Source: Clostridiaceae bacterium BL-3 (GTDB lineage Bacteria; Bacillota; Clostridia; Clostridiales; Clostridiaceae). From it: a stretch of DNA of 64,000 nt. Under the pieces are notes generated by a model. It had not been told where the DNA came from and searched no databases. It saw nothing but the letters and a program-made list of their open reading frames with translations. Position numbers and translations under genes: made by a program. Every line of letters begins with the position of its first letter. The first letter of the stretch is position 1. The stretch covers positions 2,666,001-2,730,000 of the forward strand of contig CADDXC010000001.1 in NCBI GenBank assembly GCA_902809985.1, written 5' to 3'. Shown here piece after piece: positions 1 through 64,000 of this stretch.

Positions 1-402
1 AAAGGATCTATATTTGTTGGCAAGTCCAACCAGGGACAATACAATGGGGACCTTTTTCCTTATTTCTCTCAAGGGTGCTTCAATTACCCTCATGGCAAAA
101 GCCACATTTTCATAAACATTGAGGGTTGGTATTAGCCTAAAATCCTGAAAAACAACTCCCAACCTTCTTCGATATAAGGGTATTTGATTTCTCTTTAGTT
201 TCGTAATGTCTACATTATTAACTATTATATTTCCACTTGTAGGTTCAATTTCCTTTAAAATAGTTTTCACAAATGTAGTTTTTCCCGCACCGCTAGGTCC
301 AACTAAAAACACAAATTCTCCCTTTTGGATATCCAGGTTTATATTAGACAATGCAAATATGTTGTTGTTGTAAACCTTGCTCACGTTTTTAAACTGTATC
401 AT
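1..402 (-). CDS. ftsE: Cell-division ABC transporter ATP-binding protein FtsE (3' end outside window)
   Basis: The N-terminal 134 residues of an ABC ATPase are present; the rest lies beyond the left edge. It opens with MIQFKNVSKVY, has a Walker A GPSGAGKT near residue 36 and a Q-loop segment VVFQDFRLIP near residue 88, which is typical of FtsE. In the family FtsE pairs with the membrane protein FtsX to control peptidoglycan hydrolases at the septum or, in Gram-positives, during elongation and sporulation. An ATG with AGGAGAGG upstream fixes the start. ftsX would be expected just downstream, off the window. Other ABC ATPases are possible but the RLIP signature favours FtsE. Confidence 0.85.
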   Translation of the reverse strand, partial: MIQFKNVSKVYNNNIFALSNINLDIQKGEFVFLVGPSGAGKTTFVKTILKEIEPTSGNIIVNNVDITKLKRNQIPLYRRRLGVVFQDFRLIPTLNVYENVAFAMRVIEAPLREIRKKVPIVLSLVGLANKYRSF

Positions 403-522
403 TTAAACCTCTCCTTATATTTAACAAGTTTCCAAGCTTGCACATTACATCAAACATTATATCATAATAATGCAAAAAACCAAAAGTTAAATATATGAAA
501 TTATTATTACGGAGAATTTAGC

Positions 523-552
523 AAAAGAGATGCCCTATAAATCAGCATCTCT
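523..552 (-). terminator. Intrinsic terminator after the transketolase operon
   Basis: An 8-bp perfect stem (AGAGATGC / GCATCTCT, 526-533 and 545-552) is followed on the minus strand by a short T run. It lies just downstream of the transketolase stop, before ftsE. Confidence 0.6.
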
Positions 553-564
553 TCTAACCCATAT

Positions 565-1506
565 TTATTTTAAAGACAGTCCTTTTTTAACAGCTTTAAC
601 TATATCATCTCCGGTCAACCCATAAGCTTTTAAAAGTTCATTGGGTTTTCCACTTTCCCCAAAAGTATCTTTAATGCCTATCCTTATAACTGGCGTAGGC
701 AAATTTTCACTTAACACTTCACATACGGCAGAACCCAGCCCACCTATAATACTGTGTTCTTCCGCAGTTATAACTACACCGGTTTTTCTAGCAGTTTCCA
801 CTATTGCTTCTTTGTCTATAGGTTTTATAGTATGTATATTCAAAACTGATACCTTTATTCCCTCTTCAGCCAGAGTATTATAGGCTTCCAATGCTGCCTC
901 TACCATTATCCCTGTAGCAATTATAACTGCATCCTTTCCTTCCCTCATTTTTATAGCTTTCCCTATTTCAAATTTATAATCCTCATTATTATTTATAACG
1001 GAAACTTTAGATCTTCCAAGTCTCACATAACAGGGTCCTTTCACTTCAGCCACGGCTCTAACTGCTGCCTCTGTCTCCACTGCATCGCTAGGACAGATAA
1101 CTGTCATGTTGGGAATGCTCCTCATAAGGGATATGTCCTCTACCGACTGATGGGAGGCCCCGTCTTCGCCTACTGTAAGTCCTGCATGAGTAGCACATAT
1201 TTTAACATTTAAGTTTGGATAGCATATGGAGTTTCTTATCTGTTCAAAGGCTCTCCCAGTAGCAAACATGGCAAAAGTGCTTACAAAGGGTATCTTATCA
1301 CAGGTGGATATCCCAGCTGCCACCGCCATCATATTGGCTTCTGCTATTCCCATATCCATAAACCTTTCAGGATAAGCTTTTTTAAATCCGGCAGTCTTGG
1401 TGGATTTCGAAAGGTCTGCATCAAAGACCACTACTTTTTTATTTTCAGCTCCCAATTCTACAAGAGCTTTCCCATAAGCTTCTCTAGTTGCTATTTTATT
1501 TGACAT
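565..1506 (-). CDS. Transketolase, C-terminal (pyrimidine-binding) subunit
   Basis: This 313-residue protein matches the second half of transketolase: a pyrimidine-binding domain with the segment GIAEANMMAVAAGIS near residue 52, then the transketolase C-terminal domain ending about residue 305. Together with the upstream N-terminal subunit it should make a split, two-chain transketolase, a form common in clostridia and archaea. It transfers two-carbon units between sugar phosphates in the non-oxidative pentose phosphate pathway and uses thiamine diphosphate and Mg2+. Its ATG overlaps the stop of the upstream subunit (TAATG), so the two are translationally coupled. Dxs-like enzymes share the fold but are single long chains. 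Confidence 0.93.
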   Translation of the reverse strand: MSNKIATREAYGKALVELGAENKKVVVFDADLSKSTKTAGFKKAYPERFMDMGIAEANMMAVAAGISTCDKIPFVSTFAMFATGRAFEQIRNSICYPNLNVKICATHAGLTVGEDGASHQSVEDISLMRSIPNMTVICPSDAVETEAAVRAVAEVKGPCYVRLGRSKVSVINNNEDYKFEIGKAIKMREGKDAVIIATGIMVEAALEAYNTLAEEGIKVSVLNIHTIKPIDKEAIVETARKTGVVITAEEHSIIGGLGSAVCEVLSENLPTPVIRIGIKDTFGESGKPNELLKAYGLTGDDIVKAVKKGLSLK

Positions 1507-2330
1507 TACTCTTCACCTCCTATATCCCTTAATGCCTCTTCGCATTGTTCTATGTTGGGTGCAGAGCCATGCCACCCTACCTGATTTTCCATGAAGGATA
1601 CCCCCTTGCCCTTGACAGTCTTACAAACTATAGCAGTTGGTTTATCTTTAACTGATTTCGCCTCTTCAATAGCATCTATAATCTGCTTAAAATCATGTCC
1701 ATTTATTTCTATAACATGCCACTTAAAGGCTTTAAATTTTTCTCCGATGGGATAAGCAGACATTACCTCTTCACAGGTGCCGTCTATCTGAAGTCCATTT
1801 GCATCTATGAAAGCTGTCAAATTATCCAACTTATAATGAGCTGCAGCCATAGAAGCTTCCCAGACTTCACCTTCTTCAAGTTCGCCATCTCCCAACAAGG
1901 TATAAACTCTATAACTTTTTTTATCGATTTTACCGCCAAGTGCCATACCAACAGCAGCAGATATTCCTTGTCCCAAGGATCCCGTAGACATATCAACACC
2001 AGGAGTTTCATTCATATTAGGATGTCCTTGAAGTATAGAACCCAGTTTTCTAAGAGACTTTAACTCCTCCACACTAAAATATCCTCTTCTAGCAAGAGTA
2101 CTGTACAGTACTGGAGCCGCATGCCCTTTTGAAAGTACAAATCTGTCTCTATCTAAATCTCTGGCATTTTCAGGATCAACATTCATCTCATAAAAATATA
2201 ATGTAGTTAAAATTTCAACTGCAGACAGTGAACCGCCTGGATGGCCTGAGCCAGCCTTAGTCAGCATTTTTATTATGTCTTTTCTTATAACTGATGCAAT
2301 TTTTTTAAGCTCTTCTATATTTTTTTTCAC
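1506..2330 (-). CDS. Transketolase, N-terminal (thiamine diphosphate-binding) subunit
   Basis: This 274-residue protein is the thiamine-diphosphate-binding half of a split transketolase. It shows the [10 protein letters not shown] segment near residue 27, the [11 protein letters not shown] segment, and the ThDP motif [13 protein letters not shown] with a downstream DANGLQIDG. The start is a GTG seven bases after a good GGAGGT site. It is the first gene of a two-gene unit with the C-terminal subunit. A 274-bp non-coding leader containing a long hairpin precedes it. Confidence 0.93.
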
Positions 2331-2371
2331 AACTTCAACCTCCTACTAATACTACTAATCAAGTAATTCTC

Positions 2372-2421
2372 AGGCCCAGCTGGAGTTTATTCACAGAGAA
2401 TGCTTTTCTCCACCTGAACCT
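2372..2421 (-). promoter_or_regulatory. Long hairpin in the transketolase leader
   Basis: The 14-base arms at 2372-2385 and 2408-2421 pair with one mismatch when G-U pairs are allowed. The hairpin lies about 40 bases upstream of the transketolase start and is not followed by a T run, so it is not an obvious terminator. One arm (CACCTGAACCT) recurs in the hairpin after alr (3903-3913). The function is unknown; a regulatory leader or an mRNA-stability element is possible. Confidence 0.35.
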
Positions 2422-2493
2422 CGGATAAAAAACTTTAACTTTATTTTAACACAAAGTTTTAATTTCATATATATAAAGCACCACAAAACTTCA

Positions 2494-2550
2494 CCCCTGT
2501 GCTCTAAGCACCGGGGCTTATAATCAACAACAAAACCTGAATCCAGGTTT
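2494..2550 (-). terminator. Two tandem hairpins downstream of ndoA
   Basis: Two stems follow the toxin gene. AAACCTG/CAGGTTT at 2533-2550 is followed on the minus strand by a T-rich run. The GC-rich stem CCCCTGTGCT/AGCACCGGGG at 2494-2516 contains one mismatch. They probably end the alr-ndoAI-ndoA transcript. Confidence 0.55.
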
Positions 2551-2604
2551 CTGTTAAAATTAAAAATTATAGTAAATTATACGTCATTGAGTTCAATTGA
2601 AAAT

Positions 2605-2955
2605 CTATTGAAGCCCAATACTTACTAAAAGTGCATTATCTACTTTTTTCATATCACTATCTGTCATATGACCAATTTTTTCTTTCAATCTTCTTTTATC
2701 TAAGGTTCTTATTTGTTCCAGCAGCACTACCGAATCTTTATTGAGGCCATAGGCCTCTGAAGATATTTCCACATGAGTCGGAAGTTTTGCTTTATTTATC
2801 TGAGAGGTAATAGCTGCAACAATTACGGTTGGACTATATTTATTACCAACATCATTTTGTATGATAATAACAGGTCTTACCCCTCCTTGTTCAGACCCAA
2901 CTACAGGGCTTAGATCAGCATAAAATATATCTCCTCTTTTCACTATTGTCGTCAT
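2605..2955 (-). CDS. ndoA: mRNA interferase toxin NdoA/EndoA (MazF family)
   Basis: The protein opens with a [20 protein letters not shown] segment, almost the same as the B. subtilis EndoA N terminus, followed by RPVIIIQND. MazF-family toxins cut single-stranded RNA at short motifs and stop translation. The longer frame up to 2988 would add 11 residues; MTTIVKRGD matches the family start, so the ATG at 2955 is preferred. This start lies inside the 3' end of the antitoxin gene (41-base overlap), which implies coupled translation. As in Bacillus, the pair follows alr. It is a chromosomal housekeeping toxin-antitoxin pair rather than a recent import. Confidence 0.93.
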
Positions 2956-3241
2956 CTGGCAAATCACTCTCCGAAAGCTTCGCTTCATATTCTTTTAATT
3001 CCTTTATGTCACTTGCAAAGCCCATTTCTGAAAATTCAAGATTAAGTTGTGCCATTTCCCTATATCCTTTTTCCATTTCTGATATTCTATTTAACCTTTT
3101 TTTCTCACTAATATATAATATGATAACTTCCCTAATAAATTCACTCCTTTTTTTGCAATCTTCTTTAAGTGCCTTGTTGAATTCATTATATAGTGTTTCT
3201 GAGAGGTCTATTACTAATCTTTTAGAATTTGACATATACAA
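2915..3241 (-). CDS. ndoAI: Antitoxin EndoAI (ribbon-helix-helix, MazE-like)
   Basis: This is a short ribbon-helix-helix protein with the core [19 protein letters not shown], which should form the beta-strand and first helix, and an acidic C-terminal tail that would bind the NdoA toxin. The best start is the TTG at 3239-3241, six bases after AGGAGGT (3248-3254); an in-frame ATG at 3235 is 12 bases away and less well placed. It lies upstream of and overlaps the toxin. In the family it neutralises NdoA and can bind its own promoter. Confidence 0.85.
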
Positions 3242-3863
3242 ATTAATACCTCCTATTACCCTAAGCGAAAGATTATACAAGCTCATTATAGTACCAAATC
3301 TGTAGGCATGTCAAAGAAATTATCTATAATTTCACCAATTTTCTACTTGTATTTTTTTACATAGGGTTTTTTATCTCTATAACTATTCTAATATAACTTT
3401 TTAATATTTCTATTTAAGCATATTACAATCTATATGTAAAAATTTTTAGATATTAATTTAAATATTGTATGTATCAGCTTTTATATTATTTACAAAACCG
3501 CACCTATACAATTTCAAGTGCATATTGTATTTGGAAAATCGATATCAACAGGCATTAATTAATCCTAACAATTATGTAATACTATGTAAACATAGATATA
3601 ATTTCATAATGCATATTATTATTATGTTATACCATTTTTTTAATTTATATTCACAATATTGTCATATATGAAATCATTGTATATAATTCATTAAAAAATA
3701 CAGCCTCATAAAATGCACCACATAATTATAAATTTACCATAAGGGCTGCGTGCAAATGTTTCATAATTTTAATATATGTAATTTCAATTCAACATCTAAA
3801 TAATTATATTTCTTACTGAAAAAAACACTGATATTCGCCTCAATCAGTTAAAAATACATACGA
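3242..3863. other. Long AT-rich intergenic region between ndoAI and alr
   Basis: About 620 bases, strongly AT-rich, with no convincing reading frame, ribosome site or structured RNA. Part of it must hold the ndoAI promoter. The only open frame (3465-3671, plus strand) has no ribosome site and a composition expected of random AT-rich DNA. Confidence 0.6.
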
Positions 3864-3913
3864 AGGTTCAGATGAAAAAAATTATTATCTATGGAAAAAC
3901 TACACCTGAACCT
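3864..3913 (-). terminator. Hairpin just after alr
   Basis: The 11-base arms AGGTTCAGATG (3864-3874) and CACCTGAACCT (3903-3913) pair with one mismatch, immediately after the alr stop. A short T run follows some eight bases later on the minus strand. It is a probable terminator, and it shares its arm sequence with the transketolase leader hairpin. Confidence 0.5.
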
Positions 3914-3921
3914 AAAAATCA

Positions 3922-5085
3922 TTAAATCAAGTAATTTTTAACTTTAACTACTTTTCCATTTTTTATATACACTCTTGGAATTCTCTTGTTCATCATACAG
4001 AGTATTTCATAGCTTATAGTACCCAGGATCTGTGCTGCATCCTCTGCATCAAACTTGAGGCCATCTTTCTCTCCTAGAAGAACAACTTCATCTCCTACAT
4101 TGACCTCTCCTACATCAGTGACATCTACCATACATTGATCCATACATATGTTTCCCACTACTGGAGCAAATTTTCCGTTAACTATAACCTTCGCTTCCCC
4201 AAATAATCTTCTGGTATATCCATCAGCGTATCCTATCGGCAAAGTGGCAATTACACTTTTCCTGTCGGCTTTAAATTTCCTTCCATAACCTACATACTGC
4301 CCAACTTCCAGTGTTTTTACATGAACTACATTGGCTTTCAAAGTCATAAGAGGTTTTATATTCAACTGATTCTTGTCCACTTCGTGGGAAGGATAATAAC
4401 CATAGATTATTATTCCAGGTCTGACCGAATCACAATAGGTATCTGGAAGTTCCATTATAGCTGCACTGTTGGCTATATCTCTCATATTTATTTTTATACC
4501 TTTGTCTGTTAATTTCTCATAAAATAGTTTATATTTTTCAAACTGTTCATGAGTATATGTCTTATCTGTCTCATCTGCTGTAGAGAAATGTGAAAACAAG
4601 CTTTGTATTTCTATATTGGGCAATTGGCTTATTTTATAAACTTCATCTACACTGTCATCATTTATCAAAAATCCTATTCTACCCATTCCCGTATCCACAG
4701 CAATGTGTATCTTTGCAATTTTCCCCTTATCTACGGCCTCCTTAGACAGCTGACATGCATATTCATAGGAAGGAGTTATGGACTCTACATCATAATCTAC
4801 TACGTCACTAATAAGGGTATGGGGTATTATACCAAGTACCATTATAGGCGATTTTATCCCATTTTTCCTAAGCTCTATGGCTTCATCCAAAACAGCTACC
4901 GCCAGTCTTTCTACTCCATTCTCAAGAAGAACCTGTGAAACTTCTACTGCTCCATGTCCATAGGCATCAGCTTTCACAACTCCTATTAATCCCTTACTAC
5001 CCACTTTTGATTTTATTTGACCTATGTTGTATGTAAGATTATCTAGATTAACTTCCTCCCATACTGGTCTATAATTTCTAAACAT
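3922..5085 (-). CDS. alr: Alanine racemase
   Basis: This PLP-dependent racemase supplies D-alanine for peptidoglycan. The PLP-lysine motif VVKADAYGHGA is near residue 40 and the catalytic-tyrosine region YVGYGRKF is near residue 265, followed by the C-terminal beta domain with GNICMDQCMVDVT. Its length, about 387 residues, is normal. I prefer the ATG at 5085, eight bases after GAGGTG; a GTG two codons earlier sits on the ribosome site. It lies downstream of a GerS/YdcC-type gene and upstream of ndoAI-ndoA, the same order as in Bacillus subtilis. In C. difficile a gerS-alr2 pair is linked to spore germination. Confidence 0.96.
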   Translation of the reverse strand: MFRNYRPVWEEVNLDNLTYNIGQIKSKVGSKGLIGVVKADAYGHGAVEVSQVLLENGVERLAVAVLDEAIELRKNGIKSPIMVLGIIPHTLISDVVDYDVESITPSYEYACQLSKEAVDKGKIAKIHIAVDTGMGRIGFLINDDSVDEVYKISQLPNIEIQSLFSHFSTADETDKTYTHEQFEKYKLFYEKLTDKGIKINMRDIANSAAIMELPDTYCDSVRPGIIIYGYYPSHEVDKNQLNIKPLMTLKANVVHVKTLEVGQYVGYGRKFKADRKSVIATLPIGYADGYTRRLFGEAKVIVNGKFAPVVGNICMDQCMVDVTDVGEVNVGDEVVLLGEKDGLKFDAEDAAQILGTISYEILCMMNKRIPRVYIKNGKVVKVKNYLI

Positions 5086-5190
5086 CGACACATCACCTCT
5101 ATATATAATTGAAAGAAAATAAATAATTTTAGGACATTAACTTAATTATATACCTTTTCTATAGGAATTGTGAATAAAATTATTTCAATA

Positions 5191-5799
5191 TTAATTTATA
5201 TCAAAAATATTTTCACTCAACTCCACGTTTGCCTTAAAATCACTATATTCCACATCTACTTTTTTTCTTCCAGTAGAATCAAATATTTTCAAGTAAGTTG
5301 GCGTATTATGCTTTAAATTCACATATAATTCAGCTTTACTGATGTTTTTATTATTACCAGGTATATCCAAACGCACAACCTGATACTGCTCATTATTTAC
5401 CTTCTTAAAGGAGTTGTCAATCTTTTCATTGGTATAAAGCAGTGATATATACTCTTCTATAAAACAGAATTTAAACAAGCTATTGAAATTTTTTTCCATA
5501 CTGTATTTACCACTGTTGTCACTATTTTTAACAAATATTTTATTTCCCCTATATACAATTACTCTGTCTTTGCCCAGTTCAAATCTTTCTCCATATCTGC
5601 TGTCATAATACTGTCTGCCGCCGTAATTTATTTGCTGTTTCTCATTTTCTATCTGAATATTCACATTACAGCTATAACTATCTAGGTCCTTTAAATAATA
5701 TATTATCTTTTCCGTGTTTTGAATATCTCTTCCATGGAATAAAAAAATAGCAAGTAAAACAAAAGATATACCTATCCCCATTAATAGTTTTTTCTTCAT
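5191..5799 (-). CDS. LolA-fold membrane-anchored protein of the GerS/YdcC type
   Basis: This 202-residue protein has one N-terminal membrane segment (residues 4-21) and an extracytoplasmic region with strand-rich sequence, such as VRLDIPGNNKNISKAELYVN and TPTYLKIFDSTGRK, that resembles LolA/outer-membrane-lipoprotein-sorting folds. Its place between nnr/acpS and alr is that of B. subtilis ydcC and of C. difficile gerS. GerS is known to work with the amidase CwlD in making the spore-cortex muramic-delta-lactam. Here no lipobox cysteine follows the hydrophobic stretch, so it should stay anchored by an uncleaved helix. The assignment rests on fold impression and synteny. Confidence 0.7.
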   Translation of the reverse strand: MKKKLLMGIGISFVLLAIFLFHGRDIQNTEKIIYYLKDLDSYSCNVNIQIENEKQQINYGGRQYYDSRYGERFELGKDRVIVYRGNKIFVKNSDNSGKYSMEKNFNSLFKFCFIEEYISLLYTNEKIDNSFKKVNNEQYQVVRLDIPGNNKNISKAELYVNLKHNTPTYLKIFDSTGRKKVDVEYSDFKANVELSENIFDIN

Positions 5800-5882
5800 G
5801 CCACTCCTCCTGATCTAAAGCGCTCCACTATTAATCTATTCTACCATACCCTTTGATATTACTATTTTTTGGGGTTGATCTT

Positions 5883-7382
5883 CTACTGCATCAATTCTTT
5901 TATTGAAAAAGGAAGCTGTTTTAAAACATGACTGGCATTTACACAAAACATATATTGGGATAGTTTCTCTCCAGAGTATCCATGCACAAAAGCAGCTATA
6001 CACGCCGCTTCAAAAAGATTATACTTTTGAGCCGCAAAAGAAACTATAATTCCAGTAAGGCAGTCCCCCATACCTCCAGAAGCCATAGATGAGTTCCCCA
6101 CAGGATTTACGGCCACTGCATTTCCATCTGTAATAATAGTATTATATCCTTTCAAGAGTACAATTACATCATTTTCAGCTGCAAAATCTCTAGCTACCTT
6201 TATTCTGTTTTTCTCTATATATTGAATATCAAATCCCGTGATTCTAGCCATTTCTCCTAGATGGGGAGTCAAAATCACTCCACATTTTTTGTTCTTCAAT
6301 ATATGTAAATTCCCCATCAGCACATTGATTCCATCTGCATCAATTACAACATTTTTTTTAGATACATTTAGAATCCTATCAACCATATTCAAAGTTCTGT
6401 CATTTACTCCCATACCTGGTCCTATGGCAATAGCATCACTTTTCTCTATGGCCTTCTGCAGCTTTGAATCATCTTCCAGCTGAATTGTCATACCCTCTAC
6501 TAGTTTTGAGCTGAGTACTGGCTGAATATTCTTATAGCAGCCTAAAGTAACAAGTCCCGCACCACTCCTTACAGCTCCCTGAGTGCATATATAAGCGGCT
6601 CCTGTAAACCCTTGAGAACCAGCTATAACAAGCACTCTGCCATAATCGCCTTTGTGCCCAAATTTATTTCTCCTCTTTAACTTTTCTTTTATAAAATTTT
6701 TTTCTATTATAAATTTAGAATCGATAAATTTTCCAACAGCAATTTTGGGAATTCCTATATCCTCAACTGTTACCTCTCCTGTAAATTTATCACTTCCATA
6801 TCTTAAAAAACCCTGCTTATACAATTGAAATGTAACAGTTTTATCCGCCTCTACACAATTGCCCATTATCTCTCCCGTATTCCCATTAAAACCAGAAGGA
6901 ACATCTATAGAAATGGTATATTTACTATTTTCATTTATCAACGATATGACAGAATCCTGTATGCCCTGTATATTTCTAGAGAGTCCAGTACCAAATATAC
7001 CATCAATAATAACCTGGCTTTCTCTTATACTTTTTCTAAGTCTCACCATATCTTCTAAAGAGTTAACCTTATCCAGACTCATATGGAGAACTTTTAATAT
7101 ATTATAATTTATTTTGCATTCTTCACTCATGCCCTCCTCTTTCCCAACTAAAAATACATGAACTTCTTTATTTAAATTATATAGATGTCTCGCTATTGCA
7201 AAACCATCTCCACCATTGTTGCCCTTTGTACAGATTATACAAAAACTATTATAATTTTTTAAATCTATATTCGCAATTACTCTTAAAGCCGCGTTTTCCA
7301 TTAGAACAATGCTGGGTATTTTTAATTCACTTATAGCATAATTATCTATCTTCCTGCATGTCTCTATGGATGCTATCCTCAA
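5883..7382 (-). CDS. nnr: Bifunctional NAD(P)H-hydrate epimerase / ADP-dependent dehydratase
   Basis: This roughly 500-residue fusion repairs hydrated NAD(P)H. The N-terminal YjeF epimerase domain (about residues 1-210) contains CTKGNNGGDGFAIARHLYN. The C-terminal ribokinase-like ADP-dependent dehydratase (about 240-490) contains GRVLVIAGSQGFTGAA and the NSSMASGGMGDCLTGII active-site loop. The start is probably the TTG at 7382, eight bases from GGAGGT; the ATG at 7388 is only two bases away. The 5' end overlaps acpS, which indicates one operon acpS-nnr-gerS-like-alr. Confidence 0.94.
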   Translation of the reverse strand: MRIASIETCRKIDNYAISELKIPSIVLMENAALRVIANIDLKNYNSFCIICTKGNNGGDGFAIARHLYNLNKEVHVFLVGKEEGMSEECKINYNILKVLHMSLDKVNSLEDMVRLRKSIRESQVIIDGIFGTGLSRNIQGIQDSVISLINENSKYTISIDVPSGFNGNTGEIMGNCVEADKTVTFQLYKQGFLRYGSDKFTGEVTVEDIGIPKIAVGKFIDSKFIIEKNFIKEKLKRRNKFGHKGDYGRVLVIAGSQGFTGAAYICTQGAVRSGAGLVTLGCYKNIQPVLSSKLVEGMTIQLEDDSKLQKAIEKSDAIAIGPGMGVNDRTLNMVDRILNVSKKNVVIDADGINVLMGNLHILKNKKCGVILTPHLGEMARITGFDIQYIEKNRIKVARDFAAENDVIVLLKGYNTIITDGNAVAVNPVGNSSMASGGMGDCLTGIIVSFAAQKYNLFEAACIAAFVHGYSGEKLSQYMFCVNASHVLKQLPFSIKELMQ

Positions 7383-7758
7383 TCTCATCCACCTCCATCA
7401 CTGCATATGCTATGGCATTATCCACACCATGTGATATGCTCAAATGTATCTTATAATTGCCACATTTATTGGCCATCAATTTAGCTTTTCCCTTCAATAT
7501 CACATTAGGTCTGCCAGAAGCTGCTCTGTCTATTTCCACTTCTTTAAAATCAAATCCTCTAAATCCGGTACCCATTGCTTTTACCACTGCTTCCTTTGCT
7601 GCAAATCTTCCAGCCACAAATTCAGGTCTTAAATTTCTATTTTTAAGATATTCTATTTCATTTTTACTAAAAATTCTGTCCATAAAATTAGCATGTTTAC
7701 TAATGGCTTCTTTAATCCTCCTAATTTCAACTATATCCACTCCAACTCCAAATATCAA
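7342..7758 (-). CDS. acpS: Holo-[acyl-carrier-protein] synthase
   Basis: This 138-residue enzyme adds 4'-phosphopantetheine from CoA to acyl carrier protein. It shows the family signatures GVDIVEIRRI at the N terminus, FAAKEAVVKAMGTG near residue 53 and SISHGVDNAIAYAV near residue 106. It is slightly longer than usual because its 3' end runs on over the start of nnr. The start is a TTG, about ten bases after GGGGGTG; no ATG is available, since an upstream ATG runs directly into TAA. Confidence 0.93.
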   Translation of the reverse strand: MIFGVGVDIVEIRRIKEAISKHANFMDRIFSKNEIEYLKNRNLRPEFVAGRFAAKEAVVKAMGTGFRGFDFKEVEIDRAASGRPNVILKGKAKLMANKCGNYKIHLSISHGVDNAIAYAVMEVDEIEDSIHRDMQEDR

Positions 7759-7854
7759 AATTACATTTCACCCCCAATTCATTAATTTAATTATACCAGT
7801 ATTTATTATATTATATTTGTTTTTCAATGCAGTAAATAATAAATTAAATTTATA

Positions 7855-7880
7855 TAAAAAAAGAGGATTTCTCCTCCTTT
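7855..7880 (-). terminator. Intrinsic terminator after the DUF6514 gene
   Basis: The GAGGA/TCCTC stem with a GAAA loop, followed on the minus strand by seven Ts, lies directly after the stop. Confidence 0.75.
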
Positions 7881-8234
7881 CTAATAAGCTATATAATTTA
7901 TCTGTTTGTCAAAGTCCAAAATATATTCATCTACATAATCTCCGAGTACATCAACTAAATGTATGGGTGACACCTGGTTGTCATATAACAACTTCAGTAA
8001 ATTATGTACTTTATATCTCTCAGGGCTTATATTTTTAATACACTCCCTTTGTACATTTACCAGTTTGTTTTCCAGTATATCCTGTCTTTCCACTTCAATT
8101 CCATAGGATTGAACCTGTATAACCTCATTTTTGTAGGTAATGGCAACCTTTTCCTTTAACAATCTGTAAAGATACACATATTTTTTATCTCCTATTATTT
8201 TACTAAGGCTAAAATTCTCAACTATCATAAACAT
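7881..8234 (-). CDS. DUF6514 family small protein, function unknown
   Basis: A small soluble protein of about 117 residues. The N-terminal pattern MIVENFSLSKIIGDKKYVYL, a LYRLLKEKVAITY segment and the central EVERQD region match a clostridial family that I recall as DUF6514. It has no membrane segment or known catalytic motif. Either of two ATGs, at 8234 or 8228, could start it; both follow AGGGGG. It stands alone between sleB and acpS with its own terminator. Confidence 0.6.
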   Translation of the reverse strand: MFMIVENFSLSKIIGDKKYVYLYRLLKEKVAITYKNEVIQVQSYGIEVERQDILENKLVNVQRECIKNISPERYKVHNLLKLLYDNQVSPIHLVDVLGDYVDEYILDFDKQINYIAY

Positions 8235-8482
8235 TTTCCCCCTGTAATTATTAGCTAATATTATTGACTTACACATATATTAGCACATGCCCACAAAAAA
8301 ATGTGTCAGTTCATGATTAGATGGATTATAAATTATCCCTTATATATGACAATAAAAATCTCTCAACTCCACAGGTAAAAGTATAAATATACTTTTATTC
8401 TATTTATTAACAGTTTTTATTGAAATTCTATGTCGAAATTTTATATATATTGACTATATATTTTTATAGATTTAACACTATT

Positions 8483-9181
8483 CTATCTGCAGAATCTATG
8501 TTTACCTATAATTTTTATAAGAGGTCTTGACCATATCCATGAACTCGTTGCCGTTGCAGGATTAAAATAATATATGGCCCCATCAGAAGGATCCCAACCA
8601 TTTAGTGCGTCTCGAGCTGCATTTATGGAATTCTGTTCCATGTTAGCATGAATCTGACCGTCCACTATGGCAGTAAAAGCTCCCGGCTGATATATGACTC
8701 CTGGTACTGTAGAAGGGAATCTAGGATCCCTGGTCCTATTTAGTATTACAGCTCCTACAGCTACTTGTCCTTCATAGGGTTCTCCCCTTGCCTCTCCATT
8801 TATCAAACGGGCTATAAGCATGACATTCTGATTGTTGCTGCCAGATGCAGTGCCGCCACTTGAAGTATTTATACCCAAAGCAGCCAATGTAGCATCTCCT
8901 ACTATACCATCAGGAGTCAATCCATTCTTTGATTGAAAATATTTTACAGCAGTATAAGTCTGATATCCATATGCCCCATCTACACTTCCATTATAATAGC
9001 CCCAGTTTTTAAGTTTTGTCTGTATCTGACTTACCACATTGCCCTTGGATCCATAGGAATAAGCTATGGCTTTTACAGCATTATCATAAGGAAGTAAAAA
9101 CAGAGAAGTGAATATATATGTGAACACTATGGCAAGTATCAATATAAGTTTTATTTTAAAGTTCATAGACTTTTTACCCAT
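8483..9181 (-). CDS. sleB: Spore-cortex-lytic enzyme SleB-type cell wall hydrolase
   Basis: This 232-residue exported protein has an N-terminal signal/anchor helix (residues 8-30), a peptidoglycan-binding domain (about 42-105, GSKGNVVSQIQTKLKNWGYY and AVKYFQSKNGLTPDG) and a Hydrolase_2 catalytic domain (about 118-232, with LINGEARGEPYEGQVAVGAV and a glutamate in GEARGE). SleB is a lytic transglycosylase that cleaves cortex peptidoglycan containing muramic-delta-lactam during germination. No ypeB follows it here. A GGAG about ten bases upstream supports the ATG at 9181. Confidence 0.9.
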   Translation of the reverse strand: MGKKSMNFKIKLILILAIVFTYIFTSLFLLPYDNAVKAIAYSYGSKGNVVSQIQTKLKNWGYYNGSVDGAYGYQTYTAVKYFQSKNGLTPDGIVGDATLAALGINTSSGGTASGSNNQNVMLIARLINGEARGEPYEGQVAVGAVILNRTRDPRFPSTVPGVIYQPGAFTAIVDGQIHANMEQNSINAARDALNGWDPSDGAIYYFNPATATSSWIWSRPLIKIIGKHRFCR

Positions 9182-9272
9182 ATGATCATCTCTCCTTTAG
9201 TATTTATTAAACTTGTATTTATTTTTACGTGAACATAGTTTATGCACAAATACAATAAAAAATACATAAAGA

Positions 9273-9294
9273 AAAGCTGTCAAATGACAGCTTT
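9273..9294 (-). terminator. Intrinsic terminator after the MgtE-N/CBS gene
   Basis: A perfect 10-bp stem AAAGCTGTCA/TGACAGCTTT with a two-base centre lies just after the stop, with a T-rich sequence following on the minus strand. Confidence 0.75.
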
Positions 9295-9300
9295 ATAATT

Positions 9301-10563
9301 TTATCCAACTTTTCTCAATCTCTTTTTCCAGCTCGGTATCAATATATCTTCCACGATATCATTTATGACCACTATACCGCACAACTTCTCCTCATCATCT
9401 ACCACGGGAAGGGAAAGTAAATCATATTTTGAACAATTTTCTATGGCCTTACTTATATTTTCATTATGACTTACACTTACCACATCATCTATCATGATCT
9501 CTTTCAATTTAGTTTCGGCGCTGGACAATATAAGACTCTTCAAAGATACAACCCCTTGAAGCTTTCCTTTGTCATCAATAATATATATATAATAAGACAC
9601 TTCATCCTCTGGATTGATTTCCCTAAATAACTCAATGGTTTCATTGACAGTTATATTTATATTAAATGAAATAAAATCCTTTTTCATTATACTTCCCACT
9701 GTCTCTTCATTATAATCCATAAGAGTTCTTACTTCCTCAGCATCTCCTTTTTTCATATTCAAAAGCATCCTTTCTGCAGTGTCTTCATCAACCTCGTCCA
9801 AGATATCTGCAATTTCATCTTTTGGCATATTAAACAGTACTTCGTCTCTTTTAGACTGACTCAAATTTTCCAGAATGTTCGCCTGTATTTTGGGTTCTAT
9901 TTCCTCCAGTGTATCTGCCGCCAGATCTTGATCTAAACTTTCAAATACTTTTTTTCTATAATTCACATCCATATCCTCTAATATATCTGCCAAATCTGCA
10001 GGATGAAGTTTTGATAATTTCTTATATGGAACTGAAAGCTTTAAATTATTATTCACCATTTCTAAAGACTCCACATTATCCCACATTATAAGGCTGTCCT
10101 CTGGTTTCTTATTGAATATATCATAAAACTTCTTTATAATATGTTCCACGCCAAATCTTCTTCCCAAGGCCAAGGTACCTGTATCAACAGCTACAACCCT
10201 GTACTCACCAGCTATTTTTGCAATTCTGAGATCATTGACCCTAACTAACTTTTTTCCATTTATATCTACAATCTGTTTATCTAGAAGATGCTTTGACAAA
10301 AGGTATGAATAACTCTGAAGTATTATTCCTCTTATACCTTCTCCTCTAATTATTACCCTATTATTATCTTCATAAAAATTTATATTTTTACATTCACAAT
10401 TGGAAACTTCCGTACCATTCTTTATCTTATATCCTATAGCTCTTGGCATGCCATGATCAGTGGATACATATATGTCCACAAGCTTTCCCACATACTCATT
10501 GAATTCATCATACACTTTCTTATAAAGAATTTTACTCAAAAAGAAACTGGTTAACTTTTGCAT
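9301..10563 (-). CDS. PRC-barrel / MgtE N-terminal domain / CBS-pair protein under Mg2+ riboswitch
   Basis: This 420-residue soluble protein combines a PRC-barrel-like N terminus (about 20-170), an MgtE intracellular N domain (about 185-285, with LHPADLADILEDM and repeated DILDEVDEDTAERML-type helices) and a CBS pair (about 290-410, GSIMKKDFISF and SLPVVDDEEKLCGIVVIND). It lacks the transmembrane channel of true MgtE, so it is not a transporter on its own. In MgtE these domains bind Mg2+ and gate the pore. A regulatory partner of a separate metal transporter is a reasonable guess. The M-box riboswitch upstream links it to Mg2+ supply. Confidence 0.85.
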   Translation of the reverse strand: MQKLTSFFLSKILYKKVYDEFNEYVGKLVDIYVSTDHGMPRAIGYKIKNGTEVSNCECKNINFYEDNNRVIIRGEGIRGIILQSYSYLLSKHLLDKQIVDINGKKLVRVNDLRIAKIAGEYRVVAVDTGTLALGRRFGVEHIIKKFYDIFNKKPEDSLIMWDNVESLEMVNNNLKLSVPYKKLSKLHPADLADILEDMDVNYRKKVFESLDQDLAADTLEEIEPKIQANILENLSQSKRDEVLFNMPKDEIADILDEVDEDTAERMLLNMKKGDAEEVRTLMDYNEETVGSIMKKDFISFNINITVNETIELFREINPEDEVSYYIYIIDDKGKLQGVVSLKSLILSSAETKLKEIMIDDVVSVSHNENISKAIENCSKYDLLSLPVVDDEEKLCGIVVINDIVEDILIPSWKKRLRKVG

Positions 10564-10637
10564 AAATATTCCTCCTTTGACTTACGGAGAAATATTTAAA
10601 AACAACAACTGTACAACGCACATCAAAGTTTAGGAAT

Positions 10638-10715
10638 CTATTTAAATACCTCCCCGTAGGCACTTATTAAATTTTGTAATAAGTCACACCGACCTCCATA
10701 AGGTCCGTTTTCCAT
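10638..10715 (-). CDS. Possible 25-residue leader peptide between M-box and MgtE-N/CBS gene
   Basis: A short frame begins ATG at 10715, seven bases after AGGTGGTG, and stops at TAG 10638. The product starts MENGPYGG, contains one cysteine and ends GEVFK. It lies after the riboswitch terminator and 75 bases before the main gene, so it would be translated only when the riboswitch permits read-through. The same stretch can also fold into two hairpins (GACCT/AGGTC and ACTTATT/AATAAGT), so it may be regulatory RNA rather than a peptide gene. I recognise no homologue. Confidence 0.4.
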   Translation of the reverse strand: MENGPYGGRCDLLQNLISAYGEVFK

Positions 10716-10740
10716 TTAACTACACCACCTAAATTAAAAA

Positions 10741-10768
10741 ATTAAAAAGAGCCTCCAAGGCTCTCCTC
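10741..10768 (-). terminator. Riboswitch expression-platform terminator
   Basis: AGAGCCT/AGGCTCT stem followed on the minus strand by TTTTT and further T-rich sequence, directly after the M-box aptamer. Mg2+ binding is expected to favour this terminator. Confidence 0.85.
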
Positions 10769-10771
10769 ACA

Positions 10772-10940
10772 AACTAAAACTTTCTAATCGTCTGAGTTTT
10801 AGCACTATATAGCTTTAGACTAAACCAATCCAGCTGCATTAGATAAAACCTTAATCCGGTAATATCTGTTGACCCATTGGCATCTCTCGATGTTTCCGGG
10901 CATCAGCATATGTCTATATAGGAGCCTCACCTAACATAAC
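10772..10940 (-). promoter_or_regulatory. M-box (ykoK leader) magnesium riboswitch
   Basis: Read on the minus strand the sequence follows the M-box consensus closely: GTTAGGTGAGGCTCCTATAT at the 5' end, then GATGCCCGGAAACATC, GAGATGCCAATGGGTCAACA, a GGATTAAGG segment, AATGCAGCTGGAT, and AGTGCTAAAACTC near the 3' end. M-boxes sense Mg2+ and shut off Mg2+ transport genes when it is plentiful. It controls the MgtE-N/CBS gene, with the short ORF in between. Confidence 0.95.
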
Positions 10941-11253
10941 AAATTGCAAACATATGATATTATCATTTACACTATAATTATATTACAAATTTGCCAAAAT
11001 GCAATAAGTAAATGCTAAATTTATCAATATTTATTTACTATTCACTTATTAATACACTTTTCCCTTATTTTGCTCAATATAATTTTAAATATCATGTTCT
11101 CTTTTATCTAAATCTTTTCCCATCTATTTATATTATATACTACACATTTATTTTGGTACACATACTTTTCACTATTAGCCATCAGCTGCCCTATAGGTTA
11201 TTACTCTATATGTTATAATAAAAGCAATAAAAAAACAGAATGGAGAATTTAAA
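10941..11253. other. Divergent promoter region between M-box and radical SAM gene
   Basis: About 310 AT-rich bases that must contain the promoter of the M-box transcript on the minus strand and that of the radical SAM gene on the plus strand. A frame at 11012-11218 has no ribosome site and low-complexity composition, and is rejected. No further structured element was seen. Confidence 0.5.
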
Positions 11254-13092
11254 TTGAGATTAAATAAAAATTTTCTACCAATATACAAAAAAGATATGGA
11301 AATAAATAATATAAACCAACTTGACTTTATATTTATAACTGGAGATGCTTATGTAGATCACCCTTCCTTCGGAACTGCCATAATATCCAGGATTTTAGAA
11401 AGGGAGGGATTCACAGTAGGTATAATAGCCCAGCCAAATTGGAAAAATACAAATGATTTTAAAAGATTAGGCAGACCTAAACTGGCATTTTTAATTAACT
11501 CTGGAAATATGGACTCCATGGTCAATCATTATACTTCTTCCATGAAAAGAAGACATGAAGATCTGTACTCACCAGGGGGGAAACCCGGATATAGGCCCGA
11601 TAGAGCTGTAATAGTATATTGTAACAGGGTAAAAGAATCCTATAAAGACGTTCCCATAATAACAGGTGGTATAGAGGCCAGCCTGAGAAGATTTGCCCAT
11701 TATGACTACTGGAGTGACAAGATAAGAAGAAGTATTCTTCTGGATTCCAAATCCGATCTGCTTGTATACGGCATGGGAGAAAAATCCATAGTACAGATAG
11801 CAAACCTGCTAAAATACGGCATGGATATCCAAAGTATCACAGATATAAGAGGAACTGTATATTGCTCTAAGGACAAAAACCATTTAGGGAAATATATAGA
11901 AGTACCTTCCTTTGAGGAAGTGCTGAAAGATAAAAAATCCTATGGAGATAGCTTCAAACTGGAATATTTAGAACAGGACGCCATAAGGGGAAAAACACTG
12001 GTACAGAAACATGGAGATCACTACATTATCCAAAATCCCCCTCAGTATCCATTGACAGAAGAAGAAATGGATATAATATACAACCTTCCTTATACCAGAA
12101 CTTATCATCCAGTATATGAAAAAGCAGGAGGCATACCTGCAATAAAGGAAGTACGTTTTTCCATTACCAGCCACAGGGGATGCTATGGCGGATGTTCCTT
12201 TTGTGCCCTGACTTTCCATCAAGGAAGAACCGTTCAGAGTAGAAGTGAAAACTCCATAGTCGGCGAAGCAAAACTTCTGACTACACTGGACGACTTTAAA
12301 GGCTATATACACGACGTAGGGGGACCTACTGCAAATTTTAGACATAAAGCCTGTAGAATTCAAGAAAAAACAGGAGTATGTAAAAACAAACAGTGCCTAT
12401 TTCCCCTTCCCTGTAAAAACCTCATTATAGATCACAGTGAATACTTGAGTTTATTGAAAAAAATAAGAAAAATACCAGGAATAAAAAAGGTATTCATACG
12501 CTCTGGAATACGATATGACTACCTGATAAATGACAAAAATACAGACTTTTTCATAGAGCTGTGCAAATATCATATAAGCGGCCAGTTGAAGGTAGCCCCT
12601 GAACATATAAGCGACAAAGTATTGGCACAAATGGGTAAGCCTAAAATGGACGTATACAACAGATTTGTAAAAAAATATTTTGAAATAAACAAAAAACTAG
12701 GTAAAAAACAGTACCTTGTGCCTTATTTAATGTCCAGCCATCCTGGAAGCGATTTAAATTCAGCTGTAGAATTGGCCCTGTATATTAAAAAAATGGGTTA
12801 TACTCCTGAACAGGTTCAGGATTTCTATCCTACACCAGGAAGCTTGTCTACAACTATGTACTATACAGGCATTAACCCTATAACCGGTCAAAAAGTTTAT
12901 ATTCCAAAAAAACAAAGAGAAAAAAATATGCAGAGAGCTCTTTTACAATTTTCCCTTCCCCAAAACTACAAACTGGTAAAAGAAGCTCTGATTTCCGCCG
13001 GCCGTGATGACTTAATAGGAAGCGATCCTCACTGCTTGATTTCCAAGAATCCACCCAGGAAAAAGCATTTACATAAACACTTCCAAGGCTAA
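11254..13092 (+). CDS. YgiQ family radical SAM protein (UPF0313)
   Basis: This 612-residue protein has an N-terminal YgiQ domain ([20 protein letters not shown]) and a radical SAM core with the 4Fe-4S motif CYGGCSFC near residue 310, followed by conserved stretches such as [19 protein letters not shown] and [11 protein letters not shown]. The family is widespread, but its reaction is not established to my knowledge. It starts at a TTG eight bases after GGAG. It is monocistronic and convergent with the downstream membrane protein gene. Further cysteines in [18 protein letters not shown] may bind a second cluster. Confidence 0.9.
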
Positions 13093-13113
13093 TTTAAAGT
13101 ACAAAGTTGAAAA

Positions 13114-13788
13114 TCAACCGGATTTGATATTTGAATAGTGATTTTTCCTCACTTTGTTTAAAACATAAATCCATACAGCAGTCCAGCTTACATCACCCAG
13201 CACTGGCTGCACTAATACTTTTACATCCAGGAGCCAGGCTATTAGTTCTACTGAAGTTATACATGCCGCCAATACTATAATGTATATACCAAATTTATTC
13301 GGATTATTTTTACCCATAAATCCCAGTACAAAGAATATCACCAGAGTATTAAATACTATATATGGCCAAAATATGTATGAACCCTTAGAAAAAGTCATAA
13401 TATATCCTAACACAGCAGGATACTGCTGTGCATTTTTCAATATAACTTCATAATTATGCATTATAAAACCATATAATACACATAGTACAGCAGATATTAC
13501 AAATATATAATAAAATTTGATATTGTCCTTTCTCATAAAAATATACATAGCAGTAAAAGCTATCAGGGGAACGGCAATTAGATTTAAGAAAAAGGGTATT
13601 TTAAGCATATAAAGATATTTTATGTTGTCTGCCAAAAATAAAATAAGAATACAAATATATCTAAATAGCATGGCTATTAAAATAAAAAGTGTTATTATTT
13701 TTACCTTATTTGGCAAAAATTTAATCCAGGCAAAGCCCTGTATAATCATTATAAACATAATAGGTAATAGACAAATATAAAACGTCAT
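13114..13788 (-). CDS. Polytopic membrane protein of unknown function
   Basis: About 224 residues, almost entirely hydrophobic, with roughly seven predicted membrane helices; the N terminus MTFYICLLPIMFIMIIQ enters the membrane at once. I recognise no family motif. The ATG at 13788 follows AAGGAG by five bases; the longer frame to 13812 would include the ribosome site itself. It is convergent with the YgiQ gene and lies downstream of the diacylglycerol-kinase-like gene. Confidence 0.6.
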   Translation of the reverse strand: MTFYICLLPIMFIMIIQGFAWIKFLPNKVKIITLFILIAMLFRYICILILFLADNIKYLYMLKIPFFLNLIAVPLIAFTAMYIFMRKDNIKFYYIFVISAVLCVLYGFIMHNYEVILKNAQQYPAVLGYIMTFSKGSYIFWPYIVFNTLVIFFVLGFMGKNNPNKFGIYIIVLAACITSVELIAWLLDVKVLVQPVLGDVSWTAVWIYVLNKVRKNHYSNIKSG

Positions 13789-13866
13789 ATATTCTCCTTC
13801 TCTTAACAGCACTCTAGTTTATATTTATTAATATTGCCTATCTTATATTACTATTTTAAACAAAAA

Positions 13867-14775
13867 TTATATACTCTCTCCATATTTTGAATTCATGTTT
13901 ACCCCTAAAACCTCTATCCCGCCTTTTATACATTCTATTGTAAGAGGAAAATCAGGACCCCTTTCACCGTCTATATCGGTGACTATATCTTCATTGCAGT
14001 CCACTTCTATTTTATCTGATTTAAAATATATAAGGCCTGCAGTATTTTCTAAATGATCTCCTCTCAGCATTTTTATAAAAAGCGTAATCGTGTCTTTTAT
14101 CACTCCCGCCTTAATTATTATGACATCCAATAGTCCATCATCTATTCTGGCTTTATAAGCAAGATTTAGATTTCCAGCAGTCTGTCCGTTAAACACCATC
14201 ATCAAGTACATATCTCCATCAAAAAATGCAGTTTCAGATTTCACCTTTATTTTAAGCTTTCTTAAATTATGAAGCTGCTCCAAGCCTTTAACATAATAAG
14301 CCAATTTCCCTATGGTATTTTTTAAATTTACATCGGTCTTTTGGGAAACATCCGTAAATAACCCCGTACTTGCCACATTTATAAAATATTTGTCATTTAC
14401 TTTACCCAAATCCAAACTTCTAGGTTCACTATTTATTATCTTCTCACAAGCCCTTCCTACATTTTCAGGTATTCCTATAAATTTTGCAAAATCATTAGCT
14501 GTACCCACCGGAAGAATAGCTATAGGTATATCTATATTTAACCTTTTCATATGGTTTACAGCAGTATCCACCGTTCCATCTCCACCTGCCACTAATATGT
14601 AGTTATAAGTTTCATCTAACCCCTTAAAAGCCTCTTCCATATTAACACCAGGGCTAATTCTAAATGGAACTATTTCATATCCATATTTTTGATGTATTTT
14701 AATCACTGTATCTATACCCGACACTATAGTGTTCTCTCCCGAATATGGATTATAAATAAATTTTACTTTATTCAT
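13867..14775 (-). CDS. Diacylglycerol/lipid kinase family protein (YegS/DgkB type)
   Basis: This 302-residue protein has the DAGK catalytic domain with VKFIYNPYSGE at the N terminus, the nucleotide loop VAGGDGTVDTAVNHM near residue 82 and PVGTANDFAKFIG near residue 107, then the C-terminal beta-sandwich lid. It should phosphorylate a lipid substrate from ATP. In Gram-positives a close relative (DgkB) recycles diacylglycerol left by lipoteichoic acid synthesis. The substrate cannot be told from sequence. Confidence 0.88.
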   Translation of the reverse strand: MNKVKFIYNPYSGENTIVSGIDTVIKIHQKYGYEIVPFRISPGVNMEEAFKGLDETYNYILVAGGDGTVDTAVNHMKRLNIDIPIAILPVGTANDFAKFIGIPENVGRACEKIINSEPRSLDLGKVNDKYFINVASTGLFTDVSQKTDVNLKNTIGKLAYYVKGLEQLHNLRKLKIKVKSETAFFDGDMYLMMVFNGQTAGNLNLAYKARIDDGLLDVIIIKAGVIKDTITLFIKMLRGDHLENTAGLIYFKSDKIEVDCNEDIVTDIDGERGPDFPLTIECIKGGIEVLGVNMNSKYGESI

Positions 14776-14890
14776 ACTGAACTCTCCTATTACACAAACT
14801 TAATAAAATATGCGCTATTGATTCAATTATATTGAATTAAAAATTTAAATTTTTATTTACATCACCTGATATTATATCACCTAAAGTAAT

Positions 14891-14925
14891 AAATCCACAA
14901 GATTACTGGTAATTCCTGTGGATTT
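14891..14925 (-). terminator. Terminator hairpin after the CBS-domain gene
   Basis: The arms AAATCCACAAG and CTGTGGATTT pair with a large loop and lie 26 bases downstream of the CBS gene stop, before the kinase gene. Confidence 0.5.
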
Positions 14926-14950
14926 ATTCATAAATTATTAAATTCTATTT

Positions 14951-15373
14951 TTAGGATATGCCTGGCTTAGATATATTACTCAATGCATCTCCTGCCTGTT
15001 CATTGGACTTGGAGTTAGTAGCCAAATCACCCAATGACACCATACCCACAAGATGTTCATTTTCCACTACAGGAATTCTTCTTACCTGTCTTTCACTCAT
15101 TACCCTAGAAACATCTCTCAAATCCATGTCTGGAGAACTTGTTACAGGGTTTGAAGACATTATATCCCTTACTGTCTTAGAATTATAGCTCTCACCCTTA
15201 ACTGCCGATCTTATTGCAATATCTCTATCTGTTATAATTCCTATAACTCTATCCCCATCACATACTGGAACAGCTCCTATATTATTCTGTTCCATAATCT
15301 CAGCTGCCCTCTCTATGGTATCGTCAGCTTTCAGGCTAATTACAGATTTAGTCATTATATCCTTAACTTTCAT
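14951..15373 (-). CDS. CBS-domain pair protein
   Basis: A 140-residue protein made of two CBS motifs: MKVKDIMTKSVISLKADDTI and VGIITDRDIAIRSAV in the first, RDIMSSNPVTSSPDMDL and RRIPVVENEHLVGMVSLGD in the second. Stand-alone CBS pairs usually bind adenine nucleotides and regulate a partner protein. It resembles the stress-related YhcV/general CBS proteins of Firmicutes. It is probably monocistronic. The ligand and partner are unknown. Confidence 0.88.
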   Translation of the reverse strand: MKVKDIMTKSVISLKADDTIERAAEIMEQNNIGAVPVCDGDRVIGIITDRDIAIRSAVKGESYNSKTVRDIMSSNPVTSSPDMDLRDVSRVMSERQVRRIPVVENEHLVGMVSLGDLATNSKSNEQAGDALSNISKPGIS

Positions 15374-15438
15374 TTACAAACACTCCTTTAAATTTAGATT
15401 ACATAGAATATTATGTCCTAAATCAAAGATTATGTTGC

Positions 15439-16107
15439 TTATAAATTATTGGTATTTTTAGATATTCTCCTATGTACATATAAAGAGCAAAAGGCTATAA
15501 TACATAAAATCATTATGGGTAATATGAACTTAATAGAAAAGGGATCCTCTAGATTTTTTCCCATCAATGAATAGGTAACCATTTCCGGCAAAGTTCCTAT
15601 TAATGTGCCAAAAATAAAATCACTGTACTTCATCTTTGTAAGCCCTGCTGCATAACTCAATGGATCATAGGGAAACACAAAAGACAATCTCATTATGGTC
15701 ATAACTTTAAATCCATATTTTTCTATATTTTTGTCCAATACTAAAGCTTTTCCTTTTAATATCTTGTCTACAAAAGAACGCCCTAAATATCTGGATAAGA
15801 AAAAAGCTACAGTAGCTGATCCAAAACATCCAATCATGCTCAGTAAAACCGCTATATGAGAATTAAATATATTCCCTGCAACAATGGACATAAGGGATGC
15901 TGGAAATATAATAAGCAGTGGCCTCAACGTATACATGACAATAAAGACAACAGCAGAGAATTCCCCGTAACTCTGTATATAACTCCTGATCCTATATACA
16001 TTTATATTACATAATTTATCTTTATAAACAAACAATACGATTATGATAAATAAAACCAAGATGGCAAATATTATAGATTTAACAAAATTTTTATTATTCT
16101 TTCTCAT
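15439..16107 (-). CDS. TVP38/TMEM64 (VTT/DedA-like) membrane protein
   Basis: This 222-residue membrane protein has an N-terminal helix, the SNARE-associated (VTT) core with PLLIIFPASLMSIVAGNIF and the re-entrant-loop motif GSATVAFFLSRYLGRSF, then FPYDPLSYAAGLTKMKY and a C-terminal helix. VTT-domain proteins are linked to lipid scrambling or flipping (DedA/UptA undecaprenyl phosphate carriers, TMEM41B), which is a plausible but unproven role here. Confidence 0.85.
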   Translation of the reverse strand: MRKNNKNFVKSIIFAILVLFIIIVLFVYKDKLCNINVYRIRSYIQSYGEFSAVVFIVMYTLRPLLIIFPASLMSIVAGNIFNSHIAVLLSMIGCFGSATVAFFLSRYLGRSFVDKILKGKALVLDKNIEKYGFKVMTIMRLSFVFPYDPLSYAAGLTKMKYSDFIFGTLIGTLPEMVTYSLMGKNLEDPFSIKFILPIMILCIIAFCSLYVHRRISKNTNNL

Positions 16108-16324
16108 GAATTTCCAACTATCCTTTTTACATGACTTTAAAGTTAAATTGATAAAATATAAAGTATATTTTCAATAAAAATTTATGAACTTCCAACTAAA
16201 AAGAATTTAATCTACTTATTAACTATTTTTATAAAATGAGTTATAATTATTTTATGTAATTATATACTTTTTACTCGTTTTAAGCAATAAAATATTTTAT
16301 TATTTTTTTAAGGAGTGATCCACA

Positions 16325-16852
16325 GTGGCTAAAATAAAACTAGCTAAAAGTACCGTCCCAAATGCATTTACTCTTACTAACCTCAGCTGCGGTATAATAT
16401 CCCTAATAATGTCCTTTGAAGAAAATTATATATGGGCCGGCTTATTTATATTGCTGGCATGTTTGGCTGATAGATACGACGGAAGAGTTGCTCGATTTTT
16501 AAAGGTATCCAGTGATTTAGGCAAAGAACTGGATTCACTGGCAGATTTAGTTTCTTTCGGAGTGGCTCCTTCAGTTCTCGCATTTAATCTCTATAATTTT
16601 TCTAACTTAGGCCTATTGGGCTATCTGCTGGTACTGCTGCTGCCAATATGCGGGGCATACAGGCTGGCAAGATTTAATATTACTGAATTTGATGGACAAT
16701 TCTTCGGTATTCCCATAACTTTTGCAGGTATGTTCATGTCACTTTATTGTTTGATTACATTGAGACATCCTCTTCCTTCAGAAGTTACAATTCTACTTAT
16801 TATAATACTTTCATATCTTATGGTATGTAAGTACAGATTTAAAAAATTTTAA
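16325..16852 (+). CDS. pssA: CDP-diacylglycerol--serine O-phosphatidyltransferase
   Basis: This 175-residue CDP-alcohol phosphotransferase carries the signature DGRVARFLKVSSDLGKELD followed by SLAD, which fits D-G-x2-A-R-x8-G-x3-D-x3-D. The opening PNAFTLTNLSCGIISL is typical of PssA rather than PgsA. It makes phosphatidylserine from CDP-diacylglycerol and serine, leading to phosphatidylethanolamine; no psd gene is seen in the window. The start is a GTG nine bases after AAGGAG. About five membrane helices are expected. Confidence 0.9.
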   Translation: MAKIKLAKSTVPNAFTLTNLSCGIISLIMSFEENYIWAGLFILLACLADRYDGRVARFLKVSSDLGKELDSLADLVSFGVAPSVLAFNLYNFSNLGLLGYLLVLLLPICGAYRLARFNITEFDGQFFGIPITFAGMFMSLYCLITLRHPLPSEVTILLIIILSYLMVCKYRFKKF

Positions 16853-16910
16853 TCCTATATCTTAATAAAATTTTTTATAGGTACCAGTTAAACTTGTTGT
16901 TTAATGTAAT

Positions 16911-16956
16911 AAAAGAAGAATAGGTACAGATCGGCTTTTTGCTTATTCTTCTTTTG
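16911..16956. terminator. Bidirectional terminator between pssA and the coiled-coil gene
   Basis: The arms AAAAGAAGAATA and TTATTCTTCTTTT pair almost perfectly between convergent genes, with A and T runs on the two flanks. The right arm forms the last codons and stop of the minus-strand gene. Confidence 0.7.
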
Positions 16957-17308
16957 TATTATCATCATATATCGTATCTAAGTTGTTCAAAAACAACTCC
17001 TCATCTATTTCTGTCTCCATATATTGTGCTTTCATTTTTCCCCTGATGATTTCAGTTCTCATTTTGCAATACTGTGCATATTCTACGGTAGATTTATCTA
17101 TGGCACTTATGAGCTTATCGAGTATATCACCCAATTCATCTACCCTATGAAGAGCATCTTTTACCTCTTTCTTATGGGCAGATGCTATGGAATTTAATTC
17201 CCCTGCTCCTCCTATAAGTAATCTATAACAATTGGTTAGTTTAGACAATAAATCTGTCAGGTTATTTATATCACAATAATATTCTTCAATTATCTTTCTA
17301 TGAGACAT
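16943..17308 (-). CDS. Small helical protein of unknown function
   Basis: About 121 residues, highly charged and probably all-helical, with a likely coiled-coil centre (VKDALHRVDELGDILDKL). I do not recognise it. The ATG at 17308 is preferred because AGGGTG lies six bases upstream, while the longer GTG frame overlaps that site. It lies downstream of the ppx/HD pair on the same strand and may be co-transcribed with it, which hints at a link to the polyphosphate genes but proves nothing. Confidence 0.6.
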   Translation of the reverse strand: MSHRKIIEEYYCDINNLTDLLSKLTNCYRLLIGGAGELNSIASAHKKEVKDALHRVDELGDILDKLISAIDKSTVEYAQYCKMRTEIIRGKMKAQYMETEIDEELFLNNLDTIYDDNTKEE

Positions 17309-17377
17309 ATCTATCACCCTGACTAAAATTTATAATATACTATAATATTTATATTAAAGTTATAATAAATTATAACT

Positions 17378-17968
17378 TCATACCTTCTTTAGCCTAACCT
17401 TTATAGAAAACATCTCCTCAAACAAAACTGATTTATTATTTAATTTCAAAAATATTTTTCCTATATTATCACTTTTTACATGGATGTATAGATAATTATC
17501 TTCTAAATTTATTTCCTCAAGAGCAGTATTCAGCCTATGCGTATGATCTAGCGCATCAGACACTCTTAGAATTGCTATTAATTTTAACAGTTCTTTTTTT
17601 TTCATTATATCATACAGTTGAATGTCACAATCCACATTTTTTCCGTGGCTACCTGCAATTATAGAAAGGCAATGCTTTAATTCCCATGGAACGGCCTGAA
17701 AATTTTCTTCCTGCAGTATTATATATTTAGTATGACGTTGATGGTTTGACTTGTTTATAAAACAGCCTACATCATGTAAAATTGCACTGCAGCTTAGAAG
17801 ATTTCTGTAGTAGGATCCTATCAAATAGGACTTTTTATTTAGTTCATCATATATCTGGCCGGCAAAATTTTCTACTTTAATTTCATGATCTAATATATTT
17901 CTGACATTGTATTTTTCAGCGGTCTTAAATACATCATTAATTTTTACATAATCATATATATCGAGCAT
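17378..17968 (-). CDS. Stand-alone HD-domain protein, Ppx/GppA C-terminal type
   Basis: About 196 residues with an HD-domain core: a metal-binding CSAILHDVGCF, followed by HQRHTKYIIL, then IIAGSHGKN and LRVSDALDHTHRLNT. This pattern is that of the helical C-terminal domain of exopolyphosphatase/GppA proteins, here as a separate chain next to a ppx gene. It may hydrolyse a phosphate ester or nucleotide, or act as a regulatory subunit. The ATG at 17968 follows AAAGGA by six bases. That ribosome site lies inside the 3' arm of the terminator-like hairpin after ppx. Confidence 0.8.
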   Translation of the reverse strand: MLDIYDYVKINDVFKTAEKYNVRNILDHEIKVENFAGQIYDELNKKSYLIGSYYRNLLSCSAILHDVGCFINKSNHQRHTKYIILQEENFQAVPWELKHCLSIIAGSHGKNVDCDIQLYDIMKKKELLKLIAILRVSDALDHTHRLNTALEEINLEDNYLYIHVKSDNIGKIFLKLNNKSVLFEEMFSIKVRLKKV

Positions 17969-17971
17969 ACA

Positions 17972-18019
17972 AAATCCTTTCATAATTATTTATACACTAC
18001 AAATAATATGAAAGGATTT
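17972..18019 (-). terminator. Long hairpin after ppx that contains the HD-gene ribosome site
   Basis: Arms of about 19 paired bases (17972-17991 and 18001-18019, one bulge) lie between ppx and the HD gene. The arm nearer the HD gene includes its AAAGGA ribosome site, four bases before the start codon region. The hairpin could end or attenuate the ppx transcript and also hide the ribosome site. Confidence 0.6.
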
Positions 18020-18033
18020 CTTTTTATATGAAC

Positions 18034-19536
18034 TCATTTTACCACAAGCACTTTATTAAACACTTTATAAAAATAATCCTTGCAGTCATCAATCATACCC
18101 ATCTCAAGCAAAGATTCTTTTTTTGAAACTATATTTAAAATAACTTTTTCCTTTTCAATCTCAATGTCTATATCCACAACGTTGCCATCATATGCTCTAT
18201 CAAGAGACCTTGAAATATAAAACACCAAAGACAATTTTTTAATCATTTCAATATCACTACAATTTAGGATCTTGCCAAAATAATCAGTTTTTTTAATTTT
18301 GCCTTCTTCAAAATTGGACACTACAAAGGCTGTCATTATCTGTTCTCTATGGGTAAGTCCATATATCTTCAGGTTTCTCACAATGTAAAAGGAATAATTT
18401 TCCTGGCTCCCAAATCCCAGTGAAATACCACATTCACTGAGCATAACTGCAGACTTTAATATTCTATAATCCTCATCCTTCATGGATAACATATCTGAAA
18501 AAACTGCACATAATTTCTTGGCAAAGCCCCACACCAACTTTAGATGATCTTTATCCAGATTATAATTATTCATTATGTTATTCAATGAAAAATCAAGTAT
18601 ATTTTCAACAAGAGGAGGATAACCTTCTATTAATTTTCCATAAAGCAGTCCCTGCCTCAACCCGCTTTCACTGATACAGAGTTTTTTAGTATTGCAGTAC
18701 TTTATCACTGTAGCTATACAGCAAATGGCGCCTACAAATATGTCCGCTCTGTCTCTGGATATTCCCCTCACTTTTTTATACTGAGAAATACCCATGTTCT
18801 TTAAAAAATTGTATATATCTATAACATCTTTAGAAGAAATTATATAATTATGAGGGTTATTAAAAGGATAATTGATTTTATTTCTATGTATTTTGCCAAT
18901 AGTCCTGTGACTTCCTCCGATACCTATAAGAGACATACCAGATGCTTCTTTCAGCCAGCCTATTTTATCAAAATTTGACACCAGAAAAGCCTCTAGTTCT
19001 TTTATTCTTTTTTGGTTGTTTCCCTTAATGGAAAGAAATTTATCTGTGAGTGTAATTGCTCCCATTGGAATACTTATACACTCTTTTAGCTTTCTATTTT
19101 TAACCAGTATGAATTCAGTGCTGCTTCCACCTATATCCATTAAAAGTGCAGATTTAACATCAATGCTGTTAACTACTGCCAGATAATCAAAATATGCTTC
19201 TTCATCTCCCGAAAGTACTCTTATATCTATTCCTATTTCTTTTTTTGCCCTATCTATGAACTCTCTCTGATTGGAAGCCTTCCGCACTGCTTCTGTGGCA
19301 ACCGCCACAATCTCAGTTACATCATTTGAATCACATAGTCTTTTAAAATGAGATAATGCAATAATGGCCAATCTGATTTTTTCTTCACTTATGGCTCCAT
19401 CAGCTGTCATATTCCTTCCGAGTCTTACTATGGACTTCAATTCATCTACAAACTGATAATTTCTTCCATTCATAATTTTTACAATCAAGACTCTCATGGA
19501 GTTAGAACCAATATCTATTATTGCCAATTTTTTCAT
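18034..19536 (-). CDS. ppx: Exopolyphosphatase / guanosine pentaphosphatase family protein (Ppx/GppA)
   Basis: This 500-residue protein has the ASKHA phosphatase core: LAIIDIGSNSMRVLIVKI at the N terminus, AVATEAVRKASN near residue 90, the phosphate loop LLMDIGGSSTEFILV near residue 135 and GIGGSHRTIGK near residue 208. A helical C-terminal half (from about 310) contains HD-like helices. It should release phosphate from polyphosphate or from pppGpp. It is divergent from a second Ppx-like gene and ppk, which suggests paired control of polyphosphate turnover. Confidence 0.88.
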   Translation of the reverse strand: MKKLAIIDIGSNSMRVLIVKIMNGRNYQFVDELKSIVRLGRNMTADGAISEEKIRLAIIALSHFKRLCDSNDVTEIVAVATEAVRKASNQREFIDRAKKEIGIDIRVLSGDEEAYFDYLAVVNSIDVKSALLMDIGGSSTEFILVKNRKLKECISIPMGAITLTDKFLSIKGNNQKRIKELEAFLVSNFDKIGWLKEASGMSLIGIGGSHRTIGKIHRNKINYPFNNPHNYIISSKDVIDIYNFLKNMGISQYKKVRGISRDRADIFVGAICCIATVIKYCNTKKLCISESGLRQGLLYGKLIEGYPPLVENILDFSLNNIMNNYNLDKDHLKLVWGFAKKLCAVFSDMLSMKDEDYRILKSAVMLSECGISLGFGSQENYSFYIVRNLKIYGLTHREQIMTAFVVSNFEEGKIKKTDYFGKILNCSDIEMIKKLSLVFYISRSLDRAYDGNVVDIDIEIEKEKVILNIVSKKESLLEMGMIDDCKDYFYKVFNKVLVVK

Positions 19537-19758
19537 AGCGTATCTCCTTATATGAAATTATAACTATTTACAATATACCTATTATATTATATAAATTCAG
19601 CAAATATTTCAACAAATATCTGGAAGTATATTTAAGGGTATGTTATTTAAATGTTAAAATCCTGTTAAGTTTAAAGTATTCACCACCCTCAATAAAGTAT
19701 AATTTAATTGTTCATAATATAATTATTGCACTTAAAATTTATATTGGAGTTGATGTAC

Positions 19759-21300
19759 ATGAAAAGCATTAAATTGTCACAGACAGTAGCAGCCATAGAT
19801 GCTGGTTCCAACTACTTGAGAATGAGTATTTCCGACATAGATCATGACGGTCACATCAATGTACTGGAAGATTTAATCAAACCTACCAATATAGGAAGAG
19901 ATACTTTTTCAAGCGGCAGAATATCTGTTGATACTATTCACAATACCTGTAATGACATAAAGGGATTCACACAGGTAATGAAAGATTACAAAATAAAAAA
20001 TTATAAGGCTGTATGCACCAGTGGAATACGTGAAGCTGAAAACAAGCAGTATATCCTGGAACAGATAAAACTCAGAACAGGAATAGAAATAGAGGACATA
20101 AATGTATCACAAGAACGTTTTTATATAATGAAAGCTCTAAAATACAATGTATCTGAATTTAATTTTTTTGATGAAAAGACCACATTGGTTATAAATATAA
20201 CAACAGGTTCAGTGGAAGCTTCCATTTTTGAAGATAATAAATTAAAATTTACAGAGCATATCCAAATAGGGTCTCTCAGGTTGAAAGAAACCTTTACGGG
20301 TTTGGAAAATAAGATTATGAATTTCTCCAATTTAATGAAGGAATACGTTGAAAGTAAATTATACTGGATAAAATCCAATACAAAGCATTTAAAAATAGAA
20401 AACCTCATCATAATAGGAGGCGAAGTACATACAATTGTCAATTTAATCAACAGCAGGGGCAATAATTCCAAAATGAATAATATAATACTTGGAAAAGATT
20501 TTAAATCACTGTACAATGAAATTAAAAATATGACTGAGGATCAAATCACTTTTAAATATAAAATCAGTGCCATTAAAATGAACCTTTTGCTCCCCACGCT
20601 GATTTTATTCAACTGCTTTTACAAGATGGCAAATACGGAAAGTATATACAACCCCAACATAACTTTAAGGCTTGGGGTCTTACAGGATCTTTCTGATAAG
20701 ATTTTCAACCTTCCCCGTAAATCAAAGCTTATAGATGATATTTTAAGTTCTATAGATCATATTGCCGACAAATATAAGATTGACAAAATCCATTCCAATT
20801 ACGTAGAAAAAATTGCACTGTCAATATTTGATCAAACTTTAAAAATTCACAAGATGGGGGAATCTGAAAGATTGTATCTGCAGGTATCCAGCAGGATTCA
20901 CGATGTAGGACAATTTATAGATGCAGTAGATCCTGAAATTCAAGCTTATAACATAATAATAAATCAGGATATAATGGGATTTTCATATAGAGAACTAAAC
21001 ATAATAGCCAGCATAGCCAAATACCATTGGGATATAATACCTAAAGAATCAGATTATAATTATTCCATTCTGGATTCCAGAGATAAGATGGTCACATCTA
21101 TGTTGTCTGCCATTTTAAAATTATCAGAGGCACTTGATACATCCCATCTTCAAAAAATAACAGATATAAAACTTACGAAAAACGGCGACATGCTATTTTT
21201 CAATACTACATCTGAAAAAGACATAAGCCTTGAAGAATGGGCTTTTAACAGTAAGGCAAACTTTTTTCAGGAAGTTTTCGGTATAAAACCAACAATTTAA
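19759..21300 (+). CDS. Second Ppx/GppA-family protein with C-terminal HD domain
   Basis: About 514 residues. The ASKHA core is visible (AAIDAGSNYLRMSISDI, CTSGIREAENKQYI, then TLVINITTGSVEASIF in place of the usual DIGGGSTE loop). The C-terminal HD region has SSRIHDVGQFIDAVDPE, AKYHWD and SAILKLSEALDTSHLQK. The phosphate loop lacks the canonical acidic and double-glycine pattern, so catalysis may be weakened or altered and a regulatory role is possible. The start at 19759 follows GGAG by nine bases (19753 is an alternative). Thirteen bases separate it from ppk, so they form one operon. Confidence 0.85.
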   Translation: MKSIKLSQTVAAIDAGSNYLRMSISDIDHDGHINVLEDLIKPTNIGRDTFSSGRISVDTIHNTCNDIKGFTQVMKDYKIKNYKAVCTSGIREAENKQYILEQIKLRTGIEIEDINVSQERFYIMKALKYNVSEFNFFDEKTTLVINITTGSVEASIFEDNKLKFTEHIQIGSLRLKETFTGLENKIMNFSNLMKEYVESKLYWIKSNTKHLKIENLIIIGGEVHTIVNLINSRGNNSKMNNIILGKDFKSLYNEIKNMTEDQITFKYKISAIKMNLLLPTLILFNCFYKMANTESIYNPNITLRLGVLQDLSDKIFNLPRKSKLIDDILSSIDHIADKYKIDKIHSNYVEKIALSIFDQTLKIHKMGESERLYLQVSSRIHDVGQFIDAVDPEIQAYNIIINQDIMGFSYRELNIIASIAKYHWDIIPKESDYNYSILDSRDKMVTSMLSAILKLSEALDTSHLQKITDIKLTKNGDMLFFNTTSEKDISLEEWAFNSKANFFQEVFGIKPTI

Positions 21301-21313
21301 GGAGGCTCAATTT

Positions 21314-23440
21314 ATGGGTAAATTCAACAAAAGTAAAAATTTTATAAACAGAGAGCTAAGCTGGATAGAATTCAATAAGAGAGTACTGGAAGAGTGCAGA
21401 GATACAAATCATCCTCTATTTGAACGTCTGAGATTTCTTTCTATAACCTGTTCCAACCTGGATGAATTTTTCATGGTAAGAGTTGGCTCTCTCATGGATC
21501 AGATAAAGGCAGGCTTCAACAAACCGGATCCTTCAGGATTGACTCCAAAAGAACAGCTGGCAGATATATATTCAAGTGTGACAAAATTGGTGGCAAAGCA
21601 GTGCAGTTATTATAATCGTTCTTTAAAAATAGCTCTTGGAAAGGAAAACATAAAATTTCTAAAACCTCAGGATTTAGATGAAAATCAGAGCAAATTTATA
21701 AAAAACTACTATCGCAAGAATGTTTTTCCCGTTCTGACTCCAGTACTTTTAGACAGCAGCAGTGCTTTTCCACTGCTTTTAAACAAGAGTTTAAACATAG
21801 GTCTCATCATCGAGAAAAAAGGAGTCAAATCTTTCGCTACGGTTCAGGTACCCTCGGTACTTCCAAGGATAGTGGTGATACCAAGTGAATCAAATTTTAA
21901 CATAATACTTCTGGAAGATATTATAAAATCAAACTTAAAAACTCTTTTTGGTACCGAAAATATATTATCCTGCGGATGTTACAGAATAACGAGAAACGCA
22001 GATATGGCTGTGGATGAAGAGGGTGCAGAAGATCTTCTTGAAGCCATAGAGGAATCTTTAAAGCAGCGTAAGTGGGGTGCTGCAGTAAGACTGGAACTTG
22101 AAAGAGGAATAGACAAGGATATAGTGAGAACCCTTGAGAAAGAACTGGAAATCTCAAAGACTCAGGAATATATCTTAAATGTTCCACTGGACTTGACCTT
22201 TTTAAATAAGCTCATATCCGTAAAAAAGTACAAATATCTGTGCTATGAGCCTATAAAGCCATTAAATCCACTTAAAGGGATGGAAGATGAGGACATTTTT
22301 TCCATAATATCAAAGAAAGATATACTCTTATACCACCCCTATGAGTCCTTTGAACCTGTTATAGAATTTGTAAAGCAGGCTACAGAAGATCCTTCAGTAC
22401 TTGCCATAAAGCAGGTGCTCTACAGGGTCAGCGGAAACTCTCCCATTGTAAGATCTCTTATAAAAGCAGCCGAAAATGGAAAACAGGTTACAGTGCTCGT
22501 GGAATTAAAGGCAAGATTTGATGAAGAAAACAACATAATATGGGCAAAGCAGCTGGAAAAGGCAGGATGCCATGTAATCTACGGATTAGTGGGACTTAAA
22601 ACGCACTGCAAGCTTCTCTTAGTAGTCAGGAGAGAAAATGACGGAATAAAAAGGTATGTTCACATGGGCACTGGCAATTACAACGATGTAACTGCAAAAA
22701 TATATACGGATTTGGGTCTTTTCACATCAAATCCCTATTTTGGTGAAGATGCATCCGTAATATTCAACATGCTTTCAGGTCATTCCATTCCAAAAGAACT
22801 TAAAAAGACCTGTATAGCTCCACTTAATTTGAGAGAAAGGTTTCTATATCTCATAGAACGGGAGAAAAACAACGCTCTAGATAGCAAACCTGCTAAAATA
22901 ATTGCCAAGATGAATTCACTGGTGGATAAACATGTAATTGAAGCTCTGTACGACGCATCCTGTGCAGGAGTAAAAATCCAGTTAATCGTCAGGGGTATAT
23001 GTTGTTTAAGGCCAAAAATAAAGGGTGTCAGTGAAAATATAAGTGTAATAAGTATCGTGGGAAGGTTCCTCGAGCACAGCAGAATATATTATTTTTACAA
23101 TAATGGTGAGGAAGCACTGTATTTATCCAGTGCAGACTGGATGAACAGAAATCTGGACAGAAGAGTGGAACTTTTATTTCCCATAGAAGATACAGATGTA
23201 AAGAATAAATTGAAGGGAATACTCAATACACAGTTAAACGACACAATCAAAGCTAGAATGCTGACCAGCGACGGTTCTTATTCTCATATAGACAAACGCG
23301 GCGGGAAACGGGCCCTGGACAGCCAGAAATTATTTTACGAGACAACCCTGGATCCGGACAAGAACTCTTTAAGTAAAACGGAGCTCTCCAAAAAGAAATG
23401 GAGGGAAGAAGGTTTTCAGGTACGTCAACCTCAAGTATAA
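21314..23440 (+). CDS. ppk: Polyphosphate kinase 1
   Basis: This 708-residue enzyme reversibly makes polyphosphate from ATP. It has the PPK N-terminal domain (INRELSWIEFNKRVLEE), the middle domain, and two phospholipase-D-like C-terminal domains with the catalytic histidines in KTHCKLLLVVRR / HMGTGNYND (about residue 452) and in LEHSRIYYFYNNGEE (about 600), plus SADWMNRNLDRRVELLFPI. Its length is normal for PPK1. It follows the Ppx-like gene with a GGAGG ribosome site and is convergent with the alpha-barrel protein gene. Confidence 0.97.
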   Translation: MGKFNKSKNFINRELSWIEFNKRVLEECRDTNHPLFERLRFLSITCSNLDEFFMVRVGSLMDQIKAGFNKPDPSGLTPKEQLADIYSSVTKLVAKQCSYYNRSLKIALGKENIKFLKPQDLDENQSKFIKNYYRKNVFPVLTPVLLDSSSAFPLLLNKSLNIGLIIEKKGVKSFATVQVPSVLPRIVVIPSESNFNIILLEDIIKSNLKTLFGTENILSCGCYRITRNADMAVDEEGAEDLLEAIEESLKQRKWGAAVRLELERGIDKDIVRTLEKELEISKTQEYILNVPLDLTFLNKLISVKKYKYLCYEPIKPLNPLKGMEDEDIFSIISKKDILLYHPYESFEPVIEFVKQATEDPSVLAIKQVLYRVSGNSPIVRSLIKAAENGKQVTVLVELKARFDEENNIIWAKQLEKAGCHVIYGLVGLKTHCKLLLVVRRENDGIKRYVHMGTGNYNDVTAKIYTDLGLFTSNPYFGEDASVIFNMLSGHSIPKELKKTCIAPLNLRERFLYLIEREKNNALDSKPAKIIAKMNSLVDKHVIEALYDASCAGVKIQLIVRGICCLRPKIKGVSENISVISIVGRFLEHSRIYYFYNNGEEALYLSSADWMNRNLDRRVELLFPIEDTDVKNKLKGILNTQLNDTIKARMLTSDGSYSHIDKRGGKRALDSQKLFYETTLDPDKNSLSKTELSKKKWREEGFQVRQPQV

Positions 23441-23453
23441 AAATAAAGTTTAG

Positions 23454-23528
23454 AGTTCAAATATCAAATATAGTAGATTTTCGGTTTTACCCGAAAATCT
23501 TTATCATTTGATATTTTATATTTGAACT
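23454..23528. repeat. Palindromic repeat element, copy A
   Basis: The inner stem GATTTTCGG (23476-23484) / CCGAAAATC (23491-23499) has a six-base loop and is flanked by outer arms AGTTCAAATATCAAA / TTTGATATTT...TTTGAACT. It sits between convergent ppk and the alpha-barrel gene. The same inner stem with different but still complementary outer arms recurs at 45133-45196. Confidence 0.65.
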
Positions 23529-23541
23529 TTCATAAGAGGAG

Positions 23542-24768
23542 CTAATTTCTAAATATGCTGCCGGTCTGTTCTTTAAACATTTTATAAGCTTCCAGTGCCT
23601 CCGCAGCCTGTTCAGTAGAAAGAGGATCATACACATTCTGCTTATTATAGCTGAATCCTCCATCTTTTAATTTATAACTTAAAAGTTCATCTATCAGGTT
23701 TTTGTTGTTTTTCGTAAATTCACTGCCTGTAGGATCTATTCCATTACTGCAGAGAGCTATGATAACCTGAGATAAACTCTGGCTGTTCTCTACACCCATA
23801 GAGGAATATCCTGCATCACTGCCCTGCATGGAGGAAAGTTTTGCAATTCCGGCATCTACGACCTGCTTCACATCTTCTCTATCTCTATACGGTGCCAGAG
23901 CTGTGAGTGCCATAGATGTCATATCTGTATCCGCTTTATTACTCGTAATACTCCATCCATTATCCTCTGTCCTGGCAGATACTATTTTATCTATGAATTT
24001 ATCTCTACTAACAAGGGCATCATTTGGCACGTCAAAATTTCCAGAATCCAAAGCTATAAGACCAAATATATAGGCATTTATACCCTGGTTATCCATGCCG
24101 GCATTATTGTATATTTTTTCTACCAGATTATATCCTCCAAAACTTGTAGAATCCTTGCCCAGTAATGATAGGACAATTACCATTCTCTCATAATCCGTAG
24201 GGGCAAAAGAATCGGCTTGTGATGAAGTCAGGCTGTTTTCAAAAGAAGTCCAATAACTTGGGGGAACTTCCTCTCCACATCTATATACCACCAATGCTTG
24301 CCAATCATCTTGGATCCCATCTTTTAAAATTTTATTCACAGTTGCATCAAGTGTACTTTCCACCTGAGACTTATAATTATAATCTTGAGATACAGAGCTC
24401 AATTCGAAAGTGTATTTAAGACTACTTTTTAAATACCTGCTTTCTGAAGAATGAACTCCATTTCCTACATTTAAAGAATAAACTTCCCCCTGCTTATATC
24501 CGCCTTCCGGAGCATCTACCTTTACTTTGCTGCTGTCAAGTAATTTTATACTGACATTTACTAAATTTCCTTTACTGTCCGTTACAGTTATGGCATTTTT
24601 GGTCTGATCATCAAAACCCACAGGTTGACTAAATTTTATAGTCCATGATCTATTAGGATCAGTTATAGTTTTATCTACAGAAGCCGCTTTCACAAGCAGC
24701 GGTTGAACCAATAGTATTGAAGTCACAGCCGTGCTTAAAACGGCATACTTTATCTTTGATCTTAACAT
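23542..24768 (-). CDS. Secreted alpha-barrel (prenyltransferase/squalene-cyclase-repeat) protein of B12 operon
   Basis: This 408-residue protein has a signal peptide (residues 1-28, ending VKAAS), an Ig/Big-like region (about 30-125, SWTIKFSQPVGFDDQTKN) and an alpha-alpha barrel domain (about 140-400) with squalene-cyclase-type repeats such as DTDMTSMALTALAPY and GINAYIFGLIALDSG. The same domain makes up the alpha domain of vertebrate intrinsic factor and transcobalamin. It is the last gene of the riboswitch-controlled operon. A corrinoid-binding role is inferred from the domain and context. Confidence 0.8.
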   Translation of the reverse strand: MLRSKIKYAVLSTAVTSILLVQPLLVKAASVDKTITDPNRSWTIKFSQPVGFDDQTKNAITVTDSKGNLVNVSIKLLDSSKVKVDAPEGGYKQGEVYSLNVGNGVHSSESRYLKSSLKYTFELSSVSQDYNYKSQVESTLDATVNKILKDGIQDDWQALVVYRCGEEVPPSYWTSFENSLTSSQADSFAPTDYERMVIVLSLLGKDSTSFGGYNLVEKIYNNAGMDNQGINAYIFGLIALDSGNFDVPNDALVSRDKFIDKIVSARTEDNGWSITSNKADTDMTSMALTALAPYRDREDVKQVVDAGIAKLSSMQGSDAGYSSMGVENSQSLSQVIIALCSNGIDPTGSEFTKNNKNLIDELLSYKLKDGGFSYNKQNVYDPLSTEQAAEALEAYKMFKEQTGSIFRN

Positions 24769-24816
24769 TTTACATTTCCCCCCATATACAATTATTTAAC
24801 AAATATAATCTAATCG

Positions 24817-25515
24817 TTACATACCATTTTTAACATACTTCCAAATCACAGAATCCCCACTCTTCAACACATATTGTCCACTTCCTATATTGGCCTTTAC
24901 AAATTGGGACTGTCCTTTTTTCTTCACATAATAACACCATCCGGACATGGGTCCTTCTGCCCTCTCTTTCAGCCCATTTATATCTGAGAAATAAATTGTA
25001 GAACCAGTTCCCTTTGTTGTGTAACTTATCTTGACTCCATCAAGAACCTTTTGAGTTACATATCCTACGGTTTGTCCATCTATACCATTCAAATTTTTTT
25101 GTAAAACAACTCTATTTCCATGAGCTTCATCAATAATCTCAATAGAAGACTGCTCTACCGACTTTTGAGAACTAGCACCGGGTGCACTGGAATTTTGTGA
25201 AGAACCACCTTGAGTTGAAGAAGTCTGTCCAGTTTTGCTGTTTACCTTTGAAGCTCCATCTAAACTGCTGGAAGCAGAATTTTTAGACGATTTGCTGGAG
25301 ACAGCAGGATTTCCCTTTTCATCTTTAGCACCACTTTGGCTTTTCCCAGCTTGAGCTGTACTATTTGACTTATTTTGGGCTTTCTCTGCACTTGCCTGTT
25401 TATTTGAAATAGTGCTGGTATATACGTTCTGAGCCTTGATCGCAAGCGCAAATATAACAGCGCATACCACAACAGCAGATACAATTATTATATACTTTTT
25501 CTTTTTATTCTTCAT
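24817..25515 (-). CDS. Membrane-anchored DUF4430 (transcobalamin beta-domain-like) protein
   Basis: About 232 residues: an N-terminal membrane anchor (IIIVSAVVVCAVIFALAIKA), a long Ser/Lys/Gln-rich low-complexity linker (about 35-125), then a DUF4430 domain with DGVKISYTTKGTGSTIYFSD, SGWCYYVKKKGQS and SGDSVIWKYV. DUF4430 is the C-terminal beta domain of transcobalamin and intrinsic factor. The ATG at 25515 is preferred to the one at 25524, which abuts the ribosome site. It overlaps the S-component gene. It is probably a surface binding subunit that feeds the ECF transporter. Confidence 0.8.
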   Translation of the reverse strand: MKNKKKKYIIIVSAVVVCAVIFALAIKAQNVYTSTISNKQASAEKAQNKSNSTAQAGKSQSGAKDEKGNPAVSSKSSKNSASSSLDGASKVNSKTGQTSSTQGGSSQNSSAPGASSQKSVEQSSIEIIDEAHGNRVVLQKNLNGIDGQTVGYVTQKVLDGVKISYTTKGTGSTIYFSDINGLKERAEGPMSGWCYYVKKKGQSQFVKANIGSGQYVLKSGDSVIWKYVKNGM

Positions 25516-26221
25516 TAATTTCATCTCCCTTTTTAGTATTCATGTAACTTATAATCAATCTCCTATTATAGCGCTGAAGCACCGGTAAAAACCTCTTGTA
25601 AAATATAACTGAAAACACAAAAGAGCTGATTCCATGGAGAATATCAAAAGTCAATCCCGAAGCATAAGCAGCTAAAATTGAGCCTAAGTTTATAGGTTTT
25701 ACGAAAGCCAATATATACTGAATGTTCATAATCCAGTCAAACATAAAGCCAAACAAAAAACACAGAATTGAGAATTTAAAAGTTGAAATTTTTCTGCCGC
25801 TCTTCCCCAATATCCCTGAAATGATTCCCACAAGCCCCCAGGAAAACATCTGCCAGGGAGTCCAGGGTCCCTGACCAAAAAATATATTGGATAAAAATGC
25901 AGTAGTGCTTCCAATTAAAAATCCCTCATAAGATCCAAATACAAAGCCAGAAATTGCCACTAAAAAAGTAACCGGTTGTATATTTGGAGCAGCAGCAAAT
26001 ACTATTCTGGAAACAGCTGCAAATGCACTTAAAGTAGCTATTATAGCAATTTCCTTAGTACCTGAGTGACTTTTTTCAAAATAGAAATAACTCATAAAAA
26101 GTATTGCAAAAACACTCACAGTGCATATAAGTGAAACTCCTGTTTGAAAATTACTTCTAACCGTAAGTGCCATTAGCACTATGATTATAAGAGAAGTAAC
26201 TACAATAATAAATTTTTTCAT
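25505..26221 (-). CDS. ECF transporter S component (predicted cobalamin/corrinoid-related)
   Basis: This protein of about 238 residues has six or more membrane helices and S-component features: IIATLSAFAAVSRIVFAAAP (the ECF-like start), PVTFLVAISGFVFGSYEGFL and GQGPWTPWQMFSWGLVGIIS. S components bind the vitamin and dock on the EcfT-EcfA module. Substrate cannot be read from sequence; the cobalamin riboswitch and DUF4430 partners point to a corrinoid or B12 precursor. The start ATG overlaps the EcfA stop by four bases (ATGA). Confidence 0.85.
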   Translation of the reverse strand: MKKFIIVVTSLIIIVLMALTVRSNFQTGVSLICTVSVFAILFMSYFYFEKSHSGTKEIAIIATLSAFAAVSRIVFAAAPNIQPVTFLVAISGFVFGSYEGFLIGSTTAFLSNIFFGQGPWTPWQMFSWGLVGIISGILGKSGRKISTFKFSILCFLFGFMFDWIMNIQYILAFVKPINLGSILAAYASGLTFDILHGISSFVFSVIFYKRFLPVLQRYNRRLIISYMNTKKGDEINEE

Positions 26222-27852
26222 ATTGAACACCTTTCAATGGCTTCTTCCAGGGTAAATATACTATCATCCTTATCCCTCAACAATTTGTTCATGGAAGTTG
26301 TATAAAATATTCCATCTCCCAATACCTGCCTCTTATTTCCGTCTGCCACAATTCTCCCATTGAACATAATCATGTATCTTCTGCAAAAATTACTGGCAAA
26401 ATCTGTATCATGAGTCACCAAAATAATGGAAGTACCCTTTCTATTGAGATTTTGAAGTAATTTCCCCAATTTGTTTTTAAGTCCACTCTCAAGGCCTCTC
26501 GTTGGCTCATCCAGTAGAATCATATCAGGCTGTAATACAAGTATGGAGGCTATGGCTACCCTCTGACGCTGACCGCCGCTTAAATCCCTTGGGTTTTTAT
26601 CCTTCAGATCATATATTTCAAGTTCTTTTAAAACGCTATTCACTATTTTCTCATCATATATCCCATAATTGTCCATGGTAAATTTAACTTCTTCGTAAAC
26701 ACTGTCCTTTGACAAATAATCATTGGGATTTTGAGATATATATCCTATATGTCTGGCTATCTGCCTTATATCCATTTTCGAAGTATCTTCTCCATAGAGC
26801 CTTATGATGCCTTCATGCTCCACAAGTCCCAGAATAGTTTTTAAGAGAGTGCTTTTTCCGGCACCGTTGGCTCCCAATATTGCAATAAATTCACCATTTT
26901 CCACAGTAAAATTTATATCTCTCAAAACTTGTTTAGAGCCATATTTACAATTTAATTTGTTTACAGAAATCACTTCTTTGTCATTATTCTGGAATTCAGC
27001 AGCAGCAACTTCATTTCCTGATTTTACATTCAATGAGCTGTTTAGAATTTCCACCCGGGCGTCTTTAAAATTTTGCGGCATTTTATTAAAATTCATTTTT
27101 TTAAAGAACTTGAGATAATCGGGCATAAACATAAATTGTCTTTTATTACAATTATAATAAAAATCTCTCTTATCTTCAAATAACTCCAAAGTCCCATCAT
27201 TCATGATAGCTATGGAATCCACAGTATCAAACCACCTGTTCACTCTCTGCTCTATGACTATTATGGTTATTCCGAGTTCTTCATTTATTTTTTTAGTTAT
27301 ATTCAGCATTTCTTCTGCAGAAGAGGGATCCAGCTGTGAAGTTGGTTCATCCAGTATTATACAATCCGGCATATATACAAGGGCAGAGGCCACTGCCACT
27401 TTCTGTTTTTCCCCTCCTGACAGGGAAGCAATATCTCTATCAGCAAGATGAAGTATTCCCGAAAATTGAAGTGCCTCATAAACTCTCCTCTTGATCACAT
27501 CTTCATCCACTCCTATATTCTCCAGTCCAAATGCTACTTCCCTGTGGACTCTATTCATCATAAGCTGTTTTTCAGGATCTTGAAATACCATGGTTACCTT
27601 TTCTGCTCTTTCCCTATGGCTCATATCTTTTAAATATTTTCCACCTATTTTTATTTCCCCGCCTATGGTACCGCCATAAAAATTAGGTACTGTACCAACT
27701 ATTGCCCTGGCAAGAGTCGATTTTCCAGATCCCGATCTTCCTGCTATTAACAGAAAATCATTTTTTTCTAACTGTAAATTTATATTTTTTAAAGACCTCT
27801 CTTTTTCCATAGGATAAGTAAAATTCAAATCCTTAATCTCTATATATGCCAT
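26218..27852 (-). CDS. ECF transporter fused double ATPase (EcfA-EcfA')
   Basis: This 544-residue protein has two ABC ATPase domains. The first (about 1-240) has Walker A AGRSGSGKST and LSGGEKQKVAVASALVYMPD; the second (about 290-530) has LGANGAGKST and LSGGQRQRVAIASILVLQPD. It powers the adjacent S and T membrane subunits. Fused A-A' chains are found in dedicated (group I-like) ECF systems, in keeping with a transporter committed to one substrate. It overlaps both neighbours, so the operon is tightly coupled. Confidence 0.93.
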   Translation of the reverse strand: MAYIEIKDLNFTYPMEKERSLKNINLQLEKNDFLLIAGRSGSGKSTLARAIVGTVPNFYGGTIGGEIKIGGKYLKDMSHRERAEKVTMVFQDPEKQLMMNRVHREVAFGLENIGVDEDVIKRRVYEALQFSGILHLADRDIASLSGGEKQKVAVASALVYMPDCIILDEPTSQLDPSSAEEMLNITKKINEELGITIIVIEQRVNRWFDTVDSIAIMNDGTLELFEDKRDFYYNCNKRQFMFMPDYLKFFKKMNFNKMPQNFKDARVEILNSSLNVKSGNEVAAAEFQNNDKEVISVNKLNCKYGSKQVLRDINFTVENGEFIAILGANGAGKSTLLKTILGLVEHEGIIRLYGEDTSKMDIRQIARHIGYISQNPNDYLSKDSVYEEVKFTMDNYGIYDEKIVNSVLKELEIYDLKDKNPRDLSGGQRQRVAIASILVLQPDMILLDEPTRGLESGLKNKLGKLLQNLNRKGTSIILVTHDTDFASNFCRRYMIMFNGRIVADGNKRQVLGDGIFYTTSMNKLLRDKDDSIFTLEEAIERCSI

Positions 27853-28741
27853 ACTTTTTCTCCTCGCCGTTCAATATTACAGTTAATGAAATAGCTACTA
27901 TAAAGGCAAAAATTACAGCTATTCCGATGTTGATGAAATTCACAATGGTTACACCATCATATATGTTAAATTGCACCCATCCTTTAAACTGTGCTGTTCC
28001 ATAAAATATAATAAGGGCAGTACTCAAAGCTATTATCTCCCAGTCCCTCGCTTTAAATTTCTGCCTTTCATAGACACTTCTGCTTCCGCTTAAAAATCCT
28101 CTGACATAGGCTGCCTCACCTATGTTAAAAGAGCCTTCCATGGAATCCTCAAGAAGTATGGACATCACAGGAATATAACTTGCAGCTTTTTCTCTGGCTT
28201 TTTTCTTGTCAAACATCACACCTCTTACCTCATATATTTCCTTTAAATTTCTAAATCTATCCTTCATACTGGGTATGAGCTTGAAACTTATCATGAGCAT
28301 GAGAGTGGATTTGGGCATTATGGATGAAAAATAGGAAACTGCCCTGTCAGAATCAACCATAAGCTCGAGTATTATAAAAAGATAGATTACCGCCAGAAAT
28401 TTAAGGGACATCACCAGGGCATATATAAATGCCTCCAGTGTAAATCTTCTATTAAACAGATAAAACAGTGTTGTTCTTCCGGAACTCACAAAGAGTACAT
28501 TCAGCAAAATTATAAAAAAAGCAATTGGGAAGAAATAGTACAGTGCCGTTTTGAATTTGTGCTTTTCACTGCAAAACACCGCAATAAACAGGATAAAGAC
28601 ATATACAGATGACAGTATCACCGGGTTGTCGTTGGAAAATATTATTACCATCATGGACATGAAAACCACAGAAGCGGTCAGCACGTGGTACTGTTTAAAA
28701 TCAATGAAATACCTGGATTTTTCTTCATCTTTATAAGTCAT
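27833..28741 (-). CDS. ECF transporter transmembrane component EcfT
   Basis: This 302-residue membrane protein has about six to seven helices. Two coupling-helix motifs are recognisable: KEIYEVRGVMF (A-R-G like) and GEAAYVRGFLSG, which contact the ATPases. It overlaps the ATPase gene by 20 bases. A 12-base-stem hairpin lies 35 bases upstream, between it and the large surface-protein gene. Confidence 0.9.
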   Translation of the reverse strand: MTYKDEEKSRYFIDFKQYHVLTASVVFMSMMVIIFSNDNPVILSSVYVFILFIAVFCSEKHKFKTALYYFFPIAFFIILLNVLFVSSGRTTLFYLFNRRFTLEAFIYALVMSLKFLAVIYLFIILELMVDSDRAVSYFSSIMPKSTLMLMISFKLIPSMKDRFRNLKEIYEVRGVMFDKKKAREKAASYIPVMSILLEDSMEGSFNIGEAAYVRGFLSGSRSVYERQKFKARDWEIIALSTALIIFYGTAQFKGWVQFNIYDGVTIVNFINIGIAVIFAFIVAISLTVILNGEEKKYGIYRD

Positions 28742-28765
28742 GGATATTCACTTCCTTGTCAGCTG

Positions 28766-28807
28766 TTTAAAGAATGGCCGCAATCCCGAATAACAGCCAT
28801 TCTTTAA
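28766..28807 (-). other. Hairpin between the surface-protein gene and ecfT
   Basis: The 12-bp stem TTAAAGAATGGC/GCCATTCTTTAA (28766-28778 and 28796-28807) has a 17-base loop. No T run follows on the minus strand, so it is more likely an mRNA processing or stability element, or a partial attenuator, than a full terminator. Confidence 0.45.
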
Positions 28808-28822
28808 GTATTCCCTAAAATG

Positions 28823-30976
28823 CTATTTTGCATTAACCGTAACCGTACATTTTACCGGTTGGGCATGTGTATTGTACTGAGGTTTCACAGTTATAGTTGC
28901 AATTCCCACACTTACTGCCTTCACTTTTCCGTCTGCATCCACTGCAACAACATCAGGTTTATCACTTTCCCAAACCAACGCTTCAGTTGCATTATCAGGG
29001 CTTATAGTTGGAGTTAATTTTAAAGTTTCCTCTTCTTTTAATGTTGCCTGAGTTTTATCCAGTGTTATGGAATCCACAGGAATATCAGTATTATGAACAT
29101 CCGCAAAATTCTTGTATACAGAACCCTTTCCATCTTTAAAAAGCTTGTAATCAGCAAGAGCCCTTAATCCTTGTTCTGTAGCAGAAGAATCCGTTGTCTG
29201 GTTGGAACCCCATGGACTCCAAAATCCAGTATTGTCACTTACTGCAAATTTAAGAAGAGCACTTATGGCATTTCCACCGTTCTTTATAAATCTAGCGTCT
29301 GAAGCAGGATCTATTCCATTGTCACAAATACCTATTATAGCCATCGCCACACTATTTGGATTCTCAGGATTTTCAGCTCCGACATCTCCTTGGCTGTAAG
29401 TGAACCCACCGTCTTCTCTCTGCATGGAAGAAAGTTTATCTACAGCAGCATCTACAGCTGACTTAACATCTTCCTCGTCTTTATAAGGAGCCAGAGCCGA
29501 AATCGCCATAGAAGTCATATCCGTATCTGCACTGTCCCCCCAATAAGTCCATCCTTTATCATTTGTCCTACAATCTAAAATCTTGTCTACGAGTTTATCT
29601 CTTGTCCATTTTGATCCCTCAGGCACCGAAAAATCTGCTGAATCCAATGCTATTAAAGCATATACATAAGCACCAATACCTTGTTCTTCCATAGATTGCT
29701 CATCATAGTCATATATCTTTTCCACCAGATTCTGTCCTGCAAAATTTGTTGGATTTCCTCCTGATGCCACTATTCCAATGACAGTTCTGGCATAATCAGT
29801 AGGCTGTTTTAAAACTTTATCTGGACTATTTTCTATTTTCTCTTCAAGATCTGTAAGATAATTAGACGGAATTGTTTTCCCAAGTTTATTTAATTCCATA
29901 ACTGTCCAATCATCTGGAGATGAAGATATTTCTGAAGTTATCCCATTTACAAGATTATTTATATCAGTATTATAATCCACAAAATTCTTGTATACAGAAC
30001 CTCTCCCCTGGTTAAACAGTTTACAAGCTGCCAATGCCCTGAGCCCCTGTTCAGTAGCGTAAGAATCTGCTGTTTTTATTATATTCCCACTTTCATCAGT
30101 ATTCCAAGGATTCCAGAATCCAGAATTATCAACCACTTTGAAACTTTTAAGTGCATCCATAGGATTTTGCTCATTTTTTATAAATGCACTATCTTTAACT
30201 GGATCTATCCCATTATCACAAAGACCTATTATCACCATTTCCACACTGTTTGGATTTTCTACTCCCCAGCTTGCAAATCCACCATCTTCACTTTGCATGG
30301 AAGAAAGCTTGTCTATAGCAGTATCAACATCTGATTCTACATCTTCTCTGCTTTTATAAGGTGCAAGAGCGGAGATTGCCATGGAAGTCATATCAGGGTC
30401 TGCAGTATCTCCCTGATAGGTCCATCCACCATCGCCTGTTCTATAACTCAAAATCTTGTTTACAAGGTTTTGCCTTGTCCAGTTTGCTTTATCAGGTATT
30501 GAAAAATTTGATGAATCCAAAGCTAGAAGTGCAAATACAGCACCATTAGCACCGGAATCATCCATCGCTTGAGGATCATAATCATATATTTTCTCCACCA
30601 GATTCTGTCCCGCAAAATTTGTAGGATCTCCTCCTGCCGCCACTACTCCGATAACAGTTCTGGCATAATCAGTAGGCTGTTTTAAAACTTCACCCGGATT
30701 ATTTTTTATTTTCTGTTCAAGATTTGTAAGATAATCAGATGGAATTGGTTTGCTAAGTTTATTTAATTCCATAACTGTCCAATCATCTGGCGTGGAAGAT
30801 ACTTTTGAAGTTATACCGCTTACAAGACTATCTATATCAGATTCATAATCACTATAACCTTTTCCCTGTCCTTCTACGGTAATTGAACAGCTAGCAGTTT
30901 TTCCACTGTTTTTAGTAGTAACTGTTATAGTTGCACTGCCCTGTCCAACAGCTGTTACCACTCCATTGGAATCCAC
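28823..30976 (-). pseudogene. C-terminal part of the giant B12-type surface protein, after an in-frame stop
   Basis: About 717 codons continue, in the same frame and the same Ig-like (Big_2) domain, from the gene upstream after one TAA. Contents in order: the rest of Big_2 (SNGVVTAVGQGSATITV), two tandem alpha-alpha-barrel domains of about 300 residues each (repeats such as DPDMTSMAISALAPY, DTDMTSMAISALAPY, SYATEQGLRALA), and a final Big_2 domain (GKVKAVSVGIATITVKP). The GTG at 30976 has no ribosome site, so this part is probably untranslated unless the stop is read through or is an error in this sequence. Reading frames beyond it are intact, so the break is recent. Confidence 0.75.
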
Positions 30977-30985
30977 TGTAGCTTT

Positions 30986-32860
30986 TTAATCGTCACTGCT
31001 TGACCAAGTTACATTTTTATTGGAAGCCTCATCAGGTTCTACAGTGGCTTTTAATCTCAATATATTTCCCTGTGCCATCGTAACTTTCGAAGTGTTCAAT
31101 GTCACACCTGTAACATCTATAGTAGAACTGCCGCCTCCACCACCGGAAGATACATTAACTGTCTTAGTAACACTTCCCTTATCCTGCCCGCTATCTTTTT
31201 CCGCTTTTACTTCATAAGATCCAGACGTATTTATAGTTATATCTGCATTTCCGTTTTGATCTGTAGTACTACCTGTAGATTTACCATCTACACTTATAGC
31301 CCCACCATAAACAGGTTTCCCAGCACAAGTAAATTTCACCGAAAATGATTTTCCAGATTGAATGGAATCAGGAATACTTAAACTCAATGGAACAGCAGTA
31401 GTACCAGGATCCATCAGATCATGCCAGTCCCACTTATGATAATCAAGGTTCAAGGTACTTCCAGGCTGGATATTTACACTTTGAATACCTGCTCCAGAAC
31501 GACTTCCATTCAAATATATAAACCAGTCAACCCCATAATATCCTGCTTTCCTATCCGAATTCGTCAACCCTTCTATAGATACAGAAGAATTGCCATCTAT
31601 CCCAGTTATGAATCCAGATTTTTCAGTTACATTTGCCATGGTTTTAAGATAATCAAGAGCATTTTTACTATTGTCTATATCAAAAACCTTCTGTTTAATA
31701 ATAGTTCCATTATCCCGGCTAATAACAAGAGTAAAAGTGTTGCCAGTTGTAGGGATAACAACTCCTCCACCGCCTCCTGTACCCGGCTTGGTTTCATCTC
31801 CTATACCGCCGCTGGTGGATTCTCCATTGAAATAACGAACCAGATCGTCCAAAATCACAGCTGGAACTACCGCAATTCCGCCTAATGCAATAATAACGGT
31901 TTTATCTGACATGTTCTCTTTTAAAAAATCCGCTGTTTTCGAAGCAACAGTATTGTCGGTCAAAACAACAGGTGCAGATTCTGTAGCTGCAAGAGCTGAT
32001 CCGGAAAGCGCATCTGCAAACTCATCCCCATTAGGTCCATTTCCCCTTGCCACATACACATTGCTAAAATTAAGATCGGATTTAAAATTCTGAAGCACGG
32101 CCAGGTTTGTATCAAACCTGGTGTCACCCCCAAGTCTTACAGCATTCGTAAGAGAAGATTCCAGGTTGCTGGATATGACTCCAGTACCGCCTATTATGTA
32201 AGTTTTTTCTATATTTCTGTTTTTCAAGTAATTTTTCACTGCCTGTGGAAGAGCATCGCTTTGTGACAGCAATATGGGCATTCCCTTTTTAGCAGCTATT
32301 GCAGCTATTGAAAGGCTGTCAGCATAGCCGCTTCCAGATGCAACTACAATATTGCTGACATTTTCCAATTCTTCTGCTATTTTCACAGAGGTCTCATACC
32401 TATCTTGTCCACCTAATCTTTTCACAACGCTGACACCAATATCTTTTAGCTGCGATTCCACATTATCAGATAAAGAACCTGTTCCACCAATCACAAATGC
32501 CCTATCCACTTTGAGCCTTTTAAGTTCTTTTATAGTTTCATCATCCAGCGAACCCTGTCTTGAAAGTATTATAGGAGCATTATATTTTTTTGCAAGAGGT
32601 GCTGCACAGAGAGCATCTGCATAGCCATATCCCTGGGCTATAACAGCAGTAGCTGCACCATATTTCCATCCCTCCTGACTTATTTTTAAGGATGTTTCTA
32701 TTCTGTCCTCTCCCCAAAGCCTGTTTTCATTTGCAGTTGTACTCATATTGCCGGCACTGCTTGAATCCGCATATACATTTCCAGTGAATCCTGATAAAGC
32801 AATGCCAATTACAAACAAAAGCATGACAATTTTGCCGATAATTTTTTTCATACCTTTCAT
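30986..32860 (-). CDS. Cell-wall-anchored CWB2 / DUF4430 / Ig-like surface protein (N-terminal part)
   Basis: These 624 residues precede a TAA. Order: signal peptide (about 1-32), three cell-wall-binding type 2 repeats (about 45-345, with NRLWGEDRIETSLKIS and VKRLGGQDRYETSVKIAEEL), a Gly-rich linker, a DUF4430 domain (about 375-490, YYGVDWFIYLNGSRSGAG), an Ig-like domain (about 495-580), and the first half of a Big_2 domain. CWB2 repeats hold proteins on clostridial cell wall polymer; DUF4430 is transcobalamin-like. With the downstream part it would be a protein of about 1,345 residues. It is the first gene after the cobalamin riboswitch. Confidence 0.85.
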   Translation of the reverse strand: MKGMKKIIGKIVMLLFVIGIALSGFTGNVYADSSSAGNMSTTANENRLWGEDRIETSLKISQEGWKYGAATAVIAQGYGYADALCAAPLAKKYNAPIILSRQGSLDDETIKELKRLKVDRAFVIGGTGSLSDNVESQLKDIGVSVVKRLGGQDRYETSVKIAEELENVSNIVVASGSGYADSLSIAAIAAKKGMPILLSQSDALPQAVKNYLKNRNIEKTYIIGGTGVISSNLESSLTNAVRLGGDTRFDTNLAVLQNFKSDLNFSNVYVARGNGPNGDEFADALSGSALAATESAPVVLTDNTVASKTADFLKENMSDKTVIIALGGIAVVPAVILDDLVRYFNGESTSGGIGDETKPGTGGGGGVVIPTTGNTFTLVISRDNGTIIKQKVFDIDNSKNALDYLKTMANVTEKSGFITGIDGNSSVSIEGLTNSDRKAGYYGVDWFIYLNGSRSGAGIQSVNIQPGSTLNLDYHKWDWHDLMDPGTTAVPLSLSIPDSIQSGKSFSVKFTCAGKPVYGGAISVDGKSTGSTTDQNGNADITINTSGSYEVKAEKDSGQDKGSVTKTVNVSSGGGGGSSTIDVTGVTLNTSKVTMAQGNILRLKATVEPDEASNKNVTWSSSDD

Positions 32861-32902
32861 ATCATAATCCCTCCCCTAAATAAAAGATCAAATCAATTCC
32901 AA

Positions 32903-32926
32903 TAATAAAAGGATCCCTAAGGATCC
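32903..32926 (-). terminator. Riboswitch terminator, copy 1
   Basis: GGATCC...GGATCC hairpin (32911-32926) followed on the minus strand by TTTTATTATT, between the cobalamin aptamer and the surface-protein gene. It is the likely OFF platform. Confidence 0.75.
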
Positions 32927-33023
32927 CGCTATTTACATTCAATTATGGCTGCTTATATATATCTTAGCAATAAAAAACAATTTAATAAAATGTATCATGT
33001 TTCCCTCCGAAAAATCAACAAAA

Positions 33024-33178
33024 TGTCAGGCAGGCTTCCTGGCTCAGATTCATTTTACTCCCTTATCTTCCCAGATATATTACCAGTGATACAAACAAGG
33101 TTTCATCCTCCATACAGTAGCGGTGGGACTGCAGTATTTTCTATACTTTTCCTTTTAAATATTTAAAACATCACCTAA
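33024..33178 (-). promoter_or_regulatory. Cobalamin riboswitch (copy 1)
   Basis: On the minus strand the conserved elements appear in order: TTAGGTGATG, AAAAGGAAAAG, the central core ACCGCTACTGTATGGAGGATG, a TCACTGG segment, CTGGGAAGATAAGG, and the B12-box AGCCAGGAAGCCTGCCTG. It is followed by a terminator and the surface-protein gene, so it should repress the corrinoid operon when adenosylcobalamin is plentiful. Confidence 0.92.
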
Positions 33179-33302
33179 CATCAAATATTAAATTTTACAA
33201 ATTATCTGCTGCTCTTACCGTTAAGTATAAGATATAAATTTTATTCAGTCAATATATTCAATTAAATAGAATTCGTAAAAGAGAAATGGATTACACTTCA
33301 TT

Positions 33303-34613
33303 TTAATAACTGCAATTAAATCTACTTTCAAATTCACTTATCAGTTCATCTCTAAATTTCGGATGCGCAATTTTTATAAGTTCTCTAGCTCTTTCCTTTA
33401 ACGATTTACCTCTAAGCTGTGCAATTCCGTATTCTGTCACTACATAATGCACATCATTTCTTGAAGTAGTAATTGCTGATCCTTTGCTCAAGAAAGGCAC
33501 TATCCTTGATACCGTACCCTTTTTTGCAGTAGATGGTATAGCTATAATTGACTTGCCATCTTTTGCCATGCTAGCTCCTCTCATGAAATCAATTTGTCCT
33601 CCAACTCCACTTATCTGCTTTAATCCTACACTTTCAGCAGTTATCTGTCCCATTAAATCCATTTCCACACAGGAATTTATGCATACCATCTTATAATTTT
33701 TCATAATAACCATGGGCTCATTCACATAATCTACGGAGTCGGATTCAACCATGGCATTGTCATTTACAAAATCGTATAATTTTTTAGTACCCATCAAAAA
33801 AGTCACAACTATTTTACCTGGATGAAGAGTCTTTTTCTTGTTTGTTATTACTCCAGACTCAACTAAATCCACAATCCCATCAGATATCATCTCAGAATGT
33901 ATTCCCAGATCTTTTTTATCTTTTAGAAATGAAAGTACAGCATCTGGAATAGCTCCTATTCCAAGCTGAAGGGTTGACCCATCTTCTATCAAGGAAGCAC
34001 AATATTTCCCTATTTTCTTTTCTACATCTCCTATTTTAGAAGGTGCCATTTCAACCACAGGGTGTGTATTTTCAACTATACACTCTATATCAGAAATATG
34101 TATGAAACAATCTCCAAGAACTCTTGGCATATTTTCATTGACTTCTGCAATAACAATTTTAGCACATTCTGTTGCCGGCTTTATAAAATCATTGGAAATT
34201 CCAAAGCTACAGAAACCATGATTATCCGGTTTGCTTACCTGAATCAACGATACATCTAAAGGAATGTAGCCTTCTTTAAAAAGCCTTGGCATTTCATGAA
34301 AAAAACATGGAACATAGTCTGCTCTTCCCGAATTGACAGCATTTCTTACACCTTTACTTACAAACAATGAATTGTAATGAATGTATTTTTCCATACCTTC
34401 TTGTGCATACTTACCTTCAGATCTAGGCAGCATACTGTATAAATTTAAATTCTTGTATTTCTCTTTGTTCTTCACCAAAGCATCAAGAAGCATTAGAGGC
34501 TCTGCACATCCAGTTCCAAAAACTACATTATCACCCGATTTTATTTTAGATACAGCTTCATCTGCACTTACCAATTTACTTTTATATAAATTTTCCAATT
34601 TTGCAGAGATCAT
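33303..34613 (-). CDS. Acyl-CoA:carboxylate CoA-transferase, Cat2/4-hydroxybutyrate type
   Basis: About 436 residues of the acetyl-CoA hydrolase/transferase family. N-terminal LVSADEAVSKIKSGDNVVFG, a middle LQLGIGAIPDAVLSFL and the probable catalytic-glutamate segment GIHSEMISDG, then GQIDFMRGA and VTEYGIAQLRG are present. As I remember it, C. kluyveri Cat2 (4-hydroxybutyrate CoA-transferase) is very similar. It would move CoA from acetyl-CoA or butyryl-CoA to a short hydroxy-acid. The ATG at 34613 follows AAAGGTGG by seven bases. A decayed cobalamin riboswitch lies upstream. Its own substrate is not certain. Confidence 0.87.
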   Translation of the reverse strand: MISAKLENLYKSKLVSADEAVSKIKSGDNVVFGTGCAEPLMLLDALVKNKEKYKNLNLYSMLPRSEGKYAQEGMEKYIHYNSLFVSKGVRNAVNSGRADYVPCFFHEMPRLFKEGYIPLDVSLIQVSKPDNHGFCSFGISNDFIKPATECAKIVIAEVNENMPRVLGDCFIHISDIECIVENTHPVVEMAPSKIGDVEKKIGKYCASLIEDGSTLQLGIGAIPDAVLSFLKDKKDLGIHSEMISDGIVDLVESGVITNKKKTLHPGKIVVTFLMGTKKLYDFVNDNAMVESDSVDYVNEPMVIMKNYKMVCINSCVEMDLMGQITAESVGLKQISGVGGQIDFMRGASMAKDGKSIIAIPSTAKKGTVSRIVPFLSKGSAITTSRNDVHYVVTEYGIAQLRGKSLKERARELIKIAHPKFRDELISEFESRFNCSY

Positions 34614-34700
34614 TTTAAAACCACCTTTCAAAAAATTTTATAAAATTAGAGATAAGTAAAGTTCCACTCAATCCCAAGAATCACTTGATCTACTCTGCAC

Positions 34701-34945
34701 AATAAAAAAGAGAATCCAAAGGAATCTTCTTTCATATTTTAAATAAAACTGTTTACAAATTAAAATACAACACACAATTTACAAATATTATGTAAAATAT
34801 TGTCCCAGCATTAATTTTTAACTTTTACCCATACAATAATTGCTTAAGTCATGCAACATCTCCTCTCTCCTGAAAGAATTAACGACATATTAGACAGACT
34901 TCCCATTTTAGATTCATCCTGAATGTTAAAAATATCACTTACTAC
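34701..34945 (-). promoter_or_regulatory. Decayed cobalamin riboswitch region (copy 2) with terminator
   Basis: This region aligns by eye with the riboswitch leader at 36.53-36.88 kb. The terminator hairpin (34701-34731, ending TTTTTTATT), the linker and the B12-box equivalent (34881-34912) remain recognisable but mutated. A block of roughly 140 bases with the aptamer core (CCACTG and GGAAG elements) is missing, so B12 sensing should be lost. The same flank (AAGTATAAGATATAAATTTT) follows copies 1 and 2. The rest of 34614-35066 shows nothing else. Confidence 0.7.
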
Positions 34946-35066
34946 TGGATATTAAATTTTTATAAATTATCTATTTCTCTATTTTTAAGTATAAGATATA
35001 AATTTTATTCAGTCAATAGATATTCAATTATAGTTCTCTGCCTACAAACACTACTTTCCTTAATCT

Positions 35067-36317
35067 TCACGTAATATCTTCCAATAATATTTTACCGGAA
35101 ACCAATTTGGAAATGGATATATCCCTGATATCTATCAAATTACTATTCATAAAATTATTTTGAGCCATTTTTTTATACAGTTTTGAAATTAATCTATTAA
35201 ACTTTATAATTACATCATCAGGTGGAATAATGACAGGTATATTCCTCAATTCCGTGAGAGAAATGTATTTCTGGCTATTTCCCGTTATTCTAGTCCCTAT
35301 GTAATTCTTCATTTTAGTGGAGGACAGATACATAAAAATGAACTCTGCCATCTCTTTATTTGACGATGTCTTTATAAGCCCTATATTTTTTATAGCATAA
35401 TCTATACATTCGTCTTGAACAAGAAATGTATTCCCTATACTTCCAATCATCGTTATTAAAATATCAAGCCTTTCTACCTTGCTCCTCCTATTAATCCTTT
35501 TGAAATCCTCCTTAGATATAAAATTAACATTTCTAAGTTCTATGCTATTGTTTTTTATATTTCTGGAGGTTATAAGTTTATATCCTGCTTTTTCCTTTTT
35601 AGGTGACTCGTGGGTTCCATCTGTTACAGGAACCATATCTTTCATTTTTTCTATTCTCCAGCCTTTGGGTATATTCCCCAATTCACTTTTTCTGAATTCA
35701 TTCTGACTAAAAGGTATAAAATCTACAAATAAATATTGAAAAATGGTATTTGCCATCTCATTAATAACTTTGTTCATTTCATTATTCAATTTAATTTTAT
35801 GATCTAATGAGGACAGAATAAAAGCAATTTTTTTCTGCTGATTCATAGGCGGTATATATATTTCTAGATTCTCAATTGCTTTTTTGGTAAGAGTTGTTCT
35901 AACACTGCCCTCCATAGCCATGGAAATTAATAAATTTTGCGTTTTATTCCACATCAAAAAATATTTCAAAAAAACAGGGTCAACAATATTCTTTTTTACT
36001 CTTATTACAGAAACATGTTGATTTACTCTACCACCTATTATATCCTCAGGTACCAGTGTAAATCTCAGAGAAGAATTTAACCTCATATTGATCAATATAT
36101 CCCCTCTTTCCAGTTTTACACTTTTAATTCTCTCTGCCGCACTATCTTCAATAAATAAAAGTCCATCATAAATAAATATGCCGTCGCCTATATTATGGCT
36201 TCTTACAAAAGGTACTGCAGATTCTCTATAAATTCCCTCAGTAATTTTTATAGATGAGCCTCTACTTATTCTAGAACAAATTCTCCCGAGCTTAGCTTTT
36301 TCCCATAAATTTCCCAT
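35067..36317 (-). CDS. hsdS: Orphan type I restriction-modification specificity subunit (HsdS)
   Basis: This 416-residue protein has the two-fold HsdS layout: target-recognition domain 1 (about 1-155), a central conserved helix (NQQKKIAFILSSLDHKIKLNNE), domain 2 opening with LGNIPKGWRIEKMKDMVPV (about 210-370) and a C-terminal conserved helix. HsdS proteins choose the DNA sequence for the HsdM methylase and HsdR nuclease. No hsdM or hsdR is in the window, so it may swap into a complex encoded elsewhere. It overlaps the upstream small gene by 26 bases, and a cobalamin riboswitch heads the unit. Confidence 0.92.
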   Translation of the reverse strand: MGNLWEKAKLGRICSRISRGSSIKITEGIYRESAVPFVRSHNIGDGIFIYDGLLFIEDSAAERIKSVKLERGDILINMRLNSSLRFTLVPEDIIGGRVNQHVSVIRVKKNIVDPVFLKYFLMWNKTQNLLISMAMEGSVRTTLTKKAIENLEIYIPPMNQQKKIAFILSSLDHKIKLNNEMNKVINEMANTIFQYLFVDFIPFSQNEFRKSELGNIPKGWRIEKMKDMVPVTDGTHESPKKEKAGYKLITSRNIKNNSIELRNVNFISKEDFKRINRRSKVERLDILITMIGSIGNTFLVQDECIDYAIKNIGLIKTSSNKEMAEFIFMYLSSTKMKNYIGTRITGNSQKYISLTELRNIPVIIPPDDVIIKFNRLISKLYKKMAQNNFMNSNLIDIRDISISKLVSGKILLEDIT

Positions 36318-36504
36318 GTTCTATTTCCTCCAAGTTATGTTTTATCAATATATCCAACCTGTAGCTCTCATCCATTTGATTGTATAATTTGTCAATAAGT
36401 TTGGACATTTTATTTTCAAACATAATTTCCTCAAAGCTTTTATTTTCCTCTTTCAGACAGTACTTATCAAAATTATCTTCAATTTGTTGCAAATTTTTTT
36501 CCAT
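36292..36504 (-). CDS. Small acidic helical protein upstream of hsdS, unknown function
   Basis: A 70-residue, charged, probably helical protein (MEKNLQQIEDNFDKYCL at the start, HNLEEIEHGKFMGKS at the end). It starts at an ATG after AGGAGG and overlaps hsdS, so it is a real translated member of the unit. I know no family for it. It might modulate or assemble with HsdS; nothing in its sequence proves this. Confidence 0.65.
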   Translation of the reverse strand: MEKNLQQIEDNFDKYCLKEENKSFEEIMFENKMSKLIDKLYNQMDESYRLDILIKHNLEEIEHGKFMGKS

Positions 36505-36525
36505 TTATCTTTACCTCCTAAATAA

Positions 36526-36552
36526 AAAAGAGAATCCAAAGGGATCCTCTTT
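36526..36552 (-). terminator. Riboswitch terminator, copy 3
   Basis: AGAGGATCC/GGATTCTCT hairpin followed on the minus strand by TTTTTTATTT, between the copy 3 aptamer and the hsdS unit. Confidence 0.75.
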
Positions 36553-36705
36553 CTTTATCTTAAATACAGCTATTTACAAATTAAAATATATTACATCAAA
36601 TACAAAGATCATGTAAAGTGTTGTTCCACAATACTTTTAATCTTCCATCTATGCAACAATTCACTTAAATCATGTAATATCTCCCCCTCCGAAAGAATTA
36701 ACAAC

Positions 36706-36880
36706 ATATCAGGCAGGCTTCCTGGCTAAGGTTCATCTTACTTCCTCGTCTTCCCGGCTCTATTTCACCAGTGACATAAATAAGGTTTCATCCTCCATAC
36801 AGTAACGGTGGGCTGCAGTGTTTTTTACACTTTTCCTTTTAACTGTTATTTAAATGTCTTCTAAAATAACAGCACCTAAC
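36706..36880 (-). promoter_or_regulatory. Cobalamin riboswitch (copy 3) upstream of the hsdS unit
   Basis: All conserved cobalamin aptamer parts are present on the minus strand: TTAGGTGCTG, AAAAGGAAAAGTG, ACCGTTACTGTATGGAGGATG, TCACTGG, CCGGGAAGACGAGG, and the B12-box AGCCAGGAAGCCTGCCTG. Identity to copy 1 is high. It appears functional and is followed by a terminator, yet the genes it controls are a small unknown protein and HsdS. Confidence 0.9.
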
Positions 36881-36939
36881 AGTACATATTAAATTTTTAT
36901 AAAACACATTCCTTATTAGCTAGTATATATCAAAATTTT

Positions 36940-37734
36940 TTATAGGTCAATATTGTGCAATTTTGTTTTATATCCGAATGTTTCAGAGATTTTAACAACA
37001 ATATGTTTTAGATCCTTTGCTATTGATTGTAACTTTTCATCACTCATCCTGCTGGTAGGACCTGCTACACTAATAGAACCTACAGGATATCCATTATAAT
37101 TTATGATAGGTGCAGCTACACATCTTAATCCCACTTCCAGTTCTTCATTATCAATACAGTACTCTCTTTTTCTGATCTCCTTCAGTTCATCTCTTAATTT
37201 ATCAGGATCTGTAATTGTATTACATGTAAATTGATTAAAATCAGTGTTTTGAATTATATTATCTATGTCTTTTTCAGACATAGAAGCCAGTATAGCCTTG
37301 CCTACTCCGGTACAATACATATAAGCGCTCTTTCCAACCTGTGAACTCATTTTAATAGCACTTTCTCCTTCAACTTTGTCTATATACACCACCTGGTTTC
37401 CATTACATATGGCTAAATGAGCCGTCTCGTCATACTTATCTACCAATTTTTTCAAATAAGGAAATGAACTAGTCCTTAAATCCATGCCTTCTTCAACTAA
37501 TTTTCCCAATTCAAAAAGTTTTAGCCCCAATCTATATTTCCCATTTTCTAAATTCTGCCTCAAATATCCTCTGCTTTCCAATGTGCTAAGGAGTCCAAAA
37601 GTTGTACTTTTATGCAAATCCAGACGATTGGCAATCTCTGTAACACCCAGCTCATTATCTTTTTTAGAAAAACATTCCAATATCTGCAGTGCCCTATCTA
37701 CTGATTGAATTAAGTTTGATTTGCTCTTTTGCAT
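36940..37734 (-). CDS. IclR-family transcriptional regulator
   Basis: This 264-residue protein has an N-terminal winged HTH (about 8-70, LGVTEIANRLDLHKSTTFGL) and a C-terminal effector domain (about 85-255, YDETAHLAICNGNQVVYIDK, GVGKAILASM, and CVAAPIINYNGYPVGSISV). IclR proteins sense small organic acids, notably sugar-acid breakdown products. It lies just downstream of the MFS-dehydratase-aldolase operon on the same strand, separated by a terminator, and is probably its regulator. Confidence 0.93.
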   Translation of the reverse strand: MQKSKSNLIQSVDRALQILECFSKKDNELGVTEIANRLDLHKSTTFGLLSTLESRGYLRQNLENGKYRLGLKLFELGKLVEEGMDLRTSSFPYLKKLVDKYDETAHLAICNGNQVVYIDKVEGESAIKMSSQVGKSAYMYCTGVGKAILASMSEKDIDNIIQNTDFNQFTCNTITDPDKLRDELKEIRKREYCIDNEELEVGLRCVAAPIINYNGYPVGSISVAGPTSRMSDEKLQSIAKDLKHIVVKISETFGYKTKLHNIDL

Positions 37735-37880
37735 CTTTTTTATTCCTTTCTTTAAAATTATTTACAAAAGTAATATATTTTTAGAAGTTTTTGAATATTA
37801 TTATGTTTTCATTTTACTACATTAATAAAACTTTTAATATATATCTATCTTTTAAAAATAATATTAAATTAATAAAAACT

Positions 37881-37916
37881 ACCAGAAAATTTTTAATATT
37901 TGAAAAACTTTCTGGT
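37881..37916 (-). terminator. Terminator of the sugar-acid operon
   Basis: The 14-base arms ACCAGAAA...TTTCTGGT pair with one mismatch and are followed on the minus strand by TTTTTATT, just after the MFS gene. Confidence 0.75.
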
Positions 37917-37948
37917 AATAAAATATATAATTTAATCTCTAAACAGAT

Positions 37949-39238
37949 TTAATTTCGTTCATACCCTGCACCTGCAGTTTTAGCTGGTAATGTCATCGAT
38001 ATAAAAAATCCCACAAGTAAAAATATTGCCAAGCTAAATATCCCAATCGTTGAATTATATCTTGAAATTAAGAACCCTACAATATATGGTCCTAGAAAAC
38101 CTCCTAAATTACCCAATGCATTTATAAATCCACGTGAACTTGCTGCCATGTCACTTTCAAATAAGATCGGTGGTATTGTCCAAAACACGCTTGCCGGTGC
38201 CTGCAAACATGCCCCACATCCTATCATAAATATAAATGACAGCCAAACTACGTGCTTAAATTGCACTGACAAAATCAGGCATACTGCAAATACCACCAAT
38301 AATATTCCTGTCCAGAATCTTCTATTATTACTTTTATCCGAAAGGCTTGAAAAAACATATAAGCCAATTATAGTACCTATGTATGGAATAATCGACAAAA
38401 ACCCTATTCCGCTCATTCCAAAATGAACTATTTCTTTCAAAAGTGATGGTAGCCAAAGTGCAAATCCATATACTCCAGTTGTAAAGCAAAAATATATAGC
38501 GGTTAATTTCCATACATTAGAATTTGACAACAGCTTTTTAAATGGTACTTTCCCATTTACTTTATCTTCCTTTTTAAATTCTTCTTGCTCTTCACGTAAT
38601 TTAGTCAAAATATAATTTTTTTCTTCATTACTAATCCACTTGGCATTTTCAGGACGATCACTAATAAGCGGCCACCATACAAATATTAACGCCAACGCTA
38701 TAATCCCTTCAATTATAAATACATAACGCCAGCTGAACGCAGATATAATCAAACCTGACAATGGTCCAGTAATAATAGCTCCAATAGGAAGATTCATACA
38801 AAATAGTGCATTTGCTCTACCTCGTTCTTCATTGGGAAACCAATGGCTTAATATAGTAAGCATTGCAGGATAAACTCCTCCTTCTGCAACACCTATTAAG
38901 AAACGCACAATCAGTAGTTGGATAGAATTTTGAACAAAACCCGATAAAATCGCAAATCCTCCCCAGCCAACTATTGTGAGTGCTATAAACTTTTTTACAT
39001 TTCCTCGTTCAGCTATTTGTCCTCCTGGTATTTGAAGAACCATATATCCTACAAAGAAAATACCTGCAGCAAGACCTGACATATCAGCAGCTATTCCCAG
39101 TGTCTTATTCATTCCCCCTGCCATCGCAAAACTTATATTAGTACGATCCATATATGCAATTATATACACCAGCAACACAGGTGGAATGATGTGAAGCCAA
39201 CGAGCTTTTGGGATGTTTTTACTTAAATCTGAATCCAT
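37949..39238 (-). CDS. MFS transporter, anion:cation symporter (sugar-acid) type
   Basis: This 429-residue protein has 12 membrane helices. The features are those of the ACS family (galactonate, glucarate, tartrate, phthalate carriers): VYIIAYMDRTNISFAMAGG in helix 1, GVAEGGVYPAMLTILSHWFP and ERGRANALF in the first half. It should import an organic anion with H+ or Na+. It is the last gene of the operon with the dehydratase, aldolase and dehydrogenase, so the substrate is probably an aldonic-type acid. Confidence 0.9.
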   Translation of the reverse strand: MDSDLSKNIPKARWLHIIPPVLLVYIIAYMDRTNISFAMAGGMNKTLGIAADMSGLAAGIFFVGYMVLQIPGGQIAERGNVKKFIALTIVGWGGFAILSGFVQNSIQLLIVRFLIGVAEGGVYPAMLTILSHWFPNEERGRANALFCMNLPIGAIITGPLSGLIISAFSWRYVFIIEGIIALALIFVWWPLISDRPENAKWISNEEKNYILTKLREEQEEFKKEDKVNGKVPFKKLLSNSNVWKLTAIYFCFTTGVYGFALWLPSLLKEIVHFGMSGIGFLSIIPYIGTIIGLYVFSSLSDKSNNRRFWTGILLVVFAVCLILSVQFKHVVWLSFIFMIGCGACLQAPASVFWTIPPILFESDMAASSRGFINALGNLGGFLGPYIVGFLISRYNSTIGIFSLAIFLLVGFFISMTLPAKTAGAGYERN

Positions 39239-39265
39239 CTTAGTTATCCTCCCTATTTATATAAT

Positions 39266-40951
39266 TTACTGATTATTTGCATGTAATTTTACAACTGCAC
39301 CTTCAGCAGCAGACGAGGCCAGTTTTGAATAGATTGACAAATACCCTTTAGTGAATTTAGGCTTTGGAGGCTGCCATTTGCTCAACCTCTCCTTAATTTC
39401 TTCATCAGATAAATCAATTTCCAGTCTTCTATTATTTACGTCAATAGTTATAAGATCACCATCTTCAACAATTGCAATAGGTCCACCCTCAGCAGCTTCT
39501 GGAGAAACATGCCCAACAAAACAGCCGTTGTTTGTACCTGAAAAACGTCCATCTGTAACCAGAGCTATATTTTTTGTCAAACCCATTCCGTAAAGATACT
39601 TCATGGCTTTAAACATCTCTCTCATTCCTGGTCCTCCTTTAGGTCCTTCATATCTAATTACAACAACATGTCCTGGTTTTACTTCTCCATTTAAAATCGC
39701 CTTTTCGGCTTCTTCCTCAGAATCAAATACAATAGCTTTCCCGCTGAATTTATATACACTAGGATCAATTGCTCCTGGCTTGCTTACACCAGTTTTGGGT
39801 GCCAAATTGCCCTTTAATACCGCTATTCCTCCTAAAAAACCAAATGGATTTTCCAATGTTTTAATAATTTCATTATTTTCCGGAAATTTATATTGATAAT
39901 TTTTCACATTTTCTTCAAGTGTCTTTCCCGTACAAGTTAAAACATCTTTATTCAGCAAGGGCATCATTCTTTCAATCACCCTGGGTATACCACCTGCCAT
40001 CCAAAAATCTTCCATATCCCACTTAGCAGCCGGATTAACCTTTGCCACCTGCGGGGTTTTTTGACTAAATTCATCAAAATCCTCTAATACATTCATGTTT
40101 AATCCTGCTTCATAAGCTATAGCCGTTAAATGAAGCACTGCATTTGTAGAACCGCTAATACCTAAACATACTTTAACAGCATTTTCTACCGATTCTTTAT
40201 TTATTATCTGTTTAGCTGTTATATTATTTTTAGTAAGATTCACAATAGCAATACCTGATTCATAGGCAATTCTCAAACGATCAGAATGTGTTGCTGGAAT
40301 GAGACCTGCCCCAGGAAGTGACATTCCCAATGCTTCACTTAAACATCCCATTGTATTAGCAGTGCCTAAAAATGCACATGAACCGCATGAAGGACATACT
40401 AAATCTTCCAACAATAAGCATTTTTCTTTTGTAATTTTGCCTGCTCTATACATACCTAAAGCTTCTGACATAGACGTTGAATCAGATTTTCTTTCATCAA
40501 ATACAACTCCACCTGCCATAGGTCCTCCATTTACCAATATAGCTGGTATATCAAGTCTTGCAGCTGCCATAAGCATGCCAGGCACAACTTTATCACAAGA
40601 TGCAAGCAATACAATCGCATCTAATTGATGTGCCTCCACCATTATTTCAATTGAGCTGCAAATGACCTCTCTGGACGGAAGTATATAATGCATTCCCTTA
40701 TGTCCCTGCGCAATTCCATCACAAGCACCGATAACTCCAAATTCTACAGCAGTTCCTCCTGATCTGTATATACCTTTTTTCACTTGCTCACTCAATTGGT
40801 TAAGATTAAAGTGACCAGGTGAAATATTATTCCAAGAATTTGCTATACCTATAATTGGTCTTTCTAAATCATCATTAGAAAAACCCATGGATTTATACAA
40901 AGATCGACTGAAGCCATTATCGATTCCACTTAATATTTTTGAACTCCTCAC
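39266..40951 (-). CDS. IlvD/Edd-family dihydroxy-acid (sugar-acid) dehydratase
   Basis: This 561-residue Fe-S dehydratase has the cluster cysteines in LLASCDKVVPGMLMAAARL and LVCPSCGSCAFLGTANTM, and the C-terminal VTDGRFSGTNNGCFVGHVSPEAA in pieces. Biosynthetic IlvD turns 2,3-dihydroxy-isovalerate into the 2-oxo acid; relatives dehydrate aldonic acids to 2-oxo-3-deoxy acids. Here no branched-chain genes are nearby, and its partners are an importer, an aldolase and an aldehyde dehydrogenase, so a sugar-acid substrate is more likely. It follows the aldolase gene after 14 bases. Confidence 0.88.
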   Translation of the reverse strand: MRSSKILSGIDNGFSRSLYKSMGFSNDDLERPIIGIANSWNNISPGHFNLNQLSEQVKKGIYRSGGTAVEFGVIGACDGIAQGHKGMHYILPSREVICSSIEIMVEAHQLDAIVLLASCDKVVPGMLMAAARLDIPAILVNGGPMAGGVVFDERKSDSTSMSEALGMYRAGKITKEKCLLLEDLVCPSCGSCAFLGTANTMGCLSEALGMSLPGAGLIPATHSDRLRIAYESGIAIVNLTKNNITAKQIINKESVENAVKVCLGISGSTNAVLHLTAIAYEAGLNMNVLEDFDEFSQKTPQVAKVNPAAKWDMEDFWMAGGIPRVIERMMPLLNKDVLTCTGKTLEENVKNYQYKFPENNEIIKTLENPFGFLGGIAVLKGNLAPKTGVSKPGAIDPSVYKFSGKAIVFDSEEEAEKAILNGEVKPGHVVVIRYEGPKGGPGMREMFKAMKYLYGMGLTKNIALVTDGRFSGTNNGCFVGHVSPEAAEGGPIAIVEDGDLITIDVNNRRLEIDLSDEEIKERLSKWQPPKPKFTKGYLSIYSKLASSAAEGAVVKLHANNQ

Positions 40952-40965
40952 TTAACATTTCCCCC

Positions 40966-41973
40966 TTATTTTTTTGATAGTTCATAGGCAACATCTATAA
41001 TCATATCTTCCTGCCCACCAACCATTTTTCTCTTTCCTAACTCAACCAGTATATCCCTCGGGTCTAAATTAAATCTTTTTGCTGCATTATAGGTATGAAG
41101 TAGAAAACTCGAATAAACTCCTGAATATCCCAGCATCAAAGGAGCATTACGCACAACCTGCGGGCGCTTCATGATCGGTTCTACTATGTCTTCAGCTACA
41201 TCCATGATTTTGTAAAAACCTACACCAGTTTCATAGCCCAGCTTCTGGAGAAGCCCCGCTAAAACTTCTATCTGTGCATTGCCTGCTCCAGCTCCAAGTC
41301 CCCTGCATGCTCCATCAATGAACGTTGCTCCTGCTTTAATCGCTGCTAAAGAATTTGCAGTAGCTAATGTTAAATTATTATGTGCATGAAATCCCACTGG
41401 TACATTCAATGCATCTACAACTGCACTGATTCTATCTGTAACTTGTTCTGGAAGCATTGCCCCTGCAGAATCTGCTATATTTACATAATCTGCTCCATAG
41501 GATTCAAGTAATTTTGCCTGTTCCACAACTTTTTCCACCGGTGCCATATGAGTCATCATCAAAAATCCCACTGCCATCATGCCAAGTTTTTTAGCCATGC
41601 CTATGTGCTGCTCACTTATATCTGCTTCCGTAACATGAGTTGCAACTCTAACTACTTTAGCTCCATAATGGGATGCCATTTTCAAATCCTCAATAGTTCC
41701 AATTCCTGGTAACAAAAGTACCGTAAGATTTGCCTTTTCAATTACATCACTTGCCGCTTTTAAAAGTTCTTCTTCACTTGTTTTAGACCATCCATAATTA
41801 TAAGAAGAACCTGCAAGTCCATCACCATGAGATAATTCGATATACTTAATTCCTGCTTTATCAAGCCCGGATACTATGGCTTTAACTTGTTTCACGTCAT
41901 ACTCATGAGAAACAGCATGACTTCCATCTCTTAAAGTTGTATCCACTAAATTTATAAATTTCTTTTCGCCCAT
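40966..41973 (-). CDS. mhpE: 4-hydroxy-2-oxovalerate aldolase
   Basis: About 335 residues of the DmpG/MhpE family, opening FINLVDTTLRDGSHAVSHEY, with metal-ligand AHNNLTLATANS and the C-terminal communication domain (GKRKMVGGQEDMIIDVA). It splits 4-hydroxy-2-oxopentanoate into pyruvate and acetaldehyde, and hands the aldehyde through a tunnel to its dehydrogenase partner. The ATG at 41973 follows AGGAGGGG and comes two bases after the dehydrogenase stop codon (TAAT-ATG), which fits a paired complex. Confidence 0.94.
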   Translation of the reverse strand: MGEKKFINLVDTTLRDGSHAVSHEYDVKQVKAIVSGLDKAGIKYIELSHGDGLAGSSYNYGWSKTSEEELLKAASDVIEKANLTVLLLPGIGTIEDLKMASHYGAKVVRVATHVTEADISEQHIGMAKKLGMMAVGFLMMTHMAPVEKVVEQAKLLESYGADYVNIADSAGAMLPEQVTDRISAVVDALNVPVGFHAHNNLTLATANSLAAIKAGATFIDGACRGLGAGAGNAQIEVLAGLLQKLGYETGVGFYKIMDVAEDIVEPIMKRPQVVRNAPLMLGYSGVYSSFLLHTYNAAKRFNLDPRDILVELGKRKMVGGQEDMIIDVAYELSKK

Positions 41974-41974
41974 A

Positions 41975-42847
41975 TTATTTCCCCTCCTCTGCAATAATTT
42001 GTTGTGCCAACCTTTCGGCTGTTCTTACAGCAGCAGATGTTATTATATCAAGATTTCCAGAATACTTAGGCAGAAAATCTCCCTGTCCTTCAACCTGCAC
42101 AATAACTGTCACCTTATCTCCATCAATGATAGGCGGCACCCTGAGTTTATAACCAGGTACATAGACTTCTATCTGTTTCACTATTTCATTTACCGATTTA
42201 GTAATAGCTTTTATATCTGGATTTTCAACCTGTACATATATAGTATTGGTCATCATGATAGGCGGCTCCGCTGGATTTAATATTATTATAGCCTTGCCTT
42301 TTTTTGCTCCCCCCACAACTTCCAATGCTTTTGATGTTGTTTGAGTAAATTCATCAATATTTTGTCTAGTTCCCGGACCAGCACTCTTTGATGCAAGGCA
42401 GGATACGATTTCTGCATATTTCGCTCCTGCCACTCTATTAACAGCGTACACTATAGGTACAGTAGCTTGTCCTCCACAAGTTACCATATTCAAATTTGGC
42501 TCTTCTTTTACCTTATCAAGATTTACACAGGGGACTACATAGGGCCCGACAGCTGCCGGCGTAAGATCAATAGCTATTTTGCCGGCTTTTTTGAGCAGTG
42601 GCGCATGTCTTAAGTGATGCTGTGCTCCTGTAGCATCAAATACAATTTTAATATCTTTCTCAGGGAGTATTGCATCAATTCCCTTTATTGATGTATTAAA
42701 TCCCAACTTTCTTGCCCTTTTTATACCCTCTGATTCAACTACACCAGTCATCATAGCTAACTCAATATATTGGCTTCGCATAATTTTATACATCAAATCA
42801 GAACCAATATTTCCAGGTCCAATAATACCTACTTTGACTTTTTTCAT
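41975..42847 (-). CDS. mhpF: Acetaldehyde dehydrogenase (acylating)
   Basis: This 290-residue NAD-dependent enzyme of the DmpF/MhpF family converts acetaldehyde and CoA to acetyl-CoA. It has the nucleotide-binding [19 protein letters not shown], the catalytic cysteine in [19 protein letters not shown] and the C-terminal dimer region. It is the first gene of the operon, and it forms the usual channelling partner of the aldolase that follows. A 490-base upstream region with three operator-like repeats precedes it. Confidence 0.94.
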
Positions 42848-42883
42848 ATTTACATCTCCTTTTCCTAGAACAAAATTTAATTT

Positions 42884-43222
42884 GTACTATATTATCGTAT
42901 AATGTTTTTATTATTTTTTAAAAAAATATTATTTATATTTAGAATTGATGAAATGCAACATAGCATATCGTTTTCATAAGTTCTAAAAAATAAATATTTT
43001 TCTAATTTACTCTAATTAATATAGATATTTACAGAATGAATTTATCAAATAAATTTTTGTACTATATTATCGTATTGTATTCTTTATTTTTTTCATTAAC
43101 AGTATTATACTCAATAATATTACAAATGTCAACAATTTATGTTATAAATCTTTAGAATAAAATATAAAACTCAATGAGTTTTAATATCACTTATTTTATA
43201 TTGCCGTACTATGTTATCATAT
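42884..43222. promoter_or_regulatory. Three operator-like direct repeats upstream of mhpF
   Basis: GTACTATATTATCGTAT occurs at 42884-42900 and 43059-43075, and a 15-of-17 match GTACTATGTTATCATAT at 43206-43222. All have the same orientation and about 150-175 base spacing. They lie in the only long non-coding gap of the operon and are good candidates for IclR regulator sites. The rest of 42848-43298 is AT-rich with no gene. Confidence 0.55.
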
Positions 43223-43298
43223 AATTACATTTAAAAATATGTGTGATATTTTTATAAGTTACCGACAAATTCAACTACTTCTTTAAATAAAAAAATTG

Positions 43299-43328
43299 AG
43301 GTATATGATAACTATTGATCATATACCT
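43299..43328 (-). terminator. Terminator after the HlyD-type adaptor pair
   Basis: A perfect 11-bp stem AGGTATATGAT/ATCATATACCT, followed on the minus strand by CAATTTTTTTATTT. Confidence 0.85.
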
Positions 43329-43334
43329 AAATTT

Positions 43335-44030
43335 TTATTTATTATTTACAACACGAATTTTTACCGATGCATTGTCGCCTATGGTAAACTTATCTTTCAA
43401 GTTGCTCGAGCTGTCAAACTTGATTTTTACAGGCACTTTTTGAACTGTTTTTTTATATTTTCCATCCTTCGAATAGGAATCAGACTTCAGTGCGTCCTGA
43501 GACATCTTCCCTATGGACTGGACTTTACCTGTAAATTTTTTTGATCCATATTCATCTATGGATATATCCACCTTCTGTCCATACTGCAGTCTTCTGGTTT
43601 CTGTACCCTCTACATTGGCGATTATGTAATAGCTATTTGGATCAGCCAGAAGTGCTATGGTTTTATCTGGAGACAAATTGTCTCCAACATTTGCCTGCTT
43701 CTTTACAATCAGGCCATCGATAGGTGCTCTTATGAGAGATTGATCTACATTTGAATCAGGAAGATTTCCCGAATCCTGACGGGCTATTATCTGATCCTTC
43801 ACAACCCTATCGCCTTCATCTCCATCAAATTCCAGCAATTTTCCACGAATTTGCGGGCTTACATTGATCAAATCCGCAGTAACTTTTGCATCGTCAGTGA
43901 AGACATAGTAGATATGTTCATACACATAATGTGATATCAAGCTCACCGCTATTACTGCAGCAGCTATTAAGATCCCTAAAATCATCTTTTTTCGATTTTC
44001 TCTTATAACAGAAATTATATTAAATTTCAT
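43335..44030 (-). CDS. HlyD/EmrA-type membrane fusion protein
   Basis: This 231-residue protein has one N-terminal membrane helix (about 15-37) followed by a biotinyl-lipoyl-like domain (LINVSPQIRGKLLEFDGDEGDRV then LIRAPIDGLIVKKQANVGDNLS) and a beta-barrel (about 140-225). It lacks the long coiled-coil hairpin of full-size adaptors. It would link an efflux pump to the cell surface, but no pump gene is adjacent in the window. It follows a second adaptor gene after 18 bases. Confidence 0.85.
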   Translation of the reverse strand: MKFNIISVIRENRKKMILGILIAAAVIAVSLISHYVYEHIYYVFTDDAKVTADLINVSPQIRGKLLEFDGDEGDRVVKDQIIARQDSGNLPDSNVDQSLIRAPIDGLIVKKQANVGDNLSPDKTIALLADPNSYYIIANVEGTETRRLQYGQKVDISIDEYGSKKFTGKVQSIGKMSQDALKSDSYSKDGKYKKTVQKVPVKIKFDSSSNLKDKFTIGDNASVKIRVVNNK

Positions 44031-44048
44031 ATCAACCCACCTCTTCTA

Positions 44049-44810
44049 TTACTGCAATCCAACTTCTGCAAACATACCCGGTTTTAAAAGTTTATTTTTA
44101 TTATTTAAAGTTACTTTCACAAGCACATCTGAACTTCTGGGATCCAGTTTTGAATTTATGACGGCTATCCTTCCCGAAAACTCGTCATCTGATATATCAG
44201 GTATTTTTACAGCTACACTTTGTCCAACATTAATCTGATTTAAGATACGAGCTGGAGCATATGCATTTACATATAAATTATCCGTGTTAACTATTGAGAT
44301 AATCGATTCGCCTTCAGTTACCGTATCCCCTATATTTGCATTTCTCGAACTCACCGTACCTGAAATAGGTGCTTTAATAACAGCAGCATCCAGTGCTTCC
44401 TGAGAAGCTTTCAACTGCGATTGAGCCTGGGAAAGCTGAGATTGATATCCGCTGATATCAGAAGAATTTGAATTTTTACTACTCTGAGCATTAGACAGGC
44501 CAGTCTGTGCAGTACTTACTGCCGATTGCGCTTCATCTACTTTACTCTGAAGTTCTGTGGTATCCAGTCTGGCTACTACATCCCCGGCTTTCACTTTTTT
44601 ACCCAGATCTGCAGACACTTCCACAACTTTTCCGGTAATATTTGAACTCACATCTATGCTGTCATCCGTTGCAATCTTTCCACCCATAATAAATACAGTA
44701 TCGGTGCTTGGCCCATTTATGCTGATAGACTTGCTGCTGCTTTTATTACCAGAACTGCATCCACTAAAAAGCAAACCTATAACTAAACAAAATAAAATAA
44801 CTCTCTTCAT
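44049..44810 (-). CDS. Lipoprotein efflux adaptor (RND/MacA-like periplasmic adaptor family)
   Basis: This 253-residue protein has a lipoprotein signal peptide with lipobox LLFSGCSSG (Cys about residue 18), a lipoyl half-motif (GKVVEVSADLGKKVKAGDVV), a short Ser/Gln-rich coiled coil (about 90-140), the second lipoyl half (APISGTVSSRNANIGDTV) and a beta-barrel. It pairs with the next adaptor. Both could serve one exporter encoded elsewhere. XRE-type regulator 45233-45622 lies upstream on the same strand. Confidence 0.87.
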   Translation of the reverse strand: MKRVILFCLVIGLLFSGCSSGNKSSSKSISINGPSTDTVFIMGGKIATDDSIDVSSNITGKVVEVSADLGKKVKAGDVVARLDTTELQSKVDEAQSAVSTAQTGLSNAQSSKNSNSSDISGYQSQLSQAQSQLKASQEALDAAVIKAPISGTVSSRNANIGDTVTEGESIISIVNTDNLYVNAYAPARILNQINVGQSVAVKIPDISDDEFSGRIAVINSKLDPRSSDVLVKVTLNNKNKLLKPGMFAEVGLQ

Positions 44811-44952
44811 TAGAACCCTCCTTACAAGCTATAATTGTTTTAGACTAAATCAAAGTTCATTTATATACATCACTATTCTATTCCATAAACATTCTAACTT
44901 CAATAACATCATGGAAAATCCTTAAATTATCTCAAATATTAAAAATTTCTCT

Positions 44953-44995
44953 AAAAAGCACCCTTTATCAATCATTTCAGTGGTAAAGAGTGCTT
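44953..44995 (-). terminator. Terminator-like hairpin upstream of the adaptor genes
   Basis: AAGCACTCTTTA pairs with TAAAGGGTGCTT (one wobble) and is followed on the minus strand by TTT. It lies about 240 bases downstream of the XRE gene and 140 bases before the adaptor start. The rest of the 420-base gap holds the repeat element at 45133-45196 and the adaptor promoter. Confidence 0.55.
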
Positions 44996-45132
44996 CTATA
45001 ATTATTCAATTGGCATTCCCATATATAAAAAATCAGAAGTTATGTCATTTACAATATTTGTCAGGGTTACCATCTTTTTAGCTATCTTTTAAGTTTTATT
45101 CTATAATATTTTATTATTCAAAATTAAAAATC

Positions 45133-45196
45133 AAGAGTTAATAGCTTTAGCTGATTTTCGGTACCAGCCGAAAATCTTCATTTACCATTAACTCCT
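45133..45196. repeat. Palindromic repeat element, copy B
   Basis: The inner stem GATTTTCGG (45153-45161) / CCGAAAATC (45168-45176) with a six-base loop is identical to copy A at 23476-23499, while the outer arms (AGTTAAT 45136-45142 / ATTAACT 45187-45193) differ from copy A but are still complementary. It lies just downstream of the XRE gene. Confidence 0.65.
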
Positions 45197-45232
45197 CACT
45201 ATACATTTTAAATTGAACTTTTAAAAAATCAT

Positions 45233-45622
45233 TTATCTGATATAAGGCAAAATCAATTTCACCATATTTTCTATTAAATCCAGTTCTCTCTTGGAACACC
45301 TTCCAAGGAGTTCATACAATACGGAATTATCCTCAGTGCCGGACAGCTTGTACTTTCTTAAATTTTCCCTAATCATAATATTTTTACCATTGTCTTTCTG
45401 TTCCCCATATATTAAATAATCAGTGGTGACGTGGAGACAATTGGCTATCCTGACTAAAGCTGTAAGGCTCATCTGCCTTTCTCCTCGTTCTAATTGTCCT
45501 ATATAAAGTGTAGAGAGATCTACCATTTCAGCAAACTTTTCCCTCGTTAGATTTAGCTCTTCTCTCTTCCCTCGAATTCTACGGCCTACTTCCTGCCCAT
45601 TAATCGATTCCTTATTCTTCAC
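45233..45622 (-). CDS. XRE-family helix-turn-helix regulator
   Basis: This 129-residue protein has an N-terminal Cro/C1-type HTH (about 10-70, LNLTREKFAEMVDLSTLYIG and QLERGERQMSLTALVRIAN) and a short helical C-terminal region of unknown role. It is probably a local repressor. The neighbours on its strand are the adaptor genes, which may or may not be its targets. The nearest upstream gene is larC, with its own terminator in between. Confidence 0.88.
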   Translation of the reverse strand: MKNKESINGQEVGRRIRGKREELNLTREKFAEMVDLSTLYIGQLERGERQMSLTALVRIANCLHVTTDYLIYGEQKDNGKNIMIRENLRKYKLSGTEDNSVLYELLGRCSKRELDLIENMVKLILPYIR

Positions 45623-45845
45623 TTGTCTTCACTCCTGTCCTTAACCTCTTACTTTAACTTTATACATAACAATTAATTAATTAAATAATCTATATGCTGA
45701 AAATTTATATATGCAATAAGCATACTTAGCTGATACATTATAGATATACTTATATTGATTAGGAAAATTGAGGTGTTAAATCCATAAAAATGAAGAATAA
45801 TTTAAATGAACTTTCAGGAGACTAAAAATAACAGCAAAAAAATTA

Positions 45846-45873
45846 ATATCCCGGGCTATATTGCCCGGGATAT
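45846..45873 (-). terminator. Terminator after larC
   Basis: A perfect, GC-rich 11-bp stem ATATCCCGGGC/GCCCGGGATAT with a six-base loop, followed on the minus strand by TAATTTTTTTG. Confidence 0.9.
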
Positions 45874-45883
45874 TTGGGAAAAA

Positions 45884-47068
45884 TTATATGATATTTTGTC
45901 TGGCAGCAGTCTGCTTTACTATATCGTATACCTTTTTAATAGGCATGTCATACTCCTCTGCCCTTTCACAACACTCTTCATATTCAGGAGATATATTTAA
46001 AATTTTGCTGCCATAAAACGCTACTTTTACAGAAAACTCCCCCAATTCCGTATTTATTTTTTTGATTTCATAGGGCAGCATGTATTTATGAAAATTGAAC
46101 ACTTTTACTCCAATAGTAGTAGTCTCCTCAAATATGATTTTTAAAATTCTATCTAAATCCTCACCGCCAGCATTGACACATAGTATGCTTCCAATTCTAT
46201 TCTTTTTCATAAAAGCTGTCTGCAAGTATACATCCCTCGCTCCTGCAGAAAACAGCTTTTGAGATATGTATTCATAGAACTGGGGATTCATATCATCTAT
46301 ATTGACTTCTACTTTTACTGCCTCTCCTTCTTTTACAAAATTTCTATTTTTGCTGTCTTCCAAATTCCCTGTACAAATTCTAAGCAGATTAGGTATTTCA
46401 AGCTCCCTATCCCCTGCCCCATAACCACAGCTTTCTATATTCATAGAAGGCATCTCTCCAAAGTTATCACAGAGAGTCGAGATAACAGCAGCACCTGTAG
46501 GGGTAACCAGTTCTTTTTCTATCCCTTTCGAATATATTTTTATACCATGAAGCAGCTGAACTACAGCAGGTGCCGGCAGTGGTATAATGCCGTGAGCACA
46601 CTTTGTAAATCCCGTCCCTATGTGTATAGGAGAACAGTATATCTTTTCAATCTTCAAAAGTTCCAATCCAATAACTGCACCACATATGTCAATTATGGAA
46701 TCCATTGCACCCACCTCGTGAAAATGTACAGCCTCCACAGCAGTATTATGTACTTTAGCTTCTGCTTCTGCAAGATTTGTAAATATCCTTATTATGTCCG
46801 CCTTAACTTTTCCCTTGAGTTCACTCTCCTGAAGGATGGTTTTAATGTGACTCAGATGTCTATGGACATGCCCTTCCTCTACAATGACATCTACTTTTGT
46901 ACCTCCTATTCCATTTTTCAATACATGCCTTGATTTTAGATCAAAAGGTACTTTAAGTTTCATAAGCTCCTCTTTTAAAGTGTCCAGTTTTAATCCTGCA
47001 TCCACCAATGCCCCTAAAATCATATCTCCGCTTATTCCGGCAGTACATTGAAAATAAGCAATTCTCAT
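45884..47068 (-). CDS. larC: Nickel-pincer cofactor biosynthesis protein LarC
   Basis: This 394-residue protein matches LarC/DUF111: AYFQCTAGISGDMILGALVD at the N terminus, a His-rich metal-binding stretch (EEGHVHRHLSHIK), VHFHEVGAMDSIIDICG, and the C-terminal half from EVNIDDMNPQFYEYIS. LarC inserts nickel into the pincer cofactor used by lactate racemase and related LarA enzymes, using CTP. No larA, larB or larE is nearby in the window. An inserted transposase gene begins 180 bases upstream, so its original promoter region may have been altered. Confidence 0.93.
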   Translation of the reverse strand: MRIAYFQCTAGISGDMILGALVDAGLKLDTLKEELMKLKVPFDLKSRHVLKNGIGGTKVDVIVEEGHVHRHLSHIKTILQESELKGKVKADIIRIFTNLAEAEAKVHNTAVEAVHFHEVGAMDSIIDICGAVIGLELLKIEKIYCSPIHIGTGFTKCAHGIIPLPAPAVVQLLHGIKIYSKGIEKELVTPTGAAVISTLCDNFGEMPSMNIESCGYGAGDRELEIPNLLRICTGNLEDSKNRNFVKEGEAVKVEVNIDDMNPQFYEYISQKLFSAGARDVYLQTAFMKKNRIGSILCVNAGGEDLDRILKIIFEETTTIGVKVFNFHKYMLPYEIKKINTELGEFSVKVAFYGSKILNISPEYEECCERAEEYDMPIKKVYDIVKQTAARQNII

Positions 47069-47245
47069 ATTTTACCCTCCCTAAAAAATGAGTTAGTGTA
47101 AAGTTTTTTACACTGTTTTTAAAATTTATTCTTTATATATCAAGGGTTACAAAGTTTTTTCAAATAAAAAAACAATGACCCCCCTATTTCATGTTATAAT
47201 TGAATCTGCTAAAACCAAAAATAAACACGAAAGGGTGTCATTGTC

Positions 47246-47542
47246 TTGGATTCAATTATAACTTACTTGTTCTTATATAATCAATATCTTTTGAAAATAA
47301 TTTCTCAATTACTTTTGTTTATCGCCAAATATATTCCTCTCAAGCAGTGGGTTTTTGAGGATTCACATAGCCCAGAATATCAAAAATTCAAAGTTGACAA
47401 ACTACCTAAAATCATTCGTTTTGAAAAGGTAGACTACCAGCTCCTTTTAGCTTACTATAAACACAAATACAATAAATTAATCAAGCCCGTTAAAAGACGT
47501 AATGGAAAATCCATTCTTGAAAATACTGTGTGTCCCAGGTGT
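47246..47542 (+). pseudogene. Transposase N-terminal fragment, interrupted by the conjugative element
   Basis: About 99 codons from a TTG match a transposase-like N terminus (IPLKQWVFEDSHSPEYQKF, LLLAYYKHKYNKLIKPVKRR) leading into the first half of a zinc ribbon (TVCPRC). Directly after that cysteine pair the sequence changes into the element's recombinase 3' region, so the gene is cut. The rest should lie at the far end of the element, outside the window. I cannot name the IS family. Confidence 0.7.
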
Positions 47543-49282
47543 ATCAACGCTACTATGAGAAGACAATTTATTGACCTCGTTATTATCATGGGAGTACAAT
47601 TTGCTAGTCTTATTTTTATCTTTATTATTTCTTCTCTGTGGTTTAAATTTATTTCCATTCACATTGTTTTTCATACCTGTTTTATATACAAATGTTAATT
47701 GTGCTGGATCTTTATTTCCATCCTCGTCAATTCCACCGACAATCACTTTTTCTACAACACTTTCAAAAACGTGCCTATCAAATTTATCTAAAACTTCATT
47801 TTTCTCTAATGTCTTTTTGAATTCCTTCAAACGATGTTTAATATTTTTTTCATTGCCTGCTGATTTTTGTAGTTTCTCACGTTCATTTAAAAGCTGTTCC
47901 TGCTTTTCTATCAATGCAGAATACTTCATTTCATACATATCCTTATCTATAGCTTCTTCCAGAAGCATATCTACTAGTTTATTTTTTTTGTTTTCTATTA
48001 TGTCTATATTTTTTTCTACTTTAGCAAGTTGCTTATTTATAGTACTGCTACTTAATGTATCGTCCATTCTCTGAAGAAATTCATTCAGTACATCTTTGTT
48101 ATCACTACATAGCAAACGATAGCTTTCAACAAAAGCATCCTCAATTGCTTTTTCGGGTATACCTTTACTGTCTGGGCAAAACTTTTTACCTTTTTTGGTA
48201 GCTGTTACACACTCCCAGACAATCTTGCTATACTTGGAACTGCTATGCCAGACACGTCTTGACAGGTTACTACCACAGAATCCACATTCAAGCATACAGC
48301 TAAAGGCATATTTTCTGCTGTATTTTTCTCTTTTTCCAACACCTACTGTTGTTCTATTTTTACTTCTTCTATTAAGGATTTCCTGTGCTTTTTCAAAGAC
48401 CTCCCCACTAATAATAGGTTCATGATGATCACGTATGTAAAACTTGTCTTCTTCTCCCATATTTTCGAGACGTCTCTTTGAAATAGGGTCAACAGTAAAA
48501 GTCTTACCCAACAATAAATCACCTTTATATTTCTCGTTCTTAATAATTCCAATAACTGTAGACGGTGCCCATGTAGTATTTCCATATTTCGTCTTGTATC
48601 CAAGATTCTCTAATTCATGGCCTATTACATAAGCACCAACACCTTCAATATATCTCTTAAAGATATATTGAACAATTTCCGCTTCTTCTTCATTTATAGT
48701 AATAGTCTTGTCTTCTGCATGATAATCATATCCAAGGCAACCTTGAAATCCAACTAATTCTCCGCGCTTCATTTTCATTTTTAATCCTTTTTTAACATTG
48801 GCAGAAATGTTTTCAACTTCCTGTTGTGCTACAGAGCTAAGTACAACAAGCAGTAATTCTCCATCCATCGTAAGTGTGTTTATCTTTTCATCTTCAAAAT
48901 AGATGGCAATATCTTTTTCTTTCAACATACGAACATATTTCAGCGTATCCAAAGTATTTCTGGCAAACCTTGAAATAGATTTTGTAATAATCATATCAAT
49001 ATTACCATTCATACAATCATTAATCATACGCTGGAAATCCTCACGCTTTGTAACCTGCGTACCTGTAATTGCCTCATCTGCATAAATATCTACTAATACC
49101 CACTCTTTATTCTTATTAATCAAATCAGTATAATAGCTGACTTGTGACTTGTAACTATTCAACTGGTCTTCACTATCTGTACTGACACGACAATAAGCAG
49201 CAACACGTAGGCGTTCTATAGTTTTTCCACGTACTCGTTTTGGCAATACATCTCTTGCTTTTATAACTTCAACTTTCTGCAT
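47477..49282 (-). CDS. Large serine recombinase (element integrase)
   Basis: This 601-residue site-specific recombinase has an N-terminal resolvase domain with the catalytic serine in AAYCRVSTDSEDQLNS, a recombinase domain (about 180-290), a zinc ribbon (CMLECGFCGSNLSRRVW ... CVTATKKGKKFC) and a coiled-coil region (about 400-490). It should insert and excise the element. The last 20 or so residues are read from the interrupted transposase DNA, so the C terminus depends on the integration site. It resembles TndX-type enzymes rather than the Tn916 tyrosine integrase. Confidence 0.93.
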   Translation of the reverse strand: MQKVEVIKARDVLPKRVRGKTIERLRVAAYCRVSTDSEDQLNSYKSQVSYYTDLINKNKEWVLVDIYADEAITGTQVTKREDFQRMINDCMNGNIDMIITKSISRFARNTLDTLKYVRMLKEKDIAIYFEDEKINTLTMDGELLLVVLSSVAQQEVENISANVKKGLKMKMKRGELVGFQGCLGYDYHAEDKTITINEEEAEIVQYIFKRYIEGVGAYVIGHELENLGYKTKYGNTTWAPSTVIGIIKNEKYKGDLLLGKTFTVDPISKRRLENMGEEDKFYIRDHHEPIISGEVFEKAQEILNRRSKNRTTVGVGKREKYSRKYAFSCMLECGFCGSNLSRRVWHSSSKYSKIVWECVTATKKGKKFCPDSKGIPEKAIEDAFVESYRLLCSDNKDVLNEFLQRMDDTLSSSTINKQLAKVEKNIDIIENKKNKLVDMLLEEAIDKDMYEMKYSALIEKQEQLLNEREKLQKSAGNEKNIKHRLKEFKKTLEKNEVLDKFDRHVFESVVEKVIVGGIDEDGNKDPAQLTFVYKTGMKNNVNGNKFKPQRRNNKDKNKTSKLYSHDNNEVNKLSSHSSVDTPGTHSIFKNGFSITSFNGLD

Positions 49283-49343
49283 ATAACAGCCTCCTTTTGT
49301 ATCTCCTTTATAGTGTTATAATATCATATAAAATGATACATTT

Positions 49344-49490
49344 TCAAGCTGTTATATCAGAAAATATTTTATAGTCTTTCATAAGTCGGCTTTTAACAAG
49401 ATTATATTCCTTCTTTGAAATTAACTTACAGGAAAGCAGTTGCTTTAACATAGCAATTTGCATACTGTATCGAATCAATTTTTTATCCAT
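49344..49490 (-). CDS. 48-residue SHOCT-like small protein next to the recombinase
   Basis: The frame starts at ATG 49490, six bases after a perfect AGGAGG, and stops at TGA 49344. The product (MDKKLIRYSMQIAMLKQ at the start, then LISKKEYNLVKSRLMKDY) has the short two-helix pattern of SHOCT domains, in which a hydrophobic helix is followed by LI(S/T)xxEYxxxK. It lies 61 bases upstream of the recombinase on the same strand and may act with it, as excisionase-like small proteins do. That role is a guess. Confidence 0.65.
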   Translation of the reverse strand: MDKKLIRYSMQIAMLKQLLSCKLISKKEYNLVKSRLMKDYKIFSDITA

Positions 49491-49922
49491 CAAAAACCTC
49501 CTCGCTTTTAAATATATAGGGAATCAACAAATCAGATGACTCTGGCAAAGCTCCACAGGATTTTCACCTTATCCCATACTTATGGGTATACCACCCAATG
49601 CCGTGCAGACGTTCAAGGCAGGAGTATCATTATCCCAATATGCAGGTCATGACAGCAACCTTGCCACAGGTCACTTGCGAAGCACTGGAATAATCGCTCA
49701 CTTTTTATTCCTCCTTTCAATGGTCATGGCGTTCCAGTTCGCCGGCTCTCTGCATATTGAATGTATCTGATTGCGTTATACTACACCTTCAAAAGGTGTT
49801 TTCTTTCTCAAAGATCATAAGGCCTTGTCAGCCTATCAAAGCATACTGAATAGAAATATGATTTGATAGAATGACAACCTTAAAGTCAGGGCGTATGGGT
49901 GTATCCCTACGCCCTTATATGT
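49491..49922. other. Non-coding stretch between Orf8-like gene and small SHOCT gene, with terminator
   Basis: No gene is supported over 430 bases. GC content is higher than elsewhere in the gaps. A hairpin GGGCGTA/TACGCCC (49889-49914) just after the Orf8-like stop is a probable terminator. The remainder may be part of the element's excision or regulatory region. A frame at 49582-49770 (plus) has no ribosome site. Confidence 0.5.
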
Positions 49923-50150
49923 TTAGATTTTAAAATTGAAGATCATTTTCAGTAAAGCAGTAGTAAGCTGTTCTTGAATATCCTTGTCCACAAAATAATA
50001 CCCATTGCCGTATTCGTCAGCAAGAATCCTTGTAGAAAGTTTGGCAATATAGCCTTCATAATGCTTCAATATACATTCAATTGCCAAAGTGTAGCCCTCA
50101 CTTGCTGCCTTTATAATAGGAAAGGGAATTAATTTCTTTGTTTCTTTCAT
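49923..50150 (-). CDS. Tn916 Orf8-like helix-turn-helix protein
   Basis: This 75-residue protein carries PFPIIKAASEGYTLAIECILKHYEGYI, written here in part, and ends in a helical tail; this is the conjugative-transposon HTH family of Tn916 Orf8. It starts at an ATG that overlaps the stop of the sigma-like gene by four bases. In Tn916, Orf7 and Orf8 switch on excision and transfer genes once transcription reads through the resistance region, and the same role is likely here. Confidence 0.85.
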   Translation of the reverse strand: MKETKKLIPFPIIKAASEGYTLAIECILKHYEGYIAKLSTRILADEYGNGYYFVDKDIQEQLTTALLKMIFNFKI

Positions 50151-50614
50151 AAATCCTCCTCCAATAGTTCTTTTATAATCTCTAATGCACTAGTGCGGTT
50201 GCGGTATACTGTACTGCGGTTTACACCTAATTCATCCGCAATTTCTGCATCCGACATTTCCAGATAGTAAGACATCAGAATGATGTCACGCTTGCGTTTT
50301 GGTAAAATATCCAGTGCCTCTGCAATCTGATAATCAATAACTTCCACATTCAGTGACAATATCTCATAAATTCGACTATCAAGATGATAGGTATCAAAGG
50401 TTTGTAACTTGCTCAATTCCAATTCCGACATTTCTGAAAACAGACATTCACGCTTACTCTGCCTATTAATAGAACGATAGCAATTACTTCTGGTACGTAT
50501 CATCACTTTTCTTGCCATATGGTCAAACTGAAATTGAATGGTTGTCTGAAAATCGTCCTGTATTTTGTGATTAAACTTCTTAAGTAGTAATTTATTGAAA
50601 GAAGATGGCTTCAT
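50147..50614 (-). CDS. Tn916 Orf7-like sigma-70-family regulator
   Basis: This 155-residue protein has a C-terminal sigma region 4-like HTH (LPKRKRDIILMSYYLEMSD then AEIADELGVNRSTVYRNR) and an N-terminal region typical of the Orf7 group. It is expected to activate the element's excision/transfer genes. It overlaps the Orf8-like gene. Upstream are a terminator (50756-50793) and a 31-codon ORF, an arrangement suited to attenuation control. Confidence 0.85.
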   Translation of the reverse strand: MKPSSFNKLLLKKFNHKIQDDFQTTIQFQFDHMARKVMIRTRSNCYRSINRQSKRECLFSEMSELELSKLQTFDTYHLDSRIYEILSLNVEVIDYQIAEALDILPKRKRDIILMSYYLEMSDAEIADELGVNRSTVYRNRTSALEIIKELLEEDL

Positions 50615-50755
50615 AAGATATCACCCCCTTTCCAAGCCAGTGAGGAATGAGAAGACTTCGTTTCTTTTTTCCTCTTTCACACTGACTCTCACCGGGAGGT
50701 CGATACTTGTTGCAGAAAATTCTTTTTATTTGAGAAAAATATTTTAAGAACTGAA

Positions 50756-50793
50756 AAAAGCCCGAACGGATATTGTTATCCGAACGAGCTTTT
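50756..50793 (-). terminator. Strong hairpin upstream of the Orf7-like gene
   Basis: AAAAGCTCG...CGGATA loop TATCCG...CGGGCTTTTTT on the minus strand: paired arms with two small internal mismatches and a six-T run. It lies between a 31-codon ORF and the sigma-like gene, so it may act as an attenuator that couples the ars region to the transfer regulators. Confidence 0.8.
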
Positions 50794-50827
50794 AATATGA
50801 CATTATTTTCTATTATATGATATAATT

Positions 50828-50923
50828 CTACATAAGATAGACCATAGCTATCCCAAAATAAAAATGAGCTTTTTTTAGAAAATCACTCTGTTCACAAGGG
50901 CGAGATTCATATTTTAATCTCAT
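50828..50923 (-). CDS. 31-residue possible leader peptide or small protein
   Basis: ATG at 50923 lies eight bases after AAGGAGG; the stop is TAG at 50828. The product starts MRLKYESRPCEQSDF and ends FGIAMVYLM. A terminator-type hairpin follows 35 bases after the stop. In Tn916 a short leader ORF with terminators precedes tet(M); here a comparable unit precedes the Orf7-like regulator. I do not recognise the peptide, but the ribosome site makes translation likely. Confidence 0.5.
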   Translation of the reverse strand: MRLKYESRPCEQSDFLKKAHFYFGIAMVYLM

Positions 50924-51587
50924 AACGGAGACCTCCTTATTTTGCTACTGTCCAATAGTTAATATTGCTTACTATGATGAAGAGATGCTTGTCCATAATA
51001 AAAAAGGCAGCAGCTTTAGCAGGTAGAAAAGCCGCTGTTAGACAAATTAGTTTAGATATGATATAAAAACGTAATTTCCGCCTAATAGCGGTTTTTAATG
51101 CTAAAAGACATTATCTTTCAACATTTTCTGGAATTTCTGTTATAACAATAGATTCTTTTGAGAGTATTGAGCAAACTTTTGTAAAATGAAAGAAATGTGC
51201 GAAAATATCATTGATATATAATAAAACCATTTATCATATTGCTTTACTTTGGTTGTTTATAAAGAATGATATAATCTAGTAACACTCTATAATCATTACA
51301 GTGATAATCTGATTGTATGTAGAAAATCGTCTTAATTCTATACATGATATATTTTTAGTTATATCAATAATCTAGCGAAGTAAACTTATCCATCAATGTA
51401 TTGGAAGTGAAGAAAACTGTAGAGAACTTAATATAAAAGTTAAAGCTTCATAGTAATTGGAAAATTTGTTTTAGTAGCTTGGAATAAATAATCTATTATG
51501 GAGTCTTTTTAGGAGATTTAGATTTAGAGCTTATTAATAAGCTTTTTGAAAAGAGTAAAAAATTTTGTTATTTCAAAAAAATGGTAT
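50924..51587. other. Gap between arsC and the 31-codon ORF
   Basis: About 660 AT-rich bases. A 39-codon minus-strand frame at 51111-51230 (ending IVITEIPENVER) looks protein-like but has no ribosome site and may be a gene remnant. A plus-strand frame near 50972-51065 is equally unsupported. A small CCGC/GCGG hairpin with TTTTT (51078-51097) could be a plus-strand terminator. No established gene was found. Confidence 0.4.
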
Positions 51588-51620
51588 AATAAAAAAGGGT
51601 GATTTTCACTCTTTTTTATT
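51588..51620. terminator. Bidirectional terminator after arsC
   Basis: AATAAAAAAGGGTGA / TCACTCTTTTTTATT pair with one mismatch around a three-base loop, with A and T runs on both sides, 50 bases after the arsC stop. Confidence 0.8.
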
Positions 51621-51671
51621 ATTAAAAATTTAAAATTATTCAGTACATCGATCCTCGTTTTTTATTATTTG

Positions 51672-52082
51672 TTATAATTTAATTTCTTTATTTTCTATTT
51701 TTTTTATTAGATTCTTTACTTTCTCCTCAATTATTTTAGCTGTTTTAATGAATTCCTCGTCGTTTTTTCCTGTAGGATCTTCAAGTCCCCAATCTTCTTC
51801 ATATTTGGATGGCAAGAATGGACATGTGACATTACATCCCATTTTTACTACTACATCAATTTGGGGTAAATCATCAATCAATTTGACATGTTGAGTTTCA
51901 CTTATGTTAATACTATATAATTTTTTAATTACTCTAATTGCATCTTTATTTATTCCGGATTTAATCTCCGTTCCAGCTGAATATGAATCAAATACCTCAC
52001 TTCCATATAATCTTCCTATTGCTTCAGCCATCTGTGATCTGCATGAATTATGGACACATATAAAAGCTACTTTTGGCTTCAT
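51672..52082 (-). CDS. arsC: Arsenate reductase (thioredoxin-coupled, LMW-phosphatase fold)
   Basis: This 136-residue protein has the P-loop CVHNSCRSQMAE (nucleophile Cys10) and a second cysteine pair in MGCNVTCPFLP near residue 82, the arrangement of thioredoxin-dependent ArsC of Gram-positives. It reduces arsenate to arsenite for export by Acr3. It is the last gene of the main ars operon, 30 bases after the DUF4177 gene. Confidence 0.93.
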   Translation of the reverse strand: MKPKVAFICVHNSCRSQMAEAIGRLYGSEVFDSYSAGTEIKSGINKDAIRVIKKLYSINISETQHVKLIDDLPQIDVVVKMGCNVTCPFLPSKYEEDWGLEDPTGKNDEEFIKTAKIIEEKVKNLIKKIENKEIKL

Positions 52083-52112
52083 CTTATTCTCCTCCTGTGT
52101 TAAATTTTAATA

Positions 52113-52316
52113 TTATGATTTATATTCCGATTTTTTAAACACTATTAAATCACTATCTAATTTAGACGATTTACCCAATGTTTTATAAAGATTTTGTAAA
52201 ATTCCTACTAACTCCCATCCCTCTTTTCCATATTTATTTAGTAATTCTTCTATACTTAAATTTTCTTGTGAACTTAAAAAATGGTCAACCGTAAATACTT
52301 TATATTCCCATTCCAT
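52113..52316 (-). CDS. DUF4177 small protein in the ars operon
   Basis: This 67-residue protein opens MEWEYKVFTVD and contains LLNKYGKEGWELVGILQN, the hallmark of DUF4177, and ends in DLIVFKKSEYKS. The function of the family is not known to me. It has no cysteine. It lies between acr3 and arsC with short spacings, so it is an operon member; whether it contributes to arsenic resistance is unknown. Confidence 0.8.
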   Translation of the reverse strand: MEWEYKVFTVDHFLSSQENLSIEELLNKYGKEGWELVGILQNLYKTLGKSSKLDSDLIVFKKSEYKS

Positions 52317-52341
52317 ATTAACAATACCCCCTTAAAAATTC

Positions 52342-53391
52342 CTATCTATTTAATGCAAAATACTTTTTTCCCCAGTGCAATGCTACATTCACAAGTCCTA
52401 TCATTACAGGCACTTCAATCAACGGCCCTATTACTGCCGTAAAAGCTTCCTTGGACTCTATACCAAATACAGCAACTGCCACAGCTATAGCAAGCTCAAA
52501 ATTATTACTTGCAGCAGTAAATGAAAGTGTAGCTGTCTTCTTATAATCTATACCTGATTTATAACTTATAAAAAACGAAATTGAAAACATAACTACAAAA
52601 TAGATTACAAGTGGTATGGCAATTCTGATTACATCTAAAGGTAATTCTATAATATACTTTCCTTTAAAGGTAAACATTACAACAATAGTGAACAATAATG
52701 CAATCAAAGCCAAAGGGCTTATTTTAGGGATAAATTTTTTTGTATACCATTCAGTACCCATTTTAGGCTCCAACAACAACCTGCTCAGTATTCCAAGTGC
52801 AAAAGGCACGCCAAGATAAACTGCAACAGATGAGGCAATTTTCCCCATAGAAATATCTACACTATAGCCGGTAAGTCCAAACCAAGTTGGAAGTACAGTT
52901 ATGAATATATAAGCATATATAGAATAAAATATAACCTGGAATATAGAGTTAAAAGCTACAAGTGCAGCTGCATATTCCGTGTCACCATCTGCCAGACTGT
53001 TCCATATAATAACCATGGCAATACATCTGGCAATTCCAATGAGGATAAGACCTGTCATATATGCAGGATAAGCATGTAAAAATATTACTGCAAGTGCAAA
53101 CATCAGTATAGGTCCTATTATCCAGTTCTGAATAAGTGATAAAGATAATACCTTAGGATTTCTAAATACTTTTCCAAGTTCTTTATAGTTTACTTTGGCG
53201 AGTGGCGGATACATCATTACAATAAGCCCTATTGCAATTGGAATGGATGTAGTTCCAACGGACAGACTGGATAGTCCTCTTGATATACCCGGTACACCCC
53301 ACCCAAGCAAAATTCCTGCAAACATAGCAAGAAATATCCAAAGCGTCAAATAACGATCAAGCAATGACAATCTAGATGATTTACTTTTCAT
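52342..53391 (-). CDS. acr3: Arsenite efflux permease Acr3
   Basis: About 349 residues with ten membrane helices of the BASS/ACR3 family. Seen: [20 protein letters not shown] at the N terminus, [20 protein letters not shown] with the conserved cysteine in helix 4, and [18 protein letters not shown] in helix 9. It exports arsenite. The ATG at 53391 lies seven bases after AGGAGG. It follows arsA by about 20 bases; an Acr3-ArsA pairing suggests ATP-driven arsenite pumping. Confidence 0.95.
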
Positions 53392-53411
53392 ATACATTCC
53401 TCCTGTTTTCT

Positions 53412-55157
53412 TTAACCTAATAACTCAAATAATTTTTCATCTTTAATTTCTTCTGCTTTCCATTCTATTAATGCAAAATTTCCATTGGAAATTTCATTGA
53501 CTTTGTTTATCCATGGTATTTCATTGCTTGCTTTAGCCTTGAGTACACTATTTGTAGTATCAGCCATATACATACTAGAATTTATAACCCACCACTTACT
53601 TGCAATTCCCGCACGTTCTAGATCTGCTTCGAGACGCATGGATTCGTAAACTGGAGTATCCTCGGCCAAAGTTACAATAATGACTTCTGTATCATTGGCA
53701 TTTTTGAGTTCAGGTAAAAGATCTTTGACAGATTGAGGTATATTGCCTTCTGAACGCTGTATTTCTCTATTATAGCTTTCTGTGGAATCTAATAGTAATA
53801 ATGTATGACCTGTAGGTGCTGTATCTATTACCACAACTTCATCCTTTGATTTCTCAACTATATCTGCAAAAGCTCTGAATACAGCTATTTCCTGTGTGCA
53901 CGGAGATCTTAAATCCTCTTCAATATATGCTATGTCGCTTTCATCCATAGTTTTTCTGGCATTATTTAATACTTCTGTTTTATATTTTTCAAGTTCCTCT
54001 TTTTCATCAATATGGCTTATTGTAATACCATAATTTTTGTTTAAAACAAATTTTAAATGTGCTGCTGGATCAGTAGTAGTCAAATGAACCTTTTTACCTC
54101 TTTTTGAAAGTCCCAGGGCAATGGCAGCCGCAACTGTCGTCTTACCTACTCCGCCTTTTCCCATAGTAAATATCACCTTTTTATCATTATTGTATAGATC
54201 ATCAACTATATCTTTCAGCTTATTTATTTTATTTACATTTAATTCTGCAACTTTATATTCAACGTTATCTTTTTTTAAAAATGCTCTTATATTTTTAATT
54301 CCTGTTACATTATATGGCCTAAGTGGTATTTCATAAATTTCAAGATCTTTTAAGCTTTTAGGCATATTCTCTAAAGCATTTTTCTGCTTTAAATAAATTG
54401 CGTTTGAAATATTGTCATTATGAATTTCAAGTACACCATTTACAATCATTGACTGATTATTTATACCTATATCTCTTAATTCTTTAGATGCTCTTTCTGC
54501 TTCTTTAAGAGGTGTAATTTCAGGCCTTGAAACAAGAACAAGAGTAGTCGTTGTTCCATCCGATAAAGTTTCAACCGCATTTTTATATAATGATCTCTTA
54601 TCTTCAAGTCCTGATAACTGCCCTAAACATGAAGCTCCATGAGTACTTTCTCCTATAAAATTACTCCAAGCCGAAGGAAGTTGAAGCATCCTCAAAGTAT
54701 GCCCTGTAGGTGCTGTATCAAAAATTATATGATCAAATTTTTCTTCAATTTTTTCATCAGTAATAAAAGTTGAAAATTCATTAAAAGCTGCTATTTCCAC
54801 AGTACAAGAACCTGAAAGCTGTTCTTCCATATTCTTAACGGCTGCTTTCGGAAGCTTACCTCGATATGGAGCTATTACACTTTCCCTGTACTCTTCCGCA
54901 GCCTTTTCAGGATTGAGGTTTGCTACTGTCAAATTTGGTACCTCTTTAATTTCAACTCCTTTATTATCGAGATCTGTACCAAACACGTCCTGTAAGTTGG
55001 AAGCTGGATCTGTACTAATGAGCATGATTTTTTTCCCTTGATCTGCAAGGGTAACAGCAGTGGCACAAGCAGTGGAAGTCTTGCCTACACCGCCTTTACC
55101 TGTAAAAAACAAATATTTAGTTAAATGTATACTGTCAGGGTTAAATTTTTTAAACAT
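53412..55157 (-). CDS. arsA: Arsenite-transporting ATPase ArsA
   Basis: About 581 residues with two homologous halves, each with a deviant Walker [19 protein letters not shown] near residue 20 and [19 protein letters not shown] near residue 333. The arsenite-site cysteines appear in [25 protein letters not shown] and [13 protein letters not shown]. It binds arsenite delivered by ArsD and couples ATP hydrolysis to the permease. The ATG at 55157 overlaps the arsD stop (TAATG); the longer frame would begin inside the ribosome site. Confidence 0.95.
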
Positions 55158-55528
55158 TAACAACATCCTCCTCCGCAATCACAGCCTTTAGACTTTATCT
55201 TAAGTCCAGTTTTTAAATAATCTTCTGATATACCTAGTAATTCACAAAATTCCTTATTTGTCGGATATGCCTTTGTTTTTACTATTACACCATCTACCAT
55301 AGTTACTGGAAGTATTTCTGTACCTTCTTTATTCAATACCTCATTAATTGTTTTATTGTCTACAAATATTTGGGGATTACTGGTCAAATTATACCTTTCA
55401 ACCAATATTCCTTTCTTTTGAAGTGTATTAATAGCAGTGGAGATCCTTAACAATTCTGGATCTATGGAAGGTCCGCATACACCTGTAGAACAGCACATTG
55501 CCGGTTCAAAAATTATCATTTTTTTCAT
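55157..55528 (-). CDS. arsD: Arsenic metallochaperone ArsD
   Basis: This 123-residue protein has a thioredoxin-like fold. The arsenic-binding cysteines are seen in FEPAMCCSTGVCGPSIDPEL (Cys12, Cys13, Cys18), plus a C-terminal CDCGGGCC cluster. ArsD passes arsenite to ArsA and can weakly repress the operon. It comes directly after arsR and overlaps arsA. Confidence 0.95.
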   Translation of the reverse strand: MKKMIIFEPAMCCSTGVCGPSIDPELLRISTAINTLQKKGILVERYNLTSNPQIFVDNKTINEVLNKEGTEILPVTMVDGVIVKTKAYPTNKEFCELLGISEDYLKTGLKIKSKGCDCGGGCC

Positions 55529-55553
55529 ATAAATCTCTCCTTATTATATAAAT

Positions 55554-55892
55554 TTATTTTTCATTGTCAGTTTTACATAAACCAATACTCTTGCCTTTAC
55601 AGATACATTCCTCTGTATCCGTCATAATATTCATTAAAAACAACATCAGCTTATTCGTATTAGTATTATCTAATGAATAGTGACTCCATACCCCTTCTTT
55701 TCTGCATTTAATAAGCTTACAATCCATCAGAACTTTCATATGGTGAGATAGAGTAGGCTGTGTAAAATCAAAATGTTCCAGTAAATCACAAGCACATTTT
55801 TCACCACAGGAAAGTATATCAATGATCTTTAATCTGTTTTGATCTGACAGTGCCTTGAATATTTTTGCGTTTAGTTCGTAATCCAAATTCAT
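55554..55892 (-). CDS. arsR: ArsR-family arsenic-responsive repressor
   Basis: This 112-residue winged-HTH repressor has the DNA-recognition helix region FDFTQPTLSHHMKVLMDCKL and the metal-site segment SCGEKCACDLLEHF. Other cysteines lie at the C terminus (ECICKGKS). Arsenite binding should release it from the palindromes upstream (55909-55949), opening arsR-arsD-arsA-acr3-DUF4177-arsC. It starts at an ATG after GGAGGTG. Confidence 0.93.
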   Translation of the reverse strand: MNLDYELNAKIFKALSDQNRLKIIDILSCGEKCACDLLEHFDFTQPTLSHHMKVLMDCKLIKCRKEGVWSHYSLDNTNTNKLMLFLMNIMTDTEECICKGKSIGLCKTDNEK

Positions 55893-55908
55893 AAAGTCAC
55901 CTCCTTAT

Positions 55909-55949
55909 ATAGATGATTATCTATATGTATAATATAGACTATTATCTAT
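55909..55949. promoter_or_regulatory. ArsR operator region of the main ars operon
   Basis: Two near-palindromes, ATAGATGATTATCTAT (55909-55924) and ATAGACTATTATCTAT (55934-55949), lie 17 bases or more upstream of arsR. They match the half-sites of the perfect palindrome at 56909-56954. They are likely ArsR binding sites overlapping the promoter. Confidence 0.7.
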
Positions 55950-55986
55950 GTGTTGTCAATATGATTATTGTAATAAATAAAAATAA

Positions 55987-56014
55987 TAGGTTATTATATA
56001 TATAATAACCTATG
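55987..56014 (-). terminator. Palindrome after the second arsC
   Basis: A perfect 28-bp palindrome (ATAGGTTATTATAT and its complement) is followed on the minus strand by TATTATTTTTATTTATT. It lies 106 bases after the arsC2 stop and probably ends that transcript. It resembles 56989-57016. Confidence 0.6.
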
Positions 56015-56119
56015 TAATGAACATTTATTTGTTACTTATAATGATTAATTTATAATCAATAAAACATTATTTTTATACCTTTTAATCTTTCACTATAGCC
56101 ATATATTAAAAATAAAATA

Positions 56120-56593
56120 TTATTTTAAAATTATTTCATCTAATCTTTTTCTCAATGTCACCTTGTCCAATTTATCTATTGGTAGAGCAATAAATAAATT
56201 AATTCTTTTAGCCAACTCATTTCTAATTTTTTTAAAGTGATTAACTGTCTCTTCCTCATTTCCCTTAAAATCTCTCGGATCAGTTATCCCCCAATGCACA
56301 TAAATTGCATCATTTGGTAAAGTAGGACATTCATTTTTAGCCTTATCACATAATGTAATAACAAAATCAAACTCCTCATTTAAAAATTGTTGTATTGACT
56401 TAGGTTTGTAATTACTAATATCTATACCCATTTCTTTCATAACAATTTTTGCATAAATATTAATATCATCAGCTGGCTGATTTCCCGCACTAAAGGCAAT
56501 AAATTTGCCCTTACCTTTATCATTTAGTATGGCCTCTGCCATTTGGCTTCTTGCAGAATTTTGAGTACATAAAAATAATACTTTCTTTTGCAT
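56120..56593 (-). CDS. Second arsenate reductase / LMW tyrosine-phosphatase family protein
   Basis: This 157-residue protein has the P-loop CTQNSARSQMAE and an aspartate region GITDPRDFKGNEEET. It is of the ArsC/Wzb family but a different subtype from arsC at 51672: it has a TLCDKAKNECPTLP cysteine pair and a longer C-terminal helix. It should reduce arsenate. It is the last gene of the second ars unit (marR-arsM-GNAT, then its own promoter region). Confidence 0.88.
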   Translation of the reverse strand: MQKKVLFLCTQNSARSQMAEAILNDKGKGKFIAFSAGNQPADDINIYAKIVMKEMGIDISNYKPKSIQQFLNEEFDFVITLCDKAKNECPTLPNDAIYVHWGITDPRDFKGNEEETVNHFKKIRNELAKRINLFIALPIDKLDKVTLRKRLDEIILK

Positions 56594-56908
56594 AATATCA
56601 CTCCCTAATTCTTTTATGTAATTACTTATTCATAATCATATGGTAGATCATATTAGTTATCAATAATTATAATAATTATTTAGCATACATTTAACATTTT
56701 ATATAAATAGCATTAAACAACTATCTTGAAATTTCATAGGATTAACTAAATAATTTCATCAGTTAGGGAGAATGAAACTAAAAAACTTAATCCTATGATT
56801 TATCAATTATAATTTCGTAAAATTCATATTAATTCAAAAAGCTTTTTATTTTTATTTTTAAAATCTTTATGTTTAACTTTTAAATATAAATTCACAAAAT
56901 CATTTTTC
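56594..56908. other. AT-rich leader of the second arsC
   Basis: About 310 bases between the operator palindrome and arsC2. It contains a stretch near 56640-56700 rich in TAATTAT repeats, and no gene or clear hairpin. It may be a long 5' leader or degenerate sequence. Confidence 0.45.
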
Positions 56909-56954
56909 ACATAGATAATAATCTATATTTATAAATATAGATTATTATCTATGT
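56909..56954. promoter_or_regulatory. Perfect 46-bp palindrome, candidate ArsR operator
   Basis: The 23-base arm beginning ACATAGATAATAATCTAT at 56909 is followed directly by its exact reverse complement ending at 56954. The arm contains the same ATAGATNATNATCTAT half-site as the arsR promoter, so it is likely an ArsR operator that brings the second arsC under the same control. Confidence 0.7.
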
Positions 56955-56988
56955 ATTGTCAACAACATTACTAAAATTAATTAAAATT

Positions 56989-57016
56989 ATAGACTATTAT
57001 ATGTATAATAGTCTAT
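56989..57016 (-). terminator. Palindrome after the acetyltransferase gene
   Basis: 13-base perfect arms ATAGACTATTATA / TATAATAGTCTAT around TG, followed on the minus strand by a T-rich run. It lies 63 bases after the acetyltransferase stop, in the same relative place as 55987-56014. Confidence 0.6.
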
Positions 57017-57078
57017 GTAATAAGATTTTATTTATTCTCAATTTGTATAAATATCTAATTAATTTCTACTATATGCAT

Positions 57079-57591
57079 CTAATTTATTCCAACTGATTTA
57101 CTTCTGTGTTCCATCAAAACCACATCATGCCATACACCATTACTCATTTTTCCCAATCTTTCTCTTATACCTACTTTTCTAAAACCACATTTTTTATGAA
57201 GATCTATGCTTTTAATATTCTCCTTTATAATTACAGATTGCAAAGTCCAGAATCCATTTTCTTCTGAAAATTTTATTAAGTTTGTTAGAAGGGCGGTTCC
57301 TATGCCCTTCTCTCTGTATTCCTTTTTTATATATATGCTTACTTCTGCAACACCTGCATATACACATCTACTTGAAATTGGGCTTAAAGCTGCCCATCCC
57401 AATACTTTAGTAGATGAACATACTATTAATCTACATGATTTAATGTGGCTGTTATTCCAATCCTGCCATGTAGGTACTTCTGTCTGAAATGTGGCTTTAC
57501 CTGTATTTATACCTTCCAAATAAATTTTTGATACTTCTTCCCAGTGTTTTTCAGTTATTTCTTCAATATTAAAATTCACCTTTCTCCACAT
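57079..57591 (-). CDS. GNAT acetyltransferase, ArsN/phosphinothricin type
   Basis: This 170-residue acetyltransferase shows the acetyl-CoA loop KKEYREKGIGTALLTNLIKF (R-x-x-G-x-G/A) and the phosphinothricin-acetyltransferase features EGINTGKATFQTEVPTW and LHKKCGFRKVGIRERLGK. In ars operons this type (ArsN1) acetylates the arsenical antibiotic arsinothricin. The start is uncertain: the ATG at 57591 sits on a GGGAG, and a GTG at 57579 lies four bases after GGAG. It follows arsM after about 25 bases. Confidence 0.85.
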   Translation of the reverse strand: MWRKVNFNIEEITEKHWEEVSKIYLEGINTGKATFQTEVPTWQDWNNSHIKSCRLIVCSSTKVLGWAALSPISSRCVYAGVAEVSIYIKKEYREKGIGTALLTNLIKFSEENGFWTLQSVIIKENIKSIDLHKKCGFRKVGIRERLGKMSNGVWHDVVLMEHRSKSVGIN

Positions 57592-57616
57592 CTCCCACTT
57601 ATATACAATCTTTATC

Positions 57617-58438
57617 CTAAAATTTATATGCCTTTACATGCGCTCCTGCGAAAGCTCCATCAACAATATCCGTATCTATTTTACTATATACATCATCTAA
57701 TTTTTTTTGCTTTGCAATATTTTCTATAACATCCTTGGTATATATATTTATCGGCGTTATTTCAATATCTTTAAATCCGACCTTTTCAAGTATTTCCTCA
57801 TATTCTTTGATTGGTAAAGCACCTGCAATACACCCTACCCACATTTCAACACTATGCCTTATATTTTCCGGTACATCTTTAAGAACAACAATATCCGCAA
57901 TTGCTAACCTTCCACCCTTTTTTAATACCCTATAAGCTTCTGACAAGGCTTTTTCTTTACTTTCACATAGATTTATTACACAATTTGATGTAATAACATC
58001 TATTGTTTCATCTTTTAAAGGTATATCTTCAATATATCCCTTTATAAATTCTACATTTTTAACTCCCATTTTTTCTTTATTTTTGTTTGCTAATTCCAGC
58101 ATTTCATCTGTCATGTCAAGGCCATACACTTTCCCATCTTCACCAACATATTTAGATGAAATAAAGACATCTATTCCGCCACCACTTCCCAGATCCAGAA
58201 CTGTTTCACCCAATTTAGGATTAGCAAGTACAACAGGGTTTGCACATCCAAGTGATGCATTTACAGCTTCATCCGGCAACCCTTCTATAAAATCTTTAGT
58301 ATACAAATTTTGATTTTTGGTAGTATCTCCACAGCATGATGATGTACCGCATCCACAATTAACATTGGTTTTATCGCTTACCTTTCTAGCTATATTGCCA
58401 TAATACTCTTTAACTTGACCTTTAATTGAATTTTTCAT
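57617..58438 (-). CDS. arsM: Arsenite S-adenosylmethionine methyltransferase ArsM
   Basis: This 273-residue methyltransferase has the SAM loop VLDLGSGGGIDVFISSKYVG and the arsenite-binding cysteines in SSCCGDTTKNQ, ASLGCANPV, SNCVINLCESKEKA and MWVGCIAGALP, which are the four conserved positions of ArsM. It methylates arsenite to mono- and dimethyl forms. It lies directly after the MarR gene (13 bases) and before the acetyltransferase. Confidence 0.94.
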   Translation of the reverse strand: MKNSIKGQVKEYYGNIARKVSDKTNVNCGCGTSSCCGDTTKNQNLYTKDFIEGLPDEAVNASLGCANPVVLANPKLGETVLDLGSGGGIDVFISSKYVGEDGKVYGLDMTDEMLELANKNKEKMGVKNVEFIKGYIEDIPLKDETIDVITSNCVINLCESKEKALSEAYRVLKKGGRLAIADIVVLKDVPENIRHSVEMWVGCIAGALPIKEYEEILEKVGFKDIEITPINIYTKDVIENIAKQKKLDDVYSKIDTDIVDGAFAGAHVKAYKF

Positions 58439-58451
58439 AATATATTCCTCC

Positions 58452-58892
58452 TTAACAACATTTATTTTGATTTACAGCCTTAACAAGCAATTTTAAACTT
58501 TCAATTACTTGTTCCCTTTTATGTTCAGGTATAGATTTAAAAATTCTTTCATAATATTCTTCCATACTTCCTTCAATATTTTTAAATGCTCCTACTCCCT
58601 TATCTGTAAGTTTTATTGTTACGTATCGTCTATCATCTGGATGCAGTTCTCTAATTACAAAATCATTTTCAACAAGATTATTTATTGTTCTGCTCATTGT
58701 ACTTTTATCCAAAGTCAGTATTTCAGCAAGCCTATTCAAAGAAATTTTTTGTGCTCTCCCAATCTCTACAATAGCATGACATTGCGAAATAGTTACACCA
58801 CAACAAACTGAATCTCCTTTCTCCAATATTCCTAGATTTCTTACTAATATCCTAATCAGCTCTCTTAAATAATTACTTTCGGTTTCTTCCAT
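58452..58892 (-). CDS. MarR-family regulator with cysteine pairs, candidate arsenical sensor
   Basis: This 146-residue winged HTH of the MarR group shows LNRLAEILTLDKSTMSRTIN and the wing HPDDRRYVTIKLTDKG. It has vicinal cysteines in SVCCGVTISQC near residue 30 and a terminal NQNKCC, unlike most MarR proteins, which suits binding of trivalent arsenic. It heads the marR-arsM-acetyltransferase unit, and two tandem palindromes upstream (58911-58939) suggest that it represses itself. Confidence 0.9.
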   Translation of the reverse strand: MEETESNYLRELIRILVRNLGILEKGDSVCCGVTISQCHAIVEIGRAQKISLNRLAEILTLDKSTMSRTINNLVENDFVIRELHPDDRRYVTIKLTDKGVGAFKNIEGSMEEYYERIFKSIPEHKREQVIESLKLLVKAVNQNKCC

Positions 58893-58910
58893 ATAACCAC
58901 CTCAAATGAA

Positions 58911-58939
58911 TTGTATCATACAACCGTTGTATTTTACAA
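58911..58939. promoter_or_regulatory. Tandem MarR-type operator palindromes
   Basis: TTGTATCATACAA (58911-58923) and TTGTATTTTACAA (58927-58939), each a palindrome about a one- to three-base centre, are separated by CCG. They lie 19 bases upstream of the MarR start, within its likely promoter. Confidence 0.7.
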
Positions 58940-59054
58940 CTAATTATTTATAATTTAACTTAAAATTAATAATGCATTACTTTCAATACATACCATAAGT
59001 AATAGCATTATTTTAAATATAAAGGCCATTTTATTTTCTGAAATTTTTATTATA

Positions 59055-59408
59055 TTAATACCATTCTTCACCTTTTTCAATTACATGTAACCATTCTTTT
59101 TTATCATTTATTTTATATTCAAACCTTAAATAGGTACTTATTTCATTTTCCAAAATATCAAGGTGTTTATACTCTTTATCTCTCCACGTATGCATTACCA
59201 TCTTTAAACCATTCCTGCAAATAATATTAACCGTTCCACCCAAAGGTACGAACTCATCATCTTCAATATTTTCCTTACCTAGATGTAATATTTCCTCTAC
59301 AAAATTAATATTTGCAGAAACTATATTAGATCTCGTTTCTAAAAAATTAGCATTAAAAAACTTAACTATAAATTTTTTATAAAAAGTTCTATTTAAATCA
59401 TCAATCCT
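59055..59408 (-). pseudogene. Fragment of an unknown protein gene (start missing)
   Basis: An open frame of about 117 codons ends at 59055 with HVIEKGEEWY and reads like real protein (LETRSNIVSANINFVEEILH, MHTWRDKEYKHLDILENE). It has no start codon with a ribosome site: a TAA precedes it at 59409-59411, and the first alternative start, a TTG at 59243, lies deep inside. The 5' part was probably lost at the junction with the adjacent transposase remnant. I do not recognise the family. Confidence 0.5.
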
Positions 59409-59590
59409 TTATATCTATCAATTTGTTTATAATCAATTCCATATATTTTATATAAGTCCTTGTTAATAGAGACAAAATGACTGCTTTCTAAATCTTTAAA
59501 CGATGTAACTTCTTTTAAAATATAATATATATCAATGAGCATACTGCATGCTATTGCAATTAATGCTTGTTTTGTTACAATTTTAATATA
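59393..59590 (-). pseudogene. IS110-like transposase C-terminal remnant
   Basis: A 65-codon frame without start contains VTKQALIAIACSMLIDIYYI and LKEVTSFKDLESSHF, which resembles the C-terminal region of IS110/IS902-type transposases (the A-x-A-R-K-M-L-x-x-I-Y segment). It is bounded upstream by a stop at 59591 and overlaps the broken gene by a few bases. It marks an old insertion at the edge of the ars island. Confidence 0.5.
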
Positions 59591-59643
59591 TTACTATATT
59601 TACTAACGAATATAATAAAAAATAAGTATAAACAATATAGTTT

Positions 59644-59820
59644 CTATCTATGCAAACTTTCCTCTTTTATGTAATCAAGAATTAACTTGTCTAATTCCCA
59701 GCTTACACTTAATATATCCACATCTATCATATCTTTATTTAAGATATTCTGTGATAATTTATTATTTAAAATATGCCTAGTTTCTTCTATTTCATGCCTT
59801 ATTCTCATTTTCTTATCCAT
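59644..59820 (-). CDS. Spo0E-like aspartyl-phosphate phosphatase family protein
   Basis: This 58-residue protein has the two-helix Spo0E pattern: MRIRHEIEETRHILNN, then the signature SVSWELDKLILDYIK (S-x-x-L-D-x-L-I). Spo0E proteins dephosphorylate Spo0A~P and delay sporulation. The ATG at 59820 lies after GGAGG by five bases; the longer frame to 59832 includes that site. It is carried on the mobile element and is divergent from a small XRE gene. Confidence 0.75.
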   Translation of the reverse strand: MDKKMRIRHEIEETRHILNNKLSQNILNKDMIDVDILSVSWELDKLILDYIKEESLHR

Positions 59821-59924
59821 AAAATCCTCCATATAATTAGTAAACTTGCTTCACAAGCAAATTATAACATTATTTCTCACATATAATCAATATAGACAAA
59901 GGATTATTTTGGAGGATTAGCTTA

Positions 59925-60170
59925 ATGGCATACACTAAAAATAAAAACAAAAATTTAATTGGTGATAAGGTCAAATATGCAAGGCTTAGAAATAAGCCCA
60001 AAATAACTCAAAACGATTTACTCGCTAGACTTGCAGTAAGAGGAATAACTCTTGAAAAAACAGCAATATCCAAAATTGAATCCAAAACAAGACCGGTTAC
60101 AGACAAGGAACTTGTTGCCATAGCTGATGCTTTAGGTGTAAATATATTATGGCTGCTTGGAAAGGAATAA
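59925..60170 (+). CDS. Small XRE-family HTH regulator
   Basis: This 81-residue protein is little more than one HTH domain (VKYARLRNKPKITQNDLLAR, ITLEKTAISKIESKTRPVTD, then LGVNILWLLGKE). It starts nine bases after GGAGG. It is the only plus-strand gene of the element in this window, divergent from the Spo0E-like gene, and lies next to the conjugation genes. It may repress either side. Confidence 0.88.
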   Translation: MAYTKNKNKNLIGDKVKYARLRNKPKITQNDLLARLAVRGITLEKTAISKIESKTRPVTDKELVAIADALGVNILWLLGKE

Positions 60171-60265
60171 AAATATTCTTTTTATTTAGTAATTAATATA
60201 AATCGTTAATAAATGATAAAGCATGGTAATTTCTATTCTTGATAATATAACATTTGTTGCTATTT

Positions 60266-61162
60266 TTATTTAACAATCATCCAATTTCTATCCTTATCCA
60301 GAGTCAAATCAAACTGTGAAATTTGTATCGCCTTTGTCTGTTGATCAAGGTACTTCACAGATACCGATACCTGCACTTTATTATCAATTTTTCGATACAC
60401 GGGATTGATAAGCTCTGAAAATACATAATCCTTACTAACTGGTTTCAGTACATCGTCTTTTACATAGTAGGACAACTCCTTTTTACTTGCAGTAGGGTAG
60501 AGTTTAAAGAATGTCTTTAAGAATTCGTTGATTTCCTCTGTAGTAGCCTCATCCACTCTACCATCACTTTCTGGTATCTTTGGTTCATAAACTGACTTGG
60601 CAGGTATTCCACAAATGGTTGGATTTTTTATAATGGCCATGTTTTCGGATTTATCAACATAGACTGTCACTTCATAAGAGGAATCAACAACCTTTTTTGT
60701 AGTACCTTCCGTTATCAATTGATCAACAGAAAAAATAACTTCATATTTATTGTTATCTACCTTTTTTACTTTCCAGATTTCCACGTCATTAACTGTAGAA
60801 GACGTTGGTATATCTCTTCGAATAGTATCAGTATTCAAATCCTGCAATTCCTTAGTCAGATACCCTTTGAGGTTTTCTGTTCGCGCATCTATAGACTTCT
60901 GGTTGTTTTGCCATGAGTAGTAGATATTGGCAAAGTTCTTCACGAAATTTTCTATCTGATTGGTATCCACCACTTGTTTTTCAATGACCTTTGTTTCATG
61001 AACAGTTTTTATATCTATGGCAGTAAAATTCTTATAAATTCCAAAAATAATACTGCCAACAAGCAGTACCCACAGAAAAATGATGGATTTCCTATGGGTA
61101 CCAACTTTCATAACATGTACCTTTTTCGCCCTAAGCTTCTTTTCTTTTTTCCATATCTTCAT
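60266..61162 (-). CDS. Conjugation protein TcpC (Tn916 Orf13 family)
   Basis: This 298-residue protein has a basic cytoplasmic start, one membrane helix (about 27-47, SIIFLWVLLVGSIIFGIYK) and two NTF2-like outer domains (about 70-190 and 200-298) as in TcpC/Orf13, which are VirB8-like scaffold proteins of Gram-positive conjugation machines. It is the last gene of the transfer operon seen here, 17 bases after the Orf14-like gene. Confidence 0.88.
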   Translation of the reverse strand: MKIWKKEKKLRAKKVHVMKVGTHRKSIIFLWVLLVGSIIFGIYKNFTAIDIKTVHETKVIEKQVVDTNQIENFVKNFANIYYSWQNNQKSIDARTENLKGYLTKELQDLNTDTIRRDIPTSSTVNDVEIWKVKKVDNNKYEVIFSVDQLITEGTTKKVVDSSYEVTVYVDKSENMAIIKNPTICGIPAKSVYEPKIPESDGRVDEATTEEINEFLKTFFKLYPTASKKELSYYVKDDVLKPVSKDYVFSELINPVYRKIDNKVQVSVSVKYLDQQTKAIQISQFDLTLDKDRNWMIVK

Positions 61163-61179
61163 ATCTTAAATTTTCCTTT

Positions 61180-62181
61180 CTATTTATTTTTAATTCTACC
61201 TGCGCTTACCAAATGCTCATGCCAGTATGAAGTAGTGAGGTCGGCGTATCCTATAGGATTGCCCGCATGATACATACGATTGTTTCCAATATAAATGCCC
61301 ACATGCGTGATATAGGTTCCTGCATTATAGGTACCATGAAAAAACACCAGATCACCTGGCTTTGCTTCTGATAGGGAAATGTGCTGCGTCATATCATATT
61401 GCTCCTGGGCTGTCCTGGGAAGTTTAATTCCGGCCTTCCCAAAACACCACTGTGTCAGCCCACTGCAATCAAATGAAATGTTTGGGTTGCTGCCACCAAA
61501 CATATATTTCCAGCCTTCATATTTAAGGGCTTCTGTCATAATTGTCTGGACTGTGGTATTATCAAAACGAGGAGTGCTCAGATATTGTAATACCAACGGC
61601 ACATAAAACATGTTTCCATAGCCATACATCCAACCGCCGTTTTTTCTTACAGCAATTGGATTTGTATAAGTGACTTTATTTCCACCGGATTTTTCTCTTG
61701 CAAAGCTCTCTGCAAGTTCAAATGTGTACTTCTTGCCATGACTGGCGACATAATCTATGAAACCTTCTCCATAGTTATAAGACTGTACAACAGTATTTAT
61801 ATCACAGCCTTTTTTCTTGGAATACTCAAGCAAGGTTACAAAATATTTACAGCCTTGCTTTATGGATTCCTCTACAGAAAAGGAACCTGCGGACACTCCT
61901 GCAGATTCAATAGATTGCATGACATCTGTTCCTCGTCCGCCACTTTCCACCTGCATGATGGCAAGCAAATAGCTTACATATTCTTCAATTCCATATTCCC
62001 TGGCATACTTCTCAACCATAGGCTTGTGTGCCAGCACTTCCTGTGACAAATTGGAACCTGCAAGATCAATATCGCTGTCATTTCCACTGTCTTCATCTGA
62101 AATAAAGACAGCAACAAAAATAAGAAGAAAAAGCAGTACAGCAAACACAACACCGAGGACAATCAAATGTTTAAGCTTCAT
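61180..62181 (-). CDS. Two-domain conjugation cell-wall hydrolase (Tn916 Orf14/CwlT type)
   Basis: This 333-residue protein has an N-terminal membrane anchor (about 5-28), a lysozyme-like domain (about 45-190, LLAIMQVESGGRGTDVMQS and SYNYGEGFIDYV) and a C-terminal NlpC/P60 peptidase (about 210-330, with Cys in SFDCSGLTQWCFGKAG and His in YITHVGIYIGNNRMYHAG). It opens peptidoglycan for the mating channel. It overlaps the Orf15-like gene by four bases. Confidence 0.94.
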   Translation of the reverse strand: MKLKHLIVLGVVFAVLLFLLIFVAVFISDEDSGNDSDIDLAGSNLSQEVLAHKPMVEKYAREYGIEEYVSYLLAIMQVESGGRGTDVMQSIESAGVSAGSFSVEESIKQGCKYFVTLLEYSKKKGCDINTVVQSYNYGEGFIDYVASHGKKYTFELAESFAREKSGGNKVTYTNPIAVRKNGGWMYGYGNMFYVPLVLQYLSTPRFDNTTVQTIMTEALKYEGWKYMFGGSNPNISFDCSGLTQWCFGKAGIKLPRTAQEQYDMTQHISLSEAKPGDLVFFHGTYNAGTYITHVGIYIGNNRMYHAGNPIGYADLTTSYWHEHLVSAGRIKNK

Positions 62182-64000
62182 TTTCTTCGTCCTTTCTGCC
62201 TTTTGCCTACTTGCTCTTTTACTTTTTGGCGCTGCTGTGTGGTAGATCTTAAAGTGGAAGACTTTACAACTGGCTTTTGATAAATATTCTCCGATCCTTT
62301 CCCTTTTTCATAAGAATAATCTTTGCTAGAAACATGATTTTCTGTAAATTTTGGTGTACTTGCTATAGGAGAGTTCATATTAAGATTTTCAGAACTGTTT
62401 GTTGTCATCCCATCAGTAAATGAATTTGTTTGACTCATGTTGGCCCTGTTTGTTTTGGGAATATCACTAGATGTTACAGGTCTAGTACGTACCGGACTGG
62501 GAGATGATGTTTTTTGTATATTTAGCTGCTCTGTTACAGGCTGCTTCGTTGTACTCTGCTGACGTGCTTTGTCCAGCTCCATTCGACGCTTTGCAATTGT
62601 CTCTCGGCGTAGATTTCCGTTTTTTGCTCGTTCCTGCTTTTTACACTCTAGTGTTTGTACCATACCACTTTTGAAGCCATCCACATTTTTTACTACCTTG
62701 TCTGATACTTGCTTTTTCCCATGGTATAGGGCATAACGTGCATTGACTGGCAGATCCTTTGCCTGCTCTTTTATTTGTCCTGCTTTATCTGCAATGCGAT
62801 CTTTAGTATCCATAACTGCTCCAACTTTCTCACCGACACTCTCTCCAAAACTTGGCTTATTTTCGGATGATACATCAGAGCTGCTGGCTGGACGTTTATG
62901 ATTAGGCTGTGCTCTTTGAGATTTTCCAGACTTTTTTGAAGCTGCGGCACCTGCCATGGCTCCAGCTGCCGCACCAGTTGTTCCGGCAACAAGGATACGT
63001 CCGATTTTCCTTTTTAGTCTTCGTGTCCCACGGTTTAACAGCTTGTAAGGTTTTTGAAAAATTCTGTGTCCCATCTGCTTGGAGTCATTTGCCTGCAAGT
63101 TGAACATGCCCATCAGATCTCCAAGCTTCATATAAATACCGGCAAATGTCACTATCTGCAAAAATGCAATTAGGAAAAAGGGGAATCCTTCCGATAGGGT
63201 ATAAATCATTGTAGAGATTGAAAAGGCAACAGTGACAATAAGTGTAATACCTGCTCTTGTCATAATCACATTAAAAAGCTTCATTATGGCATGCTTTGCC
63301 ATGTTATCAAAACCAGGTATCATGGACAGTAGAAAACTCATAGGCAAAAACATGGCATAGATTATGAAAAGTATTTGTGAGAATATCATAATACCTGTCA
63401 GCAAAAACACGAATATGGAAATCCCTATATTGAAAATAAACAGAAAAAATACCATACCAAGGCGTGTAATGGTTTTGGTAATGGTAAGATTCATGTTGTT
63501 CTTGTCCTCAATTTCCTCTTTTACAACTGTTTCTCTATCCTTTCCATTATTCTTATCAGGATCAGCAGAAATCAGCTTTTCAACCCTTTTTTGTCCAATT
63601 TTATCCATGTCGGAATTGCCATACTGTAGTAGAAGCCAGGGCTGCTGTACCTGTATGGAAAACAGGTTGTTCCTTATCATATCTACACTGTCTTTACCCT
63701 TGGTTTTTGAATTTGACATGACAATTTTTCCACCAATGGATAAGCTGGCATTGCTGACATCAGATGAAAAATCATTGATTTTACCAATATAATCTGGAGC
63801 ATAGGCAATAAAGGAAGCAGAAAGAATAAAGACTACAACTAGATTAATTACTGCATGAACAGCTTTAGTAGTTTCTTTCTTGATAAGCCCTACATAGGCA
63901 ACATATATACCAACTATCAAGATGAAAATCAGAAGAAATCCCACATAAAAACCGGAACTTTGAAAGCCATTTGGCGAAATGCCTGCCAAAGTCTGCATGT
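62178..64000 (-). CDS. Conjugation membrane protein (Tn916 Orf15 / VirB6-TrbL-like), 5' end probably outside window
   Basis: The visible part is 606 residues: about seven or eight membrane helices in the first 300 (LLIFILIVGIYVAYVGLIKK, FLFIFNIGISIFVFLLTGIM, FPFFLIAFLQIVTFAGIYM), an Ala/Gly/Lys stretch (VAGTTGAAAGAMAGAAASKK) and a long polar, Ser/Thr/Gln-rich tail. It forms part of the mating channel. The ATG at 63998 is two bases from the edge and lacks a visible ribosome site; family members are longer, so the start is probably further upstream. Confidence 0.87.
   Translation of the reverse strand, partial: MQTLAGISPNGFQSSGFYVGFLLIFILIVGIYVAYVGLIKKETTKAVHAVINLVVVFILSASFIAYAPDYIGKINDFSSDVSNASLSIGGKIVMSNSKTKGKDSVDMIRNNLFSIQVQQPWLLLQYGNSDMDKIGQKRVEKLISADPDKNNGKDRETVVKEEIEDKNNMNLTITKTITRLGMVFFLFIFNIGISIFVFLLTGIMIFSQILFIIYAMFLPMSFLLSMIPGFDNMAKHAIMKLFNVIMTRAGITLIVTVAFSISTMIYTLSEGFPFFLIAFLQIVTFAGIYMKLGDLMGMFNLQANDSKQMGHRIFQKPYKLLNRGTRRLKRKIGRILVAGTTGAAAGAMAGAAASKKSGKSQRAQPNHKRPASSSDVSSENKPSFGESVGEKVGAVMDTKDRIADKAGQIKEQAKDLPVNARYALYHGKKQVSDKVVKNVDGFKSGMVQTLECKKQERAKNGNLRRETIAKRRMELDKARQQSTTKQPVTEQLNIQKTSSPSPVRTRPVTSSDIPKTNRANMSQTNSFTDGMTTNSSENLNMNSPIASTPKFTENHVSSKDYSYEKGKGSENIYQKPVVKSSTLRSTTQQRQKVKEQVGKRQKGRRK

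Follow-up and report, generated by a model that had tools for sequence, protein, structure and literature searches.

What does a cobalamin riboswitch govern when it stands ahead of both transcobalamin-like surface proteins and a complete ECF transporter? The question is raised by a locus of Clostridiaceae bacterium BL-3, situated in the 64,000-nucleotide stretch of DNA that we analysed (the window), and we consider the likely answer to be an operon for B12-repressed corrinoid import, in which transcobalamin-like surface proteins feed a CbrT-type ECF importer. Seven frames, all on the minus strand and running from position 32860 down to 23542 behind the riboswitch, were delineated from the open reading frame list and Pfam matches; the features are given below in the direction of transcription.

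33224..33252, minus strand: sigma-70-type promoter-like site, TTGACT-17-TATACT (consensus scan, 10/12 matches)
33012..33193, minus strand: cobalamin riboswitch aptamer (Rfam RF00174, 79.2 bits against a cutoff of 31.5, E = 7.6e-18)
32910..32927, minus strand: terminator-like hairpin between the aptamer and the first ATG, a putative expression platform
30986..32860, minus strand: wall-anchored protein of 624 aa (hydrophobic N-terminus, three CWB2, DUF4430 and a partial Big_2), ending at an in-frame TAA
31433..31663, minus strand: DUF4430 domain of the wall protein (Pfam PF14478, E = 4.9e-6; placed identically by a second search)
30986..30988, minus strand: TAA splitting the first gene, whose CWB2-DUF4430 part and two barrels share one frame
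28823..30976, minus strand: two-barrel frame of 717 aa, the remainder of the first gene (two alpha-barrels and Big_2)
29984-30847 and 29108-29974, minus strand: the alpha-barrels of the 717-aa frame (domain assignment)
27833..28741, minus strand: EcfT transmembrane component (Pfam CbiQ, E = 1.7e-8)
26218..27852, minus strand: fused EcfA-EcfA' ATPase (two ABC_tran stretches, E = 6.2e-64)
25505..26230, minus strand: ECF S component, CbrT-like (phmmer to PDB 6fnp_A, E = 1.7e-11)
24817..25524, minus strand: membrane DUF4430 protein of 235 aa (N-terminal anchor and polar linker; Pfam PF14478, E = 3e-8)
23542..24768, minus strand: secreted Big_5 and alpha-barrel protein of 408 aa (Pfam; signal peptide by eye)

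The preliminary description had placed a cobalamin riboswitch at the head of the operon, and the RF00174 aptamer indeed lies in the leader upstream of the CWB2-DUF4430 gene, on the operon's strand. Two terminator-like sites were seen against 0.2 in shuffles (the 32910..32927 hairpin being the one on the operon's strand), while the promoter-like sites of the region numbered five against 3.3 (sd 1.8) in shuffles, which lends weak support to the one at 33224..33252. Elsewhere in the host genome a cobalamin riboswitch precedes a CbiM-like gene (label by eye), a type linked to cobalt uptake. The host also encodes CbiG and may therefore make B12 itself, which we count against the import explanation.

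The membrane DUF4430 protein, the secreted barrel and the S, T and fused A-A' genes described beforehand were all recovered with Pfam on the minus strand, and the joint encoding of EcfT, two ATPase domains and an S component constitutes an ECF transporter (both NCBIfam ECF ATPase models, TIGR04520 and TIGR04521, exceeded their cutoffs on EcfA-EcfA'). The signal peptide of the 624-aa wall protein was assigned by eye, the N-terminal membrane anchor of the 235-aa protein is marked by a hydropathy of 3.04 at residue 11, and the barrel of the 408-aa protein was modelled by AlphaFold2 with a pLDDT of 96. Since the search of the 3.86-Mb host genome gave no DUF4430 match besides the two inside the operon, and since the gene set recurs in relatives (see below), we reason that its assembly is more than chance.

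A single CWB2-DUF4430-double-barrel protein had been proposed for the first gene; its domains are present, but the window encodes them in two frames, split by the TAA at 30988-30986. In C. luticellarii the counterpart is a single uninterrupted frame of 1539 aa, lacking this stop (the region is open in relative L011), thus the single protein fits the relative and not the window sequence. The interruption, itself a point against our explanation, could mean that the host strain is losing its surface capture part, the stop codon having taken the double barrel off the wall and left the importer with two small proteins: the TAA is in frame within the gene, the 717-aa piece after it lacks a hydrophobic N-terminus of its own, and dN/dS versus L011 is greater after the stop (0.25) than before it (0.13). 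However, with both ratios far under 1 each piece seems to be under constraint, the membrane DUF4430 protein and the secreted barrel are both open, C. magnum (L015) likewise encodes its surface protein as two separate frames, and the TAA could be a sequencing error. We regard decay as unlikely, though it is the alternative that survives best.

In ECF transporters, substrate binding is ascribed to the S component itself. Compared with PDB sequences by phmmer, the S component of the window matched CbrT (6fnp_A, E = 1.7e-11 over 166 residues; runner-up E = 0.15) and not other solved S components, which makes it by sequence a homologue of a biochemically characterised protein; the S profile scored 83 to 308 bits on six S genes taken as CbrT-type and -3 bits on the CblT-like S of L. 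plantarum pMF1298-5. ECF-CbrT is reported to transport cobalamin and cobinamide, and since the purified Lactobacillus delbrueckii complex is active in proteoliposomes (excerpts of PMC5997447), DUF4430 is dispensable for transport there. The window operon shares with ECF-CbrT (PDB 6fnp) a homologous S component and EcfT and ATPase genes, and in Lactobacillaceae related to L. delbrueckii cbrT also has a DUF4430 gene beside it; the window operon differs in uniting dedicated T and fused A-A' genes in a single operon, in having a cobalamin riboswitch, and in adding wall, secreted and membrane-tethered transcobalamin-like proteins.

The same gene set behind cobalamin riboswitches, which the preliminary description had proposed to seek in other genomes, proved recurrent in many other Gram-positive bacteria. 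Among 78 loci found through the S component (cluster start visible in 57), DUF4430 was present in 69 and the barrel in 58, and eight of the nine lacking DUF4430 end at a contig end. A cobalamin riboswitch (model R1, from riboswitch alignment A2) was found upstream in 44 of the 57 start-visible loci, where the genome-wide rate of such riboswitches would predict 0.04; one of these positives is weak (L018, 25 bits, E = 6.7e-4), counting L020 by hand raises the number to 45, and an Rfam re-check confirmed 8/8 loci. With L020 counted as having one, no cobalamin riboswitch was found upstream in 12 of the 57 (L012, L017, L031, L033, L042, L045, L049, L064, L070, L071, L073, L078), two of which (L031 and L064), although listed as start-visible, in fact end at a contig end. 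Regular control of orthologous operons by unrelated riboswitches had been named in advance as one observation that would speak against the proposal, and Rfam scans of 17 loci showed none ahead of the cluster; nine of the 12 riboswitch-less loci were scanned in this way and showed no riboswitch of another class (in L017 T is directly preceded by a Clostridiales-2 sRNA, and the T-box of L071 lies far off on the opposite strand). L017, a T-A-S cluster with neither DUF4430 nor a cobalamin riboswitch, counts against our explanation.

Independently of the S-based set, a DUF4430 frame adjoins the CbrT gene in 27 of 30 Lactobacillaceae loci. It encodes a protein of only about 130 aa, and by eye 10 of 19 aligned sequences show a lipobox-like GC. 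The gene order nrdJ-DUF4430-CbrT-adenosyltransferase was seen in two loci inspected gene by gene (with Pfam for L096), and B12-dependent enzymes or a cobalamin adenosyltransferase are neighbours in five of six inspected (L096, L108, L125, L142, L129), the sixth (L127) having DUF4430 without visible B12 context. Of 20 Lactobacillaceae DUF4430 loci a single one has a cobalamin riboswitch; like L127 and the 12 riboswitch-less loci above, this speaks against our explanation. DUF4430 adjoins CbrT and B12 enzymes also where no riboswitch was detected. When the search was begun from DUF4430, CbrT-type S, T and A genes were found in 18 of 20 hand-picked loci. Of the 46 genomes that have a CbrT match, 45 contain DUF4430 (the exception, G058, being a further point against), as do 77 of the 351 that have none (Fisher p = 3.7e-25, kinship ignored). 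L. delbrueckii itself is apparently absent from these 397 genomes (best identity 67%), and it is thus from its relatives that we infer its cbrS to be the DUF4430 gene.

TCN proteins are reported to carry DUF4430 at their C terminus (excerpts of PMC4350170), and PF14478 is present in two window proteins; a relative's DUF4430 domain model superposed on the transcobalamin beta-domain (5no0) with a TM of 0.74. In vertebrate transcobalamin, intrinsic factor and haptocorrin, an alpha-barrel is likewise combined with a DUF4430 beta-domain, and this order on one chain recurs in several relatives (e.g., L048, L058, L068), whereas in the window the halves sit on separate proteins, or are ordered DUF4430 then barrels, and are wall- or membrane-anchored. 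The one fusion modelled (L048, from a Paenibacillus MAG) had transcobalamin, intrinsic factor or haptocorrin chains as its best 15 PDB matches (E = 7e-11 to 2e-9), the first match after the B12 carriers following at E = 7.5e-5; its whole-chain superposition was poor (TM 0.39-0.49, rmsd about 21 Å), as single domains match while their mutual placement does not. The claim that DUF4430 and barrel are the halves of intrinsic factor and transcobalamin is supported by the domain order of such fusions and by the fold of the one modelled, domain orientation aside; the barrel alone is not diagnostic.

The barrel by itself was ruled out as evidence of transcobalamin likeness: the window model matched transcobalamin, terpene cyclases and farnesyltransferase at similar E-values, and by sequence its profile had terpene cyclases on top, with transcobalamin absent among the matches listed (60 of 82). 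Equally set aside as a sequence link was the DUF4430 profile against PDB sequences (Transcobalamin-2 E = 0.14, Transcobalamin-1 0.38, 3u7z 0.33), in which unrelated DegP ranks higher; the profile of nrdJ-linked DUF4430s reached 3u7z (E = 0.0043) and had no transcobalamin match there. The Pfam eukaryotic cobalamin-binding model, which we take to be PF01122, matched neither the window proteins (E up to 0.1) nor 21 barrel-DUF4430 segments (E up to 0.01) nor nine surface proteins (E up to 0.001).

Such a generic barrel, which Pfam labels a prenyltransferase/cyclase toroid (and, for 9 of the 21 fusion segments, the complement TED domain as well), agrees with a scenario in which the ECF core imports B12 while DUF4430 and barrel are co-regulated wall-structural or protein-protein interaction modules that bind no corrinoid, as does transport by CbrT in vitro without partners (excerpts of PMC5997447). 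We find this improbable, given that the small Lactobacillaceae DUF4430, with its lipobox-like motif, adjoins CbrT (with nrdJ on its other side in both loci inspected), and that the two-domain fusion fits mammalian B12 carriers four to six E-value orders of magnitude better than any cyclase. Least credible, and in our judgement very improbable, is a B12-co-regulated substrate other than a corrinoid (cobalt, dimethylbenzimidazole, heme or another tetrapyrrole), for although the host's CbiM-like gene also follows a cobalamin riboswitch and an ECF heme transporter, LhaSTA, is known (excerpts of PMC7299338), the S component resembles CbrT in both comparisons above and B12 enzymes or adenosyltransferase are its neighbours in five of the six Lactobacillaceae loci inspected. 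Riboswitch, CbrT-like S component, DUF4430 context and fusion fold all support corrinoid uptake, and we hold it very likely that the system serves this purpose.

Under this corrinoid-import interpretation, plentiful intracellular cobalamin would turn the operon off through the riboswitch (as the aptamer followed by a terminator-like hairpin suggests), and scarcity of B12 would lead to the display of DUF4430 and alpha-barrel domains on the wall via CWB2, with the secreted barrel in the wall space and DUF4430 tethered to the membrane. DUF4430 may then act as the beta-domain and the barrel as the alpha-domain of a transcobalamin-type B12 clamp, its halves mostly on separate chains, and the membrane DUF4430 protein would be the extracytoplasmic binding subunit that passes the corrinoid to the CbrT-like S component, import being powered by EcfT and EcfA-A'. 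Corrinoid binding, the clamp from separate chains and the direction of the relay, which would run from the wall protein through the anchored proteins to S, are what we infer; the hand-over from DUF4430 to S seems somewhat favoured. We advance only tentatively, at a little short of even chances, the wider proposition that DUF4430 supplies the CbrT branch of ECF transporters with its missing extracytoplasmic subunit for corrinoid binding, forming a split transcobalamin with the barrel, and that vertebrate intrinsic factor and transcobalamin, instead of being an independent invention, go back to a common ancestor with this two-domain bacterial clamp.

BtuG of Bacteroides has a beta-propeller fold. 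It is a surface B12 lipoprotein (excerpts of PMC6143338), likened here by description and not by sequence: it too captures corrinoids at the surface to supply a transporter, but its partner is the outer-membrane BtuB. In Staphylococcus lugdunensis, Isd and LhaSTA similarly combine wall-anchored binders with an ECF importer that takes up a large metal tetrapyrrole, though that system takes heme and is iron-regulated, and LhaSTA is reported to work independently of surface receptors (excerpts of PMC7299338). While the ECF-CbrT core is already known, CbrT having been predicted in 2009, we found no prior account of transcobalamin-like partners: the titles, abstracts and paper excerpts searched contained no description of DUF4430 or transcobalamin-like proteins associated with a B12 ECF transporter of bacteria.

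Should DUF4430 prove to be a mark of corrinoid binding, a function would be assigned to a domain that has had none, B12 capture would become recognisable in many Gram-positive and some archaeal genomes, and both domains of the human carriers intrinsic factor and transcobalamin would have bacterial counterparts of like function. An ECF transporter would moreover be seen to use a dedicated extracytoplasmic binding protein, suggesting that surface competition for B12 may extend beyond Bacteroides-type systems.

The operon on the minus strand of the window (33193-23542) runs from a cobalamin riboswitch through genes for a CWB2-DUF4430 wall protein, two alpha-barrels, EcfT, a fused EcfA-A' ATPase, an S component, a membrane DUF4430 protein and a secreted barrel, and thus holds the riboswitch and every gene named in the preliminary description. 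RNA elements of the window:

33193-33012, minus strand: cobalamin riboswitch (Rfam, 79.2 bits)
32927-32910, minus strand: terminator-like hairpin between this riboswitch and the first ATG (32860)
36894-36695, minus strand: second cobalamin riboswitch (87.8 bits)
10945-10776, minus strand: M-box magnesium riboswitch
49633-49553, minus strand: pemK RNA

The first gene had been described as encoding a single CWB2-DUF4430/double barrel protein; the domains are present, but an in-frame TAA (30988-30986) parts CWB2-DUF4430 from the two barrels. The C. luticellarii counterpart is uninterrupted (1539 aa), and since both pieces look constrained against it (dN/dS of 0.13 5' and 0.25 3' of the stop), the stop either arose recently or is an error. 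The barrels of two window frames (28826-30976 and 23545-24768, both minus strand) resemble the NCBIfam model NF053823 (SCO2321 family membrane protein) with scores far under its cutoff, hinting at a Streptomyces counterpart; a relative of the S component also occurs on three Streptomyces plasmid records.

The importer appears to be of the CbrT type. Among PDB sequences the S component scores best against L. delbrueckii CbrT (6fnp_A, E = 1.7e-11, with 0.15 for the runner-up), with which it shares PNxQPVT and SNIFxGxGxWT stretches, and a profile of its relatives scored 83 to 308 bits against six CbrT-type S genes vs -3 bits against a CblT-like one. According to PMC5997447, ECF-CbrT transports cobalamin and cobinamide.

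By scanning genome contigs with the S component we obtained 78 loci (at least 591 relatives matched, of which the 80 top-scoring were kept), in which profiles built here detected DUF4430 (69 loci), the barrel (58), EcfT (72) and the ATPase (60); the Pfam model concurred with our DUF4430 profile in 17/21 fusion segments and 9/9 surface proteins scanned. Eight of the nine loci lacking DUF4430 are cut off by a contig edge at the cluster, and the one true exception (L017) has a T-A-S cluster devoid of both DUF4430 and a cobalamin riboswitch. Directly 5' of that cluster lies a Clostridiales-2 sRNA match (1934-2015, plus strand). Gene order is stable across loci. Paenibacillus, Moorella, Desulfosporosinus and others have the wall protein first, then the small DUF4430, T, A and S; the archaeal MAGs L042 and L073 begin with DUF4430, followed by T, A and S. 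In Clostridium loci the small DUF4430 lies 3' of S; one group of these has the wall protein 5' of T, another a DUF4430-barrel protein 3' of S. Wall anchors, assigned by Pfam scan of nine surface proteins, were SLH (L044, L028, L038, L082, L048, L058), CWB2 (L053), LPXTG (L069) and Cu_amine_oxidN1 (L027). In a close-relative MAG (L012, 5792-9013) the ECF ATPase gene comes immediately after the CoA-transferase gene, and a search of the locus found no EcfT, no wall protein and no riboswitch, an arrangement reflecting either deletion or assembly collapse.

A search for the gene set behind cobalamin riboswitches had been proposed as a check, and the set does recur there. Run over the window and all 78 loci, a covariance model built from 18 leaders (its training sequences including some drawn from 10 of the 78 loci) gave 63 matches at E <= 0.5, placing a riboswitch within 800 nt upstream in 44 of the 57 loci whose cluster start is visible (the weak L018 included); a 45th, L020, where an open frame overlaps the riboswitch, was counted by hand. 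The chance expectation is 0.04 of 57 loci (within 1000 nt, same strand, loci taken as independent), calculated from a background of at least 189 riboswitches over 138.6 Mb (40 genomes), a rate that may be underestimated. Rfam's own model confirmed the riboswitch in 8/8 loci re-scanned, and control of orthologous operons by unrelated riboswitches, which would have spoken against the proposal, was not seen in the nine riboswitch-less loci scanned with Rfam. Tandem cobalamin riboswitches precede one cluster each in L028, L039, L053, L054, L059 and L077 (the L028 and L053 pairs confirmed by Rfam). The second riboswitch of the window is followed by a terminator-like sequence (by eye), then by a short frame and a gene for a specificity subunit of the HsdS type (36317-35067, minus strand), with neither hsdM nor hsdR among the window neighbours scanned; a restriction specificity gene under a B12 riboswitch is odd. 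Between the two window riboswitches lies an acetyl-CoA hydrolase/transferase family gene (34631-33303, minus strand), and a CoA-transferase-like gene (by eye) likewise stands behind a further cobalamin riboswitch of this genome (L009).

As an independent test, the 6fnp CbrT sequence was used as query against 397 genomes of the Lactobacillaceae, to which G035 (the genome carrying locus L045) belongs. CbrT matched in 46 genomes, and DUF4430 in 122 (45/46 with a CbrT match vs 77/351 without). A DUF4430 frame flanked 27 of 30 fetched CbrT loci (misses: L112, L117, L119). In at least 38 of the 46 genomes the two lay about 600 nt or less apart (two match lists compared; G154, G275 and G429 left out of the count); no adjacent DUF4430 was among the listed matches in G104, G225, G358 and G396, and none at all in G058. 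A lipobox-like GC was seen by eye in 10 of 19 aligned CbrT-linked DUF4430 proteins. The order in L096 (gene calls by Pfam) and L108 (by eye) is ribonucleotide reductase, DUF4430 (~130 aa), CbrT, cobalamin adenosyltransferase, so that DUF4430 occupies the position that cbrS has in the nrdJ-cbrS-cbrT-pduO cluster of PMC5997447. Plasmids carry copies too: nrdJ, adenosyltransferase, DUF4430 and CbrT on L. plantarum pLp900-2, and LPXTG protein, DUF4430, T, A, S in L. curvatus. On L. plantarum pMF1298-5 (L091) a gene annotated as fucose-binding lectin II (7614-8663) lies between CbrT and DUF4430; as it resembles the L070 barrel gene by position and length, this label is doubtful, and Pfam matched neither gene.

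In the reverse direction, we inspected 20 hand-picked (not random) DUF4430 places from 19 genomes that had given no close match to CbrT. A CbrT-type S component (at least 201 bits) with T and A nearby was present in 18, five of which have slight direct similarity to 6fnp (E of 1e-5 to 1e-6). Of the remaining two, L129 has DUF4430 beside genes for diol dehydratase (Pfam), an adenosylcobalamin-dependent enzyme, whereas no B12 context is visible around DUF4430 in L127. Only one of the 20 places has a cobalamin riboswitch; hence it is the gene neighbours, not the riboswitch, that carry the signal in Lactobacillaceae.

Structural likeness to vertebrate B12 carriers, proposed earlier, was seen domain by domain in the model of a natural fusion but was mixed for the window barrel alone, whose model (pLDDT 96) matched diterpene cyclase, farnesyltransferase and transcobalamin. 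For the barrel-DUF4430 fusion of a Paenibacillus MAG (L048; pLDDT 90.4, pTM 0.72), the top 15 PDB matches, representing three related proteins, were all transcobalamin, intrinsic factor or haptocorrin chains (E of 7e-11 to 1.9e-9), the next-best reaching only 7.5e-5. Its DUF4430 half superposes on the transcobalamin beta-domain (5no0) with TM 0.74 at 3.0 A; whole-chain superposition is poor (TM 0.39-0.49), the domains matching singly and not in mutual placement. Given that PDB 5np4, by its title, shows the transcobalamin beta-domain with cyanocobalamin bound, it is plausible, by analogy, that a lone DUF4430 could bind cobalamin. In InterPro the domain goes by the name transcobalamin-like. A link between DUF4430 and the vertebrate carriers is already in print (PMC4350170). 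PDB 3u7z (RUMGNA_00854), labelled putative metal binding protein, gives weak DUF4430 profile matches (E of 0.33 and 0.0043) and may be an unrecognised corrinoid-binding domain.

We infer corrinoid binding by the surface proteins, and the direction of the relay, as follows: corrinoid would be concentrated locally by the barrel and DUF4430 domains displayed on the wall, shuttled or clamped by the secreted barrel, and presented to the S component by the membrane-tethered DUF4430. Bacterial DUF4430/barrel partners of ECF-CbrT had no account in the part of the literature searched, which lay mostly outside subscription journals. As the host genome has CbiG and CbiZ matches and other riboswitch-headed genes (BtuF-like, CbiM-like and CobQ-like, labels by eye), the system here probably serves salvage rather than a strict need. 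The ECF-CbrT core is already known.
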